Of a stretch of DNA of 64,000 bases, positions 1 to 64,000 are shown one piece after another (positions within the stretch are counted from its first letter, which is position 1; every line of letters begins with the position of its first letter). The stretch spans positions 186,001-250,000 of the forward strand of contig NZ_CP012371.1 of the NCBI RefSeq assembly GCF_000619905.2, in the 5' to 3' direction. The notes beneath the pieces are model-generated. The model did not search any database. It was not told where the DNA came from and saw only the letters and a program-made list of their open reading frames with translations. The position numbers and the translations under genes were made by a program. The stretch is from Nitrosospira briensis C-128. GTDB lineage: Bacteria; Pseudomonadota; Gammaproteobacteria; Burkholderiales; Nitrosomonadaceae.

Positions 1-2002
1 CCGAGAAATCGTACTCGGTCGTAGGGGCACCGACATACGTGATCTCGGAGTCCAAAGCCATCTCTTCGAGACTCACGTCCGCATATTCCGTTTTCAGATT
101 TTTGGCGTTTTCGAGTTGTGTATTCGCATAAGCCTGGTTCGCCTCGATCGCTTCCTTCTGTTCTTTTGCTATCTCTACCTTCTTGATCTCGAGTTGTTCG
201 TTCGCAGCCTCCAGGTCGACCGCATTCTCCAGCATCGACCGCTGGAACTGCTCCTGCTCAGCACTGGTCTTGAAATTGATGTAAGTCCGCTCCGCCTGAA
301 TCGCATGCTCGGCGAAATAACGCGCGGTATTTTGCAAGTAGTCGAAACGAAACACCGGGATCTGCTCGCGCGCCAGGCTGAGCAATGGAAAATCGATCCC
401 ATCTTCGATGTTCTGAATATTAAGTTTGGCGAGCAATACCACCGCTGCGATGGACGGGTTGTGCACGTTGGCATCCAAGGGCTGCGGCGCGGCGAGAATG
501 GCCTGTACCTGCGCCGTAAGTCCATCGAACACCGGCGACTTGTAGAGCGCCGAAGCCGGATCCAGGATGGGATCGGTCAGGCGGACAATCTGTTCATACC
601 TTGTTCTGGCTTCGGCCTTCTCACTGGATTCGAACAGGAAATTACCCCACCTGGTGTAAGCATTGGCCAGCTTCAACCAGATCATCGGGGCTTCAATGGC
701 CTGGTTCAGGTATTGATAGTCGCGGGCCTTTTCGTACCAGCTGATGGCTTCTTCATAATCGCCCAGCTCCAGATGACAATCGCCAAGGCTCAACGGAATG
801 GTGAAACCGTAGGTGTGCGGGATATAGGCGATGAAATTGGTGTCGATGATCTCGAAAGTAGCGAGTGCCGCGAGTGTGCTAGCGCTGATTCGCGGCTGGT
901 AGATGCTTGCCGTCAGGTTTGCAGCCGCATTGGCCTGAAGATCGACGCTGACAATCTGGTCACCTTTGAACACTCCGAATTGCTGAGCGCCGCTGGCGAG
1001 CGAAACTGCGGGTGATACGTCCAGATATTGGCTGGAACCTGACGGTGAATTAAGGATGAAGCCGAGTCCCTCACTGCCCATCGGCCTCTGCATTGCGGTA
1101 GCCGTACCAGGGTTGAGCGGCTGCGAAAGCGTGCGCCCGAACGACAGGGGAACGGAGTCGCCCGCCGCCTGGAAAGCGGCGCCGGAGCTGCGCGCATCCC
1201 CGGTCAATGCCGCTACCACCCCGAGGTTGTTGCTGATTGCCCCGAGTTCCGGGGTTTGCAGCGATTGTCCCGCCACGGCTGCGGCTGCGCCAGGCGCGCC
1301 GGGTGCGACCACCGCGCCGGGTACCCCGGGTATGTTCGCCGGCCCAATACCCGCGCCCGTGCGCTGCGCAAGCTGGAATGCTTTCGTGAAACTGTCACGC
1401 GCGTTATCGAATTCGCTTTGCTGCACGGCTGCTATGCCGGAGGCCACCAGGAGATTCGATTCCAGTTCACGGTCGCGTCCCCCATTGAGTTCGAGCGCCT
1501 GCCGAATGATGGGCCGGGCTTCAGCAGTAGCCCCGGCCTGAAGATACGTAGAAGCTTGTTCATAAAGGATGGCCGCTGGCGATGCCACCACAGTGCTGCC
1601 CATGCCACCGAACTTCTGCACGATGGACGAGATTTCCCGCGGGGGATTACCGGGCGCTACTATCGGGCGGTCTGCGACGGCAGAGCGGTATCTTGCAACC
1701 TGAGCAGCAGCGCTGACCATTGCGTCGGTCAGTTGCATCTGCTTGAGCGCCGAAGTAGCGATTACAGTGACGTTGACGGGGAAATAGGGATGAAGGAACT
1801 TGTGCAACAGGGAGTAGGCTGTCTGATACTCACTCAGGGCGTTCTGGAACTCGTCCTGGAAAAAATAACGATGTCCGTTCGCGAGATGCCCTTGCACCTG
1901 TTTTTCCAGCGCCAGTTTCGGATCAACTTCCGCCACCTGGAAGCCGAAAACCTGCGGGACGACTTTGTAGCTGTAATAATTGCTGAGGTACTTGGTTGCC
2001 AT
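1..2002 (-). CDS. Large TPR/coiled-coil protein, 3' end beyond window
   Basis: The frame is open from an ATG at 2002 to the window edge (about 667 residues, no stop), with AGGA 8 bases upstream of the start. There is no signal peptide. TPR-like helical pairs lie near residues 35-75 and 405-465 (LELGDYEEAISWYEKA). A Pro/Gly/Ala-rich linker lies near residues 219-244, and the last 100 visible residues form a charged coiled coil (LEIKKVEIAKEQKEAIEA). I do not recognise the family. Cytoplasmic scaffold-like architecture is what can be seen; the function is unknown. Plus-strand frames over this stretch are antisense shadows. Confidence 0.8.
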   Translation of the reverse strand, partial: MATKYLSNYYSYKVVPQVFGFQVAEVDPKLALEKQVQGHLANGHRYFFQDEFQNALSEYQTAYSLLHKFLHPYFPVNVTVIATSALKQMQLTDAMVSAAAQVARYRSAVADRPIVAPGNPPREISSIVQKFGGMGSTVVASPAAILYEQASTYLQAGATAEARPIIRQALELNGGRDRELESNLLVASGIAAVQQSEFDNARDSFTKAFQLAQRTGAGIGPANIPGVPGAVVAPGAPGAAAAVAGQSLQTPELGAISNNLGVVAALTGDARSSGAAFQAAGDSVPLSFGRTLSQPLNPGTATAMQRPMGSEGLGFILNSPSGSSQYLDVSPAVSLASGAQQFGVFKGDQIVSVDLQANAAANLTASIYQPRISASTLAALATFEIIDTNFIAYIPHTYGFTIPLSLGDCHLELGDYEEAISWYEKARDYQYLNQAIEAPMIWLKLANAYTRWGNFLFESSEKAEARTRYEQIVRLTDPILDPASALYKSPVFDGLTAQVQAILAAPQPLDANVHNPSIAAVVLLAKLNIQNIEDGIDFPLLSLAREQIPVFRFDYLQNTARYFAEHAIQAERTYINFKTSAEQEQFQRSMLENAVDLEAANEQLEIKKVEIAKEQKEAIEANQAYANTQLENAKNLKTEYADVSLEEMALDSEITYVGAPTTEYDFS

Positions 2003-2236
2003 GGCTGATTCCTCGTTGATCGGCGTGTTAAAAATTTACTTTTACTATCGGAGCAAGCAGGCACGCGCCTTCGACTACATGTTTATATTTTCAAAGGGTA
2101 TAAAACATCCTTCCTTTTTTTATAGATCACAGAATTAAAATAGCAAGCCAGGTAGTGTGTTACCTCAATAAAAAAGGAATGTCCCAAGAGGATACGTTGC
2201 CGCAAAATGCCGGTAACGGATCGAGGTGGTATCGAC

Positions 2237-2457
2237 ATGGGTAAACGTGAGAAACGGATGTATCGTGAGGCAATACGCAATCGCTACCATTGGGCCAAAG
2301 AGGCTGACAAGGACACGATTCAGGCAGGTTCTGTTCAGTCTGCGATTATCAGCGCAGGTTCACGACTTCAAGCAGAAAGCGGGGAGTATTTAAGCCAAAA
2401 CGCCAGCAATTAGAAAAAAGAGAAGAAAGCGGCGATTAGAAGGGGATTTTTTGTGAT
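2237..2457 (+). pseudogene. Remnant of a DDE/integrase-core transposase N-terminus
   Basis: From ATG 2237 the frame reads MGKREKRMYREAIRNRY. After DKDTI the match continues two frames over as RFCSVCDYQRRF at about 2317-2360. Together these resemble the N-terminus of integrase-core transposases, which start with an EKR.Y.EAI..RY motif followed by a DEFC.VCGYNRKYAIR motif. One frameshift separates the halves, and the reading frame ends before any catalytic DDE region. This is a short, dead IS fragment. No terminal repeats were recognised. Confidence 0.5.
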
Positions 2458-2505
2458 GATGAATTTCCCACTACCTGAGATAGGGAGATAGGCAGTCATG
2501 ATCGG

Positions 2506-3081
2506 TCAACGAAACGGACGGCTCAGAAAGCGGGACCCGGCAAGACCGAACCGCCAAGGCACATCCACGGCTTTTGAAATACCGATGCGCGGGCCTGTCA
2601 CGATTGGAATCTGTTCCCCGGAATTGGGGAGTGTAAGTTGAAATGGTAGTGCGTCGATGGGCATACCGCCATGCTCACTCGTTATACCGAGCGCCTGGCA
2701 GACACGCCCCGGTCCGGAGCAAAGGAGGCGCACATCATTGAGACCGCGCCGCGCCCGCATGGTCTCCAGCCCTGCGAGCGGTTCGATCGCGCGAATCAGG
2801 ACACCCGCGCCATGTCCTTCCGTGCGGCAAACGAAATTGAGGCACCAGTGAATTCCGTAGGAGCGATAGATGTAGGCTCGACAGGGCGGGCCGAACATCA
2901 CACTATTACGCTTGGTGGGACCGCCAAAACTGTGCGACGCAGGATCTTCGTGATCATATGCTTCCGTCTCCACAATGCGTCCCCCGACGCCATCGAGGAG
3001 TAAGGTTGCGCCTATCAGAGACCGAGCCACATCAACGGACGGGGCGGAAAAATCAATAAATGATGGCAAAATTGCATTCAT
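2506..3081 (-). CDS. DNA-3-methyladenine glycosylase (AAG/Mpg family)
   Basis: The 191-residue protein is the usual length for the bacterial Mpg/AAG family, which excises alkylated purines and hypoxanthine in base-excision repair. Visible hallmarks are [12 protein letters not shown] near the N-terminus, RIVETEAY (residues about 35-42, with the catalytic Glu), [21 protein letters not shown] (split here as MFGPPCRAY and [12 protein letters not shown]) and the C-terminal [16 protein letters not shown] segment. It stands alone, convergent with nothing obvious. It is one of three DNA glycosylase genes in the window, the others being at 9086 and 25219. Family assignment is firm; substrate preference is not visible. 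Confidence 0.95.
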
Positions 3082-3171
3082 ACCAACAATTTTATACGGA
3101 TAGCCTGAGAATCGATACCGCCTCCTGACGCATGAACCTAAATCCGGCCGGCTTATGGAAGATTCGTGCCA

Positions 3172-4146
3172 TTATCTAACTGGGTATCTTCGTATCGATG
3201 AAATAGCCGATGCCCGCTTTTCGAAAGACTCCGCTTTTTCTGGCTGATGTGTACGCCGATATAGTGTGGCCAGACTCTTCAGCGTGATGGCTACACTCAA
3301 ATGGTTTGGGCCGAAGCGCTTTTCATTTATCCTCAGCGCCCGCTTATAAAGCCGCTCTGCTTGCGTATATCGAGCTTGACCAGCATAAAGCGCACCCCGA
3401 TTGTGCAGGGTAGTGGCAACATCGGGATGATGCGGACCCAGGGTTTTCCTTGAAATCTTCAACGCGCGCTTAAGAAGCGGCTCGGCCTGGGCATACTGCC
3501 GCTGCGCGAGATGCAGCAATGCAAGATTATTTAAATTCGTGGCAACATCGGGATGGTGCCGGCCCAAGATTTTCTCACCAATTTGCAATGCGCGTGCAAG
3601 AAGGGTTGCTGCGTTTTGAAGCTGCCCCAATTCGCGCTGCATCTCAGCCAGGTTGTTCAGGCAGATCGCTACCACCGGATTATTGGGGCCGAACCTGCTT
3701 TCCGAAATCTCCAGCGCCCGCTGAAGGAGATGCTCGGCTTGCGCATAGCACTTTTGATCGCGGTAGAGCGTAGCCAGGTTATGCAGGCTCATAGCAATCT
3801 CGGGATGATTCGGCTCCAGGGCCTTTTCCCGAATATTCAATGCACGGAGAAAAAGTGGCGCAGCCAGCTCAAGGTTTCCCTGCGCGTGGTGAATCTCGGC
3901 CAGATTGCTCAGGCTGGCTGCTATATCGAGATCGCACCCGCCCCGCTGTTTCCGCAGTAGCAGCGCTTCTTCCAGAAGTGTTTCGTTTTCAGCGCGTTTC
4001 TTTCCCGCATAATGCATCACTACTGGATTGTTCCGTTTGGTGACAGGTCCAGGATGATGCGCCGCAGGGACATCCCCCGCATTTTGCGGAGAATTCCTCG
4101 AGGCCGCGGTAGCGCGCAGGGGATTCCCTTGCTTATCCGCCTTCAC
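3172..4146 (-). CDS. Kinesin-light-chain-type TPR protein
   Basis: The start is taken at GTG 4146, because GGAGG stands 4 bases upstream; a longer TTG-initiated frame to 4188 has no such site. The 324-residue product consists almost entirely of about six 42-residue TPR units of the kinesin-light-chain type, with repeated core LGPHHPDVATTLHNRGALY and an AEPLLKRALKI tail. Such repeats form a protein-binding superhelix. No enzymatic domain, signal peptide or membrane segment is visible, so it is probably a cytoplasmic adaptor with unknown partners. Confidence 0.85.
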   Translation of the reverse strand: MKADKQGNPLRATAASRNSPQNAGDVPAAHHPGPVTKRNNPVVMHYAGKKRAENETLLEEALLLRKQRGGCDLDIAASLSNLAEIHHAQGNLELAAPLFLRALNIREKALEPNHPEIAMSLHNLATLYRDQKCYAQAEHLLQRALEISESRFGPNNPVVAICLNNLAEMQRELGQLQNAATLLARALQIGEKILGRHHPDVATNLNNLALLHLAQRQYAQAEPLLKRALKISRKTLGPHHPDVATTLHNRGALYAGQARYTQAERLYKRALRINEKRFGPNHLSVAITLKSLATLYRRTHQPEKAESFEKRASAISSIRRYPVR

Positions 4147-4241
4147 TATACCTCCACAATGGTTGCAACTTGTGAACGGTTTCCACAATGACGGCCATTT
4201 AACTCGGGATTAGCCGGTATGAATAGCTGTAATATCTTACA

Positions 4242-4413
4242 GGCTAGCAGCCTGTCGGACTTAAAGGAAATCGGCTGCAAAAGCGTCTGGCTGGTTCATA
4301 TTTCGCCGCTTTTTCGACCAATAGAATAACTATTGGCCTTCAAAATCAGCAAAATCTGCCCTCAACCAGTCTCTTTTTCGCTGCGATTCTTTAAGTCCGA
4401 CAGGCTGCTAGCC
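4242..4413. repeat. 172-bp MITE-like element with 25-bp perfect terminal inverted repeats
   Basis: Positions 4242-4266 and 4389-4413 are exact inverted copies of a 25-base end that contains GCAGCCTGTCGGACTTAAAG. The interior has no reading frame of its own. It sits directly upstream of the DMT permease gene at 4477, so it may influence that promoter. A degenerate single end (about 20 of 25 positions) occurs again at 51794-51818. No transposase using these ends is in the window. Confidence 0.8.
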
Positions 4414-4476
4414 GATACCAACCGCGTTTACGGCGCGGTGAGGGTCAAAACACGCATCTCCGAAGAGGAAGGAAGA

Positions 4477-5370
4477 ATGTCGTCGCCCATGCTGATGATT
4501 GCCGCAACGTTGCTTTTTGCAACGATGGGTATGTGTGTGAAGTTCGCTTCCGCGGACTATAGTACGGCCGAAATCGTGTTCTACCGTGGCGTCATAGGGG
4601 CAGCCACCATGATGCTGCTTACGCGCGCACATGGCCAAACGCTTCGCACCCGTCTGCCGGCGATGCACTTCGGGAGGAGCCTGGCAGGCGTGTGTGCGCT
4701 CGGTCTCTGGTTTTATGCAATCAGCGCTTTACCGCTTTCCACGGCGGTGACATTGAACTACATGTCGCCTATCTGGATGACGCTGCTGCTTCTCGTCAGG
4801 ACCGCTCTTAGTGGAGGGAGCAAGGTTGATAGTCGTTTGATATGCACAGTGCTTGCCGGTTTCGCCGGTGTGATCTGTATCCTCCAGCCAACAATGGCGG
4901 GGGATCAGCTAAGGGCGGGCCTGATGGGCCTGCTCTCGGGTCTGCTTACCGCGCTTGCTTACCTGCAGGTGGTCGCTCTCGGCAGGGCCGGCGAACCGGA
5001 AGCCCGTGTCGTGTTTTATTTCTCGCTGTGCAGTATCTGCGCCGGTGCCGCAGTCGTGCCGCTGGCTGGCGGCTGGCACGCCCATACTCTCAAAAGCCTG
5101 GGCATGTTGCTCGCTGTCGGTTTGCTGGCAACATTCGCACAACTGCTGATGACGCGCGCCTATGCTACCGGCCGCATACTCGTCAATGCCAGCCTCCAAT
5201 ACCTGAGTATTGCGTGGTCCTACGTATATGGAGTGCTGCTATTCAGCGACCCGGTGACGGGCATGGCGCTGCTCGGCATGGGCTTGATAGTGGCCGCCGG
5301 TATAATGGCTGCAAAATTACGCCAGTCTGTCGGCGCTTCCAAGCCAATCAGTAAATGCGACGGCGTATGA
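4477..5370 (+). CDS. EamA/DMT-superfamily permease
   Basis: The start at ATG 4477 is preferred because AGGAAGGA lies just upstream; a longer TTG frame from 4333 begins inside the MITE. The 297-residue product has about ten hydrophobic segments in two repeated halves, as in EamA/RhaT transporters. Motifs include TAEIVFYRGVIGA in the first half and a closing LGMGLIVAAGIMAA helix. Members export or import small metabolites across the inner membrane; the substrate cannot be told from sequence. The gene is monocistronic, and its promoter region overlaps or abuts the MITE. Confidence 0.88.
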   Translation: MSSPMLMIAATLLFATMGMCVKFASADYSTAEIVFYRGVIGAATMMLLTRAHGQTLRTRLPAMHFGRSLAGVCALGLWFYAISALPLSTAVTLNYMSPIWMTLLLLVRTALSGGSKVDSRLICTVLAGFAGVICILQPTMAGDQLRAGLMGLLSGLLTALAYLQVVALGRAGEPEARVVFYFSLCSICAGAAVVPLAGGWHAHTLKSLGMLLAVGLLATFAQLLMTRAYATGRILVNASLQYLSIAWSYVYGVLLFSDPVTGMALLGMGLIVAAGIMAAKLRQSVGASKPISKCDGV

Positions 5371-5444
5371 ATGACAGCGAACTTATAAACGAGCTGCTGC
5401 ATTCACTCTTGCCTTTAGTTTCATCGCATCTGCTCGCTGCAACG

Positions 5445-6086
5445 TCATCGCACCAATTCTTCAAGCTCACATTTCTGGTGATGCTCCACAGACACACCTG
5501 CGCGTGCCGCTTCACACGCGTTTCCGTAGGTCTTGCCGTCGCAACCGCAAACAGGTCTGTGCTCATTGGTACAGGTGCTGGGTATGGCCTTGCACGTTCC
5601 CTGCGCATCGCGAATTTTGCATTGCCCGGCACCGACCTCGCAGTATTGCGCATCGGGGCATAACGTTCCCAGAAGTCCGCCACAGTCCAATGGTTCGATG
5701 GGTTCAATTTCTTTGCAGCGGTCCGTTAATTCCACTTTGACAAAAGTTCCGGGTTTCGGACGAATAGAACGCAGTTGCTCGACGAAATTGCGAAATTCAC
5801 GCGGTGTTGAGCTAAGGCCTGCTTCCGCACAAGCGGATAAACCCACCCTGGTTGATGTCGGGCCACCCACTCTGGGATAATAAACATCGAAAGTATCGAC
5901 AGTATCGGAGGCAATGGCGTTGCCGATCGTTTTTCGGACCAATTCCAGCGATGCGTTATCCACGTTGTCGTCGGTACTGCCGACGCGAATAATAACGGCA
6001 CTGGCCGCAGTACCTTCCTCGGCAAGCAAAGATGCGTTTGGAAGGAGGCTGAACCCTGTCAGAAAAATATAAATTAATTTTTTCAC
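5445..6086 (-). CDS. Secreted protein with C-terminal Kazal-type protease-inhibitor domain
   Basis: The 213-residue protein starts at GTG with a short signal peptide (KKLIYIFLTGFSLLPNASLLA). A middle domain of about 100 residues is unrecognised. Cysteines follow (CGGLLGTLCPDAQYC...CK), and a Kazal domain closes the protein at residues about 165-207, with the typical RPVCGCDGKTYGNACEA and a final C. Kazal domains inhibit serine proteases by inserting a reactive loop, and the disulfides fit an extracytoplasmic location. The target protease is unknown. The gene stands alone. Confidence 0.85.
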   Translation of the reverse strand: MKKLIYIFLTGFSLLPNASLLAEEGTAASAVIIRVGSTDDNVDNASLELVRKTIGNAIASDTVDTFDVYYPRVGGPTSTRVGLSACAEAGLSSTPREFRNFVEQLRSIRPKPGTFVKVELTDRCKEIEPIEPLDCGGLLGTLCPDAQYCEVGAGQCKIRDAQGTCKAIPSTCTNEHRPVCGCDGKTYGNACEAARAGVSVEHHQKCELEELVR

Positions 6087-6250
6087 TTTTTCTTAACTGA
6101 ATAGCCAGGGTGTGAAAATCAGTGGCTGACAACGAGCACGCTTATCGCTCCAGGGCCTTAACCGCTTGACCAATAAGAATTATGAGTCCGTCAACCTTTA
6201 GACCTCAAGGCTGACGTCCAGCCAGGAAGCAGTCTGAGTTGCAGAATAGC

Positions 6251-6279
6251 GCTGCGGCCCGAATTCACTCGGCCGCAGC
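6251..6279. repeat. Hairpin with 9-bp GC-rich stem
   Basis: GCTGCGGCC at 6251-6259 pairs exactly with GGCCGCAGC at 6271-6279 around an 11-base loop. It lies between the 3' end of the gene at 6335-6697 (minus strand) and the start of the Kazal protein gene. There is no T-run, so it is not a classic intrinsic terminator. It could be an mRNA end-protecting stem. Confidence 0.45.
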
Positions 6280-6334
6280 AATCAGGGTATCCACGTCTGA
6301 AAATTCCACGGTGATTTTTAGCCATATCGTCGGA

Positions 6335-6697
6335 TTAATTTGGCCCTATAGATCCACCTTGTTCATACTTTGGGTCTTTTTTCGGCTTTCCTTCCTTATC
6401 CACAGGGAAGTCGGGGACGTGGGTATCTTTGCTCGGCGATCCTGCATCTTTGCTCCGTTCCTCTCTTTTTTGCTGATCCACATATCCCATATCCATTCCA
6501 TCGTTGGTAGTCCCACCTTGAGTGGATCGGGACTTACCCTGGCCAGAAGCGCTGCTGCTACCCGTAGAACCGCTCTGTCCGGCTGAACTTCCCTGGCCGG
6601 ATGTGCTACCGCCGTATTGAGCCTGCGCTATACCCGCGATGCTGAATATCGCCGCGCTGGCCAAGGTTAAAAGAGATGATATAGAGAATAATTTCAT
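6335..6697 (-). CDS. Small secreted Ser/Gly-rich hypothetical protein
   Basis: The ATG at 6697 follows AAGGAAC at good spacing; an upstream extension to 6955 has no such site. The 120-residue product begins with a clear signal peptide ending ...AGIAQAQ. A low-complexity Ser/Gly/Gln stretch follows (residues about 25-60), then a charged tail rich in Lys, Asp and Pro. No cysteines or domains are recognised. It is a probable periplasmic or surface protein of unknown role. Confidence 0.7.
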   Translation of the reverse strand: MKLFSISSLLTLASAAIFSIAGIAQAQYGGSTSGQGSSAGQSGSTGSSSASGQGKSRSTQGGTTNDGMDMGYVDQQKREERSKDAGSPSKDTHVPDFPVDKEGKPKKDPKYEQGGSIGPN

Positions 6698-7072
6698 GGC
6701 TGTTCCTTCTTGTTTATCCAGCAATATTGCTGTGTTTGAAAGGTTACGTGCCGTCTCGCAACGCTTCAGTGCGGTACCACACCAAAAACGCTCTCCATTC
6801 CATGATAACCGGGCATCATACGATACTCGCTGCGCTGGAAGCCGGTGCACCAATTCAATGCCAATGTTTTTACTGATAATATTGGAAAAAGTTGAGGGAA
6901 CTGTTCTTATGCCGGGCGCCGTATGGATCTGACATGGCGACATTGGACGGCGCATCTCGAACGTTCAGTGCGCCATCGTCCAGCCTCTATTATTCATTAC
7001 ACTTACACCCAAGTAATATGATGGGCCTGTGGCAGGCAGGCGTTCCAAGGCCGGGTCGCATATATACGAATT
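6698..7072. other. Intergenic, no gene seen
   Basis: This divergent interval separates the small secreted protein from the porin. It holds imperfect inverted repeats (GGACGGCGCA / TGCGCCATCGTCC near 6944-6980) that may be part of a promoter or transcript leader. I see no conserved coding frame. Confidence 0.4.
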
Positions 7073-8428
7073 ATGCGATCAGCACCACAAAGACAAAGAG
7101 ACAAAGCAAACCGGGGCCATCCAATTAAATTCACAGCCGAATCGATAAATAACGTCTTGAAATGTTGCGCCCTGGTTGTGTCGATAAGCGCGAACGTCGG
7201 CTGGACCCATCCGTTTGTCATTGATACTAAAGGTAGCCCTAAAATCAAGACAAATGATGGCAATTTTGAAATGGTTTTCGGTGCTCGCGCTCATCTCGAC
7301 GTACACTCGTTTGACAACGATAAACCTGATCCCGCCTATCCCGCTTTTGGAAGCCAGGTAGCCGATGGTCAGCCGCGCAGTGGTTTCAATTTTCGCCGCG
7401 GCTATACCGATGTGACCGCCCGGTTCTACGACCTCAGCTTCAAATTTCAGAACGATTTTGCGGCCGGAACATTTCCCGGCAGCCTTCGGGAAGCCTGGGT
7501 CGCCGCCAAAATCGGCCCGGGTCAACTCACGATCGGCCAGTTCAAGGCTTATCGTGGCATGGAAGAACTGACCAGCTCAAATGAAACCACGATGATGGAG
7601 CGTCCCTCGACCTCGTCCACCGGCATTTATGCGGGGCGGCAGTGGCTGATGGGGGTCGGTTACAAGGGTATTTTTGCGGACCAGCTCGGTTATGCTGTCA
7701 ATATTATGAGCCTGACGCACACCGGTATGCCTATCAAGGGTTCAAGCTATGGCGGCCGGCTATTTTGGGTGCCCCGCTCGCAGGAAGGTGATACCCTCCA
7801 CTTTGGTTTCTCATACAGTATCGATACGGAAGCTGCCGGATCACTTTCTGCAAAGGTAGTTGATATTTATGGTGGACGGCGCGGTTTTAGCCAATCCTTC
7901 GGTTCCGCCGGTGCCGCTGCGGGCTTATCCGGCCATCATAGCGAGACCACGTGGGCACTGGAAGCAGCTTATGCGATTGGGCCTGTCAACCTGCAAGGAG
8001 AATACGCCGCTGTAAAACTCGACAATACCCATCTATTGGCGGGGGCGCAGAAGGATTCTCACATACAGGCATACTATGTACAGGCTAGCTGGTTTGTCAC
8101 CGGTGAAAGAACAATCTACCGGAAGGAGCGCGGCGCTTTCGGCAAGCCCAAGCCGATCAGGAAATGGGGGGCAATCGAACTGGCTGCGCGTTATGACGCA
8201 GTCGAGAACAAGGATCAAAGCCTGGCCGAGAATCCCTGCGGCACCGGCACAACCAAATGCCAGGTCCAGGTACTCACGCTGGGCGTTAACTGGTATGTTC
8301 GGGAAGGGGTACGATTAATGCTTAATTATTATCTTACCGAAGCGGAACTCGGAAACGCCGGCGCCGGCACGCCAAACCGTACGGACAGCCCTTCCGTTAT
8401 TTCCTTCCGTACCCAGCTAAGTTTTTGA
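7073..8428 (+). CDS. Phosphate-selective porin OprO/OprP family protein
   Basis: The 451-residue protein has the features of the OprO/OprP beta-barrel family: an N-terminal hydrophobic stretch that may be the signal peptide (CCALVVSISANVGW), FNFRRGYTDVTARFYDLSFK (early strands), GPGQLTIGQFKAYRGMEELT with the loop-3 style EELTSSN, and a terminal aromatic (LSF). Alternating hydrophobic strands run throughout. It would sit in the outer membrane and pass anions or other small solutes. The exact start is uncertain because the first 20 residues are atypical for a signal peptide. It is monocistronic. Confidence 0.88.
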   Translation: MRSAPQRQRDKANRGHPIKFTAESINNVLKCCALVVSISANVGWTHPFVIDTKGSPKIKTNDGNFEMVFGARAHLDVHSFDNDKPDPAYPAFGSQVADGQPRSGFNFRRGYTDVTARFYDLSFKFQNDFAAGTFPGSLREAWVAAKIGPGQLTIGQFKAYRGMEELTSSNETTMMERPSTSSTGIYAGRQWLMGVGYKGIFADQLGYAVNIMSLTHTGMPIKGSSYGGRLFWVPRSQEGDTLHFGFSYSIDTEAAGSLSAKVVDIYGGRRGFSQSFGSAGAAAGLSGHHSETTWALEAAYAIGPVNLQGEYAAVKLDNTHLLAGAQKDSHIQAYYVQASWFVTGERTIYRKERGAFGKPKPIRKWGAIELAARYDAVENKDQSLAENPCGTGTTKCQVQVLTLGVNWYVREGVRLMLNYYLTEAELGNAGAGTPNRTDSPSVISFRTQLSF

Positions 8429-8459
8429 TCAGGGCGAGAAGCGGGGATGAGTTGCCTTG

Positions 8460-9026
8460 TTACATCCGTTCGATATATTCGCCGCTGTCCGTATTGATTT
8501 TGATCTTTTCGCCCTGGAGGACGAATGGCGGAACCATGACAACAAGGCCGGTCTCCATCGTGGCGGGCTTGTAAGAACTGGTGGCGGTGGCCCCTTTCAA
8601 ATTGGGTTCGGTGTCTGTGATGGTCAGCACTACGCTGGAGGGAAGCTGTACGCCAATTGCGCGATCATGGTGGAAATTGACTTGCACGTCCGTATTCGGC
8701 AGCAGGTATTCATACTGACCCTCAAGAAATTCCTGCGACAGGCCCAATTGCTCGTAGTTTTCCTTATCCATGAAAATATAATTCTCACCTTCCTGGTAGA
8801 GAAAAGTCATGTCGCGCGGCTCGACGAAAGCGCGTTCCACTTTGTCGTCGGTACGGATGCGCTGGTTGGTCTTGGTGCCTGCTTCGATATCCTTCATCTC
8901 TACCTGCATGAATGCCCCACCTCGGCCTCCAACATGAACGTGGTAACATTTCAGGACGCGCCAGATGCGCTTGTCCCATTCGATCAGGTTGCCGACGCGG
9001 ATTTCCGTTGCAAGAACTTTAGCCAT
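8460..9026 (-). CDS. efp: Elongation factor P
   Basis: The 188-residue protein has the three EF-P beta-barrel domains and the C-terminal signature GVQLPSSVVLTITDTEP...GLVVMVPPFV. EF-P binds between the ribosomal P and E sites and relieves stalling at polyproline. The tip of the domain-I loop reads HVGGRGGAF, placing Arg (residue 35) where E. coli EF-P carries the modified Lys34. The rest resembles K-type EF-Ps (QVEMKDIEAGTK). No epmA/epmB or earP modification gene is adjacent; the divergent neighbour is a uracil-DNA glycosylase. Confidence 0.96.
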   Translation of the reverse strand: MAKVLATEIRVGNLIEWDKRIWRVLKCYHVHVGGRGGAFMQVEMKDIEAGTKTNQRIRTDDKVERAFVEPRDMTFLYQEGENYIFMDKENYEQLGLSQEFLEGQYEYLLPNTDVQVNFHHDRAIGVQLPSSVVLTITDTEPNLKGATATSSYKPATMETGLVVMVPPFVLQGEKIKINTDSGEYIERM

Positions 9027-9085
9027 TATTGTTCCAGTGAATCAAGAAAACGCGCATCTTACTATAAAAAGCTCTCGATAACCCC

Positions 9086-9775
9086 ATGCAATCAATGTTC
9101 TCGGCGGATTGCCGCCAGTGCCACCGATTGGCCCGATTCCTGGACGAGGTAAAAATTCGTTATCCGGATTATCACGCCCGTCCTGTGCCGGCTTTTGGTG
9201 ATGTAACGCCCAAGCTGCTCATTGTCGGTCTCGCTCCCGGAATGCACGGCGCAAATCGTACCGGCCGCCCCTTTACCGGTGATTTTGCCGGGGTTTTGTT
9301 GTACCGGACCTTATATAAATTCGGCTTCGCCAACCATGAAGGTTCAGCTTCGGTGGAAGATAATTTGCAGCTCACGCATTGCCGCATTACCAACGCCGTC
9401 AAATGCCTTCCCCCCGAAAACAAACCTGAACCAAGCGAGATCAGACAATGTAATGGATACCTGGCGGCCGAGATCGCTGGTTTCGCAAAAGACGGCGGCA
9501 CCGCGCTGCTCGCTCTCGGTGGGGTTGCTCATCGGGCAGTGCTCATGGCACTGGGGCTCAAGCAAAAAGCTTATCCATTCGGCCATGGCGCCATCCATGA
9601 ATTAACTGCCGGGCCGGCATCCGATAGCTTGAAACCCAACAGCCTGACACTATATGACAGCTACCATTGCAGCCGTTACAATACCCAGACTCGGCGTCTG
9701 ACTGCAGAGATGTTCGAACAGGTATTCGCGAAAATTTGCAGCGACCTGGCTTTTCATCAGCAAACTGGAGACTAA
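9086..9775 (+). CDS. Uracil-DNA glycosylase, family 5 (UdgB-like)
   Basis: The 229-residue protein carries motif A, GLAPGMHGANRTGRPFTGD (residues about 49-67), and motif B, SYHCSRYNTQT, both in the family-5 arrangement (Asp/Asn-less motif A with the GANRTGRPFTGD loop, and SYH at motif B). CRQC and other cysteines near the N-terminus and centre fit the 4Fe-4S cluster of this family. It removes uracil and other deaminated bases. It is followed within 7 bases by a tautomerase gene and then uvrC, suggesting a short cotranscript with a repair theme. Motif B usually reads SYHPSRQNT; here Cys replaces Pro. Confidence 0.92.
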   Translation: MQSMFSADCRQCHRLARFLDEVKIRYPDYHARPVPAFGDVTPKLLIVGLAPGMHGANRTGRPFTGDFAGVLLYRTLYKFGFANHEGSASVEDNLQLTHCRITNAVKCLPPENKPEPSEIRQCNGYLAAEIAGFAKDGGTALLALGGVAHRAVLMALGLKQKAYPFGHGAIHELTAGPASDSLKPNSLTLYDSYHCSRYNTQTRRLTAEMFEQVFAKICSDLAFHQQTGD

Positions 9776-9782
9776 CTAACCC

Positions 9783-9971
9783 ATGCCCTACGTCAATATA
9801 CGCATTGCCGGCACCCTCAGCCGCGAGCAGAAGAAACAGATTGCTCAGGAAATAACCGATACGCTCGAGCGAGTCGCGCACAAGCCGAAATCCTATACCT
9901 ATATTGCTTTCGATGAACTGCCTCACGAAAGTTGGGCCATCGGGGGCAAACTGCTGGGTGAGGGGGACTGA
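9783..9971 (+). CDS. 4-oxalocrotonate tautomerase-family protein
   Basis: The 62-residue protein begins [10 protein letters not shown]. After Met removal Pro1 would be the catalytic general base of this superfamily, which interconverts enol and keto acids as small oligomers. The length matches the family. It lies between the family-5 UDG and uvrC with almost no spacing, so it is probably cotranscribed. The natural substrate is unknown. Confidence 0.88.
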
Positions 9972-9976
9972 TCGCC

Positions 9977-11797
9977 TTGGCGGTAGAGTCTACTTTCGAC
10001 CCCAAGGCATTTTACTCGAGCCTGCCATCGCAGCCGGGAGTCTATCGCATGATGAATGCGGCAGGCCAGGTGATTTATGTCGGCAAGGCTATCGATCTCC
10101 GAAAACGTGTTTCATCGTATTTTCAGAAAAGCGGCCTGGGGCCCCGCATGCAATTGATGGTTTCCCAAATCACGGGCATAGAAACCACAGTGACCCGTTC
10201 TGAAGCGGAAGCGCTGTTGCTCGAAAACAACTTAATAAAAAATTTAACTCCTCGCTTTAACATCCTGTTTAGAGATGATAAATCGTATCCGTACGTGATA
10301 TTGAGCGGTCATCGTTTTCCCCGGCTTGGGTTTCACCGCGGCGCACTGGATAAGAACCATCATTATTTTGGACCGTTTCCAAATGCGGGAATGGTGAGAG
10401 AGAGCATACAGCTTCTGCAAAAGGTATTCCGGATTCGCACTTGCGAGGATAGCGTATTCAGCAACCGCACCCGGCCTTGTCTTCTCTATCAGATCAAGCG
10501 TTGCAGCGGGCCTTGCGTCGATCTGATCACAGCGCAGGCATATAAAGAGGATGCCAGAGACGCTGAGCTTTTCTTGCAGGGCAAGCAGACCGAGGTTCTG
10601 GAAAGCATCGCCGGAAAAATGCGGGAAGCCGCGGATTTGCAGGAGTATGAGCAGGCTGCCTTGTTTCGCGACCAGATTCAGTCACTGCGAAAAATTCGGG
10701 AAAAACAGTTCGTCGATAGCGGCAAGGCGCTGGATGCCGATGTGGTTGCCTGCGTTGTCGAAACTAACGGCGGGGGAAGGGCCTGCGTCAATCTTGCCAT
10801 GGTAAGGGGAGGGCGCCACTTGGGAGACAAGAGTTTTTTTCCACAAAATGCGGAAGGGTACGACCCGCCCGAAATGGTGGAGGCTTTTCTGACCCAGCAT
10901 TATTTCAATCGGAGCGTGCCGAATCTTATCATCGTCGGTGAGAAAATTCAGCGGGACATCCTTCAAGCGGCGCTCGCCGAGCAATCCGGCCATAAGGTAG
11001 TCATCAACTGTAATCCGATCGGCGAACGGCGTATATGGCTGGATATGGCGGCGGAAAATGCGCGCCTGGCGCTGGAGCAGATGCTGAGCCGGCAGGCCAG
11101 CCAGGAAGAGCGCCTGCAAGCCTTGCAACAGGCCCTGGATATGCCCGGCCTTGGCCGCATCGAATGTTTTGACATCAGCCATACGCTGGGGGAAGCGACC
11201 ATCGCGTCCTGCGTGGTTTATGACAACTTCGCCATGCGCAACAGCGAATATCGCCGCTACAACATTACCGGCATTACGCCAGGGGATGATTACGCCGCAA
11301 TGCGCGATGTCCTTTCCCGGCGCTATCATAAAGTTGCCGAAGGCGAGGGAAGTCTTCCTGATCTGATTCTGATCGATGGTGGCAGAGGCCAGGTCAGCGT
11401 TGCACGAGATGTACTGGTCGAGCTTGGGTTGAATGGCGCGAATCTTTTGGGCGTAGCTAAAGGTGAGGCGCGCAAGCCCGGACTGGAACAATTGATTTTC
11501 CCGGGAGCGGAAAAGCCGCTACAATTGCCAAGGGACCATCCCGGATTACATCTGATTCAGCAGATTCGGGATGAAGCTCATCGTTTTGCAATTTACGGCC
11601 ACCGCGCCAAGCTTGGTAAATTACGCACCAGCTCAAGTTTACAGAAAATTGATGGTATCGGCGCCAAGCGTCGTCAAAGCTTGCTGGCACGGTTTGGCGG
11701 GCTGAAAGGCGTGCAGACCGCAAGTATTGAAGAATTGCAGCAAGCAGATGGCATCAGCCGTGCGCTGGCGGAGAAAATTTACAGGGAATTGCACTGA
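9977..11797 (+). CDS. uvrC: Excinuclease ABC subunit C
   Basis: The 606-residue protein has normal UvrC length. It has an N-terminal GIY-YIG nuclease ([19 protein letters not shown]), the Cys-rich region [15 protein letters not shown], a UVR motif near residues 205-240, the RNase H-like endonuclease domain ([19 protein letters not shown]) and C-terminal helix-hairpin-helix motifs ([11 protein letters not shown]). UvrC makes both incisions in nucleotide-excision repair with UvrAB. The start is TTG at 9977, 5 bases after the tautomerase stop, which points to translational coupling. Confidence 0.97.
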
Positions 11798-12029
11798 TTA
11801 CAAAGGGCTTGTTTCAGTTCCAGTCATATAAACGTCCCGAGTTTGGGACAGCTTATTGCCGCTGAGGCGTAATCCAAAAATGTTGACCCCCCATAGACTG
11901 ATATGAGAGGGAATATTTATTTGAGCAAAGAGTAGTGTCGCGACGAGGCAGGGTAACAATACAATTTGAATCGAAGGTTTGCAACCCGGGTTCATCAGAA
12001 CAGCACCTTAATGGCATATACTGATCCTT

Positions 12030-12602
12030 ATGCCTCTTAACCTGCCCAACGTACTTACGTGGATGCGTATCCTGGCGATTCCGCTGTTCGTAGGCATATT
12101 CTACTTTCCCTCGACGTGGTTGTCCCCGTCAGAGCAGAACCTCATCTCCACCATTATTTTTACCGTGGCCGCCATCACCGATTGGCTGGATGGTTACCTT
12201 GCGAGAGTGCTCCGCCAGACTTCGGCTTTCGGTGCATTTCTTGACCCGGTAGCGGATAAGTTGATGGTGGCGGCGGCGTTGATCGTTCTGGTCTACCTGA
12301 GCAGGCTTGATGCACTTATCGCCTTCATCATTATCGGTCGTGAAATTACCATTTCAGCGCTGCGCGAGTGGATGGCGCAAATTGGTAAAGGAAAAAATCT
12401 GGCGGTTTCCTTTTTAGGGAAACTGAAAACCACCTCACAAATGGCAGCCATCCCACTGCTGTTGTATCACGAAAAAATAGGTGAAAACTTCAACCCGCAG
12501 GAAGTGGGCACATGGCTGATCTATCTGGCGGCAGTACTGACATTATGGTCCATGGCCTACTACCTTAAAGTCGCGATACCCCAGGCGTTGAAGCATGGCT
12601 GA
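12030..12602 (+). CDS. pgsA: CDP-diacylglycerol--glycerol-3-phosphate 3-phosphatidyltransferase
   Basis: The 190-residue integral membrane enzyme makes phosphatidylglycerophosphate, the committed step to phosphatidylglycerol and cardiolipin. The CDP-alcohol phosphotransferase motif is intact: DWLDGYLAR...GAFLDPVADK. It has about five membrane segments, and starts LNLPNVLTWMRI as is standard. It follows uvrC with a 232-base gap, an order common in proteobacteria. A tRNA-Gly gene with its own promoter lies directly downstream. Confidence 0.96.
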   Translation: MPLNLPNVLTWMRILAIPLFVGIFYFPSTWLSPSEQNLISTIIFTVAAITDWLDGYLARVLRQTSAFGAFLDPVADKLMVAAALIVLVYLSRLDALIAFIIIGREITISALREWMAQIGKGKNLAVSFLGKLKTTSQMAAIPLLLYHEKIGENFNPQEVGTWLIYLAAVLTLWSMAYYLKVAIPQALKHG

Positions 12603-12635
12603 AACGTCTCAACCCTGCTCTTGTATCGCCTTTTC

Positions 12636-12663
12636 TTGACAAAGACAGCAGCATCCTTATAAT
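12636..12663 (+). promoter_or_regulatory. Sigma-70 promoter of the tRNA-Gly gene
   Basis: TTGACA at 12636-12641 and TATAAT at 12658-12663 are both perfect consensus hexamers, separated by 16 bases. The tRNA 5' end at 12680 is 17 bases after the -10 box, so this is a convincing strong promoter. Confidence 0.85.
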
Positions 12664-12679
12664 GCCAGATTGTTTTTTT

Positions 12680-12754
12680 GCGGGAATAGCTCAGTGGTAG
12701 AGCACAACCTTGCCAAGGTTGGGGTCGCGAGTTCGAGCCTCGTTTCCCGCTCCA
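12680..12754 (+). tRNA. tRNA-Gly (GCC)
   Basis: Full cloverleaf: acceptor GCGGGAA/TTCCCGC, D-arm GCTCAGTGGTAGAGC, anticodon loop TTGCCAA (anticodon GCC), T-loop TTCGAGC, encoded CCA at 12752-12754. Confidence 0.97.
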
Positions 12755-12891
12755 GTCAGTGGGAAAATGGATTCATCTGCATGAGGCATCGTTTGCATAT
12801 TCCGCGCCCTTGCTGAAATCCGTTTTCCCTTTTTAGTTTTCCCTATCGCACTGCAACGGTGCAACGTAACCAATTCACGTTACGCAGCAAT

Positions 12892-12965
12892 GGCGGGGTG
12901 GCAGAGTGGTCATGCAGCGGCCTGCAAAGCCGTGGACGCCGGTTCGATTCCGACCCCCGCCTCCA
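12892..12965 (+). tRNA. tRNA-Cys (GCA)
   Basis: Acceptor GGCGGGG pairs with CCCCGCC. The anticodon loop CTGCAAA gives GCA, the T-loop is TTCGATT, and CCA is encoded at 12963-12965. The accessory patch of decayed genes begins shortly after it, but I found no second copy of its 3' end that would mark an att site. Confidence 0.96.
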
Positions 12966-13035
12966 ATTAAATCATGAATTTAGGTGATGACGGAGAAAAA
13001 AGTTTTTCGCTATTTTTAGAACTTTTTCGCCAAAA

Positions 13036-13275
13036 ATGCAAAATACGATTTCAGTCGAGGCGAAGTCCTCAATCGATTGGGAGTGCCCCTTAACCGGGCA
13101 GCGTTTCAGCGCATCGCAGATAGCGGCGTGGAACGAGAAGCGCGAGTTGGTGAGGCTTCAATGCGTCGCGGAATACTCATCCAATCCCTTATATCAAGCA
13201 GCGGCGGCTCACGATCCGAAATATTGGAACAAGTTCTCAACCGGTCAAGTGCACTTGTACGGCGAGGCCACTTAG
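13036..13275 (+). CDS. Hypothetical protein (79 aa)
   Basis: The frame encodes 79 residues with ordinary composition (WECPLTGQRFSASQIAAW, DPKYWNKFSTGQVHLYG). It contains no recognised domain and no signal peptide. The ATG lacks a clear Shine-Dalgarno. A hairpin followed by a U-rich stretch at 13319-13350 would end its transcript. It lies between tRNA-Cys and the Fic pseudogene, in what looks like acquired DNA. Confidence 0.45.
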   Translation: MQNTISVEAKSSIDWECPLTGQRFSASQIAAWNEKRELVRLQCVAEYSSNPLYQAAAAHDPKYWNKFSTGQVHLYGEAT

Positions 13276-13318
13276 AAGGCATATTCTCCCGACACAAAGA
13301 AAAATCAGCATCCAAACA

Positions 13319-13350
13319 GGCCACCAAAACAAGGTGGCCTTGTGTCTTAT
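13319..13350 (+). terminator. Intrinsic-terminator-like hairpin
   Basis: GGCCACC at 13319-13325 pairs with GGTGGCC at 13333-13339, followed by a TTGTGTCTTATTTCT tract. It is placed just after the 79-aa ORF. Confidence 0.55.
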
Positions 13351-13394
13351 TTCTAAGATGAGGAGTATTTTAATATTGAGTTCGAGTTGTGCTA

Positions 13395-14522
13395 ATGAAG
13401 TTTGAAACCTTTAAAGCTGGGCAATGGCGCCAACGCTATCAATATAAAAGCTTTGAACCAGCACTCGTTAACCATGACTGGACATGGCAGGACCCAACTA
13501 TTCATCTTTTATTGGAATCCGCCAATCGGGCTTTAGGAGAGCTCAACGCCTTTTCCCTCATCGTACCTGATGTGGACTTGTTCATTCAGATAACGTAGTT
13601 AAAGAAGCGCAGACGTCGAGCCGTATTGAGGGCACTCAGACAGGTATCGGCGAAGCCCTTCTATCAGAGGAACATATTCTCCCTGAAAAACGCAATGATT
13701 GGCACGAGGTTCATAACTACGTAAATGCAATTAATAAAGCTATTGCCGAGCTGGAGCAGCTGCCTTTGTCCAACCGTTTACTCAAGCAGACTCATGCGGT
13801 CTTGATGCAGGGCGTGCGCTGCGAGAACGAGCAGCCAGGTGAGTTCCGTAGTAGCCAAAACTGGATTGGGGGCTCAAGCTTAACTGATGCCGCCTTTGTC
13901 CCGCCTCATCATGAAGGTGTCCCGCACCTGATGGGCGATCTAGAATAGTTCTGGCACAATCAGCAAATTACAGTCCCGCATTTGATTCGTATCGCTATTA
14001 GCCATTATCAGTTTGAAACAATTCATCCCTTTTTAGACGGAAATGGCCGCATTGGGCGTCTGCTCGTTCCATTGTATCTAGTGGGGCACGGGTTATTAGC
14101 CAAACCCTCACTATATTTGTCGGATTTTTTTTGAACGTAACCGTGCTAGCTACTATGACGCGTTAATGGAGGTGCGTGTTGGTAACAATATAATTCATTG
14201 GGTCCGATTTTTTTTACAAGGCGTGACGGAAACTGCGTCCAGGGGGCGAGATGTGTTCCGGGAGGTACTAACTTTGCGTACAGAGGCCGAGCGGCGCGTT
14301 TTATCGTTAGATAGACGGATCCCAAATGCGCGCGCTGCCTTAGGTTTGCTTTACCGTCGCCCCATAATCACCGCAAAGGATTTGGAACGCGAGTTATCTA
14401 TATCTAAACCCACGGCCCATGCACTTGTCTTAGATCTAGAGCGTCTAAACATTTTGAAGGAAACTACTGGGCAGATGCGAGATCGTCTCTACGTTTTTGA
14501 TCGTTACCTTAAGCTTTTTTAA
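13395..14522 (+). pseudogene. Fic-family protein, broken by two frameshifts and a stop
   Basis: Joined across frames, the region reads a nearly full Fic protein: N-terminal FKAGQWRQRYQYKSFEPALV, the inhibitory-helix motif TSSRIEGTQTG, the catalytic Fic loop [12 protein letters not shown] (about 14026-14061) and a C-terminal winged-helix. The lesions are a frameshift near 13590 (after VDLFI), an in-frame TAG at 13946-13948 (GDLE stop FWHNQ) and a frameshift at an 8-T run near 14127-14134. Fic enzymes transfer AMP or other nucleotide groups to proteins. The active-site motif itself is intact. Sequencing error in the T run is possible, but three separate lesions argue for a true pseudogene. Confidence 0.85.
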
Positions 14523-14586
14523 GTTAAGTAGAAACGCCTATCGTTAACTAACGTCGGCTAAATAAGCATTTATATGCAAGCTAGCA

Positions 14587-14609
14587 AACCCGCTTCGGCG
14601 GGTTTTTTA
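14587..14609 (+). terminator. Intrinsic terminator after the Fic pseudogene
   Basis: AACCCGC-TTCG-GCGGGTT stem with a TTCG tetraloop and a run of six T. Confidence 0.85.
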
Positions 14610-14633
14610 TCGCCCCAACAAGAACCACAACCA

Positions 14634-14655
14634 ACCGCCTCCGGGCGGTTTTTTC
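14634..14655 (+). terminator. Second intrinsic terminator
   Basis: ACCGCC-TCC-GGGCGGT stem followed by six T, 25 bases after the previous terminator. Confidence 0.75.
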
Positions 14656-14807
14656 ATTTCTAAAGGAAGCAAATGGCACAGCCAACTCAGCGTAGCTTAG
14701 GCGATATTCTTGCAGGGGATTCTGGTCAAATAATAGCTTGATCTGCTAAGAATATTGTAGCTACCTGCTGAGTGAGTCTTCATGTTAATTTTGACATGGA
14801 GGCGAAC

Positions 14808-14922
14808 ATGAAGAAGCGATTTAGTGAAGAGCAGATTATTGGTATTTTGCGTGAAGGCGAAGCAGATGGAGCGGTCATCCGCGACATTGCCGCAAGCACA
14901 ATATTACGGAACAGACGGCGGG
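14808..14922 (+). pseudogene. IS3-family transposase orfA remnant
   Basis: From ATG 14808 the frame reads MKKRFSEEQIIGILREGE, the standard start of IS3-family OrfA. After IRDI the match continues one base over as CRKHNITEQT, so a single T has been lost near 14887. Homology stops at about 14922, before the end of the helix-turn-helix region. No orfB or inverted repeats were recognised; this is a decayed fragment. Confidence 0.7.
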
Positions 14923-15327
14923 AGGCAACTGGAAACCCCATTCCCATGTCACTTCCAGGCTACCGATTGCTATGCGCGATGACTACGCCTCCAAGTTTTG
15001 CGACGGTCGTTCCACCGAAGACCGAGTATCAGCCGACGACCGCGGGACGCCATCTTCATGAACCCGTCGTGGCTCTGTATTGGTGGGCCATCGCCAATTC
15101 CGACTTTCTCGACGCCGTCCACGAGCGGCGGAAGTCCTGCGTGGGTGTGATTAAGTTTCGAGCTCATGCGGATGTTCAAAAAAGGGCAATTGGACATATG
15201 GAAATAGGGCCAATGTCTCACAGGAGAAATTCACCTGATTGAAAGGCAATTCGGTATCTGTAGCGCATAGTCAGTCCGATCAAGGGAAGAGTGCTGGTTT
15301 GTCAAGCCCCCTATTACACAAGTCGGG
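14923..15327. other. Intergenic/decayed, no gene assigned
   Basis: The sequence is GC-rich and coding-like in composition, but no frame gives a recognisable protein. It joins the IS3 remnant to the 3' end of the MCE transporter operon and probably contains scrambled remnants. Confidence 0.35.
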
Positions 15328-15894
15328 TCAAAGCTGCTGTGCAGCCCTCTCTGCATCGGACAAAGTCTCCAGCCAGGCTTGAATATCAGTTTTAGCCTGT
15401 TCGGTCAATGTGATGAAGCCCGCGATTGCCCCGGTCGCATCCGGTGAAGCAGTGTTTTGTGACAGATTAAACGAGCGGTTGGCGATCAGCCGATAGTCTC
15501 TCACTGCGAAGACGCTAACCATCAGGCTCATGACCACGCGCGCCTGATCCGATGTTTCAAATTGTTGTTCTAACTGCGTCAGATTTATCTGTACCGTGAA
15601 CGGCCGTTTACCGTTTATAGCCAAGCGACGTTCCAATAAAACCGGGAACGGCGCTTCCCAGCGATCCAAATTGTAATAGCGGATGGCGGTTGCGTCTTCG
15701 TAAAGCAAGCGGTAGCGTATCCGCTCATCCCACAGCCAGACTGGCGCATCGAGCGTAACCGCGGCATCTTGCACGGTAGATGTTGCAATCGGACCCAGAT
15801 CGTGACTTACCGGCAAGCCGTGGTTGGCACCGATGCTGCAACCGGAAACCGTTGCCATCAATGTTATCGCTATCAAGCCAAGTGATCGTTTCAT
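15328..15894 (-). CDS. ABC-type transport auxiliary lipoprotein (PqiC-like)
   Basis: The 188-residue protein has a lipoprotein signal with lipobox VSGC (Cys19), then a domain with the ABC-transport-auxiliary pattern: LDAPVWLWDERIRYRLLYED and later FTVQINLTQLEQQFE. In PqiC/LptE-like families this outer-membrane lipoprotein partners with an MCE protein to bridge the envelope. It is the last gene of the operon and overlaps the MCE gene by 4 bases, implying coupled translation. Confidence 0.85.
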   Translation of the reverse strand: MKRSLGLIAITLMATVSGCSIGANHGLPVSHDLGPIATSTVQDAAVTLDAPVWLWDERIRYRLLYEDATAIRYYNLDRWEAPFPVLLERRLAINGKRPFTVQINLTQLEQQFETSDQARVVMSLMVSVFAVRDYRLIANRSFNLSQNTASPDATGAIAGFITLTEQAKTDIQAWLETLSDAERAAQQL

Positions 15895-16817
15895 TGCGAT
15901 GCCTTGAAACCCGGCTCGCCGGGTGCTGGCGACAAGGGTTCGGCCCCCAGCAAAAACGCTTGCGGATCGGTTTCAAGCATGGTCGCCACGCGATCGAAAC
16001 GATGTATGGTGGCCTGCATCTGCAGCATGAGGATATTGGCTCTCGGCATGGTTGTTTGCAGCAGTTGCTGACCTACGGAAGCGCCAGTTTGCATCAGGTC
16101 GCCCGATTGTTTGGAAAGCGCTGTCAGTTCTTGTCGCATTTGTCGGCTCAATTGCTTGAATTCATCGGTCAGTCCATTTACCTCGGACAGCGCCCGCCGC
16201 GCGTCCGCCGTTAACGCCGGCACTTGGGCCAAGGCTTTGTCGGCGCTGGTCTGCAATGTGCTGAACCGGCCCGTGGCGGCTTCGATATTGATCAGGATCT
16301 GTTTCATTTGCTGGACATTGTTTTTGTCGAGGAGCTGATTCAGCCTGAGTACGAGTTCATGGGTTTCTTTGACCGTATCTTCACCAGCAACCGACAATCG
16401 ATCGATAAAGGAGGGCTTGATCGGAATGCGGGTGTCCGGAGAACCGCCGCTCGGCAGCGGTTCAGGATTGTCGCCGCTATCTTTGAGGGCTATTTGCGTC
16501 AATCCGGTCACGCCCTGAAGCTCCAATGTCGCATAAACGCCGCGGTTTAATCGCACCATGTCATCCACTTCCATTGGTACGACGATCACGCTGGGGTCAT
16601 TTGTGTCGAAACGTACGGCGCTCACCTTGCCGACGTCGATGCCACGATAATAAACGATGGAACCGGCCTTGAGCCCGGTCACCGAGTCGCGGGTCATGGC
16701 CACATAGGTTTGCGTTTGACGCTCGACATCGCCGAGCCAGAAGATAATGATGACGATGCTGGCGATCAGCGCTGCCATGAACAATCCGGTCGCTAAAGCA
16801 TAGCTGTCTTTACCCAT
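15891..16817 (-). CDS. MCE (MlaD-type) family protein
   Basis: The ATG at 16817 has GGAGG just upstream and overlaps the end of the ATPase gene by 8 bases; the longer frame to 16880 is less likely. The 308-residue product has an N-terminal membrane anchor (ATGLFMAALIASIVIIIFWL) and one MCE domain (GLKAGSIVYYRGIDVGKV, residues about 45-125), followed by a long helical tail (QLSRQMRQELTALSKQ). MCE proteins form hexameric rings that bind and pass lipids between inner and outer membranes. Context with permease, ATPase and lipoprotein supports lipid transport. Confidence 0.92.
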   Translation of the reverse strand: MGKDSYALATGLFMAALIASIVIIIFWLGDVERQTQTYVAMTRDSVTGLKAGSIVYYRGIDVGKVSAVRFDTNDPSVIVVPMEVDDMVRLNRGVYATLELQGVTGLTQIALKDSGDNPEPLPSGGSPDTRIPIKPSFIDRLSVAGEDTVKETHELVLRLNQLLDKNNVQQMKQILINIEAATGRFSTLQTSADKALAQVPALTADARRALSEVNGLTDEFKQLSRQMRQELTALSKQSGDLMQTGASVGQQLLQTTMPRANILMLQMQATIHRFDRVATMLETDPQAFLLGAEPLSPAPGEPGFKASQ

Positions 16818-17592
16818 GACCTGCCTCCAATGAACTGAATATCCGTTGTGCGCGATTGTTATGAAAGAATTCCCGGACAAAAGGATGATCGCAGGCGAGT
16901 ACCTTATTCAGCGTGTCGAACGCGACCAGCCGATGTTCTGCCAATACCCCTATTTTGAGGCATAAATCCCGCAAAATATCCAAGTCGTGCGTGATCATGA
17001 CCACTGTGAAATCAAGCTCTTGATGCAGTTGCCGCAACAAGGTGACGAAAGCCTCGCTGGCCAGGGGATCGAGTCCTGAAGTCGGCTCGTCCAACAATAA
17101 TAATTCCGGCTCCAGAATCAGCGCCCGGGCCAAGGCTGCACGTTTGACCATGCCACCGGACAATTCGGACGGTTTGAGCATGGCGTCACGGGCATTCAGT
17201 CCTACCATCGCCAGCTTCATGTACACCATTTGCGAGACCAGTTCCTCGTCGTCGATATCCAGTTCCCGCAGCGGAAATGCGATATTGTCAAAAACGTTCA
17301 AAGCGCTGAACAATGCCCCGTTCTGAAATAATACGCCGGTATGATTGCGCCGCTGACTGCATTCGATAGCGCAAGCTTCCTGAACCGACTCACCCAATAC
17401 TTTGAGGCTGCCCCGGCTGGGTGTTTCCAGACCAATTATTTCACGCAGCAAGGTGGTTTTACCGCTACCGGATGCACCCACCAGTCCGAGTATTTCGCCG
17501 TTTTCAAGACGAAAACTGATATCCCGATGAATCAATTGTTCGCCGAAATAAGTCCAAATGTGCTCAAGCTCCACGGCGCAAGATTTTTTCAC
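16810..17592 (-). CDS. ABC transporter ATP-binding protein (MlaF-type)
   Basis: The 260-residue ATPase has Walker A GASGSGKTT, signature LSGGM, Walker B LLLLDEPTSGLD and the switch His in VVMITHDLD. It closely fits the MlaF-type ATPases that energise MCE lipid transporters. It overlaps the upstream permease gene by 4 bases and the downstream MCE gene by 8. An unusual feature is LSGGMVKRAALARAL, where Met replaces the usual Gln of LSGGQ; this is common in MlaF homologues. Confidence 0.95.
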   Translation of the reverse strand: MKKSCAVELEHIWTYFGEQLIHRDISFRLENGEILGLVGASGSGKTTLLREIIGLETPSRGSLKVLGESVQEACAIECSQRRNHTGVLFQNGALFSALNVFDNIAFPLRELDIDDEELVSQMVYMKLAMVGLNARDAMLKPSELSGGMVKRAALARALILEPELLLLDEPTSGLDPLASEAFVTLLRQLHQELDFTVVMITHDLDILRDLCLKIGVLAEHRLVAFDTLNKVLACDHPFVREFFHNNRAQRIFSSLEAGHG

Positions 17593-18725
17593 GGAAACCC
17601 TACATTTTTGAATAGAATGGAAAATATGGCATCCATCACAATCACCACAGTGATTGTCGCTACTACGGAATGCGTGGTTTCATCTCCCAAACTCTCTGTG
17701 TTGGGCTTGATCAGAAAGCCGTAATAACAGGCGATCATGGCGATCATCATGCCAAACGTAACCCCCTTGGTTAGACCGATATAAAAATTAACGATGGGCA
17801 CCGCCTTGGGCAGGTGATCGAGAAATTGCCGGTAACCGATATCCAGCGTCAATTGCGCCGAGACCATGCCGCCGATCAAGGCCATCGCATCGGTCCAGAC
17901 GATCAGCAACGGCATGGCTATGGACAGCGCGATCACTTTCGGCACAACCAGCCGCAAGGAATGAGAAATACCCAACGCCGCCAAAGCGTCGAGCTCCTGA
18001 GTAACGCGCATGATGCCGATTTCGGCGGTCATGGCCGAACCGGAGCGGCCAGCGACCAGAATAGCCGTAAGCATCGGCCCCAGTTCCCGTATGATGCTGA
18101 GCCCGAGCAGGTCGATAATGTAAATTTCCGCGCCAAACCGTTGCAGTTGCAATGAAGACAGATAACTCATCGAAATGCCGACCAGGAAGCCGACCCACGC
18201 CGTAACACCCAGGGCGCTGACACCGGCCTTATAAATCGTTAACGAGATTTCCTTATAAGGTATGGCGTGGGGATGCCGAAACAAATAAACAAAATCAGCA
18301 GTCAACCTGCCGAACAAGGTCAGCCAGGCGCGCATGTGTTGATAAAATCCCTGAAGCGGCACCCGCCCATAGCGCAGCACCGTGGCAAAATCGGGTAGCA
18401 TGGGATGGAGCGTCGGAACTCTACGATCGTGGCAGTATTTGAATAAGCGCCGCTGCTCCGGGCGCATGATCAGATCCGCCGGCAGTTTTTCGCCCCAGGC
18501 CTGCCAGAGCAGAAAAGCCGCGGCACTGTCCAGCCGTTCGATTCGGCTGATATCCCATTGTTTATCCATGTCAGCGGCGAGCTTTTTAATGGCCTGGCGA
18601 AGTGCCAGGTCTTTCGCTAGTGTGCGCAGAGTCCATGGCCCAACCAGCACAATCAGCTTGCCGCCGGATTCCTTCGGGAGTGTCACGATAGGCTTTTCTG
18701 TGTCGATAATCGCCTTATCAATCAT
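17589..18725 (-). CDS. MlaE-type permease with N-terminal STAS-like domain
   Basis: The 378-residue protein has an N-terminal STAS-like domain of about 110 residues (LIVLVGPWTLRTLAKDLAL, IERLDSAAAFLLWQAW), then an MlaE permease with five or six membrane segments and the signature SGSAMTAEIGIMRVTQELDA (residues about 225-245). Such fused permeases form the inner-membrane core of MCE lipid transporters. It is the first gene of the four-gene operon (permease, ATPase, MCE protein, lipoprotein). Confidence 0.93.
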   Translation of the reverse strand: MIDKAIIDTEKPIVTLPKESGGKLIVLVGPWTLRTLAKDLALRQAIKKLAADMDKQWDISRIERLDSAAAFLLWQAWGEKLPADLIMRPEQRRLFKYCHDRRVPTLHPMLPDFATVLRYGRVPLQGFYQHMRAWLTLFGRLTADFVYLFRHPHAIPYKEISLTIYKAGVSALGVTAWVGFLVGISMSYLSSLQLQRFGAEIYIIDLLGLSIIRELGPMLTAILVAGRSGSAMTAEIGIMRVTQELDALAALGISHSLRLVVPKVIALSIAMPLLIVWTDAMALIGGMVSAQLTLDIGYRQFLDHLPKAVPIVNFYIGLTKGVTFGMMIAMIACYYGFLIKPNTESLGDETTHSVVATITVVIVMDAIFSILFKNVGFP

Positions 18726-19391
18726 AAAGAATGCTCTCTCTTGGTTACGGCAAAGTTGGTTGGTTTGGATGCCGCAAAGTGTCCCTGGGTCTCGCCTTCA
18801 AGGAGGCTGAAGTTTCGACTGATTATCTTCGGATGGATGATCCCACCGTTACTTCATGCGGAATTTCACGATCTGAATTCCAGCTCTTTTTTCTATTTGT
18901 AGAGTAGAAACAGAAAATTACAAGGTTGCGAGGCGTGACGAATTGGGGCAATAAGTTAACGATCTTATATTATTGATAAAGTAGGTTATCAAGGGTAAAA
19001 GGCACGTGCCACTAGGCTGGTCCCCGATCTTTGGAATACCGAGAATTAAATGTAAAAAATAATTCTTGTGCTATAAAAAGATCAGTTGCCCTTGGTGGTG
19101 CGTATGTTGGGTTTACCCTATGAACATAACTTTGGATGGGAGGCCGCTTGACCATCGCTCTTCTGTGATCTCAAATTAAGGATCAATCACCGCATAACCC
19201 ACACAATTTCGGAGAATAATAATGTCCCAATAAGGGAGGGCGAGGCGCGCATCTCGGCGATCAGGGCTCGCCTCGTTCAAAAAATCGTTTCCCATGATGT
19301 TCTTTTGGAGTAAGTAGAGAGGAGGCGTCTATGAGCAACTACGCCAAATAAGCGGTCACTGCTCATGACCATAAAATGCGAGGAAATTTTT
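18726..19391. other. Intergenic region with tiny ORFs, no full gene
   Basis: This divergent interval lies between the lipid transporter operon and the SDR gene. It contains a GC-rich imperfect hairpin near 19239-19280. It also has two strong ribosome-binding sites followed at once by stops: GGAGAATAATAATG with MSQ-stop near 19222, and GAGGAGGCGTCT before MSNYAK-stop at 19331. Either these are leader peptides or they are the start of a lost gene. Confidence 0.4.
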
Positions 19392-20150
19392 ATGAACGGT
19401 TTACAGAACAAGGTTGCGGTAATTACCGGAGCAACGTCTGGAATCGGCTTGGCTACAGCCTTGAGACTTGCAGAAGAAGGAGTCAATTTAGTGTTGGCTG
19501 GACGCCGAGCAGACAGAGGTGCGGAAATTCAGGACCGCGTTGCGAAAAAAGGCATAAAAGCGATCTTCAAAGTCACGGATGTGACGCGTGAAGACAACCT
19601 CGTTGATTTATTCAGCCTGGTTGAAAAGGAGTTCGGGCAGCTGCATTTTGCTTTCAACAACGCTGGCGTCGAGTCAGACGCTTGCAGTATAGAAAAAGCG
19701 ACTGGTGAGGAATACAACCGAGTCATGGATACCAACGTTAAAGGCGTATTGTTGTCGATAAAACACGAGGTGCCTTTGATACGCAAGGCTGACGGTGGAG
19801 TCATTGTGAATACAAGCTCGATCGCAGGACTGGTCGGACTCGCAGATTTCAGCATCTACGTTGCCAGCAAACATGCGGTGCTTGGCTTGACCAAATCAGC
19901 GGCTCTGGAATTAGCCAAGGACAACATTCGAGTCAATGCCGTTTCTCCAGCCGCAGTTGAAACAGAGATGCTTGATCGGTTCGTGGGCCATGATGATCAA
20001 ATGAAAGCAGGCTTTGCAAAAATGCATCCACTCGGACGTGTTGGCAAGCCGGAAGAGATTGCTGCAGTGGTTGCGTTCTTATTTTCGGACGACGCTACAT
20101 TCATAACTGGACAGTCTTTGACTGTTGATGGCGGCTATACAACTGCATAG
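19392..20150 (+). CDS. Short-chain dehydrogenase/reductase (SDR)
   Basis: The ATG at 19392 follows GAGGAA; the in-frame ATG at 19365 has no such site. The 252-residue classical SDR has the NAD(P) motif TGATSGIG (residues about 12-19), NNAG (about 90), the catalytic triad Ser (NTSSIAG) and YVASK, and C-terminal QSLTVDGGY. It would oxidise or reduce a hydroxyl/carbonyl substrate; the cofactor is probably NADP given AGRRADR after beta-2. Substrate is unknown. No operon partner is obvious. Confidence 0.93.
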   Translation: MNGLQNKVAVITGATSGIGLATALRLAEEGVNLVLAGRRADRGAEIQDRVAKKGIKAIFKVTDVTREDNLVDLFSLVEKEFGQLHFAFNNAGVESDACSIEKATGEEYNRVMDTNVKGVLLSIKHEVPLIRKADGGVIVNTSSIAGLVGLADFSIYVASKHAVLGLTKSAALELAKDNIRVNAVSPAAVETEMLDRFVGHDDQMKAGFAKMHPLGRVGKPEEIAAVVAFLFSDDATFITGQSLTVDGGYTTA

Positions 20151-20599
20151 CAAGCCAAAGGAGGATTCGTTACCGGGCTTTGTCGAGTTCAACGAGGAGC
20201 TGGATAATCCAGAACAAGGCGGATGCATGGCCTTCACGAAACGCGTAGCCGGTGCCGGCACGATCCGTAAGCATGACATAGGTCACGGAACCTCAGATCA
20301 TCCTTTCATATCTCAGTCAGGGCGCGCCGGTAATATCTCGAAATCATCCAATGGCTGATCATGACGGGAACCATATCAGGCGAGAGCTTGAAATTGCTCG
20401 GTATTGGAACTGAACCGCCTCGGATGGGTTACCGATGGAAGACCAGAAGTTGAATGAACTGCGGTTGCTGTGGCGGGCGAGAATGGATCCGTTGAGGCTA
20501 GCCCGGTGGAAGTAGCGATGGTGGAGCGTGAAGAGGGTCTGATTAAGCAAGAATCGACACAGTATGTTAAAACACCTGAAACGAATCAGGAGAACAAAA
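20151..20599. other. Intergenic, no gene supported
   Basis: Short open frames exist here but none shows a convincing start site or familiar sequence. It may hold the promoter of the 91-aa hypothetical gene that follows. Confidence 0.35.
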
Positions 20600-20875
20600 A
20601 TGCAGTTACTGTACAACCCGGATATATACCCGGATCAAATCCGGGAAATGATATTGCAATCGGGGGAAATCGGGATCGAGATCGCAAACCGGTGGATGAT
20701 AGGGTGGCCAAAAAGGGTCGTGAATCTTCTGATCCAGGATATGTACGAGGAAGTGTTTCAGTACCAGCTTTTGCAGGAACAGGATGTGATAGCAAGAGCA
20801 TCCAACCTGAGCCATTTCGCGCCAATGGAGATCATGGTAATGTCGGGCCTGAGTCTCGAACCGCCGGAAGTGTAG
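20600..20875 (+). CDS. Conserved-looking hypothetical protein (91 aa)
   Basis: The ATG at 20600 has CAGGAGAAC just upstream, a better start than the one at 20564. The 91-residue product (MQLLYNPDIYPDQIREMI..., MYEEVFQYQLLQEQDVIARA) is helical, acidic at the end (SLEPPEV) and without signal or membrane segment. Composition and the ribosome-binding site suggest a real gene. I do not recognise the family. Confidence 0.6.
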   Translation: MQLLYNPDIYPDQIREMILQSGEIGIEIANRWMIGWPKRVVNLLIQDMYEEVFQYQLLQEQDVIARASNLSHFAPMEIMVMSGLSLEPPEV

Positions 20876-21083
20876 AAGGTATCTCTATCGCTGACGCCAC
20901 ACACACCCGGGACATCACAAGAACTTACCGAACTTCCCGGCACCCGTTCCCTGTAGAATCCTCATCAAGCGTCGTGCTGCCGCTAAACAAGGCGGTAGAG
21001 ACTTGTCCAACGCTATCGTTCAAGCCAAGGAAAGTGATGGGAAATTGAATCGAAATATTACTGTTGAAGCGGTAGGTGGCAGG

Positions 21084-21590
21084 TCAAGATCTCAGTATTT
21101 TTATGAGTCTTAGCGGGACACCAATCTCTTTGGCCTTGCTTTCGACTGCAGTTGAAGTTCTACCTAGTTTTAGCGCGATTCGCCTCACCGGAACATTTTG
21201 CTCAGCGAGCGTTTGCAGGATTCTAATATCTTCGGTTGACCATGGACTGCCATGATTGCGGGACTGCTGTCTCCTATCACGCTGCCGTCTATCGCCTGTT
21301 CTTCGCTCAGATCCATATTGCGTAATTTCGTCAGGGACATCTTGCCTGCAAACCTCGGTTACAAGCTGTAGCGCTTGCTGCCGAATGGGATGCAATTCTT
21401 GGGAATCACCGTCTACAGCTAGAATTTCCAGTATCGCTGAAAGTTCCTGCCGGGCGCAGGGAGACAGCAAAGCCATAACACCCTCAAGAATGAAATGAGA
21501 TCGCTTAAGTTCGCTGGACCAAAGGTCTGAAATTTTATTATTATCGAACTTAACGTCATCGCGTTGCCGCTTATCATCTTCGTTGCTCAT
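21084..21590 (-). CDS. Hypothetical protein with C-terminal Myb/SANT-like helix-turn-helix
   Basis: The 168-residue protein has an acidic/charged N-terminus, an Arg-rich central linker (ERRTGDRRQRDRRQQSRN, residues about 95-112), and a C-terminal domain PWSTEDIRILQTLAEQ followed by VRRIALKLGRTSTAVESKA. The last part has the tryptophan-started three-helix pattern of SANT/Myb-like or GcrA-like DNA-binding domains. It is probably a DNA-binding regulator with unknown targets. It stands alone. Confidence 0.7.
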   Translation of the reverse strand: MSNEDDKRQRDDVKFDNNKISDLWSSELKRSHFILEGVMALLSPCARQELSAILEILAVDGDSQELHPIRQQALQLVTEVCRQDVPDEITQYGSERRTGDRRQRDRRQQSRNHGSPWSTEDIRILQTLAEQNVPVRRIALKLGRTSTAVESKAKEIGVPLRLIKILRS

Positions 21591-21883
21591 GCTCTACCTT
21601 TCTAATGACTGGTCTTGTCATTCAGCCCCATTCAGCACTCCTATTATCGTTTCCATGCTCTTGATCACCAACTGGCATCGTTGCCCGTTGAGATCATCCG
21701 TGCGGATCATGGATTAAAACTGTTTCTGTAAGAGACCTGCGCGAGCAGTAACATCTTTCTGCATCAGCCTCCTGGGCTTGCGCGTCAGCCGACTGCTTTA
21801 AGTCTTTTCATTATCGCAATTGTGATACAAAAAGATATTGCATAGGCGATTGCAAATAATCGCATAAGCGATATTTCTATCCG

Positions 21884-22258
21884 ATGTTTCAAAAACTGAT
21901 GATAGAAATTGTATCCGCTGGCTGGACGCAGGTCGAGACTCCACCCTTTTTTAAAAAGGGCGCAGTGGCGCGCAGACAGACCTTAAGTCACGGGCTCCAA
22001 GCCTTTGCTTACTGCCGACGTTGCGGCCGGTGCCACGCTTATATTTCATACAGTGGACATGACCGAGACACAGCCTGGATCCTAATAAAAAAATACCGAA
22101 AGCCTCCTAACGTGCGAAACCGCACATATCTTTTGTCCACAAAGCGAGTAGGATTATTATGGCTTCGGAGACGATTTTTGATGCTTGAAGCCAGAACTTT
22201 TTATTTGTACTTAAGTCGAAAGTTGGCGGATGGTACGACGAGTTTCATTCGCGGATAG
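21884..22258 (+). CDS. Possible hypothetical protein (124 aa)
   Basis: The open frame of 124 residues contains a CRRCGRCHAY motif and is very basic. No ribosome-binding site precedes the ATG and the composition (many Arg, Tyr, Trp) could be chance. It is listed because nothing else covers this stretch. Confidence 0.25.
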   Translation: MFQKLMIEIVSAGWTQVETPPFFKKGAVARRQTLSHGLQAFAYCRRCGRCHAYISYSGHDRDTAWILIKKYRKPPNVRNRTYLLSTKRVGLLWLRRRFLMLEARTFYLYLSRKLADGTTSFIRG

Positions 22259-22381
22259 AGTTCTTTAACTGCAGGATGTTTCTGAAGGTGCTTGCTGACG
22301 AAAACCGGGAGAAGTGCACTGTGGTACTCGGCCGTCAAGTTGTCAACTCTTGAATCATCTTAATTTTTAAAGGAGGTTATC

Positions 22382-22465
22382 ATGGAAATGGCAATTCTCA
22401 TAGTAGGTATAGGTGCCGTTGCTGTTTGGTTCTTTATGACTAAGGACGGCGGACGGAAAGAATAA
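22382..22465 (+). CDS. 27-residue small membrane protein
   Basis: An extended ribosome-binding site, TAAAGGAGGTTATC, places ATG 22382 at ideal spacing. The product is MEMAILIVGIGAVAVWFFMT followed by the charged tail KDGGRKE: one transmembrane helix with a positive cytoplasmic end. A GC-rich hairpin follows at 22552-22597. Small single-pass proteins like this often modulate larger membrane proteins. The family is not recognised and the role is unknown. Confidence 0.6.
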   Translation: MEMAILIVGIGAVAVWFFMTKDGGRKE

Positions 22466-22551
22466 AACCCATTAGATACTTGAGTAGAGCTACTGAAAAA
22501 GGAATATTGTCTGATTACAACATACAGAATTCAGGGCTAATACTCAACGAG

Positions 22552-22601
22552 CCGGTGCTCATGTGACGCCTGTGCTGTCCGGCGCACCGGCTTCTTTTTA
22601 G
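22552..22601 (+). terminator. Probable terminator with long loop
   Basis: AGCCGGTGC near 22553 pairs with GCACCGGCT near 22585-22593, followed directly by TCTTTTTA. It is the likely end of the small membrane protein transcript. Confidence 0.6.
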
Positions 22602-23107
22602 GATATCTTGGTAGTGACCGGTAGTGGCTTAACCGGTAGTGGCTCAACCCTTAGGGTAGACTTCCCTGAGCCTTGGCAGACTCCCTCAAGCCTTGAGGCA
22701 GACCCTGCAGACCTAAAAAATCTCCTGATACTCCCCTTATCTCACGTCCTCCACGGCGCCAGGCTCATCCTCATGAATGTGGTCAAGCCGCAAGTAAGGA
22801 TGGCAGCGAGGGTGGCAAAAACCGGCTCGGCATGTATACGCAGCGGTTATTGGCTGATCAACTGCTTGATCGGCAGATCGCCGCGGTTCGTGGCAGCTTA
22901 GCGTTCCCGAATTAGCCATATCTCATCCGATATCCACAGCTCAGGTTATGTATGCTTCCGAACAGAGTGAAGCGATTTTCCCTATTAGGATGCAGTCACT
23001 CTCTGTTGTGTTTAACTCGATTAACAGAGACAAGAACCCCGAAGACATTGGGTTTGAGGGATTGCATGTCAGAGGGAAACTTTTGAGATATCGATAATAG
23101 GAGATTC
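22602..23107. other. Intergenic with degenerate short repeats
   Basis: The first 110 bases contain near-duplicate strings (GACCGGTAGTGGCTTAA / ACCGGTAGTGGCTCAA and CCTGAGCCTTGGCAGACTC / CTCAAGCCTTGAGGCAGACC). The ORF at 22608 has no start signal. The rest probably includes the promoter of the KGG-repeat gene. Confidence 0.35.
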
Positions 23108-23557
23108 ATGATGGCTTCAGATAAAGTAAAAAGTGACGACCGAAGCAGCGGCCGCGAAAGCAAGCGCGGTTTTGCTTCCATGGATGAAGCTAGACAACGC
23201 GAAATAGCCAGCCAGGGTGGTAAAGCCGCTCATGAAAAGGGTACCGCACACGAGTTTGATTCAGAAGAAGCTCGCGAAGCTGGCAGGAAGGGTGGCAAAG
23301 CGGCTCATGAGAAGGGCACGGCACACGAGTTTGATTCGGCGGAGGCTCGTGAAGCCGGCAGCAAAGGTGGCAAGGCGGCTCATGACAAGGGTACGGCGCA
23401 TGAGTTTGATTCGAAGGAAGCTCGCGAAGCTGGCCGGAAAGGTGGAGAATCGCGTGGAAAAGGCAGCTCGGATGATAAGAGCTCCTCTCATTCAACCCGT
23501 GGTGGAACATCAGAGCAACATGCCAAAGCCGGTAGCCAAAGCCATAAAAATAAATAG
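23108..23557 (+). CDS. KGG-repeat general stress protein
   Basis: The 149-residue, highly charged protein has three nearly identical tandem units of the KGG type (GGKAAHEKGTAHEFDS plus EAREAGRK), preceded by the related GFASMDEARQREIASQGG and followed by a Ser/Gly/Lys tail. These Con-10/GsiB-like proteins are hydrophilic, probably disordered and stress-induced (desiccation, stationary phase). GGAG lies 7 bases before ATG 23108. The repeats are also similar at DNA level, implying recent duplication. Confidence 0.9.
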   Translation: MMASDKVKSDDRSSGRESKRGFASMDEARQREIASQGGKAAHEKGTAHEFDSEEAREAGRKGGKAAHEKGTAHEFDSAEAREAGSKGGKAAHDKGTAHEFDSKEAREAGRKGGESRGKGSSDDKSSSHSTRGGTSEQHAKAGSQSHKNK

Positions 23558-23856
23558 TGGCCCAGCGTGATGAGGGTCAGTTTGTCTTTGCTCTTCAACT
23601 TTTATTGATGTGTAGTAGTCTCGACTACAGCTGCTACACATCAATATCGTTCTCCGGTGTCTTCTCGCGTCAGTTTCTTTTAGAGCAATTTCCTTGAGAT
23701 CCGTTTTTTGATTTTGGAGAATATTTTTGTCTGCTCTTCTTCTATTTTTTGGAGCACCCCGCACAGTTACCCAGCGGATTGACTCCAGTCTGGAATGCCA
23801 TCGGTTGAATTTGTACGATCAAATCATGGACGGCGAGTCAACTGTGGCTTTATTCC
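23558..23856. repeat. Long hairpin in the intergenic region
   Basis: ATTGATGTGTAG at 23604-23615 pairs exactly with CTACACATCAAT at 23634-23645, and the loop contains a smaller stem (TAGTC/GACTA). It could be a terminator-like or mobile repeat structure after the stress gene. The rest shows no gene. Confidence 0.5.
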
Positions 23857-24720
23857 TTACAGTTTCGCCATCAGGGCCTTGGCATCAAACGGCGCCCTGA
23901 CTTTGATATCATTATCAAAGTAGCAATAAACATCACGCGTATGAAGTTGTAACGAAGATTGCGCCGAGATGAGGTGCGCGTCGTCCGGCTGGGACCCGGC
24001 GCGCCAGGCGCGAATCCTCGCTGCCCAGCGTGCCAGCGCCTCATCGGTGTACCCGCTCGCATACAGTTCCTTGTCGCCGTGCAAGCGGAGATAGAGAAAA
24101 TCCGCGGTAACGTCTTCCCGATAGGGCCATTTTCCGGCGGTGTCGGCAACGACGAATGCAATGTTGTGCTCGCGCAGCATTTGGATAAAGGATTCGTCGA
24201 TGAAACTTTCGTGCCGAATCTCGATAGCGTGCCGAACGGTACGGGTGGCATCGACGGCCAGCCGTGCGCGACCTGTCATGCGGTGCTCACGACGGCGAGC
24301 AAGGCTCAGCGCCTGTTGGGTATCGTGCGGCAAAATCTCAAAAAAAAGTTTCATTCTTTCGGGATCGTAGCGAAAGCTTGGCGGGAACTGCCAGAGGATA
24401 GGTCCGAGTTTTTCTCGAAGGTTGAATAATCCGGAAGCAAAGAAGTTGGCGAGTGGGCCATGAACATCGCGGAGGCGTCGCACATGAGTAACGTAGCGCG
24501 GCCCCTTGACACTGAAGATGAAACCCGGAGGGGTGGCTTCATACCAATGCTGGAAGCTCTCCGGTTTCTGTAACGAGTAAAACGATCCGTTTATCTCTAT
24601 GGTCGGCAGTGCTCTGGAAGCATATTCGAGCTCTCGATCCTGCGGAAGGCCAGAAGGATAGAAAACTCCTCGCCATGGCGGGTAGCGCCAACCGGAAATC
24701 CCGACAAATGTCCCGCTCAC
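23857..24720 (-). CDS. DUF72 (YecE-like) family protein
   Basis: The start is taken at GTG 24720, giving the usual family opening (GTFVGISGWRYPPWRGVFYP); upstream residues of the longer frame look noncoding. The 287-residue TIM-barrel family is marked by EINGSFYSLQKPESFQHWY, FSVKGPRYVTH, LGPILWQFPPSFRYD, HESFIDESF and YLRLHGDKELY...YCYFDND. The biochemical activity of the family is still unclear. The cupin gene ends 4 bases upstream, so the two are probably cotranscribed. Confidence 0.88.
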   Translation of the reverse strand: MSGTFVGISGWRYPPWRGVFYPSGLPQDRELEYASRALPTIEINGSFYSLQKPESFQHWYEATPPGFIFSVKGPRYVTHVRRLRDVHGPLANFFASGLFNLREKLGPILWQFPPSFRYDPERMKLFFEILPHDTQQALSLARRREHRMTGRARLAVDATRTVRHAIEIRHESFIDESFIQMLREHNIAFVVADTAGKWPYREDVTADFLYLRLHGDKELYASGYTDEALARWAARIRAWRAGSQPDDAHLISAQSSLQLHTRDVYCYFDNDIKVRAPFDAKALMAKL

Positions 24721-24724
24721 GGTA

Positions 24725-25081
24725 CTAGGCGTCCTGCCCGCGCGGCAGTTCTTCACCGCTGATGGTATAAGCCGGCGGCACGTAGAAATTGAGCGTCCGC
24801 AGCAAGTCGTCACCGGTATTGCGGATTTCATGCTCATCGCCGCGCTCAATGAGCATGAGCACGCCTTGGCCCAGTCCTTGGCCCAGTTCATGGCGCTTGC
24901 CGTTTACTGTCGCAATACCGGTTCCCGACAGTACGTACAGCCATTGATCAGCGCCACGATGACGATTTTCCGGGCCGCCTTCCGCATCACCGGGCGGCAG
25001 AACCATCTCCGCTGCCTGAGAACCCTCGTTGCCAAAGACCACACGAAACCCCCTTTCGAATGTTAGGTTCTTCATTTTCAT
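24725..25081 (-). CDS. Cupin-domain protein
   Basis: The ATG at 25081 is preceded by AGGAAG. The 118-residue single-domain cupin has motif 1 in modified form (RGADQWLYVLSGTG) and motif 2 with ERGDEHEIRNTGD. It probably binds a metal through the conserved His/Glu. It may act as a small sugar isomerase, a dioxygenase or a sensor, which I cannot tell. It is followed at once by the DUF72 gene. Confidence 0.8.
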   Translation of the reverse strand: MKMKNLTFERGFRVVFGNEGSQAAEMVLPPGDAEGGPENRHRGADQWLYVLSGTGIATVNGKRHELGQGLGQGVLMLIERGDEHEIRNTGDDLLRTLNFYVPPAYTISGEELPRGQDA

Positions 25082-25218
25082 CTGCGCTTCCTGCGTCAAA
25101 GAAAAAATTGGACAGCCGGAAAGTGACACGGTTTCGCGCACTTTAGAGAAAGAGATCACGCCCCGCATACTCATCAGTATGCTGGATCAAACCCCCTGCA
25201 CCTGATTCTGTTGGAATG

Positions 25219-25848
25219 TCAGCGCAGAAAAGGCCTTGCCAGTTTGAGGTCGTCGACAAAGCGGTCATATTCCTCATCCCTGTCTCGCTCGGGCACGCGC
25301 AACAAGAACGAGGGATGAACCGTAATCAGCAGCGATATACCTGGTGCATATTCATGTAGTTTTCCCCGATTAATCGTAATCGGTGTTGCGCGGCCCAGCA
25401 GTGAGCGTGTAGCTGTCGCACCCAATGCAATAAGAAGGCGAGGGGCGACCAGCTCGATTTCGCGCCTGAGCCACTCGTAACACGCGGCAATTTCTGCATC
25501 GGCGGGTTTTTTATGCATACGACGCTTCCCGCGAACCTCGAATTTGAAGTGCTTAACAGCGTTGGTAATATAAACATCTTCATGCGGTATCTCGACCGTT
25601 GCCAACGCTCGTGCCAGAAGCTGGCCGGCTGGACCCACGAACGGGTGGCCTGTCAGATCTTCCCGGTCGCCAGGCTGCTCGCCTACGAGCATGATCGATG
25701 CATGCGAAGGACCTTCGCCAAAAACGGTTTGGGTTGCATGCTCCCAAAGTGGGCAAGCGCGACAGTCCAATGCCGCTTTACGCAGGGCTTCGATTGTGTT
25801 ACCCGCCCGCTCCGCGGGATGCAACGAATTTCCTGAAGTAGCCTTCAT
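25219..25848 (-). CDS. UdgX-type uracil-DNA glycosylase
   Basis: The 209-residue protein belongs to the Fe-S family-4-like uracil-DNA glycosylases: motif A GEQPGDREDLTGHPFVGPAG (residues 56-75), motif B TVHPSFLLR (177-185), and cysteines at 29, 32 and 123. Between them is VKHFKFEVRGKRRMHKKP (98-115), the insertion that defines UdgX. In UdgX the His of the RRxH loop (here His112) attacks the sugar and leaves the enzyme covalently fixed to DNA. UdgX homologues usually read KRRIH; here it is KRRMH. The gene stands alone, and no damage-response operator was recognised. Confidence 0.85.
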   Translation of the reverse strand: MKATSGNSLHPAERAGNTIEALRKAALDCRACPLWEHATQTVFGEGPSHASIMLVGEQPGDREDLTGHPFVGPAGQLLARALATVEIPHEDVYITNAVKHFKFEVRGKRRMHKKPADAEIAACYEWLRREIELVAPRLLIALGATATRSLLGRATPITINRGKLHEYAPGISLLITVHPSFLLRVPERDRDEEYDRFVDDLKLARPFLR

Positions 25849-26151
25849 ATAGCAGGGCCAGTGGCTTATAAATTTATTTGCCAGGAAATAACTTTATAGA
25901 TCAAATAAATCTAAAAAGCTTATAGATTTTGGAGAAGGCAATAAAAAATGGTGGATTGGATTAAGCGATACCGCCGCTGCTGACATTGCCGATAGGCAAG
26001 ATATAGGGGATATAGCAGGATTAAGATATAAGGCCGGATGAATCAGAGTTTGGACTGGAGGTAAAATACTATGAGCCCGGCACGCCGTCGTTACAGATAA
26101 CCATGCTGAAGTAATGAATACAAGCGTTGTTCAAGCCCGGAACGCCTCGTC
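25849..26151. other. Intergenic, no gene seen
   Basis: AT-rich near 25860-25960 (likely the udgX promoter on the minus strand), then a GC-mixed stretch up to the kinase 3' end. No conserved frame was seen. Confidence 0.4.
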
Positions 26152-27834
26152 TTACAATGTTCCCTGCAAATTTTTGGGCACATCGTCCGCAGTCAGTTCG
26201 AACCAGAACACGCTGCCTTCACCGACCGTACTTTCCACACCGATTTCGCCTCCCATCAGCTCGATCAATTGCTTGGTCACGACGAGGCCGATGCCTGTAC
26301 CTTCAACCGAACCGTCCTCCTGGCCAAGTCGATTGAATTGCTGGAAAAGCTGCGTCAACTTTTCGGGCGGCAATCCGGCGCCGGTATCTTTGACGCTGAT
26401 ACGGATACGGTGCGGCGCAGTCGCATTACACTTTACTTCAACCGTTCCACCCTCGCGGTTATATTTGATTGCATTGGACAGAAGGTTAATCAGCACCTGC
26501 TTTACCCGCGTTCGATCCGCTCTCACAAAGAAATGCATATCCGCCGGCGGAAATATCAGTTGGATATTGCGCTCCTGCGCTTGCGGTTCCACCATGGTCC
26601 GGCATTCGACCATGACATCCCCCATACACATGGGTTCTTGGGAAACCACGAGTTTGCCCGATTCAATTGTGGCCAGATCAAGGATTTTATTGATCAACTC
26701 CAGCAAGTACCATCCCGCAGCATTGATCTCCTTGAGCATGGTCATCTGGGTGAACGTTGGTGGTGGCGAACTGGATTCCATCAATTGCGCAAAGCCGAGC
26801 ATGACATTGAGCGGAGATCGCAACTCATGGCTCATGCTGGAGAGGAAATCCGATTTGGCGAGATTGGCTTTTTCCGCATCAGTCTTGGCTTTGGTCAGTT
26901 CCGTTTCAATCAGCTTCCGTTGGGCAATATCACGGCGTAATTCTTCGTTAAGCCTTGCTAATTCATCTGTCCGCTTCGCCACCAATTCTTCGAGACGATA
27001 ACGATGTTGCCGCAGTTCAGCTTCCGCCAGTTTGCTCTCTGTAATATCGACCAGAATACCCTGGAGGAATAACGAACGTCCCGACTCATCCCGAACCACG
27101 CTTGCTTCATCGCGAAACCATAAAACTGATCCATCACGGGAAAGCAGGCGGTATTCGCAGCGCAAGGGCGCGCCGGTAGCGCGACTTCTTGCGCGTTCGT
27201 CGAGCATATGCCGCCGATCCTCCGCGTAAGTTCGGGCAAGAAGTATGTCCGGATCGTTCAGCCATTCGTCCGAAGGAAATCCCAGTGTTTTAATCCGGGA
27301 GCTAACGTAAAGAAAGCGATTAGTGCCATCCAGCGTAGCGATATATACGATTGCCGGAATTGTCTCCACCAGCGAGCGATATTTGGCTTCCGCCTGGGCC
27401 AGCTTGTCTTCAGCCAGCTTCTTTTCCATCCTCATCCGCCGCTCGCTCAGTACGCGTTGGATGATGGCAGGCAGCAATTCCAGGTACTGGTGCTCCATAT
27501 CCTTGATGAGATAATCCCTGGCGCCACGTTTCATGGCCTCGACCGCGATAGCGGCATTGTCCGTGCCGGTAAGCATCATGACGGGGATGGCAACGTCGCC
27601 CGCCTCGTCGGTCAGGGCAGCCAGAAATTCCAAACCATTCAGGTCCGGCAAGTGGTAGTCGAGCAAAACGCAATCCGGCTTTTGCTCATGGGCAAGCTGG
27701 AGCCCCTCGCGACCTGATTCGGCTTCGGAAAGCACGAAATCATAGTCCGGGTTTCGCGCAAGGGCGCGGCGACAGGCCATGCGATCCACGGCGTCGTCTT
27801 CGACGAGGAGTACGCGAATCAGCGGTTTGATCAT
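26152..27834 (-). CDS. Response regulator-PAS-histidine kinase hybrid
   Basis: The 560-residue cytoplasmic protein has an N-terminal receiver (VLLVEDDAVDRMAC, phospho-acceptor Asp in CVLLDYHLPDLNG, residues about 1-125), a PAS/PAC sensor (about 150-275), a coiled-coil linker, HisKA with H-box FLSSMSHELRSPLNVM, and an HATPase domain (N-box LLSNAIKYN, G1 VKDTGAGLP, G2 GTGIGLVV). It can receive a phosphate and signal on. It is the last of three genes in a signalling operon, 51 bases after the response regulator. Confidence 0.93.
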   Translation of the reverse strand: MIKPLIRVLLVEDDAVDRMACRRALARNPDYDFVLSEAESGREGLQLAHEQKPDCVLLDYHLPDLNGLEFLAALTDEAGDVAIPVMMLTGTDNAAIAVEAMKRGARDYLIKDMEHQYLELLPAIIQRVLSERRMRMEKKLAEDKLAQAEAKYRSLVETIPAIVYIATLDGTNRFLYVSSRIKTLGFPSDEWLNDPDILLARTYAEDRRHMLDERARSRATGAPLRCEYRLLSRDGSVLWFRDEASVVRDESGRSLFLQGILVDITESKLAEAELRQHRYRLEELVAKRTDELARLNEELRRDIAQRKLIETELTKAKTDAEKANLAKSDFLSSMSHELRSPLNVMLGFAQLMESSSPPPTFTQMTMLKEINAAGWYLLELINKILDLATIESGKLVVSQEPMCMGDVMVECRTMVEPQAQERNIQLIFPPADMHFFVRADRTRVKQVLINLLSNAIKYNREGGTVEVKCNATAPHRIRISVKDTGAGLPPEKLTQLFQQFNRLGQEDGSVEGTGIGLVVTKQLIELMGGEIGVESTVGEGSVFWFELTADDVPKNLQGTL

Positions 27835-27885
27835 AGAATAATCAGCTGATGGTGAAAATCTGGAAATCTTTCACCGAAGTCCTTA

Positions 27886-28299
27886 TCATGGCATCTCGCT
27901 TATGGTCCAGTAGGCATCGATCGAACGCATGACTTCGACGAATTGCCGATAATCGACCGGCTTGGCCATATAGCCTGCCACCCCCATGTTGAAGCTGTTC
28001 ACTTTATCCTGTTGTTCCTCCGATGTAGTCAATACCACTACCGGAATACGCCTTAAATAGTCATCACTTTTCACCACGTGCAGAAACTCAATCCCGTTCA
28101 TGATAGGCATGTTCAGGTCAAGCAAGATGATGCAGGGTTTTTCGCTTTCCGGATCTCGAAGATAGCTTACCGCTTCCTCACCGTTCTCCACATGTACGAG
28201 CCGATTCGTTACGTGGATTTCCTTGAGCGCGCGTATAACCGTCATGGTGTCCACTTGATCGTCTTCCACCAGGAGAATGGGTTTGTTAGTTACTTTCAC
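27886..28299 (-). CDS. Single-domain response regulator (Rcp1-like)
   Basis: The 137-residue receiver-only protein has the acidic pair VEDDQVD, phosphorylation site CIILLDLNMPIMNG, switch Thr/Ser VVLTTS and Lys in YMAKPVD. It matches the Rcp1/CheY-like regulators paired with phytochrome-type kinases. It overlaps the kinase gene upstream by 4 bases (ATGA), so the pair is translationally coupled and this is the kinase's probable phospho-partner. Confidence 0.95.
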   Translation of the reverse strand: MKVTNKPILLVEDDQVDTMTVIRALKEIHVTNRLVHVENGEEAVSYLRDPESEKPCIILLDLNMPIMNGIEFLHVVKSDDYLRRIPVVVLTTSEEQQDKVNSFNMGVAGYMAKPVDYRQFVEVMRSIDAYWTISEMP

Positions 28300-30209
28300 G
28301 CTGCTGTTCCTTTAGTTGAGTTATCAATTGATGAAGTTTGGGGTAAGGTGAAGAAAAATGTGCTGCCCTTACCCATTGTGGACTCTACCCAGACGCTACC
28401 GCCATACATTTCCACAATTTTTTTTACCAGGGCCAAGCCGACGCCGGTGCTTTCTATACGATCCCGAGGTGCGAGCGTCTGGAATAGTTGAAAGATCCTT
28501 TCGAAATGGCGTGACTCGATACCGGGGCCATTGTCGACGACGCTGAATTTCCACTGCTCGCCTTCAGCAATACAAGTGATGCGAATCTCACCCCGGGGCT
28601 TATCCATGTATTTAATGGCGTTTGAAATCAGGTTTTGAAGTATTTGCTGTATACGGGTCGGCTCTATGACTACGGTGGGCAAGTGATTTTCCACGGTAAT
28701 ATTGATATTTGGCGGGGGGGCAAGAAGCTCGATCACATCTTCCACTACCTCACCGACATCCACCGCGACCGGTGTCTCTCTTACCCGGCCTACGCGAGAA
28801 TATTGCAAAATGCCATCGATCAAGTTTCCCATGCGGTGTACTCTGCTGACAAGAAGGCGCATATGCTCTCTGCCTTCGTCATCGAATTTGTCCACATAAT
28901 CGGTGGAAAGCCAATCCGCCAATGCACCTATGGCCCGCAGCGGCGCCTTTAGATCGTGAGAGACTACGTAGGCGAAGCTTTTCAGTTCTTCATTAGCGCT
29001 TTCCAGGTCGGCCATTAAACTGGCTTTTTGCTCCTCCACGAGCTTGCGCTCGCTGATGTCGCGCAAAATAACCACGAACATGCGGCGCTCCCCCCCCTGC
29101 ATTTCGACTACGGCAATGTCCAATGGGAACGTTGCGCCATTCCTGCGCAGCCCTGCTACTTCAGTAGTCACACCAAGCGCTCTGGAGCCTGTTTTCAAGT
29201 AATTTTCAAGATAATCGATATGCCTACCTTGACTCTGATCCTGTTGTGGGAATAGCAGCTCGATATTTTGCCCGATAATCTCGCTCTCCGGGTAACCAAA
29301 AATCCTCTCAGCGGCGGGATTGAAGGTTCTGATCACGCCCTGTTCATCAACCGATGTAACGCCGACGATCAGGTTGTTCAGTAAGGCGCGGGTATGGGCT
29401 TCGCTGTCACGAACCTGACCGATGGTATCTACCAGGCTGTCCCGCATCTCCTTCAGCGCCTGCATGAGCTGACCGATTTCATCTTTCGACCGGACCTGGA
29501 TTTCCTGCCTTAAGTTGCCTGCGGCCACACTCCGCGCAATGCTTACTACATCTTCCAGTGGCCGGAAAATGGCGCGGATGAAAACGAGGCTGAACAATGC
29601 AGCCAGCACCAGGGCCAGGACTATCGATGCAATGAGGATATTGCGAATGGTTTCGTAGCGTTTTTGTTCCTGCGTATATTTTATTTTGGTCTCATCAATT
29701 TGCAGCAAGACAAGTGCGTCAATGGTTTCGCCTACAGATGGATAGAGAGGGCGGATTTTTTCGACCAGAATCCGGTTCGCTTCACCGATTTTATTTGCAC
29801 GTAAAGCGGCTACTGCCGGCAAGATGCCTTCGGAGACATATTTCTTGTGGTCTAAAGTGAATTTATTGGCCAGCTTACTTTCCATCGGGGTCAAGTTTGT
29901 CGCAATATAAGCCTCCCAAGTTCTCGTAATCGTCCCAATATTTTTCTCGACCATTGCCGTTTTGGTCTTGATGATCTCGGGCGTCGGCATGACCAGAGCC
30001 GACGTGATGGCGAGCCGATTGTGCAGCAGAAGCGACTCGATATGCGTCACCTGGCTCAGAGGAATGGCCCTGTCATGATAAACGGTTTTCAGGCCGTCTA
30101 TCGCGCTGCTCATACCAAACAAGCCGACCACTTGAATTCCTAATACAAAGATCAGCAGGAAGGAAAGAATGAAGATCAAGCGCGATTTGATGGTCAGGTT
30201 CTTAAACAT
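28296..30209 (-). CDS. Membrane sensor histidine kinase (4HB-HAMP-PAS-HisKA-HATPase)
   Basis: The 637-residue protein has a membrane segment at about 10-32, a periplasmic four-helix bundle (33-185), a second membrane helix (about 188-212), HAMP (EDVVSIARSVAAGNL), a PAS domain (LLNNLIVGVTSVDEQGVIR), HisKA with VVSHDLKAPLRAI and HATPase (LISNAIKYMDK, STGVGLALVKKIVEMYGG). The KAPLRAI style of H-box is typical of phytochrome-like kinases that act with Rcp1-type regulators, consistent with the next gene. The stimulus is unknown. Confidence 0.94.
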   Translation of the reverse strand: MFKNLTIKSRLIFILSFLLIFVLGIQVVGLFGMSSAIDGLKTVYHDRAIPLSQVTHIESLLLHNRLAITSALVMPTPEIIKTKTAMVEKNIGTITRTWEAYIATNLTPMESKLANKFTLDHKKYVSEGILPAVAALRANKIGEANRILVEKIRPLYPSVGETIDALVLLQIDETKIKYTQEQKRYETIRNILIASIVLALVLAALFSLVFIRAIFRPLEDVVSIARSVAAGNLRQEIQVRSKDEIGQLMQALKEMRDSLVDTIGQVRDSEAHTRALLNNLIVGVTSVDEQGVIRTFNPAAERIFGYPESEIIGQNIELLFPQQDQSQGRHIDYLENYLKTGSRALGVTTEVAGLRRNGATFPLDIAVVEMQGGERRMFVVILRDISERKLVEEQKASLMADLESANEELKSFAYVVSHDLKAPLRAIGALADWLSTDYVDKFDDEGREHMRLLVSRVHRMGNLIDGILQYSRVGRVRETPVAVDVGEVVEDVIELLAPPPNINITVENHLPTVVIEPTRIQQILQNLISNAIKYMDKPRGEIRITCIAEGEQWKFSVVDNGPGIESRHFERIFQLFQTLAPRDRIESTGVGLALVKKIVEMYGGSVWVESTMGKGSTFFFTLPQTSSIDNSTKGTAA

Positions 30210-30249
30210 ATTGACCCGGATTACTCAAAAAGGAAAACATCTTATCTTT

Positions 30250-30285
30250 CGTCATGTACCAAAGACTTTGGTCTTGTCCCGAAGT
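30250..30285. promoter_or_regulatory. Palindromes upstream of the kinase operon
   Basis: CCAAAGACTTTGG near 30258 is a perfect odd palindrome, and part of it recurs at once as GAAGTCTTTGA. It lies about 45 bases upstream of the kinase start (minus strand). It is a possible operator; no binding protein can be named. Confidence 0.35.
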
Positions 30286-30656
30286 CTTTGATATTACCTG
30301 TATGAGCCGAAAGTGAAAAATATCTTTTAATTTAATTTAACAAATGCCTCGTTGTTCAGTGATAACGACGGGGCCGAGTAGAGCTAAAAAATTATTATTT
30401 TGATAAAAAAGCAGAATAGCCTCCAAATCTCTGACATCGTTTAAATAGCCCATTAATCGGCTTGCACCGACTCAAGCTGTAGCTGTCCATCAACCGTCAC
30501 CCCTACCACACGGCCTATTGAGCGACGATTGCCGATATGTACAATTCCATTAGCTCTTCGCACCTCGATACACAGTCATGTTCGTAGACATTCGCCCTTT
30601 CTATTGCGGTATCCGTAACGCCTCGCAGTTCAATCGTCTTAAAGGAGGTAACAATC
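30286..30656. other. Divergent promoter region, no gene
   Basis: AT-rich at 30315-30420. It presumably holds the promoters of the kinase operon and of the CHRD gene. No coding frame was seen. Confidence 0.4.
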
Positions 30657-31247
30657 ATGAAACTCAAAACCTTATTTGCAGGAGGTCTTCTGGCGGCGAC
30701 AATAGCCGTTCCCGCTGCCGCTGATCAGGTATTTTACCAAGCCAGGCTTGATGGCCCCAGCGAGGCTCCGCCTAATGCTTCTCCCGGTACCGGCATGGCA
30801 ATGGTCAGCATAGACACCGATCTTCGCACAATGCACATTCATGAAAGCTTCAGTGGGCTCATGGCAGATACCACAGTTTCACATATCCATTGCTGCACCA
30901 CTGCACCAAACAGCGGCACCGCAGGCGTGGCAACCGCAATCCCCACATTTCCGGATTTTCCGTCTGGTGTGAGGGAGGGCGTCTATGACCATACCTTTGA
31001 TATGAAAGATGCATCGAATTATAACCCTGCTTTCGTCGCGGCCAATGGAAATAACGTTGATGGTGCATTCAGTGCGCTGCTGACAGGGCTGAATACCGGC
31101 GGCGCCTATTCAAATATCCATAGCACCATGTTTCCAATGGGCGAGATACGCGGTTTCCTTGCGCCCGTACCCGAACCCGAGACCTATGCGATGCTACTTG
31201 CCGGTCTTGCCATAATAAGTGCGGTCGCACGGCGCCGTCGTGCTTGA
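30657..31247 (+). CDS. CHRD-domain protein with PEP-CTERM sorting signal
   Basis: A strong site, AAAGGAGGTAAC, precedes ATG 30657. The 196-residue protein has a signal peptide (KTLFAGGLLAATIAVPAAA), a CHRD domain (YQARLDGPSEAPPNASPGTG, SHIHCCTTAP, NIHSTMFPMGEIRGFL) and a C-terminal PEP-CTERM tail (VPEPETYAMLLAGLAII plus ARRRRA). The tail is recognised by exosortase in bacteria that make extracellular polysaccharide, so the product is probably surface-sorted or secreted. CHRD function is not known in bacteria. Regulation may be strong and separate, as the gene has its own terminator. Confidence 0.93.
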   Translation: MKLKTLFAGGLLAATIAVPAAADQVFYQARLDGPSEAPPNASPGTGMAMVSIDTDLRTMHIHESFSGLMADTTVSHIHCCTTAPNSGTAGVATAIPTFPDFPSGVREGVYDHTFDMKDASNYNPAFVAANGNNVDGAFSALLTGLNTGGAYSNIHSTMFPMGEIRGFLAPVPEPETYAMLLAGLAIISAVARRRRA

Positions 31248-31269
31248 CCCGAACTCGTACTTCAGCAAC

Positions 31270-31303
31270 ATACTGACAGGGGGCCTTCGTGCCCCTTGTT
31301 TTT
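31270..31303 (+). terminator. Intrinsic terminator after the CHRD gene
   Basis: AGGGGGCCTTCGTGCCCCTT hairpin followed by an 8-T run. Confidence 0.8.
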
Positions 31304-31669
31304 TTTGCATCATCAAGCCTGACTTCATGCTCGTCTACGATATTGGTCCTTGTCGGGTGGCATTGCGCCAGCTCGACCAATTAGAGATTACTGGATTCCT
31401 GCAGGCTTTTAATAAGCAGTGGCGTTCGTCGTCCGAGAGAAATCTTACACGACCCGGTGTGGCGTGCCTTGGAACACTATTCAATATTGCTGGGTTCCTA
31501 AAACCCTTGGGGCAGTGGAAGCGTACAATGCGATAAAACGGAGAACAGAAGCAAATAGAGAATCCCAACTCATACGCTAATATCAACATTGAGCGCCCGC
31601 TTCGAGAAGAATAAACCACCCATTCCGCATTTGTATGAACGCACATATTTCACCTATCCCCACTAGATA
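31304..31669. other. Intergenic, no gene seen
   Basis: No start-supported frame on either strand. It probably contains the promoter of the marC-like gene near its right end. Confidence 0.35.
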
Positions 31670-32305
31670 ATGCTTTCAATTTTGGCTCTAACCATCAAGA
31701 AAACCATCACGCTGTTCGTGCTGATGGGGCCTGTTTCCATGATCCCGGTTTTTCTCGCCGCTACGGAGGGTTTTGATTTACGCAGCAAGGGCCGCTTTGC
31801 CAGAACTATCGGGTTGAGCGTCACGGTGGCGTTGCTGGTGGCAACATTTCTGGGGATGCCTATTTTAGGATTGCTCGGCGTATCGCTGGGGGCGATGCAG
31901 GTTGGCGGCGGAGTTATTGTCTTGTTGCTGGCAATAGCAATGGTTCTTGGGAAAGAATCAACCTTCAAGGGATCGCCCAGTATTGCTAATGAAGATGGGG
32001 TTCAGGAAGCCGCAATCGTTCCTCTGGCTGTGCCACTGCTGGCCGGTCCGGCGGCATTCAGCTATGTCATGGGAAATAGTGCATGGCATACCTCTGCCGA
32101 TCTGATTCATGTGGTGGTGCCTATCCTTATCGTAGGCATCGTGTGCTGGATAACTTTTTATATGGCTTGTCAGGCGGAAAAGAAGATTCGCCAATCCACT
32201 TTGGATGTAATACAGCGCGTCGGCGGATTCATCCTTGCGGCGATGGCCATAGAAATGATGGCCACCGGATTACGTGGACTATTTCCGATGCTTGCTCCAG
32301 CGTAG
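31670..32305 (+). CDS. MarC-family integral membrane protein
   Basis: The 211-residue protein has six hydrophobic segments and the MarC pattern: ITLFVLMGPVSMIPVFLAAT in helix 1, LGVSLGAMQVGGGVIVLLLA, and AIVPLAVPLLAGPAAFSYVM in the second half. MarC proteins were once thought to confer antibiotic resistance; a transport role is suspected but unproven. It lies 31 bases upstream of a lipoprotein gene on the same strand and may be cotranscribed with it. Confidence 0.9.
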   Translation: MLSILALTIKKTITLFVLMGPVSMIPVFLAATEGFDLRSKGRFARTIGLSVTVALLVATFLGMPILGLLGVSLGAMQVGGGVIVLLLAIAMVLGKESTFKGSPSIANEDGVQEAAIVPLAVPLLAGPAAFSYVMGNSAWHTSADLIHVVVPILIVGIVCWITFYMACQAEKKIRQSTLDVIQRVGGFILAAMAIEMMATGLRGLFPMLAPA

Positions 32306-32336
32306 TGTCAAAATGCTTATTGGATAAGAGCCTCGA

Positions 32337-33254
32337 ATGCCGCGTGCCATGACTACATCTTCTTTGAAGTTGCCGGTTATCGCCGTGCTGATTTTGGTGC
32401 TATCCACGTTTGCGGGATGCAGCGTAGTCCGTTTTGGTTATAACCAGGCAAATCATTTGACTTACTGGTGGCTTGACCGGTTTGTCGATTTCAACGATAT
32501 GCAGAAACCGCGAGCCCGTGAAGCACTCGCGAAATGGTTTGCCTGGCATCGGCGTGCGCACTTGCCTAGGTACGCCGATTTACTTGCAAACTCGCAGAAT
32601 CTCGTACTGGAAGATATTACGGCCGAGCGTACATGTGGTTTGTGGACTGACTTGCGCGGATTTATGGACAGCGCTTTCGATCGCGCCCTGCCAATGACGG
32701 CTGAAATAATGTTAACGCTGACGCCACAGCAGATACAGAATATAGAGCTGCGATACGCCGAAATTAATGAGGAGTTTCACGACGAACACCTTCAGGGCGA
32801 TGCGTCGCGGCGTCTCAAGAAATCAATCAAGCGCACAGCTGAGCGAGCTGAATTCTTCTACGGCAACCTCGACAACGCGCAACAAGAGCTTATTACGCGG
32901 TGGGTGACACTCTCACCCTATGAAGTCAATATCTGGAATACCGAGCGCCATCGGCGCCAGCAGGATCTTGTGCAGCTACTGCGGCGGTTGAACGCGGATA
33001 AGTCGAGCCAGGATAAGGCACAAATGGCGCTCCGGGCTTATGTGGAACGTATTTATAGCTCGCCGAGTGATGACTACAGGAAGTACGCAGAGCAAGTGTG
33101 GGTTTATAACTGCGCATTTGTGGCAAATCTCCATAACGCGACGACCGCAGCACAGCGAAAACATGCCATGAAGAAACTCAAAGACTGGGAGTCCGAGATT
33201 CGCGTGCTTGTATCGTCTGCAGAAACAGTCGGGCTCGGCCCATCCTTTCCATGA
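32337..33254 (+). CDS. DUF6279-type lipoprotein
   Basis: The 305-residue protein has a signal with lipobox TFAGC (Cys28), followed by SVVRFGYNQANHLTYWWLD, the recognisable start of the DUF6279 family. The rest is helical and rich in Arg, Glu and Trp (WLDRFVDFNDMQKPRAREAL). It is probably anchored to an envelope membrane facing the periplasm. Function is unknown. Confidence 0.85.
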   Translation: MPRAMTTSSLKLPVIAVLILVLSTFAGCSVVRFGYNQANHLTYWWLDRFVDFNDMQKPRAREALAKWFAWHRRAHLPRYADLLANSQNLVLEDITAERTCGLWTDLRGFMDSAFDRALPMTAEIMLTLTPQQIQNIELRYAEINEEFHDEHLQGDASRRLKKSIKRTAERAEFFYGNLDNAQQELITRWVTLSPYEVNIWNTERHRRQQDLVQLLRRLNADKSSQDKAQMALRAYVERIYSSPSDDYRKYAEQVWVYNCAFVANLHNATTAAQRKHAMKKLKDWESEIRVLVSSAETVGLGPSFP

Positions 33255-33319
33255 GGTCATAAAGTTTTGCCGGGTCGAATCTTCACCTCCGTAAAATGTA
33301 AATATCTCTAACTCATGAA

Positions 33320-34723
33320 TTAATTTGCTTGCGGCCCAAGCAAAATGACGCTGACTTGCTTCCCCAGGGTCTTTAGCAGCAATTTGTAGGTATCCAGATC
33401 GAACTTCATGGCGGAGCGGACATTCAGCATCTCATCCAGATCGCATTCGTTGTCCACTGTTCCCAGGTGGCACCAGTAGTTAAAGACATGCAGTTGTGCG
33501 CGTCCGGACGATTTGCAGTATTCGCGAATGCCGATCTGTCCCGGATAAGGCCATGACTTGAGCCTGAGCGAAATCAGCGCCTGTTTCAGCCGCAGAAAAT
33601 GCAGCTCAGGCGCTTCTCTACCGGCGCAGACTCCGTTGCAGCGTTTGAGCTGATGGGAAAAACAGGCCCCATGCCCTTTTTCCAGGCCCACGAGCCGGGG
33701 ACACAGCCTGTTTTCTCGGATCATTTCGCGCAGCGCATCGACCGCCTTCGTTTTCGAGCGGAACAGCCCATATAAATGTTCGAACACTTCGGGGCGGATG
33801 TCCTCTTCCGTTACGATATTGACCAGCGGGATCTTGCCCGGCCCATCGGCCACCGCCAGGGAAAAGAGCGTGCAGGAACGTCGCAGCCGTTTGTTGTGTA
33901 TCGGCTGGTGTTCCTTGATCAATCTTGATTCCAGGAGAAGGGCCCCCAGCTCTCCGGCTGTTTCCGTCCATTCGACCCGCTCGACCTCCTGAGCAATGCG
34001 CATATCGCCGGAAGAGGCATGATCATTGCTGAAATGGGACATCACCCGGGATCTTAGCGTAACGCTCTTGCCGATATAGAGGGGAAGGTCATTTTTACCG
34101 TAGAAGAAATAGACGCCGGGGCTGTCGGGAATACGGTCAACCATCGCCGCATCCAGTCTTGCGGGTAGGCTGGGATCTTTCAGCAACGCACTGGCCGCGT
34201 CAAGCAACTGCCTTGAACCCAGTTCGCGCCGGGCTACCTCCAAATAGGCCACCACCAGTTCCACATCACCCATCGCCCGGTGGCGCACATCGGTATGGAG
34301 CCCATGACGCTGCACAATGGCATCCAGCCCGTGACCCTTGTGTTGGGGATAGAGCTTGCGCGAGAGCCGGACGGTGCATAATACCCGATGCTGGAGCAGG
34401 GCGCCCATGCGCCGGTATTCGTTCTTGAGGAAACCGTAGTCGAAGCGGACGTTATGCGCGGCCAGCACCGCCCCCTCAAGAAAACTGTAGAGTTTGTGCG
34501 CGACTTCTTCAAATGACGGTGCATCCTGCACCATTCCATTGCTGATGCCGGTTAGGCGAGTGATGAAAGGTGGAATGGGCATGCCTGGATTGACCAGCGT
34601 TTCCCAGCGGTCGCTTTCCATTCCCTCTTCGAAGCGGATGAGCGCAATTTCGATAATGCGGTCATGCAGGGGCGTGGTGCCCGTGGTTTCCAGGTCAAGA
34701 ATGACGTAGGGGAAAGGAAGCAC
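33320..34723 (-). CDS. DnaQ-like exonuclease fused to GIY-YIG (UvrC/Cho-like) nuclease
   Basis: The 467-residue protein has an N-terminal DEDDh 3'-5' exonuclease domain (YVILDLETTGTTP, LAAHNVRFDYGFL, HRAMGDVELVVAYL, residues about 5-165) and a GIY-YIG nuclease (DSPGVYFFYGKNDLPLYIGKS, about 203-285), with a UvrC-like Cys region (HGACFSHQLKRCNGVCAGRE). It lacks the UvrC C-terminal nuclease, so it resembles Cho-type single-incision enzymes with added proofreading-like exonuclease. It probably acts as a backup in nucleotide-excision repair. It abuts the HU pseudogene downstream of the island boundary. Confidence 0.9.
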   Translation of the reverse strand: MLPFPYVILDLETTGTTPLHDRIIEIALIRFEEGMESDRWETLVNPGMPIPPFITRLTGISNGMVQDAPSFEEVAHKLYSFLEGAVLAAHNVRFDYGFLKNEYRRMGALLQHRVLCTVRLSRKLYPQHKGHGLDAIVQRHGLHTDVRHRAMGDVELVVAYLEVARRELGSRQLLDAASALLKDPSLPARLDAAMVDRIPDSPGVYFFYGKNDLPLYIGKSVTLRSRVMSHFSNDHASSGDMRIAQEVERVEWTETAGELGALLLESRLIKEHQPIHNKRLRRSCTLFSLAVADGPGKIPLVNIVTEEDIRPEVFEHLYGLFRSKTKAVDALREMIRENRLCPRLVGLEKGHGACFSHQLKRCNGVCAGREAPELHFLRLKQALISLRLKSWPYPGQIGIREYCKSSGRAQLHVFNYWCHLGTVDNECDLDEMLNVRSAMKFDLDTYKLLLKTLGKQVSVILLGPQAN

Positions 34724-34725
34724 CG

Positions 34726-35571
34726 CTAATAATACCCAGGCGCAGGGACGGGCGAGGAAGAGAAGCGATCCATTTTATCCACCATTGACAGCTGCTTTAA
34801 GCGCGGCGCCTGGCTTGAATCCGGCACTTTTGCTGCGGCAATCTTCAGTTCTTCGCCGGTCTTTGGATTACGGCCGATGCGCGCGGCGCAGCTGCGCACT
34901 TCGAAGGTGCCGAATCCCAGCAGCGAGAGGGAATTGCCCTTTTTGCAGGACCTCGACAATGATACGGTAAACACCCCCCACGGCACGGGCCGCATCGGCC
35001 TTGCACCAGCGGGTTTAAACCGTTTCCATCGCGCAACTTGCGGCTTGTCCCCTGATTTCGCGTTGCGGATTTCAATAGCGGATAAGAGCTCAGAGACCAT
35101 GACGGGTAAAATAGGGGCCGCCATCTTTCTCGGAAAATCGCGGGTTAATTTACTATCATCTTCATCTAGGGAACGAGCAATACCACTGATTATTTCTTCA
35201 ATTGGCGGTAATAATTGATGCCATATTGATCGGAGAATTTCTGATCTAGTTTCTATTCTTGCTTTTAAATCAGGATGTAAGAATCTCTTCAACTCTAGAT
35301 CGTATTCTCTGGGAATTAACGCGCTGTAATAATTAAAAGCTTGTCTCTTTTCCCCTTGGTATTTCTGTAGCAACCGGGAAAGCTTTTTTGCGTGGTTTAC
35401 GATTTCTTTAAAGTCTTCATACCTGTCCGCAGAGGCGGATTTTGATGATTTATCCCAGTTTTGAATATCCATCAAGAAATTACCGATAATCCCCCCTCGA
35501 GCTGCGATTGGGGTTGGGTAATTTTGTTCCTCTATCCATTCCCAAACGGATATCATTTCCCGACGAACCAA
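34726..35571 (-). CDS. Chimeric ORF: unknown N-terminal domain fused to a broken HU gene
   Basis: The 281-residue frame is a fusion. Residues about 1-180 ([39 protein letters not shown]) are an AT-rich-encoded helical protein of unknown family. After about position 35003 the DNA is a decayed HU gene, and the frame catches its core ([36 protein letters not shown]). The natural end of the N-terminal protein is lost. It is likely that insertion or deletion at the island edge fused the two. Whether the chimera is made is unknown. Confidence 0.5.
34775..35003 (-). pseudogene. HU-family DNA-binding protein, decapitated and frameshifted
   Basis: Read across frames the minus strand gives [19 protein letters not shown], then [36 protein letters not shown], and finally [15 protein letters not shown]-stop. 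This is HU from about residue 19 to its end. The first 18 or so residues are missing, an extra C near 34946 breaks the frame before KKG, and another shift occurs after AAAKV. The point where HU homology stops (about 35003) is the left boundary of the foreign segment. Confidence 0.8.
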
Positions 35572-35592
35572 AATTCTTTCGAGAATGTTGAT

Positions 35593-35763
35593 TTATAGTG
35601 TTAAAGATTTTTCAAAATCTGCCCAGCATCGGTAACCCTCCTTTTTTGCATATCTCTCCAGATCGCTTTTAGCATGGTCTTGTGGCTGGAAATTATTCCT
35701 TGATTTACATAATTCTGAATGTATTTGCGCTACAGTCGCAGGCGCCCAATGTGGGTATTTCAT
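35593..35763 (-). CDS. Small hypothetical protein (56 aa)
   Basis: The ATG at 35763 has AAGGAGCGCT upstream. The product (MKYPHWAPATVAQIHSELCK...YRCWADFEKSL) is a hydrophilic helical protein. It follows the Cro-like regulator gene on the same strand, 98 bases away, and belongs to the element's leftward transcript. Family is not recognised. Confidence 0.5.
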   Translation of the reverse strand: MKYPHWAPATVAQIHSELCKSRNNFQPQDHAKSDLERYAKKEGYRCWADFEKSLTL

Positions 35764-35861
35764 AGCGCTCCTTCGAAGCGTATCCTTCAATAAGGATGCC
35801 ACCCCAGGCGGTGAAGGTTTCCGCTTTTCGCCCCGTCAGGCTAGAGGTGGCTGTAACTTGG

Positions 35862-36191
35862 CTACAGGGCAGCCTTCCCCATGGCCAGCGTGGTCGCCAT
35901 AAACGCGGAAAATTCGGGATGCGCCTTAACGGCGCTTTTCTCGATGTCATCAAGCGAATATTGATATCTGGTTTTGTCGAAATACACTTCTCCCTCCTCC
36001 GCGAGTTCAATGAGGTCATCTACCAAATCTCTTGCTTTGATGAATGCTTCGGGGCGAAGCTCGCGAATTTCGTACTGACGAAGCTTGGGAACTTCGTCGC
36101 CCCACAGATACACGGCCTGTACAGTTATACCGAGTGCAGCGGCTAACTCAGCAACGCTCCCAAAGAGTGAAATGGCAAAAGTAGTTTTCAT
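35862..36191 (-). CDS. Cro-like phage regulator
   Basis: The 109-residue protein has an N-terminal helix-turn-helix (MKTTFAISLFGSVAELAAAL GITVQAVYLWG, given in two parts), as in Cro/YdaS-type repressors where the scanned helix ends with a Trp. The C-terminal half is acidic. It is divergent from a second HTH protein at 36252 with two operator-like repeats between them, the classic lysogeny switch layout. It implies that the island began as a temperate phage. Confidence 0.75.
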   Translation of the reverse strand: MKTTFAISLFGSVAELAAALGITVQAVYLWGDEVPKLRQYEIRELRPEAFIKARDLVDDLIELAEEGEVYFDKTRYQYSLDDIEKSAVKAHPEFSAFMATTLAMGKAAL

Positions 36192-36201
36192 AGGCAGAAT
36201 T

Positions 36202-36240
36202 AAAGTATGCTTTAATTCTAGGTGTCAAGTACGCTTTAAT
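36202..36240. promoter_or_regulatory. Paired operators in the Cro/CI-like divergent promoter
   Basis: AAAGTATGCTTTAAT at 36202-36216 and CAAGTACGCTTTAAT at 36226-36240 are direct repeats 24 bases apart, each near-palindromic (TTAAAGTATGCTTTAA). They lie between the divergent regulator genes and are the likely sites for one or both proteins. Confidence 0.65.
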
Positions 36241-36251
36241 GGATCAGTCGT

Positions 36252-36869
36252 ATGATTACGGTTATGAGTACATTAGAAGAACGAGTCTTGGAGGCAATTG
36301 AGGCAACAAACCTGCCGGTGCCTGCATTAGCTAAGAGGGTAGGGGTTACCGTTCAGGCTATTTACGACTGGAAGAGGGGGTTATCCCTCGGAGATATGAA
36401 AGCGAGGTTTCTGTATGAAGGAAAAGGGGTTAAGAAAAAAATGTTGACCCAAGGTCAGGTGAGAATCCTCCAGATAGCCGAGCACATGGAAGATGGGGCC
36501 AGGGAAAATTGGATAGCCATCGGTACATTCCTCGCATCGGTTAACCCTATTTCCAACACCGTTGACACTATTCCAGCTCGGCTATCAGAATTGAAGACGC
36601 CTGAGCGTCGCACTGGGGCCGGGGAAGGGCCCCAAGGCGCGCGCGCAAGGGTATGGCATGGGCGAAACGATAAGGAGCGGCGACCTACTTCCGGACAATT
36701 ATTCTACGGAGAAAAGGAAAAAAGATGGAAACTCCATTTAAGCTTGTTCAGAACAAAATATCGCACGACACCGTCCAACCCGCCAAAACCATCGTGGCAG
36801 ATGCGGAGAGTGGAGATTGCATTGGTTTCGCAATTACCGCGATGTACAGACATGGGAATTACACCGTGA
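36252..36869 (+). CDS. CI-like HTH phage regulator, C-terminus doubtful
   Basis: Residues 1-70 (STLEERVLEAIEATNLPVPA LAKRVGVTVQAIYDWKRG, split here) form a good helix-turn-helix. The frame continues to 205 residues but its last 145 bases lie over the next gene in another frame, and the tail (RRTGAGEGPQGARARVWHG) does not look like a natural dimerisation domain. A frameshift has probably replaced the true C-terminus. ATG 36252 or 36264 could be the start. It is divergent from the Cro-like gene. Confidence 0.6.
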   Translation: MITVMSTLEERVLEAIEATNLPVPALAKRVGVTVQAIYDWKRGLSLGDMKARFLYEGKGVKKKMLTQGQVRILQIAEHMEDGARENWIAIGTFLASVNPISNTVDTIPARLSELKTPERRTGAGEGPQGARARVWHGRNDKERRPTSGQLFYGEKEKRWKLHLSLFRTKYRTTPSNPPKPSWQMRRVEIALVSQLPRCTDMGITP

Positions 36870-36976
36870 ACACAGCGGGGGAGGCCTACAAAAGCCCAAC
36901 ATTCGCGATTGGAATGGTAGTTATGCTTTTAGATCATCTAATTAAGAGCGTTATCAGAAAGCAGGGGAAAGCGTAG
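36725..36976 (+). CDS. Phage-type hypothetical protein (83 aa)
   Basis: GGAGAAAAGGAAAAAAG precedes ATG 36725. The 83-residue protein (TIVADAESGDCIGFAITAMY, FAIGMVVMLLDHLIKSVI) has a hydrophobic C-terminal helix. It ends 2 bases before the BRCT-like gene, so the two are coupled. Family is not recognised. Confidence 0.6.
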   Translation: METPFKLVQNKISHDTVQPAKTIVADAESGDCIGFAITAMYRHGNYTVNTAGEAYKSPTFAIGMVVMLLDHLIKSVIRKQGKA

Positions 36977-36978
36977 AG

Positions 36979-37647
36979 ATGAGCTGGTTTAGGAATTTGT
37001 TTGGTTCGCGAAGCAGCGAGGATAACAAAATTAACGACCCAGAAGATCCTCGTCTTCTCAAGATTCACGCAAACCGGCTGATTAATAGAGATATAGATCA
37101 GTTAACCGGAATCTGCGAATTCGCCCTACAAGACGGACATGTTGATCAATCCGAAGCAGAGGCAATTCTGGGTTGGTTAAACAATCATAAAGCCTGCCTA
37201 GACACATGGCCTGCTAACGTACTATATGATCGACTGAGACGTATCTTGGCAGACGGTGCTTTGGATTCTGATGAACAAGCTGATCTGCTGACTCTAATTA
37301 TGAGAGTAGCGAGTCCGCGCGCAATTGATGGCTCTGTTATTCCGTCTTCATTACCCATTGATGATCCAGTGCCAGACATCATCTTTGAAGGCCGCAATTT
37401 TTGCCTTACAGGTGTTTTTGACTTCGGTTCCCGTGCTGAATGCCAAGAGGCTGTGGTGAGACATGGGGGTATTCCTATAAAAGGTGTAACCAAGAAACTA
37501 CACTATTTGGTGATTGGAAATGTAGGATCAGAGGTATGGAAACACACCAGTTTTGGGCTAAAGATTGCAAAGGCCGTGAGCTATAGGGAATCAGGAGTGC
37601 CACTCGCAATTATCGCAGAGAACCATTGGACCGATCACATCGTTTAA
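36979..37647 (+). CDS. TerB-like/BRCT-domain protein
   Basis: The 222-residue protein has a helical middle (GICEFALQDGHVDQSEAEAI and RRILADGALDSDEQADLLTL), reminiscent of TerB/calcium-loop-like DG..D.E motifs, and a C-terminal BRCT domain (IIFEGRNFCLTGVFDFGSR, AVVRHGGIPIKGVTKKLHYL, KIAKAVSYRESGVPLAII). BRCT domains with LTG and GG motifs, as in NAD-dependent DNA ligase, bind DNA ends or nicks. It could take part in phage DNA metabolism or defence. Cotranscribed with the upstream gene. Confidence 0.75.
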   Translation: MSWFRNLFGSRSSEDNKINDPEDPRLLKIHANRLINRDIDQLTGICEFALQDGHVDQSEAEAILGWLNNHKACLDTWPANVLYDRLRRILADGALDSDEQADLLTLIMRVASPRAIDGSVIPSSLPIDDPVPDIIFEGRNFCLTGVFDFGSRAECQEAVVRHGGIPIKGVTKKLHYLVIGNVGSEVWKHTSFGLKIAKAVSYRESGVPLAIIAENHWTDHIV

Positions 37648-37660
37648 AGAGGGATTAAGA

Positions 37661-37753
37661 CTGAAAAACTTCCTCACCTACGCTATTGGCGCTCTCACCG
37701 TCTTGCTGGCCCGACTGGTCAGGATAGTTGTGCGGATGAATGAAAAGAAGTGA
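37661..37753 (+). CDS. Possible 30-residue membrane peptide
   Basis: Starting from CTG 37661 the frame reads LKNFLTYAIGALTVLLARLV followed by RIVVRMNEKK: one hydrophobic helix and a basic tail. AGAGGG lies about 8 bases upstream. The non-ATG start makes it uncertain. Confidence 0.25.
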   Translation: MKNFLTYAIGALTVLLARLVRIVVRMNEKK

Positions 37754-37992
37754 TATGCGTGGTCGAGGTTACAGCGTTTTACAGTGATTTTGCAATGCAG
37801 AATGTGATGAGCCGAAGAGGGGGATTAAGGAGTTGGAGGGGGAATTGAAGGAGTTGAGGCGAGCCCCATGACAGCAACAAAGAAATATGCCATAGCGCCA
37901 GGGGATCATTCGAATGCGGTGGGCTAAGGAAAGGGGTTGAATCAGTTAAATCAAATTAAAAGCAAAAAAATTAATAAACATCTGGAGGTTTT
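37754..37992. other. Spacer before the KilA-N gene
   Basis: GGAG-rich purine tracts lie at 37815-37860. A 19-codon frame (ATG 37868 to TAA 37927) has only a distant ribosome-binding site. No firm gene. Confidence 0.3.
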
Positions 37993-38859
37993 GTGACGCC
38001 GTCTCGCATTGAAATTTCATACAACGGGGAAAAGTTTCTAATTGATATTGCCGATGGAAACATGGTTAATTTGAATAAATTACATGAACTCTCGGGGACG
38101 GTTAGAGGGAAAGCGCCAAAGGAATGGGTTAAGCTTCCCAGTACAAAAAACATAATAGAATCAATTAATGGGGGAAAATCCCCCGTTTTAAAAACTAAGC
38201 GCGGGATGGGCGGCGGAACATGGGCACATTGGCAACTCGCATTATCTTACGCGCAATATCTTTCGCCAGAATTGCATCTGATTGTTAATCAAATATTCAA
38301 AGAAAGACTGGAAGAAACGGCAGATCCAGAGCTAGGAATAAACAGAAGCAGAGCAAGGGCTGTAAAAAGATGGGAGCGCCAGGGGCGTGATGAAAAATGG
38401 ATAGCAGATAGAGAGCATCATTTAGATACTCGTAAAATTTACATTAATACATTGCTAGAACATGACGTAAAACCAAATTATGAAATAGGTATCTGCACAA
38501 ATAAAATATACAAAGGTCTTTTTAATAAAGACAAGGCAGAGATTGAAAAGGATATACGAGAAAAAAACCCTGATTTACCTAAGAAGGTAAATATTCGGGA
38601 CCACGCAAAAAGGTCATCAATAGCAGCCATTGGGCTTGCCGAGGCGTTGGCGTCAGAAGAAATAGATCAATGCGATATACGAGGGGTAGAGGATTGCGCC
38701 AAAACATCATTTGATAAGGGCTTCTCAGTTCAACTAGCGTTAAGTCATTCAAGATCAAAATCTAAAGGAAATTTACCCAAAAAAGCAATTTCAGCAGAAG
38801 AGGGGAAAAGGAGAATCAAGGAATTAAGAGATGCGATAAGGCCGAAATTGACCGAATAA
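37993..38859 (+). CDS. KilA-N domain phage protein
   Basis: GGAGG lies 6 bases before GTG 37993. The 288-residue protein has an N-terminal KilA-N domain (MVNLNKLHELSGTVRGKAP, GTWAHWQLALSYAQYLSPEL HLIVN, residues about 8-110), then a basic helical region. KilA-N is a DNA-binding module found in phage antirepressors and viral regulators. AT-rich codon use (many AAA, ATA) unlike the core genes supports phage origin. It is followed by a terminator. Confidence 0.9.
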   Translation: MTPSRIEISYNGEKFLIDIADGNMVNLNKLHELSGTVRGKAPKEWVKLPSTKNIIESINGGKSPVLKTKRGMGGGTWAHWQLALSYAQYLSPELHLIVNQIFKERLEETADPELGINRSRARAVKRWERQGRDEKWIADREHHLDTRKIYINTLLEHDVKPNYEIGICTNKIYKGLFNKDKAEIEKDIREKNPDLPKKVNIRDHAKRSSIAAIGLAEALASEEIDQCDIRGVEDCAKTSFDKGFSVQLALSHSRSKSKGNLPKKAISAEEGKRRIKELRDAIRPKLTE

Positions 38860-38888
38860 TTTCAAACTGAACCGCTCCACCACACACA

Positions 38889-38912
38889 ACCCGCTTCGGC
38901 GGGTCTTTTTCC
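38889..38912 (+). terminator. Intrinsic terminator after the KilA-N gene
   Basis: ACCCGC-TTCG-GCGGGT stem with five T. A second, weaker hairpin follows at 38940-38966 (AGGCCCG...CGGGCCT). Confidence 0.85.
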
Positions 38913-39128
38913 CCTATTAGATAGCCGATCCCTCTTTAAAGGCCCGCATCCTCCCAAACGGGCCTCTTCTTTATCTCCAATTCAGCTCTGTGAATTACCC
39001 ACATTGACGCTCTGGTGTACCTCAGGACAGTAGCCAATACTGCTGAGTTCTGTGACAATCTCATCGATAATTTGTGATTGTGTAACTTTATAGTTAAGGA
39101 AGTAATTTATAGCGTCAGCGCTTATTAA

Positions 39129-39157
39129 AATTTGAAACTGATTTTCAGTTGCAAATT
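39129..39157. promoter_or_regulatory. Palindromic operator upstream of hicA
   Basis: AATTTGAAACTGA and TCAGTTGCAAATT form a 13-bp inverted repeat (12 matches) around TTT, 24 bases before the hicA start. HicB-type antitoxins with ribbon-helix-helix domains repress their own promoter at such sites. Confidence 0.65.
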
Positions 39158-39180
39158 ATGGAACATTTCACCATAATACT

Positions 39181-39450
39181 TTGTCAAAAAACAGCAAACT
39201 AGTTGCGCGCCTGCGAAGCCGGCCAAAGGACTTTACATGGGAAGAATTGACGTCCCTGTTGAAGCACTTTGCTTATCACGAAAAAGCAGGAAGTGGTTCG
39301 AGCAGAAAGTTCATAAATAGTATTACAGACCATAAGTTAGCATTTCATAAGCCTCATCCTGAAAACGTAGTTAAGCGGTACGTCATTGATGAGGTTATTG
39401 CTACTCTGATTGAAAATGGTCTGATTCCAGAAGAGGAGGATCAACAGTGA
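39181..39450 (+). CDS. hicA: HicA-type toxin of a putative TAC module
   Basis: The 89-residue protein has the HicA dsRBD-like fold pattern: RLRSRPKDFTWEELTSLLKH, AGSGSSRKF and LAFHKPHPENVVKRYVIDEV. HicA cleaves mRNA. The catalytic His of the usual GSHH is replaced by the GSSRKF form seen in the variant HicA branch paired with longer HicBs. The start is TTG 39181 with a weak ribosome site, fitting low toxin output. The stop overlaps the hicB GTG start by 4 bases. The probable operator is at 39129-39157. Confidence 0.8.
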   Translation: MSKNSKLVARLRSRPKDFTWEELTSLLKHFAYHEKAGSGSSRKFINSITDHKLAFHKPHPENVVKRYVIDEVIATLIENGLIPEEEDQQ

Positions 39451-39929
39451 CAAAATTTCGCGAACTGCTGTCTTATAATGAGTTTCAGGGTTCTGCTGAA
39501 ATTAGCGTCGAGGATAACTGTTTATTTGGTCGTATCCTGCATATCAATGATGTAGTTACATATGAAGCAAATTCTCCTAAAGAGCTTGAAAAGTCTTTTC
39601 GGGCCGCTGTGGACGATTATATTGAGTTCTGCAAAGAGCAAGGGCATCAGCCCTGCAAGCCATATAAAGGGGTCTTTAATGTCAGAATTGATCCGACCCT
39701 CCATAAGAAATTAGCCTTTTTGGCAAGAAGGAAGGACGTAAGTCTTAACGAAATAGTAAACGAAGCCCTTTCTGAAAAAGTAGGAGCAGAAAGCAGGGTT
39801 ACAGGGCCAGTCATTCACAATCACAGCCATGTCGTAAACATTATTAGTAATCATGATTCATACGATGTCGAGGAAGGTACTGCATGGTCAGAAAAATCTC
39901 AAAAACCAAATCTCGGGTTCATACAGTAA
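39447..39929 (+). CDS. hicB: HicB-type antitoxin with C-terminal extension
   Basis: The 160-residue antitoxin has a partial RNase H-like domain (EISVEDNCLFGRILHINDVV, SFRAAVDDYIEFCKEQG, residues 18-73) and a ribbon-helix-helix domain (GVFNVRIDPTLHKKLAF, SLNEIVNEALSEKV, 75-112). Related HicBs end at about 115 residues. Here about 45 more follow (SRVTGPVIHNHSHVVNIISN ... AWSEKSQKPNLGFIQ), a place where chaperone-addiction sequences occur in TAC antitoxins. The last 46 bases overlap the SecB-like gene. Confidence 0.85.
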   Translation: MTKFRELLSYNEFQGSAEISVEDNCLFGRILHINDVVTYEANSPKELEKSFRAAVDDYIEFCKEQGHQPCKPYKGVFNVRIDPTLHKKLAFLARRKDVSLNEIVNEALSEKVGAESRVTGPVIHNHSHVVNIISNHDSYDVEEGTAWSEKSQKPNLGFIQ

Positions 39930-40363
39930 AGACACCCGTGTCGTTAGTGCTTCAAACAGTTGAGATAAAAAAATGTAGCATAGAACGCAGGCTTCCGAGA
40001 TTTGCGGCTCCGCGCGGAAAAATCGAATCAGAATTGAACCTCAACGTTTATTTTGCCGAGGGCAATAGGGGAGCGAAAGGTGTAATAGGCCTATTAAGTT
40101 TAGTCCTAAACGGAAAAAGTGTTGTCGGTGATGAGGCTGCTCCCTTCTCAATTTCCTTTGAAATGGAGGGGTTTTACCGCTTAGACGACGCCGATACAGA
40201 ATTGAGTGAGAGCGACTTGACAGAACCATTGATTGCGAGAATTGCCAATGAGCTTTATCCCCTTGCTATGATGAGGTCGTCTGAGTTGCTTAGCATGATC
40301 GGCTATGGAGGAGTTCGATTATCGTATGGGCTAGAAATGGAAAAAGCAATGCAACCCTCGTAA
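39884..40363 (+). CDS. SecB-like chaperone of a putative TAC module
   Basis: The 159-residue protein shows the SecB fold pattern: an N-terminal strand region (VSLVLQTVEIKKCSIERRLP), strands ELNLNVYFAEG and KGVIGLLSLVLNGKS, the FSISFEMEGFYRLDD strand, and the C-terminal helix region NELYPLAMMRSSELLSMIG followed by GGVRLSYGL. The last aligns with NILFPYARECITSMVSRG and FPQLNLAPV in E. coli SecB. GAAGG precedes ATG 39884, inside the hicB 3' end. In TAC systems a dedicated SecB-like chaperone folds and protects the antitoxin. The assignment rests on pattern, not on close identity. Confidence 0.68.
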   Translation: MVRKISKTKSRVHTVKTPVSLVLQTVEIKKCSIERRLPRFAAPRGKIESELNLNVYFAEGNRGAKGVIGLLSLVLNGKSVVGDEAAPFSISFEMEGFYRLDDADTELSESDLTEPLIARIANELYPLAMMRSSELLSMIGYGGVRLSYGLEMEKAMQPS

Positions 40364-40434
40364 ACCCGCTTCGGCGAGTTTATGTTGTCTCACCATAAAA
40401 ATGGCCCGGTAGCGATCTAGCTCCGGGCCATTTA
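40362..40434. terminator. Terminator region after the TAC module (bidirectional)
   Basis: A small hairpin (AAACCCGCTTCGGCGAGTTT) is followed by a strong inverted repeat, AAATGGCCCGG near 40399 and CCGGGCCATTT near 40424, with flanking A and T runs. It can end transcripts from both sides. Confidence 0.7.
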
Positions 40435-40445
40435 ATTGTTGCGTT

Positions 40446-40523
40446 TCAACTAGCGACGACCATTCCCAGACCGGCGACAAACACAAGAATATATATCCCC
40501 CAAAATACAAGAAAATCACTCAT
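40446..40523 (-). CDS. 25-residue small membrane protein
   Basis: From ATG 40523 the frame reads MSDFLVFWGIYILVFVAGLG followed by MVVAS, a single membrane helix. GGGGGTGTGCC lies just upstream, and the GC-rich hairpin at 40399-40434 would terminate it. Convergent with the SecB-like gene. It is a good candidate for a real, unannotated small protein. Confidence 0.5.
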   Translation of the reverse strand: MSDFLVFWGIYILVFVAGLGMVVAS

Positions 40524-40715
40524 GGCACACCCCCTGATCTCTAATCGTTAAACTGTCACAAAAACTTCTGCCGCCACGACTTTAACTTAAAAGATCAACG
40601 GCCTAACGAAGAAATAGTAATTTGTTAAGCTAATATTTTCATAGCTGTTACAGCTACGGTGGGGCACAACAGGCGCCCCCTTACACCCCCTTCCCCCGCC
40701 CTCATCCGACGCGTT

Positions 40716-41111
40716 CTATTCTTCCTTCATAGCCTCCTGCGCCGCCTTGGCGAGAAACCCTGACCTGGTCATATGGTGAGTACTGGCGTATTCATCAATG
40801 TTACGCACTAGGCCCTCTGGTAGCGAAATGTTCAGCCTGACAGCCTTGGAATACTTTTCCACATCCACATCCACGATAGCCCATACGGCATCAGCGAGAT
40901 CTGGATCGGCCTTATGCTCAGCTAACGTGCCTGCTTTAGGTATTTCAATACCTTTCTCCACCATCAACTCGTAATGGGCATCAATGGCCTCTTTCGCCAT
41001 CTCCAAAGCCTCATCCAGGGTATCCCCAACTGAGAGGCAACCGGGAAGATCGGGGATAGTCACGCCGTACTTAATCCCATCGTCCGTATGTAGTGCCAAT
41101 ATAAATTTCAT
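40716..41111 (-). CDS. hicB: HicB-family antitoxin, orphaned
   Basis: The 131-residue protein is a standard HicB: an RNase H-like N-terminal domain (GVTIPDLPGCLSVGDTLDEA, EMAKEAIDAHYELMVEKG) and a C-terminal ribbon-helix-helix (RLNISLPEGLVRNIDEYAS, SGFLAKAAQEA). TGGAGGTAATAA precedes the ATG and is formed by the end of the broken hicA. With the toxin dead, it could act as an immunity or regulatory leftover. Confidence 0.92.
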   Translation of the reverse strand: MKFILALHTDDGIKYGVTIPDLPGCLSVGDTLDEALEMAKEAIDAHYELMVEKGIEIPKAGTLAEHKADPDLADAVWAIVDVDVEKYSKAVRLNISLPEGLVRNIDEYASTHHMTRSGFLAKAAQEAMKEE

Positions 41112-41114
41112 TTA

Positions 41115-41291
41115 TTACCTCCATTTCCATCCAGCTTGCCGGTAGATATTGCGTAGCGTTCCGATTGGTAATGTCTGAATCGGGGTGTTTCACTGTTACC
41201 AATCCCGCTTTTTCAAAATGCGTGAACTGGTGATGCGATCCAGATTCCAGCCTTCGCTTTGCAATTTCTTGATTATGTCTTTGCTCTTCAT
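41115..41291 (-). pseudogene. hicA: hicA toxin gene broken by two frameshifts
   Basis: From ATG 41291 the frame reads MKSKDIIKKLQSEGWNLDRI, the HicA start. It then needs a shift to SGSHHQFTHFEKAGLVTVKH PDSDI (split), and another to IGTLRNIYRQAGWKWR-stop at 41115. The first lesion looks like a slip between two GGATCGCATCAC copies, and the second is an extra A. The catalytic SHHQF survives in the shifted frame. The adjacent hicB is intact. Confidence 0.85.
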
Positions 41292-41448
41292 GTGTGTAGT
41301 TATACACACATTTGATAAGTAAGCAATCTTCTATACCAATCAACCTTCAGTCTGAGCGTGTCTAAAATACCCACACTGATGTACCTTGGTCCAATGGGCG
41401 GCATTTCTGAATTCGGTAAAATCTTCACATCAACTGTGAGGAGCAATA

Positions 41449-41937
41449 ATGAAAAAAACTTTCTTTCACGTATGCTCCGTGGTTTTAGAAGTGGGGTCGA
41501 TTATCAAGCCCGGTAACTGGGGCAGAGTAATCACAATGTATCGGCCCGCGGACTTGAATGCATTGGCTGTCCGCGAATTATGTTATGAAATTATTCGTCT
41601 AAAACATTTCTCCGATAAACCAAGTAGGCTCAACTGCATTTTTCTTACTCCCTCGCTGGAACATGCCATCAATTATGTTTCAAGGCATCATTTCACTGGA
41701 ATTATTTATCGGGTTGAGCCGGTAAACGAAAATGCTTCCTATTTTCTTGCATCAATGAGCACCATTAATTGCCTGAATTTCCCCTACGAGAAAGCGCCCG
41801 CTATACCTTATTTAATGACATTGGCTACTGAATACTGGCAAGGGTTAACAGAAATAACACCAGAATGTGAAATACTTATTGACTCACCCGTGCGGATTCT
41901 CGCCGTACACAATACGCAGGTGCAAATTTCACGCTGA
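41449..41937 (+). CDS. DUF2441-like protein, possible ADP-ribosyltransferase-like fold
   Basis: GAGGAGCAAT precedes ATG 41449. The 162-residue protein has the order FFHVCSVVLEVGSIIKPGNW, LCYEIIRLKHFSDKPSRLNC IFLTPS (split) and GIIYRVEP...EYWQG, which recalls the DUF2441 family of phage and accessory proteins. Such single-domain proteins with an early H, a middle R and a late E are sometimes compared to ADP-ribosyltransferases. That comparison is weak here and is given as a lead only. It is monocistronic with its own terminator. Confidence 0.55.
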   Translation: MKKTFFHVCSVVLEVGSIIKPGNWGRVITMYRPADLNALAVRELCYEIIRLKHFSDKPSRLNCIFLTPSLEHAINYVSRHHFTGIIYRVEPVNENASYFLASMSTINCLNFPYEKAPAIPYLMTLATEYWQGLTEITPECEILIDSPVRILAVHNTQVQISR

Positions 41938-42019
41938 TCCAGGGCGGATTTTATTAAATTCTGTTTCCTCATTAACTTGACAACTTCAAGCTGTTGTTGA
42001 AGCCTTTCTAGCGTCACCA
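41915..42019 (-). CDS. Possible small antisense-overlapping protein
   Basis: GAGGAGGTTAAG lies just before ATG 42019 on the minus strand. The frame begins MVTLERLQQQLEVVKLMRKQ, helical and charged, and continues into antisense of the DUF2441-like gene to 41808. Only the non-overlapping part is given here. Such a good ribosome site is notable, but the overlap makes it doubtful. Confidence 0.3.
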
Positions 42020-42032
42020 TCTTAACCTCCTC

Positions 42033-42054
42033 AACCCGCCCCGAGCGGGTTTTT
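42033..42054 (+). terminator. Intrinsic terminator
   Basis: AACCCGC-CCC-GAGCGGGTT stem followed by seven T, downstream of the DUF2441-like gene. Confidence 0.8.
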
Positions 42055-42236
42055 TTATGCCTTCCTGCCGCCAACATTAGCGGATCTGGGCCTGAAGCGT
42101 TTCCGGGTTAATAATAACCAAACCGGCACTCTGACTTATTAGCTCATGCGCAAGGCCAACGGGGTAGACAAAAAAAGGAACCCCTGCATGTTAAGATTTG
42201 ATTTCCACATCAATAAACTTAACAAGAGGGAGTCCT

Positions 42237-42437
42237 ATGAAAGAGATCGACGATTTATATTCTGAAGTTGCTATGTGTTTTCGTGTGGTAGCTAACGCAC
42301 TTGAGGCAAAAGGCGTATTAGATAGAGGAGAATTTTTTTCAATCTGTGAGCAGCATTTGCGCACACTCGACCCGGTTAAAGCGAAAGACGCGAAACTGCT
42401 TAAGATGTTGGTTACGGGATTCCCTCTACAAACCTAG
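42237..42437 (+). CDS. Small hypothetical protein (66 aa)
   Basis: AAGAGGGAG precedes ATG 42237. The 66-residue product (MKEIDDLYSEVAMCFRVVAN, LDRGEFFSICEQHLRTLDPV) is helical and soluble. It is likely a real island gene of unknown function. Its 3' end overlaps the convergent gene by 26 bases. Confidence 0.55.
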   Translation: MKEIDDLYSEVAMCFRVVANALEAKGVLDRGEFFSICEQHLRTLDPVKAKDAKLLKMLVTGFPLQT

Positions 42438-42786
42438 GCGTTTCCGAACGAGCCATCTCCTCTGAAAACCGACGGAAGAATTCTTCCTTCCGCCTCTGTT
42501 GTTCCTCGTACGCGGGCAACCATTTCCCGCGTACTTCATCAATTACTTCCACCGCTCTCTGTCTAAAAGCCCCCTCGGTCGATTGATCCGAGTGCCACGG
42601 ATCAAGGCCGAGCGTGAGCTTGTCCGTCGATTTAATCTCTTCGTAGCCAAGTAGTACCAACTTCCGCGCCACCAGCAATTTCGCTTCCATAAAACAATCG
42701 TCGTTAAACAAGCGTCGCTGGTACACCGTCTGATCGGCACGCTGTTCGTATTTTCCATGCTCTTGCTGTGCATCTATGTGAGTCAC
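42412..42786 (-). CDS. Hypothetical protein (up to 124 aa)
   Basis: The frame encodes a charged helical protein (MEAKLLVARKLVLLGYEEIK, RQRAVEVIDEVRGKWLPAYE). No ribosome site was seen at ATG 42786 or at the inner ATG 42690. The 5' part lies antisense to a membrane-protein-like frame, so one of the two is truncated or false. Confidence 0.45.
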   Translation of the reverse strand: MTHIDAQQEHGKYEQRADQTVYQRRLFNDDCFMEAKLLVARKLVLLGYEEIKSTDKLTLGLDPWHSDQSTEGAFRQRAVEVIDEVRGKWLPAYEEQQRRKEEFFRRFSEEMARSETPRFVEGIP

Positions 42787-42909
42787 GATAGCGCGTGGTG
42801 GACGTTCTTTACCGGGATACTCTTCATCGTCTTTCTGCCCTGCTTCCTGCTGTCATGCACGAAGAGAGACACGGTAACGATCAACACGAAAGACGAGGCG
42901 CTGGAATAG
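42757..42909 (+). CDS. Possible two-helix membrane protein, 5' end unclear
   Basis: The frame from ATG 42757 (MLLLCIYVSHDSAWWTFFTG, ILFIVFLPCFLLSCTKRD) looks like a phage-type small membrane protein, and coding-like sequence continues upstream (VHRLIGTLFVFS) without a start. It may be the 3' remnant of a longer gene. Confidence 0.35.
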   Translation: MLLLCIYVSHDSAWWTFFTGILFIVFLPCFLLSCTKRDTVTINTKDEALE

Positions 42910-42992
42910 GCCCAGTCCTTTCCGGAGGATACCGCCTCTCATCGGTTACCAGAATCAAAGACGGGCGTATTGGTTCACAGGATGAAAGGCTG

Positions 42993-43816
42993 ATGATGAT
43001 TCCAGAGAATTGGAAATTGGTGCCGGTTGAGCCTGATGAAAAAATGCTCAAGTTGGGTTGCGCAGCAGGGTTGTCCATCAAGGCGCTTCTGGATGACGCC
43101 CCTTATGCTTGTGATAGAGAAGATCATCCCCATCTAGCTCCGGCAACGCTGCACAACCGCTTGGCCTATCTTAAAGCTGCTGTGCGGTACGCATACAAAA
43201 ATCATGATATCGGCGATCGAGACTACACGGATAAGATGATTATGCCGGGAGTCAATAATAAACGGCACGTCTACATCAAACAGGACGAATTGCACGAGAA
43301 TCTTCTTACGCACTGCGAAGACGATGAGGCCAAGGCTATTTTTACCCTGGCATTCTATACCGGCCTAGGTGGAGATCAGAAATACTCATTCTAAAACCCG
43401 ATCAAATAGTCACAGCAAAGCGGCAGAAGTGGATCAGCCTACCCGACACCAAGAACGGCGCCCCACACATGATACCGATACATCCGAACGCCGCCTGGGC
43501 ACTTGCGTACATACCGTTCAAGTGGAAGAACTCCTACTATTACGCTCGCTGGTGGAAAGCCAGGTCTGCAGCCGGCCTTGATCATCTGAGAATACATGAT
43601 GAGCGTCACTCGTTCGCATCAGCTCTTCTGTCCAATGGAGCATCTTTAGCCGAGGTGGGGAGGGCGCTTAATCACAAATCCGCGCAATCCACAGAGCGAT
43701 ATTCCCACCTGTACCCCGAGCGCGTCAAAGAGCTTGTTTTACGCCTTCCTGTGGCAAAAAAATGCGCGCTAGTCAAATCAGTAGCGCCAAAACCAGGCAG
43801 AAGAAAAGTAATCTAA
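42993..43816 (+). pseudogene. Chimeric, frameshifted tyrosine recombinase (integrase)
   Basis: The first 39 residues (MMIPENWKLVPVEPDEKMLK ...) resemble a phage small protein. Residues after about 43110 are the middle of a tyrosine integrase (LAPATLHNRLAYLKAAVRYA). At about 43375 the frame breaks at the catalytic Arg motif, giving TGLGGDQK where TGLRWGE is expected. From 43390 the other frame continues: ILKPDQIVTAKRQKWISLPD, then the catalytic HDERHSFAS and nucleophile ERYSHLYP. It ends 15 bases from tRNA-Leu, its likely attachment site. N-terminal domain lost, active-site Arg destroyed. Confidence 0.85.
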
Positions 43817-43830
43817 GCTATTGTTTTTAT

Positions 43831-43919
43831 TGGTGCCCGGAGCCGGAATCGAACCGGCATGGGCGATTAAGCCCGAGGGATTTTAAGTCCCTTGTGTCTA
43901 CCAATTTCACCATCCGGGC
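43831..43919 (-). tRNA. tRNA-Leu (TAA)
   Basis: Minus-strand cloverleaf: acceptor GCCCGGA with TCCGGGC, anticodon loop TTAAAAT (TAA), a long variable arm, T-loop TTCGATT, encoded CCA at 43831-43833. Its 3' end faces the integrase remnant, the usual geometry for tRNA-integrated elements. Confidence 0.96.
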
Positions 43920-44271
43920 AATTGATCTTATTCATTATTTTCAGACAAAGTTCGGGTGAACTTCCCTGTGTCCGGCAATAAAGCGATACAAAAGTAAAGT
44001 CTTCAGCTGAAAACGGGGTTGATTTTATCACACCCAAAAATCATTGTATTGGCTGGGTTTGCTTAAACTACATCCAGAAAATGATCCTCTCGGCTACCAT
44101 TTCAAGTGTTGATTTTGTCGGTTACCTTGAGTATGAATTAGATCCTTACCTTGCGCTTACCTCGCGCAATAGCAATACCAAGCCTCCTACTCCGTCAGTT
44201 TAGCTCGCAAGTCGACATTATCCTTACACACCTAGTCTGACAGGTGTATCAAAGTCCAATAGGCATTGTCT
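43920..44271. other. Intergenic, no gene seen
   Basis: Contains the tRNA-Leu promoter region (minus strand) and AT-mixed sequence up to the CRISPR relic. No coding frame is supported. Confidence 0.4.
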
Positions 44272-44360
44272 TCGAAGCTCACGCCCATGGGGATGTTTCC
44301 GGACTCAATAGTAGTTTCAAGGATATCAGCTCGTCTTCCCCACGCCCGTGGGGATGTTTC
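44272..44360. CRISPR. Two-repeat CRISPR relic, type I-E-like
   Basis: The 28-base repeat at 44333-44360 (GTCTTCCCCACGCCCGTGGG then GATGTTTC) is a canonical I-E repeat with an internal palindrome. An upstream copy ends at 44299. Its last 20 bases (CACGCCCATGGGGATGTTTC) differ by one base, but its first 8 are degenerate. The spacer between them, 44300-44332, is 33 bases, so the unit is 61 bases. No third repeat occurs on either side, and no cas genes are in the window. Confidence 0.75.
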
Positions 44361-44624
44361 TTAATCTGGCCGGCGCTCTCTGCTTTTCGTGGAGGTTGTT
44401 TCTGAAGGAGATGATGCGCCCGGCACTTGACCATCCCGTCATATGGCCAGCCACGCGGCAAGCGTTATTAGCGTTGGGCTCAGCAAGGCCCAATGAATTA
44501 ACGCAGGAAACCGGGAAACACCTTACATTAAAACTTTGCTATAGCTAAAGCGTATTACACACCTCTGATGGCCAATCCAGAAACCGACTTCCTCGGGCTT
44601 TTATTGCCCTGCTTGTACTGTTTT

Positions 44625-44813
44625 TTAAGGTCCCAGATAGGTTGCCAGATTGGTTGCCAGTCCGTATGCTACCCAACCAGTCCAGTATAAAAGAACAGAG
44701 TTGTAACAAAATAATAAAATCTTCTCCACGGTCTGCCCCTCTTTCTTCTCCATGGTCTGTCCGTTCTTCTGAAGGTCGATCAAAACGTCATTATTTTGAT
44801 TTTTCTTCTCCAT
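44625..44813 (-). CDS. Possible single-pass membrane protein with duplicated N-terminus
   Basis: ATG 44813 has AAGGAGGGGCAGACC upstream. The 62-residue frame begins with a 20-residue unit (MEKKNQNNDVLIDLQKNGQT) that starts again at residue 21 (MEKKEGQTVEK), because the DNA is a 60-base tandem duplication. A hydrophobic segment follows (ILLFCYNSVLLYWTGWVAYG). Family unknown. Confidence 0.4.
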   Translation of the reverse strand: MEKKNQNNDVLIDLQKNGQTMEKKEGQTVEKILLFCYNSVLLYWTGWVAYGLATNLATYLGP

Positions 44814-44863
44814 GGTCTGCCCCTCCTTCTGAGGTCGATCAAAACGTCATCATTTTGATTTTT
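44721..44863. repeat. 60-bp tandem repeat
   Basis: Copies at 44745-44804 and 44805-44863 (one base shorter) share CTTCTCCATGGTCTG and GGTCGATCAAAACGTCAT. A partial third copy of 24 bases lies at 44721-44744. The repeat carries the ribosome site and start of the minus-strand ORF. Confidence 0.8.
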
Positions 44864-45534
44864 CCCAATTGCATCTGTGCGTTACATCGCATAAACCACG
44901 CACCGAGCTCAGGAATAGGCGGGCATATCGGCTGCTTCTAAAAAATAGGGAATTGCTAAAGGCCATCCATTGCCGCCTCAAAACCATCCTTAATATCGCT
45001 CCTTTTATCACTCCTTTTTGAATTTTCCAGCACAGAAGCAGACTGTCTTTGCGATAAGCATCAAGCAATTATCGTACCCAAGGCCTATGGAGCATACTAT
45101 TTCATGCGGGCACTTACTCGAGATTGCCGAACTAGATGCCGCCGGTGCAACCAGCGATACCCGATGGCTTTATCTCCCCATCCGTTTTTTTATCTTTTCG
45201 GCAAAATTATTTTCCATTTGCCGAATAATTTACCGCCCAATAGATGTATACCGGGCTGTAAACCGTCAGGACTTTGCGTCGGATCAAAATTGGGAATAAA
45301 CGATTTGTTGTAATTCTCGCCGGCATTTTCTCCTGTTGAAGCATCTCTTGTAATTCTCGTCTATATTTCTTCTATCAGTCTTACGCTTGCACCGCGTGTT
45401 CGGATCCCAACCGCTCAACCAAGGCGACTGAGCAATCGGCCACCTATGAATCGGCAGTTGACCTTGCCGTTGTCGGCGAGTTCCGCAATAGCTGGCTCTT
45501 TACCGTTTTTGGCTAATATTTCCGGGGAGGTTGC
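44864..45534. other. Intergenic, no gene seen
   Basis: About 670 bases with only short, unsupported frames (for example 45018-45299, which lacks a start signal). It includes the promoter of the secreted protein gene at its right end. Confidence 0.35.
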
Positions 45535-46740
45535 ATGAAAAAATATCTCATCAACTGGGTTATGTTCGCCGCTTTAGCCGTTTGGTCTTCTTATCCGGCA
45601 CTGGCCGATACGGCTGCGAATTCAGCTATCGGCCATAGCAAGGCCCCGATTTTTTCAAACAAGGAAAAAATCGTCTTTAATCTGGAAACGGACTTTGTTG
45701 ATTTATGGAAGCACCGCGCACCCGCCAACGCGGAAGTACCAGAGGAAATAAAAGAGTTTGAAACGCCTGGACGTCTCACTTGGGAAGACAGGACCGGCAA
45801 GCATGATCTTCCGGTACTCGTGCAATTGCGAGGCAATACCAGCCAGTCCGAATTGCAATGTCCATTTCCGAAGATGACCCTGAATTTTGAAAAAGATCAG
45901 GCGACAGACGAAAGAGTCTCGAAAGGGACGCTGTTCGATGGTCTGAAATCTATCGGAATAGGTACCCATTGTGGCGGCAAACCCGGCGCTTCAGTGCGAT
46001 TTCGCCGCGTTTGGGGAGGCCAGTCGCCGCATCGGGAAGCCCTGGTATATAAAGTACAGGAACTCCTTTCCATTCCGGGTTATCAAGCTTCAGCGACAAC
46101 CTTCAGCTATATCGACCGCAACACCGGTAAGGGGCCGGTTGAGCCGCAGCCCAGCGGATTTGCCGTAAATCGCCCGATGCCCGCTTTTTTTCTGGAGAAT
46201 ATCAATACTTTTGTGAAGTATGCGGATGGGAAGGAAATTCGGTCTGCAGACTCCCGCTTTAAGGATACGGACAAGCTATATATTTTCACAAGCATTGTCG
46301 ATGCTCCAAGAGATGCGCGCGCCGCCGGTTTGGTGATCGATCCTATTGATCCCAAAGCTATCATCCGTATCATGTTGTTCCAGGCGCTGGTCGGGAATTA
46401 CGATTGGCATTTGCGTATTTCTCGTGATGATTCCGATGACTCCGGTAGCCTCTGGAATATTAAAGTTGTCGAAACCGACCATAAATGGATCGTTTTTCCT
46501 TATGACTATGATTTGGCCGCTTGGGTGAAGTTGGATAATTCTCCTCCGGAATTGCCCAGTTTCGATAACAATTTTTACAAGCCGGCGGATATTTCCGTGG
46601 TCGTGGCCGAGTTCAAGGAAAAACGCTCTGATATCGAGGCCTTGGTGGATGATTTGGCCAACGAAGATCAAAGTGGAGCAAGAAGCATAAAAGAACAGAT
46701 CAAATCTTTTTACAATGCGTTGGATAGAAGATTTCGTTAG
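45535..46740 (+). CDS. Secreted protein with CotH-like kinase-fold features
   Basis: GGGGAGGTTGC precedes ATG 45535. The 401-residue protein has a signal peptide (INWVMFAALAVWSSYPALA). The C-terminal half shows MLFQALVGNYDWHLRIS followed later by KWIVFPYDYDLAAW, like the N.D.H and PWDFD catalytic-loop motifs of CotH/HipA-fold atypical kinases. PVLVQLRGNTSQSELQCPFP near residue 95 also fits the CotH N-terminal RGN motif. It would act in the periplasm or outside. CotH membership is likely but not certain. Confidence 0.6.
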   Translation: MKKYLINWVMFAALAVWSSYPALADTAANSAIGHSKAPIFSNKEKIVFNLETDFVDLWKHRAPANAEVPEEIKEFETPGRLTWEDRTGKHDLPVLVQLRGNTSQSELQCPFPKMTLNFEKDQATDERVSKGTLFDGLKSIGIGTHCGGKPGASVRFRRVWGGQSPHREALVYKVQELLSIPGYQASATTFSYIDRNTGKGPVEPQPSGFAVNRPMPAFFLENINTFVKYADGKEIRSADSRFKDTDKLYIFTSIVDAPRDARAAGLVIDPIDPKAIIRIMLFQALVGNYDWHLRISRDDSDDSGSLWNIKVVETDHKWIVFPYDYDLAAWVKLDNSPPELPSFDNNFYKPADISVVVAEFKEKRSDIEALVDDLANEDQSGARSIKEQIKSFYNALDRRFR

Positions 46741-46888
46741 CCTTTCATCGGACGAGTATTTATGAATCTTCAATTGGATAGGCACAAAGGGATGAAGCAA
46801 CCGAGATGGCCAACCAGCGGCGCCCGTGTCTCCCTAAACCTCGCTGCCAACTGAGTACATTCTGGTTGCTTCCCTGCTATTGTTCCGC

Positions 46889-49800
46889 CTATTGCCGCTG
46901 CATAAATTCATCGAACTGATTCAGCGGCAGCGGTGGACTGAACAGGTAACCCTGATAAGCAGTGCAGCCATGTTTAGCGAGGAAATCTTGCTGTGCTCCG
47001 GTTTCAACCCCCTCTGCAATCACCGACAACCCCATACTTTTCGTAAGAAGCAGGATGGCGCGAACAATGGTTGCGCTATTCGCATCGGTCAACACGTCTC
47101 TCACGAAAGACTGGTCTAGCTTTACCCAATCCAGGGGGAGGTGTTTCAGATAGTAGAGCGAGGAATAACCAACGCCGAAGTCATCCAGCGCAAAACCCAC
47201 GCCCTTGGCTTTGAGCGTCGTCATTTTAGCAATGGCGTCATCCATATTATGTACCAATATGTTTTCGGTAAGCTCAAGCTTTAGCCTCTGGGGATTTGCG
47301 CCGGTTCGATCGAGCATCAAGATTACCAGTTCGACAAAATCCGGTTGGCAAAATTGCCGCGGGCTGATATTCACCGCAAGATGGAGCCCGGCTGTCTCGG
47401 GCCGGGCCGACCAAGTCGCCAATTGAGTACACGCGGTTTCCAGAATCCAATTCCCCAAGGGAAGAATCAAGCCGTTTTCCTCGGTTTGAGGAATGAATTC
47501 AGCCGGAGGCAACAGACCGCGCCGGGGGTGCTGCCATCGTATGAGTGCTTCTACACCTATTACTCCATAGCAGTCCACCTGGGGTTGATAGTGGAGCACA
47601 AACTCATTTCTTTCCCAGCTTTTGTGCAGGTCCGATTCCAGCACGACGCGAGCATCCATTACCGCTTGCATACAAGGATCAAAAAAACACATGGTGTTGC
47701 GACCTGATGCCTTGGCCTGATACATTGCCAGATCCGCATGTTTCAGCAGCTGATCCGTTGTCAACGACTGATCATTGAACAACGCAATGCCGATGCTTGG
47801 TGTGCTGTGGTGTTTGGAGGCACCCAAATTAAAAGGCCGATTGAACGCAGCAAGAATTCTTTCGGAAATGGTTTTTATTTGAGCAACGGCTTCGTTGTGA
47901 TTTTTACTAAAGTCAGCCACCAGCACGACTACAAACTCGTCGCCACCCAGGCGAGCTACAGTGTCGCTTTCTCGTACACAAGAGATCAGGCGGGGGCCGA
48001 CCTGCTGTAGCAGCACATCACCCATGTCATGGCCGAGGGTGTCATTGAGCAATTTAAAGTTGTCCAGGTCGATGAACAGCAGCGCCCCCATGCGCCGGGT
48101 GCGGGCGCTGGCCGCCAGAGCTTGCCGCAATCGGTCGAGTAGCAATTGTCTGTTGGGTAGACCGGTCAAGGAATCGTAGAAGGCGAGATACTGGATTTCA
48201 TTCTCCGCTATCTTGCGTTGCGTGATATCGGTGTTGATCGCCAGGATCGACTGCGATTGTCCTTTATCGTCTCTAACCAAAGTCCAGTGGGCTTCAGCTA
48301 TCAACACACTGCCATCCTTGCACCGCTGTGTAATTTCGCCCCTCCATTCCCCCGCATTCAGCACTGATTCGATCGCTTCAAAGAACTCAATATCATGGTC
48401 ATGTGATACCTCCGCTATTGATTTGCCGACCACTTCTTCCGACGTCCATCCATACAGCCGCTGAGCGCCTTGATTCCAAAACTGAATACGATGATCGATC
48501 CCACAGACAATAATGGCGTCTGTTGCTTTGTCAAGCAGGGACGCCAGCTGGCGAATACGCGCGTCAGCTTCCAACCGTGCCTGTTTAGCTCGTTTTCGCG
48601 CAGTAATATCACGGAAATAGATAGCCAGGCCTTTCTCGGAAGGGTAGGCGTGGACTTCGAACCATTTGCCGAGCGGTACGTAGAAATCCTCAAATGTCCC
48701 CGTAGAATTTTCAATCATCGCCCGATGAAACTCGCGATCGAAAATCGTACCGGTTGCCTCCTTGAATTCTTCCCAAATTACTTTGCCCAGAAGATCGGAG
48801 CGGGCACGCCGTAGCAGATTTTCCGCTTCCTTGTTTACGTATGTAAATCGCCATTCTCGGTCGAGCGTGTAAAAAGCATCGGTAATGCTTTCCAGTATCC
48901 TTTCTGTCCCAAGCTTCGAGTTTGAGAGCTCAAGTGTTACCGCCTGTTGCTCCTCGATAGCGGACAACAGTTTTTTATTTGCTCTCCCCAGCGCAGCAGC
49001 CTTTTCTTTATTTACCGAAAGAATAAAAGATACGATAGCCGCCAGAAAGCTAACCGTAATTCCGCCAAGCAAAACAAAAAGCGCTTCATAACTGTCTATG
49101 GCTTTTTCAAAGACCGGACGTGAAGCCGCTTCGAGCGTCCAGGTCTGTCCATAAACAGATACAGGGATTATTCTTCGGAAACGGCTTGAGGTAACCTGTC
49201 CCGACTTTTCGTCACTATCGAAAAGGAGAGAACTCTCGATCAGTTCTTTGCCATCAAAAATCTTCAAATGGAAGATTTCAAGGTCAGTGCCGAGAACGGC
49301 ACATATGAAATCCTTCATCCTGAATGGCGCATAGACATAACCGACAAGAGATGAACGTCTTTGTTCCAGCATGTCCGGGAGTTGTTCCACTCCGTAATAG
49401 GGAATATACATAAGCACACCGGCCTGAATATCCTCACTCGTTTCCTGGACGAGTGTTATCTTGCCCGAGAGAGTGGCTTCGCCGGAATCCCGCGCATGCG
49501 ACATAGCTTTGCGCCGAACAGGATTCGTATACATGTCATAACCCATGGCGCGCAAATTCGTTCCCACGAACGGTTCCAGATATATGATAGCTGTATACTC
49601 CTCCCGAGGATCGGATGGCCAGACCTGATATTCAGGGAACCCCTGCGAGCGTATTGCAGCAGTATGGTCAGGGAGCCTTGAAGGGAGGATATGTTCGGCG
49701 AAGCCCACTCCATGGATTCCTGGATAATTCTCATCTATCCGCAGGGTTTCCACATATATACGCCAATCATCGCGCGAAACGGAGTGGGAGACACGCAGCA

Positions 49801-50044
49801 ATCCCAAGCCACCTTTCAAAACCTGTTCATAGCCGGAAAAATGGTGCTTGATTTTTGCGGTTGCCTGGGTCAAGGCCGCGTCAAATCGATTATTCGCATT
49901 TTTCTCCTGTAGATCTTTCACAACCAACCAACTTGCCAAGGTAAGTGCCAAGAAAAACGCAAACGTCAGAGCAGCTATCGTGGGACGTGAAAGAGTCTGT
50001 TCGACAGAGAGGCGATGTGTGTAGATATTTATCTTCCACCTCAA
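46889..50044 (-). CDS. CHASE-PAS-PAS-GGDEF-EAL cyclic-di-GMP protein
   Basis: The 1051-residue membrane protein has an N-terminal membrane helix, an extracytoplasmic CHASE domain (residues about 85-250, GIHGVGFAEHIL, YIPYYG), a second helix (about 330-350), two PAS domains (RILESITDAFYTLDREWR; LLDKATDAIIVCGIDH), a diguanylate cyclase with intact ARLGGDEFVVVL, and a phosphodiesterase domain with GVEALIRWQHP and DDFGVGYSSL. Both catalytic motifs look complete. It probably tunes c-di-GMP, and its location next to the flagellar cluster suggests a link to motility control. Confidence 0.96.
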   Translation of the reverse strand: MRWKINIYTHRLSVEQTLSRPTIAALTFAFFLALTLASWLVVKDLQEKNANNRFDAALTQATAKIKHHFSGYEQVLKGGLGLLRVSHSVSRDDWRIYVETLRIDENYPGIHGVGFAEHILPSRLPDHTAAIRSQGFPEYQVWPSDPREEYTAIIYLEPFVGTNLRAMGYDMYTNPVRRKAMSHARDSGEATLSGKITLVQETSEDIQAGVLMYIPYYGVEQLPDMLEQRRSSLVGYVYAPFRMKDFICAVLGTDLEIFHLKIFDGKELIESSLLFDSDEKSGQVTSSRFRRIIPVSVYGQTWTLEAASRPVFEKAIDSYEALFVLLGGITVSFLAAIVSFILSVNKEKAAALGRANKKLLSAIEEQQAVTLELSNSKLGTERILESITDAFYTLDREWRFTYVNKEAENLLRRARSDLLGKVIWEEFKEATGTIFDREFHRAMIENSTGTFEDFYVPLGKWFEVHAYPSEKGLAIYFRDITARKRAKQARLEADARIRQLASLLDKATDAIIVCGIDHRIQFWNQGAQRLYGWTSEEVVGKSIAEVSHDHDIEFFEAIESVLNAGEWRGEITQRCKDGSVLIAEAHWTLVRDDKGQSQSILAINTDITQRKIAENEIQYLAFYDSLTGLPNRQLLLDRLRQALAASARTRRMGALLFIDLDNFKLLNDTLGHDMGDVLLQQVGPRLISCVRESDTVARLGGDEFVVVLVADFSKNHNEAVAQIKTISERILAAFNRPFNLGASKHHSTPSIGIALFNDQSLTTDQLLKHADLAMYQAKASGRNTMCFFDPCMQAVMDARVVLESDLHKSWERNEFVLHYQPQVDCYGVIGVEALIRWQHPRRGLLPPAEFIPQTEENGLILPLGNWILETACTQLATWSARPETAGLHLAVNISPRQFCQPDFVELVILMLDRTGANPQRLKLELTENILVHNMDDAIAKMTTLKAKGVGFALDDFGVGYSSLYYLKHLPLDWVKLDQSFVRDVLTDANSATIVRAILLLTKSMGLSVIAEGVETGAQQDFLAKHGCTAYQGYLFSPPLPLNQFDEFMQRQ

Positions 50045-50644
50045 TAATTAGCGAGCTGTATATCAGTAAAGATTATGGCTTAGCCATAATTTTCCGATCG
50101 GGACGCTGCCAACGATATGCTGATCCTGTGATATGGGTTCTGTCAGAAACATGTAAAATGCGGTGTTATCGCGACAGTCCGGAGAGTTCCTTAGGAAGTC
50201 AATTCCGCACGTTTTGCCGCTTGCTCCAGGAGAATTTAGTCACGAAATAAAGCACCCCGCCGCAAGCAGCGGGGTATTAACTGCGCTCTTACAATCCGCT
50301 GGCCTTCAGCCAGCCTTCGCCCCAAGGGGTGGGGACTTAAACCCGCAGAGGTTAAACATATCGTTTTATTGTTATGTAAATTGCATTCCGTGCTTTTGTC
50401 GGTATTTGAAATGATTTTTGGTGTAAAGAACGAAGTTCTACCAAAATCTTAGTATTTTATTTTACGATCCGTCTTCGCTACCTGCGCTATCCTAGCAAGC
50501 TTTACAAGCGCAAAAAATATTTTTGTTTGCGTCTAAAGATCTGTCTGAGATGCACGTTATGTAACTATTAAGTGGTATGGCATCGCGGAGATTTGACAAC
50601 TGTTTCTGTTCCATTCAGCCTGAATACTGATCATTCCTCTCTCA
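50045..50644. other. Intergenic, hairpins but no gene
   Basis: ACCCCGC and GCGGGGT near 50254-50271 form a stem, and a second GC-rich stretch lies at 50290-50345. An ORF at 50163-50414 covers these repeat-like sequences and has no ribosome site. The right part is AT-rich and likely includes the flhDC promoter. Confidence 0.4.
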
Positions 50645-50713
50645 AGGATTCATGTAGGAAAAGGATTCATGTAGGAAAATTTCCTACATGAATCCTCAGC
50701 AGTTTCCTACATG
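50645..50713. repeat. Four-copy palindromic repeat upstream of flhD
   Basis: The 16-base unit AGGATTCATGTAGGAA occurs twice directly (50645-50660, 50662-50677), once inverted (50681-50696) and as a partial inverted copy (50704-50713, TTCCTACATG). Copies 2 and 3 form a perfect 35-base palindrome centred at 50679. The block is 75-143 bases upstream of the flhD start, so it lies in the leader or promoter. Confidence 0.85.
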
Positions 50714-50787
50714 CAAATCGGATGGATTCGGGTTTTTCCACATCGTGCAACCCTGCACAATTCATGCATTACAACGATGGAGGAAAA

Positions 50788-51105
50788 ATGAAAGCTTACG
50801 AACTGACGTCCGAAATCAAGGAGCTCAACCTGACCTACCTGATGCTGGCCCAGCAGATGGTCATCGCGGATAAGGATATGGCGATCTTCCGGTTGGGGAT
50901 AAGCAAGGATATCGCTGAAATACTGGAGGTTTTGACACCCGGACAGATACTCAAGCTCTCCAATTCCAATATGATGCTGTGCCGTATACGTTTCGATGAC
51001 AGCCTGATCTTTGGCATGCTCGCCAATTACAGTAAAGGCAAGACCATGGCCCAGTCCCATGCGACGATTCTGTTGGCGGGTCAGCCTGTAGAAGAAATTT
51101 CCTGA
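50788..51105 (+). CDS. flhD: Flagellar master regulator subunit FlhD
   Basis: GATGGAGGAAAA precedes ATG 50788; the frame from 50722 lacks this. The 105-residue product matches FlhD in length and sequence (EIKELNLTYLMLAQQMVIAD, GISKDIAEILEVLTPGQILK LSNSN, split). FlhD4C2 activates class II flagellar promoters with RNA polymerase. It is followed by flhC after 85 bases and preceded by the palindromic repeat block. Confidence 0.96.
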   Translation: MKAYELTSEIKELNLTYLMLAQQMVIADKDMAIFRLGISKDIAEILEVLTPGQILKLSNSNMMLCRIRFDDSLIFGMLANYSKGKTMAQSHATILLAGQPVEEIS

Positions 51106-51190
51106 CATCGGGTCAATTCCTGGCATCAGGAAAATTCCCCGATCGAAGATATTTCCCGAATTACCGGATACTGGACATTGGAGCGTCATC

Positions 51191-51739
51191 ATGCGTAAAA
51201 AGAGCGTCGTATCGGAAGCCCGCGAGATTCAGGCCTCAATCGAGATGATCGACCTGGGTGCCCGCCTGCAATTGCTGGAGAGCGAAACCAGCCTGAGCCG
51301 GGAGCGTCTTATCAAGCTCTACAAGGAATTGAAAGGCGTTTCCCCTCCTAAAGGGATGCTGCCCTTTTCCGCCGACTGGTTTCTGACCTGGCAGCCCAAC
51401 ATTCATTCTTCGGTATTTGCCGATATTTACCGCTACCTGATCACGCACGCTGATTGCCGTGGTATCAAAGCCATCATCAAAAGCTACAAACTCTACCTGG
51501 AGCATTGCGAGATAAGCGAAATGGAACCGGTGTTGAGCCTGACTCGTGCCTGGACACTGGTGCGCTTCTTCGAGGGCAAGATTCTGCAAACCGCACCGTG
51601 CGTACAGTGCGGCGGACACTTCGTCGTACATGCCAATGACCTTCATCACCGCTACGTGTGCGGATTATGCAACACGCCGTCACGCGCCGGTAAAACCAAT
51701 AAACCACGGGCACAAACGTTCACTGCGGTGCTCGCCTAG
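51191..51739 (+). CDS. flhC: Flagellar master regulator subunit FlhC
   Basis: The 182-residue protein matches FlhC: an N-terminal helical part (EIQASIEMIDLGARLQLLES) and the zinc site with four Cys (CVQCGGHFV...YVCGLC). FlhC provides DNA contact in the FlhD4C2 complex. Operon with flhD, ended by the terminator at 51822-51857. Confidence 0.96.
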   Translation: MRKKSVVSEAREIQASIEMIDLGARLQLLESETSLSRERLIKLYKELKGVSPPKGMLPFSADWFLTWQPNIHSSVFADIYRYLITHADCRGIKAIIKSYKLYLEHCEISEMEPVLSLTRAWTLVRFFEGKILQTAPCVQCGGHFVVHANDLHHRYVCGLCNTPSRAGKTNKPRAQTFTAVLA

Positions 51740-51793
51740 CATTCTGCCGGGCTTGAAGAATCGCAGCAAAAAATGAACTGGCCAGCCGATTTC

Positions 51794-51818
51794 CTGTAAG
51801 TTCGACAGGCTGCTGGCA
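51794..51818. repeat. Solo degenerate end of the 4242 MITE family
   Basis: CTGTAAGTTCGACAGGCTGC and the next five bases match the 25-base MITE end at about 20 positions. No partner end was found nearby. Confidence 0.5.
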
Positions 51819-51821
51819 ACC

Positions 51822-51857
51822 AACCTCCCGGCGTCATCGATCCGGGAGGTTCCTTTT
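51822..51857 (+). terminator. Intrinsic terminator of flhDC
   Basis: AACCTCCCGG at 51822-51831 pairs with CCGGGAGGTT at 51842-51851, followed by CCTTTTCTCC. Confidence 0.8.
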
Positions 51858-51932
51858 CTCCTCTGGTTGAAATCTTTTCTTTCCCCGCGCTTCTCTCTCA
51901 CTTCTCTTCCGGTTTTTCGCTATTTCCTCTCC

Positions 51933-51959
51933 TAAAGTTTACCGGGTTCCGGCCGTTAC
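51933..51959 (+). promoter_or_regulatory. Sigma-28 (FliA) promoter of motAB
   Basis: TAAAGTTT at 51933-51940, an 11-base spacer, and GCCGTTAC at 51952-51959, against the consensus TAAAGTTT-N11-GCCGATAA. It lies about 160 bases upstream of motA, leaving a longish leader. Confidence 0.85.
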
Positions 51960-52121
51960 AAAGGTGGAGTATTTCAGTGTGACTGCCTTTGCTCCAATGC
52001 CGGTGAATCAGGCCACGTACTGCACGCAATAACCGGCAATGGCTGGGCAATGGCTGCCGACACCGGCAGCGCTGATTATGCAATCAGCACAACAATTCGA
52101 ACTGGAGAAGTGTAGGGGAAT

Positions 52122-52982
52122 ATGCTAATAATAATCGGAACTCTCGTCGTTCTCGGATCCGTATTCGGCGGCTATGCTCTTGCGGGCGGACACCTTGCCG
52201 CGCTGTTCCAGCCGGTCGAACTGCTGATTATCGGTGGCGCCGCATTGGGCGCCTTTGTACTGGGCAATACAGGCAAGGCGCAGAAAGCCACGCTCAAGGC
52301 GCTGCCGAAAATCGTGGAGCGCCCGAAGTACACCAAAGCCATGTATATGGATCTCATGGGTCTGCTCTACGATCTTCTTGCCCGGGCGCGCAAGGAAGGG
52401 TTGATGTCAATAGAACACGATGTAGATGAACCCCACGAAAGCGCGATTTTTGCGAACTATCCGAATATCCTGGCGGATAAGCAGGTGCTGGAGTTCATGA
52501 CAGATTATCTGCGCCTGATGGTGGGCGGTAATCTTAACGCATTCGAGCTTGAAAACCTGATGGATAACGAGATCGAGACCCATCATCAGGAAGGCGAAAT
52601 ACCAGTACAGTGCATCAACAAGATAGCCGACAGCATGCCCGCCTTCGGGATCATCGCGGCAGTGATGGGTGTAGTGCATACCATGGCCTCGGTGGGCCTT
52701 CCCCCGTCGGAATTGGGCATATTGATTGCCCAGGCGTTGGTTGGCACCTTTCTCGGCATCCTGCTTGGCTACGGCTTGGTAGGTCCGCTTGCCGGCGTGC
52801 TGGAGCAGAAACTCGGGGAGTCCACCAAGATATTGCAATGTATCCGGGTGACGCTACTTTCGAGTATTAACGGCTATGCACCAGCGCTGGCGGTCGAGTT
52901 TGGCCGCAAGGTACTCTACTCGACCGAACGGCCCAGCTTCAGCGAGCTGGAAGATTGTGTCAGGCAAACCAGAAACAAATAA
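52122..52982 (+). CDS. motA: Flagellar stator protein MotA
   Basis: The 286-residue protein has four membrane segments (IIIGTLVVLGSVFGGYALAG first) and the MotA signatures NYPNILADKQVLEFMTDYLR and DSMPAFGIIAAVMGVVHTMA. With MotB it forms the proton channel that powers rotation. It is followed after 12 bases by motB, and driven by the FliA promoter at 51933. Confidence 0.96.
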   Translation: MLIIIGTLVVLGSVFGGYALAGGHLAALFQPVELLIIGGAALGAFVLGNTGKAQKATLKALPKIVERPKYTKAMYMDLMGLLYDLLARARKEGLMSIEHDVDEPHESAIFANYPNILADKQVLEFMTDYLRLMVGGNLNAFELENLMDNEIETHHQEGEIPVQCINKIADSMPAFGIIAAVMGVVHTMASVGLPPSELGILIAQALVGTFLGILLGYGLVGPLAGVLEQKLGESTKILQCIRVTLLSSINGYAPALAVEFGRKVLYSTERPSFSELEDCVRQTRNK

Positions 52983-52994
52983 CAGGAAGCGGTC

Positions 52995-53924
52995 ATGGCC
53001 GACCAACGCCGTCCCATCATAATTCGTAAAATCAGGAGACCCAGCCGCCATCACAGCGGGCAATGGAAAATCGCCTATGCGGACTTCGTTACCGCAATGA
53101 TGGCATTCTTCCTGCTCATGTGGCTACTGAGCTCCTCCAGCAAAGCCGAACTGCAAGGCATTTCCGAATATTTTCAGACGCCACTGCAGATCATGCCCTC
53201 GAAGGGTGCTGGCACCCACAATGGCACAAGCATAATTCAGGGTGGCGGCCAGGACCTGGCGCAGCACAGGGGGCAACTCAGGAAACACAATTCAGATGCT
53301 GACGCGAAGCCTCTCAGTCTCAAGACGGCGCAGGCCGAACTGGAGCGTCTCGATGCGCGCAGGCTCGAAGATTTGAAGGACCGGCTGGAACGGTTGATAG
53401 AATCCAACGCGACCATGCGCCAATTCAGGAAGCAGCTGCTGGTCGACATTACCACTGAAGGGCTGCGTATTCAGATTGTTGACGACCGAAACCGCCCGAT
53501 GTTCGCGCTCGCCAGAGCTGAACTGGAACCTCATACCAGGGATATCCTGCAAAAGCTCGGCGACGTGCTGAATGAGATGCCGAACAAGGTCAGCCTCTCG
53601 GGTCATACGGATGCAACCCCCTATGCGAGCGGCGAGAAGTACTACAGCAATTGGGAACTGTCGGCGGACCGGGCCAATGCCTCGCGGCGTGAACTTGTCG
53701 CGGGCGGCATGAGCGAGCAAAAGATCATGCGGGTGGTCGGTTTAAGTTCCGCTGCGCTTTTCGATAAGGATGACCCCGTTAATCCCATCAACCGCCGCAT
53801 CAGCATTATTGTAATGAGTAAAAAAGCCGCGGCGGCTCTTGACAAGGAAGGTGGTGAAACCAAAAAAATCAAAAGCGGCACGGTATTGAATTCGCAAGCG
53901 CTACGCCTGGTTGCCAGCAGTTAA
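52995..53924 (+). CDS. motB: Flagellar stator protein MotB
   Basis: AGGAAGCGGTC precedes ATG 52995. The 309-residue protein has a single membrane helix with the proton-binding Asp (KIAYADFVTAMMAFFLLMWL), a plug/linker, and an OmpA-like peptidoglycan-binding domain (VSLSGHTDATPYASGEKYYS NWELSADRANASRR, split). It anchors the stator to the cell wall. Cotranscribed with motA. Confidence 0.96.
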   Translation: MADQRRPIIIRKIRRPSRHHSGQWKIAYADFVTAMMAFFLLMWLLSSSSKAELQGISEYFQTPLQIMPSKGAGTHNGTSIIQGGGQDLAQHRGQLRKHNSDADAKPLSLKTAQAELERLDARRLEDLKDRLERLIESNATMRQFRKQLLVDITTEGLRIQIVDDRNRPMFALARAELEPHTRDILQKLGDVLNEMPNKVSLSGHTDATPYASGEKYYSNWELSADRANASRRELVAGGMSEQKIMRVVGLSSAALFDKDDPVNPINRRISIIVMSKKAAAALDKEGGETKKIKSGTVLNSQALRLVASS

Positions 53925-54209
53925 ACCTGAATCCGGTAGTTAATCGCTCTTTCAAGAAAAGGCTCGATGATGGTTACGCTAGTAGGTCGGGCTGCGCCCG
54001 ACCTACCTCGGCATAATCCGATAAATTATCCTCCGGGCCCGACGCCAATAGAAATCAGCCGAATGCTTTAATCTGAATCCAGCCTCCACGTGGATCAGGT
54101 TAAAACGGAATTGCGGGCGGAAGCTCGCTCTTTTCCGCCGATGACCTATTCCTGAAGCACCCGATAATTGGCATATGCACGATTATGGATGTGCCTCAGG
54201 GAGTCAGCG
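53925..54209. other. Intergenic with a palindromic repeat
   Basis: GTAGGTCGGGC at 53982-53992 pairs perfectly with GCCCGACCTAC at 53996-54006 around a TGC loop. It is a type of dispersed hairpin common in proteobacterial intergenic regions and may stabilise or end the motAB transcript. The rest may hold the flhB operon promoter. Confidence 0.6.
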
Positions 54210-55391
54210 GTGAGCGAAGATAGCGATCTTGAACGGACGGAACCTGCGTCGCAGAAGCGGCTTGAGAAAGCCCGCGACGATGGACAGGTACCGCGCTCCA
54301 CGGAATTGTCCACATTCATGGCCTTGATCGCCGCCGGCGCTGGCCTGTTGTTGATGGGCGGTCACCTTGGGCGGGAACTCTCAAGCCTGATGAAAGGCGG
54401 GATGATGGTGCCGCCCGAGATCGGTTTCAATTCCGGCTTGCTCACCGAGCGTATGCTCGACCAGTCTTTGCACGCCCTCTTTGCATTATCCCCATTTCTG
54501 ATCCTGATGTTCCTCGTGGCGCTGCTCGCGCCCATGCTGCTTTCCGGCTGGCTTTTTACCTGGAAATCCCTTACCCCCGATATCAGCCGGCTTAATCCCC
54601 TGAAAGGCCTGGCTCGCATGTTTTCGCTGAACAGTCTGGTCGAACTGGTCAAGGCGCTCCTTAAAGCCACGTTGATCGGCACGATGGCGATCTGGACCGT
54701 CTGGCATCAAAAAGAAGCAGTGCTGTCGCTGATTTCAGCGCCGCTTGCGGCAAGCGCCGGCCACATCGCCGAACTGACCATCATGAGTTTTATGGCCATC
54801 GCGGGAACCATGGTGCTGATCGCGGCGGTAGACGTGCCGTTCAAGCTCTGGGATCACTACCGCAAGCTCAAGATGACCAAGGAAGAGCTGCGCCAGGAAA
54901 ACAAGGAAACCGAAGGCGACCCGCACGTCAAAGCCCGCATCCGTGCCCAGCAACACGCCATGGCCAGAAAACGAATGATGAGCGAGATCCCCAAGGCTGA
55001 CGTGATCGTGACGAATCCGACTCACTACGCGGTTGCGCTGAGGTACGAAGACGGCAAGATGCGCGCGCCGAAAGTCGTTGCCAAGGGCGCGCACCTGCTG
55101 GCCCGGAAAATCCGCGAAATCGGCGAGCAGCATCATGTGCCGGTACTCGAAGCGCCGCCACTGGCCCGCGCTTTATATCATCACGCCGAGCTGGGCGATG
55201 AGATTCCCCAGGCCCTTTATAACGCCGTTGCCGAGGTGCTGGCCTATATCTACCAGTTGCGCCGCCACCATGAAAACGGCCAATCGGGCGGCAAGGCGCC
55301 GCTCCCGCCCGATGTGCTGCCGGTACCCGCTGAAATGGACCCGGAAAACGCCGCCTCGCAGAAACATGAGAAAAACGCGAATAACCCATGA
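54210..55391 (+). CDS. flhB: Flagellar export gate protein FlhB
   Basis: The start is GTG 54210, with AGGGAGTCAGCG upstream; the ATG at 54168 gives an atypical extension. The 393-residue product has the typical opening SEDSDLERTEPASQKRLEKA, four membrane helices, and the autocleavage motif NPTH (VIVTNPTHYAVALRYEDGKM). FlhB switches export from rod-hook to filament substrates. It is the first gene of the flhB-flhA-flhF-flhG-fliA-motCD operon and overlaps flhA by 4 bases. Confidence 0.96.
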   Translation: MSEDSDLERTEPASQKRLEKARDDGQVPRSTELSTFMALIAAGAGLLLMGGHLGRELSSLMKGGMMVPPEIGFNSGLLTERMLDQSLHALFALSPFLILMFLVALLAPMLLSGWLFTWKSLTPDISRLNPLKGLARMFSLNSLVELVKALLKATLIGTMAIWTVWHQKEAVLSLISAPLAASAGHIAELTIMSFMAIAGTMVLIAAVDVPFKLWDHYRKLKMTKEELRQENKETEGDPHVKARIRAQQHAMARKRMMSEIPKADVIVTNPTHYAVALRYEDGKMRAPKVVAKGAHLLARKIREIGEQHHVPVLEAPPLARALYHHAELGDEIPQALYNAVAEVLAYIYQLRRHHENGQSGGKAPLPPDVLPVPAEMDPENAASQKHEKNANNP

Positions 55392-57466
55392 ACTCGATTA
55401 AAAAACTGACTTACCTCTTTAGTGGCGCAAACGTGCACAGCCTGGCCGGGCCACTGCTGATATTAATGATTCTCGGCATGATGGTGCTGCCCCTGCCTGC
55501 CTTCCTGCTGGACATGATGTTTACCTTCAACATCGCGCTTTCCATCATGGTATTGCTGGTCAGCATCCATACGCTCAAGCCGCTTGATTTCGCGGTATTT
55601 CCCACGGTTTTGCTGCTTTCAACGTTATTGAGGCTGTCGCTCAACGTGGCATCCACCCGTATCGTCTTGATGGAAGGCCATACCGGACCCGATGCGGCGG
55701 GAAAGGTAATCGAAGCATTTGGCCACTATCTGGTCGGCGGCAACTACACGGTGGGCATCGTGGTGTTCATCATTCTCGTGGTGATCAATTTTATCGTGAT
55801 TACCAAGGGGGCAGGGCGCATCGCCGAAGTGGCCGCACGTTTCACCCTGGACGCCATGCCCGGCAAGCAAATGGCGATCGACGCGGATCTGAATGCCGGC
55901 CTCATCGGCGAGGAAGAAGCCGGCAAGCGTCGCACTACCATCGCCCAGGAAGCGGAATTCTATGGTTCGATGGACGGCGCGAGCAAATTCGTGAGGGGAG
56001 ATGCAATCGCAGGCATCCTGATCCTGATTATCAACGTGATCGGTGGACTGATCATCGGCACGCTGCAGCACGACCTGGATCTTGCTACCGCGGCTAAGAA
56101 CTATACCCTGCTCGCCATCGGAGACGGGTTGGTCGCACAAATTCCCGCGCTCATCATCTCCACGGCGGCGGGCCTAGTGGTAAGCCGCGTGGGTACCGAC
56201 GAGAATATCAGCAGCCAACTGGCGGGCCAGCTCTTTTCAAGACCGCAGGTGCTGATCCTGACGGCGGCGATTATCGGCCTGATGGGCATGATACCCGGTA
56301 TGCCCCACATTGCCTTTCTGCTGCTGGCGGCTGTGCTGGGTGGCGGAGCCTATCTGCTGACTCAACGCAACAGGCGGGCGGCGGCTCCCTCAGCGGCTGC
56401 GCCTGCTGCGCAACCGGAAGTCCAGGATGCGAGTTGGGATGACGTAATGCCGGTCGACATCCTAGGACTTGAAGTAGGATATCGATTGATTCCGCTGGTG
56501 GACAAATCGCAGGATGGCGAACTGCTGCGGCGGATCAAGGGCGTACGCAAGAAATTCGCCCAGGAAATCGGGTACCTCCCGCCCCCGGTACACATTCGCG
56601 ACAATCTGGAACTACGGCCCAACGGTTACCGGCTCACGCTCAAAGGCGTCGTGATCGGCGCGGGCGAAGTCAACGTCGGTCAATACCTGGCGATCAATCC
56701 GGGTACGGTATCCGCCAGTTTGCCTGGTGTCCTGACCAGCGATCCCGCATTTGGATTGCCCTCGGTCTGGGTGGACGCCAGTCAGCGCGAGTATGCCCAG
56801 ACCCTGGGTTATACCGTAGTCGACGCTGGCACAGTCGTGGCAACGCATCTCAACCATCTGGTACATAGCCATTCGGCGGAATTGCTGGGCCGCATGGAAG
56901 TGCAGCAATTGCTGGACCGCCTCGCGAAGGATTCGCCCAAGCTGGTGGAGGATCTAATCCCGAAGCTGCTGCCGCTCTCCACCCTTCAGAAAATCCTGCA
57001 GAACCTGCTCGAAGAGAATGTACACATCCGCGACATGCGGACTATCGTCGACGCGCTGGCGGAGCACGCCGTCCGGGTTCAGGACCCGCACGAACTGACC
57101 GCGCTGGTTCGCATCGCCTTAGGTCGCGCAATCGTTCAGCAGATTTGGCCGCAACCGGGCGATTTGCAGGTCATCGCGCTGGATTCCGGACTGGAAAGGC
57201 TGCTGACACAGGCCCTGCAAGCCAGCCCGAACGGAGCCGGCATAGAGCCGGGGCTGGCCGATACGCTGTTGCGCGAAGCCTCCGGCGCAAGCCGTCGCCA
57301 GGAACAGGTAGGCCTCGTGCCGGTACTGCTGGTGCCCGCACCGCTGCGAACACTGCTGGCCCGGTTCCTGCGCCGTACCGTTCCGCAGCTCAAGATATTG
57401 TCACACGCCGAAGTACCCGATTCCAGCAACATTAAAGTCACGTCTATTCTGGGAGCCCGAGCATGA
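55388..57466 (+). CDS. flhA: Flagellar export gate protein FlhA
   Basis: The 692-residue protein has eight membrane segments, the conserved FHIPEP-region style sequence (SLNVASTRIVLMEGHTGPDA, FVVITKGAGRIAEVAARFTL-type segments) and a large cytoplasmic domain that docks chaperone-substrate complexes. The length is normal. It starts within the flhB stop (ATGA) and overlaps flhF by 4 bases, so the block is translationally coupled. Confidence 0.97.
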   Translation: MNSIKKLTYLFSGANVHSLAGPLLILMILGMMVLPLPAFLLDMMFTFNIALSIMVLLVSIHTLKPLDFAVFPTVLLLSTLLRLSLNVASTRIVLMEGHTGPDAAGKVIEAFGHYLVGGNYTVGIVVFIILVVINFIVITKGAGRIAEVAARFTLDAMPGKQMAIDADLNAGLIGEEEAGKRRTTIAQEAEFYGSMDGASKFVRGDAIAGILILIINVIGGLIIGTLQHDLDLATAAKNYTLLAIGDGLVAQIPALIISTAAGLVVSRVGTDENISSQLAGQLFSRPQVLILTAAIIGLMGMIPGMPHIAFLLLAAVLGGGAYLLTQRNRRAAAPSAAAPAAQPEVQDASWDDVMPVDILGLEVGYRLIPLVDKSQDGELLRRIKGVRKKFAQEIGYLPPPVHIRDNLELRPNGYRLTLKGVVIGAGEVNVGQYLAINPGTVSASLPGVLTSDPAFGLPSVWVDASQREYAQTLGYTVVDAGTVVATHLNHLVHSHSAELLGRMEVQQLLDRLAKDSPKLVEDLIPKLLPLSTLQKILQNLLEENVHIRDMRTIVDALAEHAVRVQDPHELTALVRIALGRAIVQQIWPQPGDLQVIALDSGLERLLTQALQASPNGAGIEPGLADTLLREASGASRRQEQVGLVPVLLVPAPLRTLLARFLRRTVPQLKILSHAEVPDSSNIKVTSILGARA

Positions 57467-59097
57467 GCATCAAACGATTTTTTGGTAAAACGACCAGTGA
57501 GGCATTGCGCAAAGTTCGCGATGCACTTGGTTCCGACGGGGTAATTCTATCCAACCGTGCGGCGGATGGCGGCGTCGAGATATTGGCCCTGAGCAATAAC
57601 GACATGACAGCCCTGATACCGCCGCCCGAGTCTGAAAAAGCAGAATCGATGCATCAGGAACAGGAGGCGGACGAATCCTGGTATCACAAGCAGGCGCTTC
57701 TTCCTTCCGCCAAGAAAAACGCCCTGAAGTATGCGCTAGAAGCTGATACGGACTTCAAAAACCTCGCTCGACCGGACACGGGTCTTTCTAATGAAAAACA
57801 AGCGCAATGGGCAGGCGCGGCGGCAATTGCAAACGACAGGGTAACCCCGGTTCCGGCTGCTGAAACCCCTCAAATGACGGCACCGGTAGCACAACCAATG
57901 CCGGACCCGGCAATCGGCAGAAAAACAAACCGCTTTACAATTAATTCCGGCCAGCCGGCACGCGTGACGAATGAGGCCGCCGTGCCGGATGTTTCCGTTT
58001 CCGGTTCCGCAAAACGGAGCCGAAATACCCGCAAGGCACCCGGCAAGGCAATTCCCGATGATGAAATTTCCAGCAAAAAGAATCCGCCTGCAATCGATCC
58101 CCTTCAAATGGCCGACGCGGTGGCCGCGAGTGTGCTCAAAGAGATCAGGTCGCTGCGCGGCACTATGGAACAGCAATTCTCCGCGCTGAACTGGAACAAT
58201 CAGGAAAAACGCGACCCGGTCCACGGAGGACTGCTGCGCCAGGTATTGGCGGCAGGCTTCAGCCGTTCCCTTGCGCATAGTCTGCTGGAACAACTGCCTG
58301 CGGAAAATGCCGGAAAAGGCGAAAAAGACACGATGAACTGGATAAAAAACGTGCTGACTTCCAATCTCCAGAGCATTGGCGACGAGCGCGAAATTCTGGA
58401 GAAGGGAGGTGTTTATGCACTGGTGGGCCCTACCGGGGTGGGCAAGACAACGACTACCGCAAAGCTGGCGGCGCGCTGCGTGGTGCGCCACGGCGCGGAT
58501 AAGCTTGCGCTGCTCACTACCGACAGTTACCGCATTGGCGGGCATGAGCAATTACGGATTTATGGCAAGATCCTTGGGGTTACCGTGCTTGCCGTAAGGG
58601 ACGCGCAGGACCTGAGCCTCGCCTTGGCTGAGTTGCGGGGCAAGCATATGGTTCTGATCGACACCGTGGGCATGGGTCAGCGCGATCAGATGGTAGCCGA
58701 ACAGGTTGCGATGCTGGCGGGTTGCGGCACTCCCGTCAAACGGCTGCTGCTGCTCAATGCCGCTTCCAACCGGCATACACTCGACGAGGTGGCTCACGCC
58801 TACCAGGGGGACGGCCTGGCGGGCGCAATCATCACCAAACTGGATGAAGCGGTCACCATTGGCTGCGCGCTCGACACCGCAATCCGGCATCGCTTGCCGC
58901 TTTATTATGTAGCGGGCGGCCAGCGGGTTCCGGAAGATCTGGAAATGGCTGACTCGCGGGCTCTGGTGAATCGCGCGCTGGATAATCCACCTGCCGAATC
59001 TTCCTGCATCATGCCGGAGGATGCTTTCCCTTTGATCCTGACAGATCGCAATATCGGCGCGGGCAACCCGGACATGAGCGAGGTTCACCTTGGCTGA
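57463..59097 (+). CDS. flhF: Flagellar SRP-like GTPase FlhF
   Basis: The 544-residue protein has an N-terminal MSIKRFFGKTTSEALRKVRD segment, a long low-complexity linker (residues about 60-230), and the SRP-type NG domain with G1 GPTGVGKTTTTAKLAA, DTVGMGQRDQ (G3) and TKLDEAVTIG (G4). FlhF helps place and number flagella, especially polar ones, with FlhG. The linker is longer than in many homologues. It overlaps flhG by 8 bases. Confidence 0.95.
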   Translation: MSIKRFFGKTTSEALRKVRDALGSDGVILSNRAADGGVEILALSNNDMTALIPPPESEKAESMHQEQEADESWYHKQALLPSAKKNALKYALEADTDFKNLARPDTGLSNEKQAQWAGAAAIANDRVTPVPAAETPQMTAPVAQPMPDPAIGRKTNRFTINSGQPARVTNEAAVPDVSVSGSAKRSRNTRKAPGKAIPDDEISSKKNPPAIDPLQMADAVAASVLKEIRSLRGTMEQQFSALNWNNQEKRDPVHGGLLRQVLAAGFSRSLAHSLLEQLPAENAGKGEKDTMNWIKNVLTSNLQSIGDEREILEKGGVYALVGPTGVGKTTTTAKLAARCVVRHGADKLALLTTDSYRIGGHEQLRIYGKILGVTVLAVRDAQDLSLALAELRGKHMVLIDTVGMGQRDQMVAEQVAMLAGCGTPVKRLLLLNAASNRHTLDEVAHAYQGDGLAGAIITKLDEAVTIGCALDTAIRHRLPLYYVAGGQRVPEDLEMADSRALVNRALDNPPAESSCIMPEDAFPLILTDRNIGAGNPDMSEVHLG

Positions 59098-59983
59098 GCC
59101 TATCCATGACCAGGCAGAGGGACTTCGCCGCTTGCTGGTACAGAATTTTCTGAGTGTTTTCACCATCACTTCCGGTGGCACGGACACAGGCAAGACAACC
59201 ACAGTTATCAGTCTGGCGGCAGCCCTTGCACACAGCGGCAAGCACGTACTGGTAATCGATGAGAATGCGGGCGCCAATAACGTCAGCGCTACGCTGGGTA
59301 TCAGCGCCCACCGTGATTTGCTCGATGTAATCCGGCGAGACAAGACGCTGGATGAAGTGATCATTCCTGGCCCCGAAGGGTTTTTCATCCTGCCGGCCGG
59401 GCGCGGTATGCGTGTTCTGGGAAAGTTGAGCGCGGACGACCAGGCTCATGTGATCGGCTGTTTCGAACACCTTGCTCAACCGATTGACGTAATACTCATC
59501 GATGCCGCACCAGGCCGATCCAGCCAGATGCTTACGCTTGCCCTTTCCACTCATGAAATCGTGGTGGTCGTTTCCCCTGATCCGGCTTCGATTACCACGG
59601 CCTATGCGTTGATCAAGCATATCTGTGGCCATCATGAGGATAAGCAACATTTTCACATAGTGGTCAACAAGGCTGGAGCCGAGACCCAGGCGAAGATGAT
59701 TTTCGACAACATGGCTGACGTAGCCAAGCGCCATCTTGCGGTTTCACTCGATTTCATGGGTTTTGTGCCGCAAGACGGCAAGCTTTGTCTGGGCCGGCGT
59801 GTAACCGGCACAATTCCCGCCACTGCTTCAGCAGCCGCGTTCCGCCGGATAGCGGAATCGTTGGCCGATTGGCCCTGCCCGGATGATGAGGAGAGAGGCG
59901 TGGAACGCTTCATGAAATCCCTGTTGCTAAGCAGCCGGAACAATAGTGCCGACGCCGCCGCCACCGCCGCAGGTGCGAGATGA
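59090..59983 (+). CDS. flhG: MinD/ParA-like ATPase FlhG (FleN), variant P-loop
   Basis: The 297-residue protein is MinD-like throughout (VLVIDENAGANNVSATLG, DVILIDAAPGRSSQMLTLAL, FHIVVNKAG). The P-loop reads SGGTDTGKTTT rather than the usual KGGxGKT, so the signature lysine of the deviant Walker A is absent while a normal Walker A remains. FlhG limits flagellar number through FlhF and the c-di-GMP/FleQ or FlhDC levels, depending on species. Position between flhF and fliA supports the call. Confidence 0.9.
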   Translation: MAEPIHDQAEGLRRLLVQNFLSVFTITSGGTDTGKTTTVISLAAALAHSGKHVLVIDENAGANNVSATLGISAHRDLLDVIRRDKTLDEVIIPGPEGFFILPAGRGMRVLGKLSADDQAHVIGCFEHLAQPIDVILIDAAPGRSSQMLTLALSTHEIVVVVSPDPASITTAYALIKHICGHHEDKQHFHIVVNKAGAETQAKMIFDNMADVAKRHLAVSLDFMGFVPQDGKLCLGRRVTGTIPATASAAAFRRIAESLADWPCPDDEERGVERFMKSLLLSSRNNSADAAATAAGAR

Positions 59984-60720
59984 GCCAGACGATGTATACC
60001 TCAGCCGGCGTAATCGATAAACAACAGCATCTCGCCGAGTTTGCCCCACTCGTCAAACGCATCGCGCATCACATGATGTCCAGGCTGCCGGGCAGCGTGG
60101 AAGCGGATGACCTGATCCAGGTCGGCATGATCGGTTTGATGGATGCGCTGAATCGCTACCAGGAAATACCGGGAGCCCAGTTTGCGACATATGCGCAGCA
60201 GCGCATACGCGGCGCCATGCTGGACGAATTACGCCAGATGGATTGGCTGCCGCGGGGGGCGCGCAGGAATATGCGTCAAATCGAAACGGCAATCAATGCG
60301 CTGCAGCAACGCCTGGGCCGTGCACCCGCGGAACTGGAAATAGCCCAGGAACTCGACGTGCCAATCGAAGGTTACCACGAGATGCTGCTCGATGCGCGGG
60401 GTGCGCAGCTGATCCATTATGAAGATTTCTCCGATAGCGAAAATGACGATTTCCTGGAACGCAACTGCGTCGACGCTAGCAGCGATCCACTGGCGAGCCT
60501 GTTGAACGGCGACCTGAGGCAAGCACTGATCGGCGCCATAGGCGGCTTGCCCGATCGGGAAAAAACATTGATGGGGCTCTACTATGAGCAGGAGCTGAAT
60601 TTCAAGGAGATCGGCGCAGTTCTCGGGGTATCCGAATCCAGGGTATGTCAGATACATAGCCAGGCCGTTGCGCGGTTACGCGCCAAACTCAAGGAATGCG
60701 CATGGACTTCAACAGCATAA
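59980..60720 (+). CDS. fliA: Flagellar sigma factor FliA (sigma-28)
   Basis: The 246-residue sigma-70-family protein has region 2 (LIQVGMIGLMDALNRYQEIP, FATYAQQRIRGAMLDELRQM), region 3, and region 4 (LPDREKTLMGLYYEQELNFK EIGAVLGVSESRVCQIHSQA, split). It recognises the two FliA-type promoters seen at 51933 and 63347. It overlaps flhG by 4 and motC by 19 bases. Its activity is expected to be held down by FlgM at 62995. Confidence 0.97.
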   Translation: MSQTMYTSAGVIDKQQHLAEFAPLVKRIAHHMMSRLPGSVEADDLIQVGMIGLMDALNRYQEIPGAQFATYAQQRIRGAMLDELRQMDWLPRGARRNMRQIETAINALQQRLGRAPAELEIAQELDVPIEGYHEMLLDARGAQLIHYEDFSDSENDDFLERNCVDASSDPLASLLNGDLRQALIGAIGGLPDREKTLMGLYYEQELNFKEIGAVLGVSESRVCQIHSQAVARLRAKLKECAWTSTA

Positions 60721-61442
60721 TCGGTATTGCCATTGCTTTGATCGCCATCTTTGGCGGGCAGGCGCTGGAAGGCGGCCATCTCGGCTCCCTTATCCAGTTT
60801 ACCCCGCTTCTTATCGTGCTGGGGGGTACATTGGGAGCGGTACTGTTGCAAAGCCCGGTGCGCCAGTTCGTACTCGGCATGAAGATGAGCCGCTGGGTAT
60901 TTGTTCCGCCGCTACTTGACGCGGGTACATTGGTGGAGCATATCGCCATATGGAGCACCACTGTCCGCAAGGAGGGCTTACTGTCGCTCGACACGCACGT
61001 GGAAGGTATTGATGATCCTTTCGTAAAAAAAGGATTGCAACTGGTGCTGGACGGCACGGATCCGCTGGTATTGAAGCGCGTGCTGGAAGTAGAGATCGAT
61101 ACATTCGAAGATTTTCATCGGCAGGGTGCAAGAGTATGGGAAGCGGCGGGCGGCTACGCGCCGACCATCGGTATTCTGGGCGCGGTGATAGGTCTTATAC
61201 AGGTCATGGAGAACTTGTCGGATCCGGCACATTTGGGTAACGGAATAGCCGTGGCGTTCGTGGCGACCATCTATGGCGTGGGGCTCGCAAATCTGGCTTT
61301 CCTGCCCATCGCCAATAAACTGAAAACGCTCATTGGCCGTCAGGTACTGATGCGAGAAATGCTGGTGGACGGGTTGGTCGGCATTGCCAAAGGCGAGAAC
61401 CCGAGACTGATTACCGGACGCCTCAACGGGTATATGGCGTGA
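60702..61442 (+). CDS. motC: Second MotA-type stator protein (MotC)
   Basis: The ATG at 60702 follows AAGGAATGCGC, inside the end of fliA. The 246-residue product has MotA/TolQ topology: SIIGIAIALIAIFGGQALEG at the N-terminus and YAPTIGILGAVIGLIQVMEN plus a last membrane helix. A second stator pair, as in pseudomonads, can support swarming or other conditions. motD follows after a 106-base gap. Confidence 0.93.
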   Translation: MDFNSIIGIAIALIAIFGGQALEGGHLGSLIQFTPLLIVLGGTLGAVLLQSPVRQFVLGMKMSRWVFVPPLLDAGTLVEHIAIWSTTVRKEGLLSLDTHVEGIDDPFVKKGLQLVLDGTDPLVLKRVLEVEIDTFEDFHRQGARVWEAAGGYAPTIGILGAVIGLIQVMENLSDPAHLGNGIAVAFVATIYGVGLANLAFLPIANKLKTLIGRQVLMREMLVDGLVGIAKGENPRLITGRLNGYMA

Positions 61443-61548
61443 CCAAAAATATGAATGAATATTGCCGTCGAAGAAGGCTGATATGCAGGGTAATGCATAT
61501 TTTCATATAACAAAAAGCTGCTCATCCATAACCCCTATTTGAACTAAA

Positions 61549-62463
61549 ATGCCGCGCAGACACAGACCGGAAGAGCATGAAAATCATGAGCGGTGGCTCG
61601 TATCCTACGCCGACTTCATTACCCTGCTGCTTGCACTGTTTGTCGTGATGTATGCAGCTTCCCGCTTGAATAACGGCCAGTATGACCAAGTGTTGGCGGG
61701 ATCATTTGTCAGTGCGTTCGGTGCGCAACCGGAAGGGCGCGATAAGATAGCCCTTACACCTGACATCATATTGCCGAAGCGCACGCGGAAAACGGCTCCG
61801 ATTATCGCTTCGAACCTCCCAACGGCGGATGATGAGCTCACGGTAAAAAAAGCACGTCGACTTGTGGAAGTGCAACGCCAGCAGAAGGACCAGATGGATA
61901 TCATCGCCCGCGAAATCATGGCTGCATTCGGTTCGCTGGTGGACGATGGACGGGTAAGGGTAATTCACAGCAACCTGGGCCTGGGCGTGGAGATCAATGC
62001 CAGCGTATTATTCTCACCCGGCCAGGCGCTATTGCGGCAGGAGTCGAGCAGAGTGATCGAGGCAGTGGCGCAGGTGTTGAAGAACGACAGACATGCGATT
62101 CAGGTTGAAGGCCATACCGACAATATACCGATCATCACCGAAAAATTTCCCTCCAACTGGGAACTGTCGGCCGTGCGTGCCAGCAGCGTGGTGAGGTTGA
62201 TGATCGGCAATGGCGTGGATGCCACGCGGCTTACGGCAGCGGGATATGGCGAAAATCGCCCTGTCGGACCGAACGATACGGAGGAGGGCCGTATGCGAAA
62301 CCGGCGAGTCACAATCATGATCCTGTCCAGCCTTCCCGATATCTCAGCCGGGATTTTATCCGGGAATTCATCTGAGGGTTCATCCGACACTTCAACCGGG
62401 GCTTCACCTGATGCGATACCTGGCCTATCCGATACCGTACCTGCTACCTTGATCGATACCTGA
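61549..62463 (+). CDS. motD: Second MotB-type stator protein (MotD)
   Basis: The 304-residue protein has a short cytoplasmic N-terminus (PRRHRPEEHENHERWLVSYA), one helix with the proton-carrying Asp (DFITLLLALFVVMYAASRLN) and an OmpA-like peptidoglycan-binding domain (IQVEGHTDNIPI, NWELSAVRASSVVRL). The C-terminal tail is a Ser/Gly/Asp-rich run (residues about 275-304). It pairs with MotC. Confidence 0.93.
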   Translation: MPRRHRPEEHENHERWLVSYADFITLLLALFVVMYAASRLNNGQYDQVLAGSFVSAFGAQPEGRDKIALTPDIILPKRTRKTAPIIASNLPTADDELTVKKARRLVEVQRQQKDQMDIIAREIMAAFGSLVDDGRVRVIHSNLGLGVEINASVLFSPGQALLRQESSRVIEAVAQVLKNDRHAIQVEGHTDNIPIITEKFPSNWELSAVRASSVVRLMIGNGVDATRLTAAGYGENRPVGPNDTEEGRMRNRRVTIMILSSLPDISAGILSGNSSEGSSDTSTGASPDAIPGLSDTVPATLIDT

Positions 62464-62516
62464 TTGGGTACGTTGGCCTGGCACACTGCGCCGTATCGGA
62501 AAGCTTACTGATCGAC

Positions 62517-62993
62517 TCAGCCCTCGCCAAGCTGGCGACCACCGAAAAACGACTGGGGTTGGCCATCCGAACAATACAGTCTCGCGTTTTGCCCGCCATG
62601 GGTCGAGGTCTGCAATACCGATATCGCCTGCTGAATGTAGCGCAGGCGCTGACCGACAAGGATGCCGTTGATCTTGTTGAGCTGACTGGCTGTTTCCGCC
62701 AATTGAAGCAGTTCCTCCCACGCATCGACAGCAGCGGGGCAATCGCGTAAACCGCGTTCCATGCCGATATGGTCTTGAGTATAGCCGAGCTTTCTCAACC
62801 AGTAGTTGCGCGCATCCGACAGTTGAGCCAATTGTTGGGCCTGGTGCGCTTTTTCGTTGGCGATTGACAGCAGCAGGGATGTGCCCGGCTGCTGTAATGC
62901 AGCTTGCTCCCGGCGCAAAATATCGATGAAATCCCGCGTCGCGTCGCGCTCGCGGCTGATGCAGGCAACGGGATCGAAAATACTGTTAGTCAA
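62517..62993 (-). CDS. flgN: Flagellar chaperone FlgN
   Basis: The 158-residue helical protein matches FlgN, the export chaperone for hook-filament junction proteins FlgK and FlgL. Visible features are REQAALQQPG, QLAETASQLNKINGILVGQR with the conserved N..NG/R, and a C-terminal Gln/Gly tail (YCSDGQPQSFFGGRQLGEG). It begins 1 base after the flgM stop and shares its transcript. Confidence 0.88.
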   Translation of the reverse strand: MTNSIFDPVACISRERDATRDFIDILRREQAALQQPGTSLLLSIANEKAHQAQQLAQLSDARNYWLRKLGYTQDHIGMERGLRDCPAAVDAWEELLQLAETASQLNKINGILVGQRLRYIQQAISVLQTSTHGGQNARLYCSDGQPQSFFGGRQLGEG

Positions 62994-62994
62994 G

Positions 62995-63315
62995 TTAACC
63001 CTTCCCCCTATGGATCAGGTCGCGCACCGTGTCGAGCAAACCATCGGCGACCTTGCCGGGGTTTACGGTGAAGTGGCCCTCGCTGATTGCCCGTTTGATC
63101 TCCTCCACCCTGACGGCGTCGAAAACTTCGACATTCCCCAATTTTTTTTCGATGCTTTGCAATTGTATGCTCAGTTGAACGCTATCTTTTCCGCCCACTG
63201 AAGCATTCTGGCTTTTTGAAGGCACGCTGCCCACTGCCATTTGCCCGGGTTTGCCAGCGCTCGCCTCGCCGATGGGCTTGGTAGCGTTGGTTTTGATGTT
63301 ATTTTCTATCTGCAC
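62995..63315 (-). CDS. flgM: Anti-sigma-28 factor FlgM
   Basis: The 106-residue protein has an unstructured N-terminus (PIGEASAGKPGQMAVGSVPS) and the FliA-binding helices (VFDAVRVEEIKRAISEGHFT VNPGKVADGLL, split). It holds FliA inactive until hook completion lets it be exported. A FliA promoter lies 32 bases upstream, so it is autoregulated through FliA. The first gene of flgMN. Confidence 0.95.
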   Translation of the reverse strand: MQIENNIKTNATKPIGEASAGKPGQMAVGSVPSKSQNASVGGKDSVQLSIQLQSIEKKLGNVEVFDAVRVEEIKRAISEGHFTVNPGKVADGLLDTVRDLIHRGKG

Positions 63316-63346
63316 GGATCTGCTCCTACAATTGATTGTAAGCAGT

Positions 63347-63373
63347 GTAACGGAGGTCTCGGAAGAAACTTGA
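63347..63373 (-). promoter_or_regulatory. Sigma-28 promoter of flgMN
   Basis: On the minus strand TCAAGTTT (63373-63366), an 11-base spacer, and TCCGTTAC (63354-63347), close to the FliA consensus. It lies 32 bases upstream of the flgM start. Confidence 0.75.
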
Positions 63374-63641
63374 GCTTTTTCGCCAGAATCTGTGGCACAA
63401 CAGGTTCAACCTGAAAAGCCTTTTATATCAGTGGCAAAAACCATCACACATTTGACCAAATCCTCATTGCAGTTCTACGATCCATCAATAGTTCACACGA
63501 TGGGTGGAGCAGCGCGTAACCCATCACGTTCGTTTCATGAAAGCAATTTTCTAGCCGTGATAAATTGCATTATCGGCCCAGCGATGGTTTGCCATATAGG
63601 GCAAATGCATCCGATGGGTTGCGCTCTGCTGCTACGACCCA
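63374..63641. repeat. Pair of palindromic repeats between flgA and flgM
   Basis: GATGGGT...ACCCATC hairpins lie at 63499-63525 and 63611-63642. The second is roughly an inverted copy of the first (GGAGCAGC / GCTGCT cores). They look like a dispersed GATGGGTTACGC-type repeat found in many proteobacteria. No gene is seen. Confidence 0.55.
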
Positions 63642-64000
63642 TTAATAACTTACTTCCACTATTGCTCCGGCTCGGGCGGTCCCGCTCACCACCGAGCCCG
63701 ACGCAATACGAACCTGCACCAGTTGTCCCTCAGCGGCGTTATTGAGCGCTCTACCATCCGCCGTTACGCTGAATCCACGTCCGCTGGAGACCAGTTTCAC
63801 ATTTTGATTCTGCATCACTGCCGCTCGTGCGCGCAGCATGTCCTGGCGTAACGGGCTTCCGAAAGAAATGCTGCCGGAGAGCGTTCTACCCAAAGCCAGA
63901 TTCGGGTCAGTGACAACGCCCGGCGGAAGCTGCGCCAGATCGCCGCTGCGGGTGGCCAGATCCGCCGCGGTGAGCATATGTCCCTGCGTCAGAGGCTTGG
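63642..64000 (-). CDS. flgA: Flagellar P-ring chaperone FlgA, 5' part beyond window
   Basis: The minus-strand frame is open from the stop at 63642 to the window edge. The visible C-terminal 119 residues are FlgA SAF domain: AADLATRSGDLAQLPPGVVT, FGSPLRQDMLRARAAVMQNQ, VRIASGSVVSGTARAGAIVE. FlgA assists P-ring assembly in the periplasm. It lies upstream of flgMN in the same direction, the usual order. Confidence 0.93.
   Translation of the reverse strand, partial: KPLTQGHMLTAADLATRSGDLAQLPPGVVTDPNLALGRTLSGSISFGSPLRQDMLRARAAVMQNQNVKLVSSGRGFSVTADGRALNNAAEGQLVQVRIASGSVVSGTARAGAIVEVSY

Follow-up and report, generated by a model that had tools for sequence, protein, structure and literature searches.

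A HicAB locus with a tailed antitoxin and a divergent SecB-like third protein in Nitrosospira briensis: a candidate toxin-antitoxin-chaperone module

Introduction

In an ordinary two-component HicAB locus, HicB ends soon after its ribbon-helix-helix part and no third gene follows. A trio of overlapping genes in Nitrosospira briensis C-128 departs from this layout on both counts, and the question it raises is whether the third gene encodes a chaperone on which the antitoxin depends. The trio lies within a window of 64,000 nucleotides, the whole stretch of DNA that was analyzed, which corresponds to positions 186001–250000 of the 3.21-Mb single-contig genome. From the evidence set out below, we consider it likely that the trio forms a HicAB-type toxin-antitoxin-chaperone (TAC) module whose antitoxin, through its C-terminal tail, depends on a SecB-like partner.

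HicAB-type TAC modules are already known, and the novelty attached to them in the preliminary description of this locus was overrated: a HicAB-SecB set from Methylomonas, tested in 2016, works as a TAC in Escherichia coli and needs its chaperone (PMC5105189). According to the same source, HicAB-type trios are the less frequent type of TAC, and the extensions of TAC antitoxins impose the chaperone requirement and can be grafted. The branch to which the window trio belongs is unusual and largely unnamed. Neither the lambdoid and Nitrosospira trios nor the short kind of third protein described here turned up in the listed papers and text passages that were covered on TAC modules, SecB-like proteins and HicAB or HicB. 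What the present analysis adds, as leads, are trios of many viral contigs and of phage mEp234 with an unnamed third gene, a short partner that does not resemble SecB, and several antitoxin tails of the window group that end like SspB.

Gene organization of the locus

The coordinates and overlaps of the three genes that had been described previously were confirmed from the open reading frames (ORFs): hicA and hicB overlap by 4 bases, and hicB and the third gene by 46 bases (Table 1). The toxin belongs to one of the families known in TAC modules (HigB, MqsR, HicA), matching phrog_8887 (“toxin”) with an E-value of 1.4e-24 and Pfam family PF07927 with 24.9 bits (E = 2.2e-5), under the family cut-off of 27. 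Its cognate antitoxin is encoded in the same operon and matches PF05534 (E = 8.3e-20). HicA is an mRNA interferase, and the histidine of its GSH motif has a role in catalysis. Because the letters GSH occur in none of the 105 HicA sequences of this clade, that of the window included, catalysis by window-clade HicA may differ from that of textbook HicA.

Table 1 Features of the trio and its flanks (window positions)
Feature	Position	Strand	Basis or remark
Inverted repeat, 13-nt arms, 3-nt gap, 92% complementary	39129..39157	.	Candidate HicB operator
Weak sigma-70-like promoter match, TTGCAA, 17 nt, CATAAT	39149..39177	+	Promoter scan
hicA, HicA-family toxin, TTG start, 89 aa	39181..39450	+	ORF call, Pfam, PHROG
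hicB, GTG start, 160 aa, HicB-family antitoxin extended by a C-terminal tail	39447..39929	+	ORF call, Pfam, PHROG
HicB tail, residues 113-160, candidate chaperone-addiction region	39783..39926	+	Without counterpart in two-component HicB relatives
Third gene, divergent SecB-like protein, ATG start, 159 aa	39884..40363	+	ORF call, profile comparisons
HicB C-terminal octapeptide KPNLGFIQ, similar to the end of SspB that docks on ClpX	39903..39926	+	Similarity
Imperfect hairpin directly 3' of third gene	40362..40381	+	Read from sequence

The operator-like palindrome noted in front of the trio is present, and a shorter, 10-nt version is found at the matching place of the sister locus L004; it is a candidate operator to which HicB might bind. 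The promoter scan produced two sigma-70-like matches in the region versus 3.0 expected in shuffled sequences, which is not significant, and the match given in Table 1 may not be the true promoter because it is very near the TTG start. Of the terminator reported behind the trio, a hairpin after the stop codon does exist, but it is imperfect and was not called by the terminator scanner; at the matching place, the sister locus has a clean terminator-like stem with six T.

The third protein was detected in 2 of 101 relatives, the window genome and G018; among 125 genomes of the family, it was again present in these two only, along with one degenerate match (E = 0.06, two stops inside). The contigs of G018 and L004 agree in length and gene content, and their trios were counted as one locus, the sister copy. 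Between window and sister, the third proteins are 74% identical and the HicBs 76%; the dN/dS ratios are 0.088 (hicA), 0.063 (hicB body) and 0.165 (third gene, overlap excluded). Within the 15-codon overlap, the ratio is 0.85 in the hicB frame and 2.9 in the third frame; dS is saturated in the rest of the HicB tail. The trio is kept under purifying selection in two Nitrosospira-group genomes.

Relationship of the third protein to SecB

Searches with the third protein produced no match in Pfam or NCBIfam and a best PHROG match at chance level (E = 0.41). It does not match the curated SecB family, PF02556, a search of its own genome with this profile at E ≤ 10 returning the canonical SecB alone. 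There is precedent for a TAC chaperone that escapes the Pfam family: a 2014 paper counts 33 TAC chaperones absent from PF02556 (PMC4257090).

The relationship becomes apparent at the level of profiles. When the window pair (the window protein and L004) was compared with ten canonical SecBs using hhalign, the E-value was 0.013 at a probability of 3.4%, and none of 100 column shuffles, a lenient control, scored as high. The profile of this pair had no match in the PDB; it detected four non-self places in 369 genomes (E 0.02–0.08), none in the canonical SecB set, and gave 15 matches in 3048 ORF segments, of which one, at E 10, was SecB. A broader alignment, A12, which excludes canonical SecB, comprises the window protein and seven relatives (L004, L081 and five proteins of the group denoted type B). 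Its sole match at E ≤ 10 among 177,635 distinct PDB sequences was Haemophilus influenzae SecB (1fx3, E = 0.0024), spanning profile positions 10–120 of 149, and of its 7 non-self places in 258 genomes at E ≤ 0.01, 6 were canonical SecB. In hhalign comparisons with SecB, the eight-protein set gave an E-value of 8.4e-5 (probability 60.5%, 112 columns), and a 26-member set, A7, gave 6.8e-5 over 54 columns. The profile of A12 with L091 added matched SecB in the PDB at E = 1.7e-4 and two further SecB entries at 0.04. The smaller alignment A9, which consists of the window protein, L004 and L081 with no type B protein, produced 31 matches including its own three in the 3048 ORF segments at E ≤ 10; 16 of these were canonical SecB, comprising the full set of 6 that A12 had contributed and 10 of the 30 retrieved by means of Pfam SecB. 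L091 itself, a third protein encoded at the equivalent place of its operon, clears the Pfam SecB cut-off (7.6e-8) and is the one A7 member of 26 that passes PF02556. The C-terminal segment NELYPLAMM..., which had been aligned by inspection with NILFPY... of SecB, is part of the hhalign alignment. Given the A12, A9 and hhalign links and the passing of Pfam SecB by L091, the view of the third protein as a divergent SecB homologue has good but indirect support; an unannotated gene is thus placed with the SecB superfamily, and the operon includes, at the profile level, the SecB-family protein expected of a TAC module.

The third proteins found in the survey described below fall into the group of the window protein and type B, the type A group, small sets and a short kind. 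Type A is a prophage group whose members are 11–16% identical to the window protein; the two type A proteins that were scanned matched phrog_19522, where no function is named. Type A showed no direct link to SecB: there were no canonical SecBs among the 48 matches of the type A profile, A4, in the 3048 ORF segments, 31 of 100 shuffles scored as high against SecB, and no PDB match was found. Its connection to the SecB family comes from gene position and from a weak resemblance to type B (hhalign E = 0.0016).

Profile links are evidence of shared ancestry rather than of function, identity between the window protein and the A7 relatives other than L004 is 11–22%, and the prophage type A lacks a detectable direct link to SecB; all this would also be compatible with a third protein that acts as a co-repressor or second antitoxin, binding HicA or operator DNA, with the SecB-like fold as a scaffold. 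We regard this as unlikely, considering that the TAC chaperones that have been tested, one of them HicAB-paired, are needed for toxin inhibition and, when overexpressed, can replace E. coli SecB (PMC5105189).

Association of the HicB tail with the third gene

A dependence of HicB on its neighbor predicts that the tail and the third gene occur together, and this was examined in a survey of HicB relatives. Profile searches contributed 8 loci from viral contigs in one search and 80 kept of 104 in another, 30 loci from the class (369 genomes searched, 44 of them matching at E ≤ 1e-10) and 30 from the order (399 genomes searched, 47 of them matching at E ≤ 1e-15), and one plasmid match was added; the remaining places of both genome searches and 24 of the 104 viral loci were left out, as was L159, which duplicates the window locus. 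With L144 dropped (broken hicB), 148 of the 149 loci had an intact hicB ORF and formed 114 clusters at 90% identity. A HicB was classified as tailed if it extended at least 25 residues past window residue 112, and a third ORF had to be at least 85 codons long and to start between -120 and +20 of the hicB stop.

Under these definitions, a third ORF is present beside 50 of the 52 tailed clusters versus 7 of the 62 untailed ones (Fisher p = 8e-22, a value that ignores shared descent), and the outcome that the preliminary description had named as fatal to its own reading, homologues of the third gene never found beside toxin-antitoxin genes, did not occur. L158 and L164 are the two tailed clusters that lack a third ORF; the ORFs beside the untailed clusters L055, L056, L061, L075, L173, L177 and L179 look by eye like chance or unrelated genes. 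In one viral-contig search, 60 of the 79 intact loci were tailed, all 60 with a third ORF, so that HicAB-type trios are common among the viral-contig relatives found by a tailed-HicB profile; 11 of the 59 genome loci were tailed, and a third ORF accompanies 10 of these.

Tailed and untailed HicBs form two length classes. As in TAC antitoxins, the window HicB is extended at its C-terminus relative to two-component homologues, the tail comprising 48 residues. Tails accompanied by a third ORF are 36–69 residues long, contain Trp in 37 of 50 cases and have a C-terminal His in 31 of 50. In a HicB tree with 106 rows and few columns, from which 8 of the 114 clusters had been removed by length and aligned-part filters, a test of the association between tail and third gene found three well-supported independent pairs and had no power. 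The distribution of short versus SecB-like partners among the tailed HicBs on this tree requires at least three changes, and the starred branches force at least two for the short partner kind; exchange of partners among tailed HicBs is suggested.

An ordinary two-component HicAB, with the third gene as a co-transcribed passenger irrelevant to HicB stability, might be invoked given that classical HicAB works without a third gene, that untailed relatives with no third gene listed beside them exist on plasmids, and that the toxin of HicAB2 from a Pseudomonas putida prophage is neutralised by HicB alone (PMC12894663), but the uneven distribution of third ORFs between tailed and untailed clusters, the overlapping frames, the purifying selection on the third gene outside the overlap and the relationship of its product to SecB make this explanation improbable.

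Short partners and the trio of phage mEp234

The short kind of third protein, about 91–118 aa in length, accounts for 9 of the 50 clusters and has its own conserved motif, ELTELLIKHYGLHEG; the short protein of L053 was counted from an early start. The 90-aa third protein of L167 is neither of the short kind nor SecB-like. Searches with the short kind produced no Pfam match and no meaningful PDB match, and comparison with SecB gave no link, 10 of 100 shuffles scoring as high. Of 280 genomes, 5 contained it, at 6 places in all: 3 next to HicB, 2 where the fetched stretch has no HicB and 1 at a contig start; the short kind is thus not tied to HicAB alone. At L221 and L222 (G737), relatives of the short protein are encoded with no HicB in the fetched 3.2 kb, and these proteins may have partners of a different kind. 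Scans in the reverse direction, started from type A, type B and short proteins, returned already known contigs only, which is a weak test because the patterns came from the same proteins.

The lambdoid phage mEp234 carries a hicA-hicB-hypothetical trio (L191, 1745–2875) in its immunity region, between CI and N. It resembles the window trio in that its HicB, 152 aa long, belongs to the same clade and has a tail, and in that the third ORF overlaps hicB, by 1 base; unlike in the window, the third protein is of type A (114 bits with the A4 profile), and the HicB tails that go with type A proteins mostly end in ...H. The third gene is annotated as hypothetical in both annotated records examined.

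It is possible, if doubtful, that tailed HicBs constitute a general “guarded antitoxin” platform in which the tail would be a degradation handle, ending in part of the window group in an SspB-like peptide for docking on ClpX, and the guard hiding it would be either SecB-like or the unrelated short protein. If true, SecB would not be a requirement for chaperone addiction, and a system of this kind would be present in lambdoid phages beside the repressor gene.

Tail ends and a proposed mechanism

Because several HicB tails of the window group end like SspB, ClpXP is suggested as the protease that acts on HicB. In addition to the window protein (Table 1), such ends are KPKLSMLQ (L004), RPQLRVVK (L079), RPLLTVVQ (L086) and R[AV]PLRLVQ (L082, L083); L081, from the same group, is without an SspB-like end. 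The SspB ends are RPQLRVVK, KPRLQIIK and KPRFQVVK in related genomes and KRRFQIVK in the window genome. Among 1495 ORF ends, a background in which SspB and HicB ends were themselves present, the window HicB end is placed within the top 0.9%, and the likeness was spotted after the tails had been viewed. The end of SspB docks on the zinc-binding domain of ClpX and, when fused to GFP, leads to moderate ClpXP-dependent loss (PMC12373786).

The SecB profile links, the HicB tail and its co-occurrence with the third gene support the preliminary assignment of the locus as a HicAB version of a SecB-like TAC. Starting from these observations, along with the gene order and the co-conservation of the trio, we infer the following scheme of toxicity, repression, chaperone binding, proteolysis and triggering. 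HicA would be the toxin, bound by HicB, whose ribbon-helix-helix part would act with the upstream palindrome in repression of the operon. The tail would prevent HicB from being stable alone; the third protein, made from the same message, would bind the tail, allowing HicB to fold and shielding it from proteolysis, probably by ClpXP. If the chaperone were drawn off, whether under export stress or, as happens in CmdTAC, by a phage protein, HicB would be lost and HicA freed.

Comparison with known systems

The tested precedent for a HicAB-type TAC is Mmet-TAC of Methylomonas methanica (Metme_2813/2812 and partner), described as combining HicA, a HicB whose C-terminal extension can be swapped and a SecB-like chaperone, components like those of the window trio (PMC5105189). 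Its chaperone is about 53% identical to that of a Vibrio MqsRA module (PMC5105189), whereas the window protein escapes Pfam SecB. In Mtb-TAC (HigBA1-SecB(TA), Rv1955-1957), the toxin-antitoxin-chaperone operon layout is the same and the chaperone is recruited through a C-terminal antitoxin region that contains Trp (PMC5105189), but the toxin-antitoxin pair is HigBA, not HicAB; the wider family profiles matched its chaperone Rv1957 (5mtw_C) without significance (E = 1.9 and 1.7). The phage-defence system CmdTAC shares a SecB-like third gene with the window trio and differs in its toxin, an ADP-ribosyltransferase in place of HicA. There, new capsid protein displaces the chaperone, with ClpP-dependent loss of the antitoxin (PMC11618068); by analogy, titration of the chaperone should free HicA in the window module. 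PADLOC models, including that of CmdTAC (PD-T4-9), matched the window trio at chance level at best (E = 0.044).

The viral setting of many relatives and the position of the mEp234 trio between CI and N would fit a role against other phages; P. putida prophage HicAB2 had no effect against the phages tested (PMC12894663). Should the guard function be real, it becomes testable whether prophage TAC modules sense rival phages in the manner of CmdTAC, whether the degradation handle is a peptide that docks on ClpX, and whether a non-SecB protein can replace the guard.

Genomic surroundings

The trio is surrounded by two integrase pieces, phage-type regulators, a KilA-N gene and a tRNA-Leu gene. Its earlier placement on a degraded prophage holds insofar as such remnants surround it, but the sister trio sits, by eye, between kup-like and cytochrome-like genes. 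The integrase pieces are separate (42795–43816 and 43831–43919) and adjoin tRNA-Leu(taa), which is likely the attachment site of a decayed element. A second HicB, encoded on the minus strand (40716–41343; PF15919, E = 1.2e-43), adjoins a HicA-like piece that by eye seems incomplete, and is perhaps left over from another HicAB pair. Upstream of the trio, a stretch of about 55 bases (38996–39050) is a dispersed repeat of the genus; a 191-base query had matches in 14 of 31 genomes, with two places in the window genome, and the same repeat also precedes the sister trio. Elsewhere in the genus, L047 (2522–3853, G012) reads as HigB-HigA-SecB-like, HigB and HigA being named by eye; its third protein matches PF02556 at E = 0.0013, under the cut-off, and the PADLOC model PD-T4-9_C at E = 1.7e-5.
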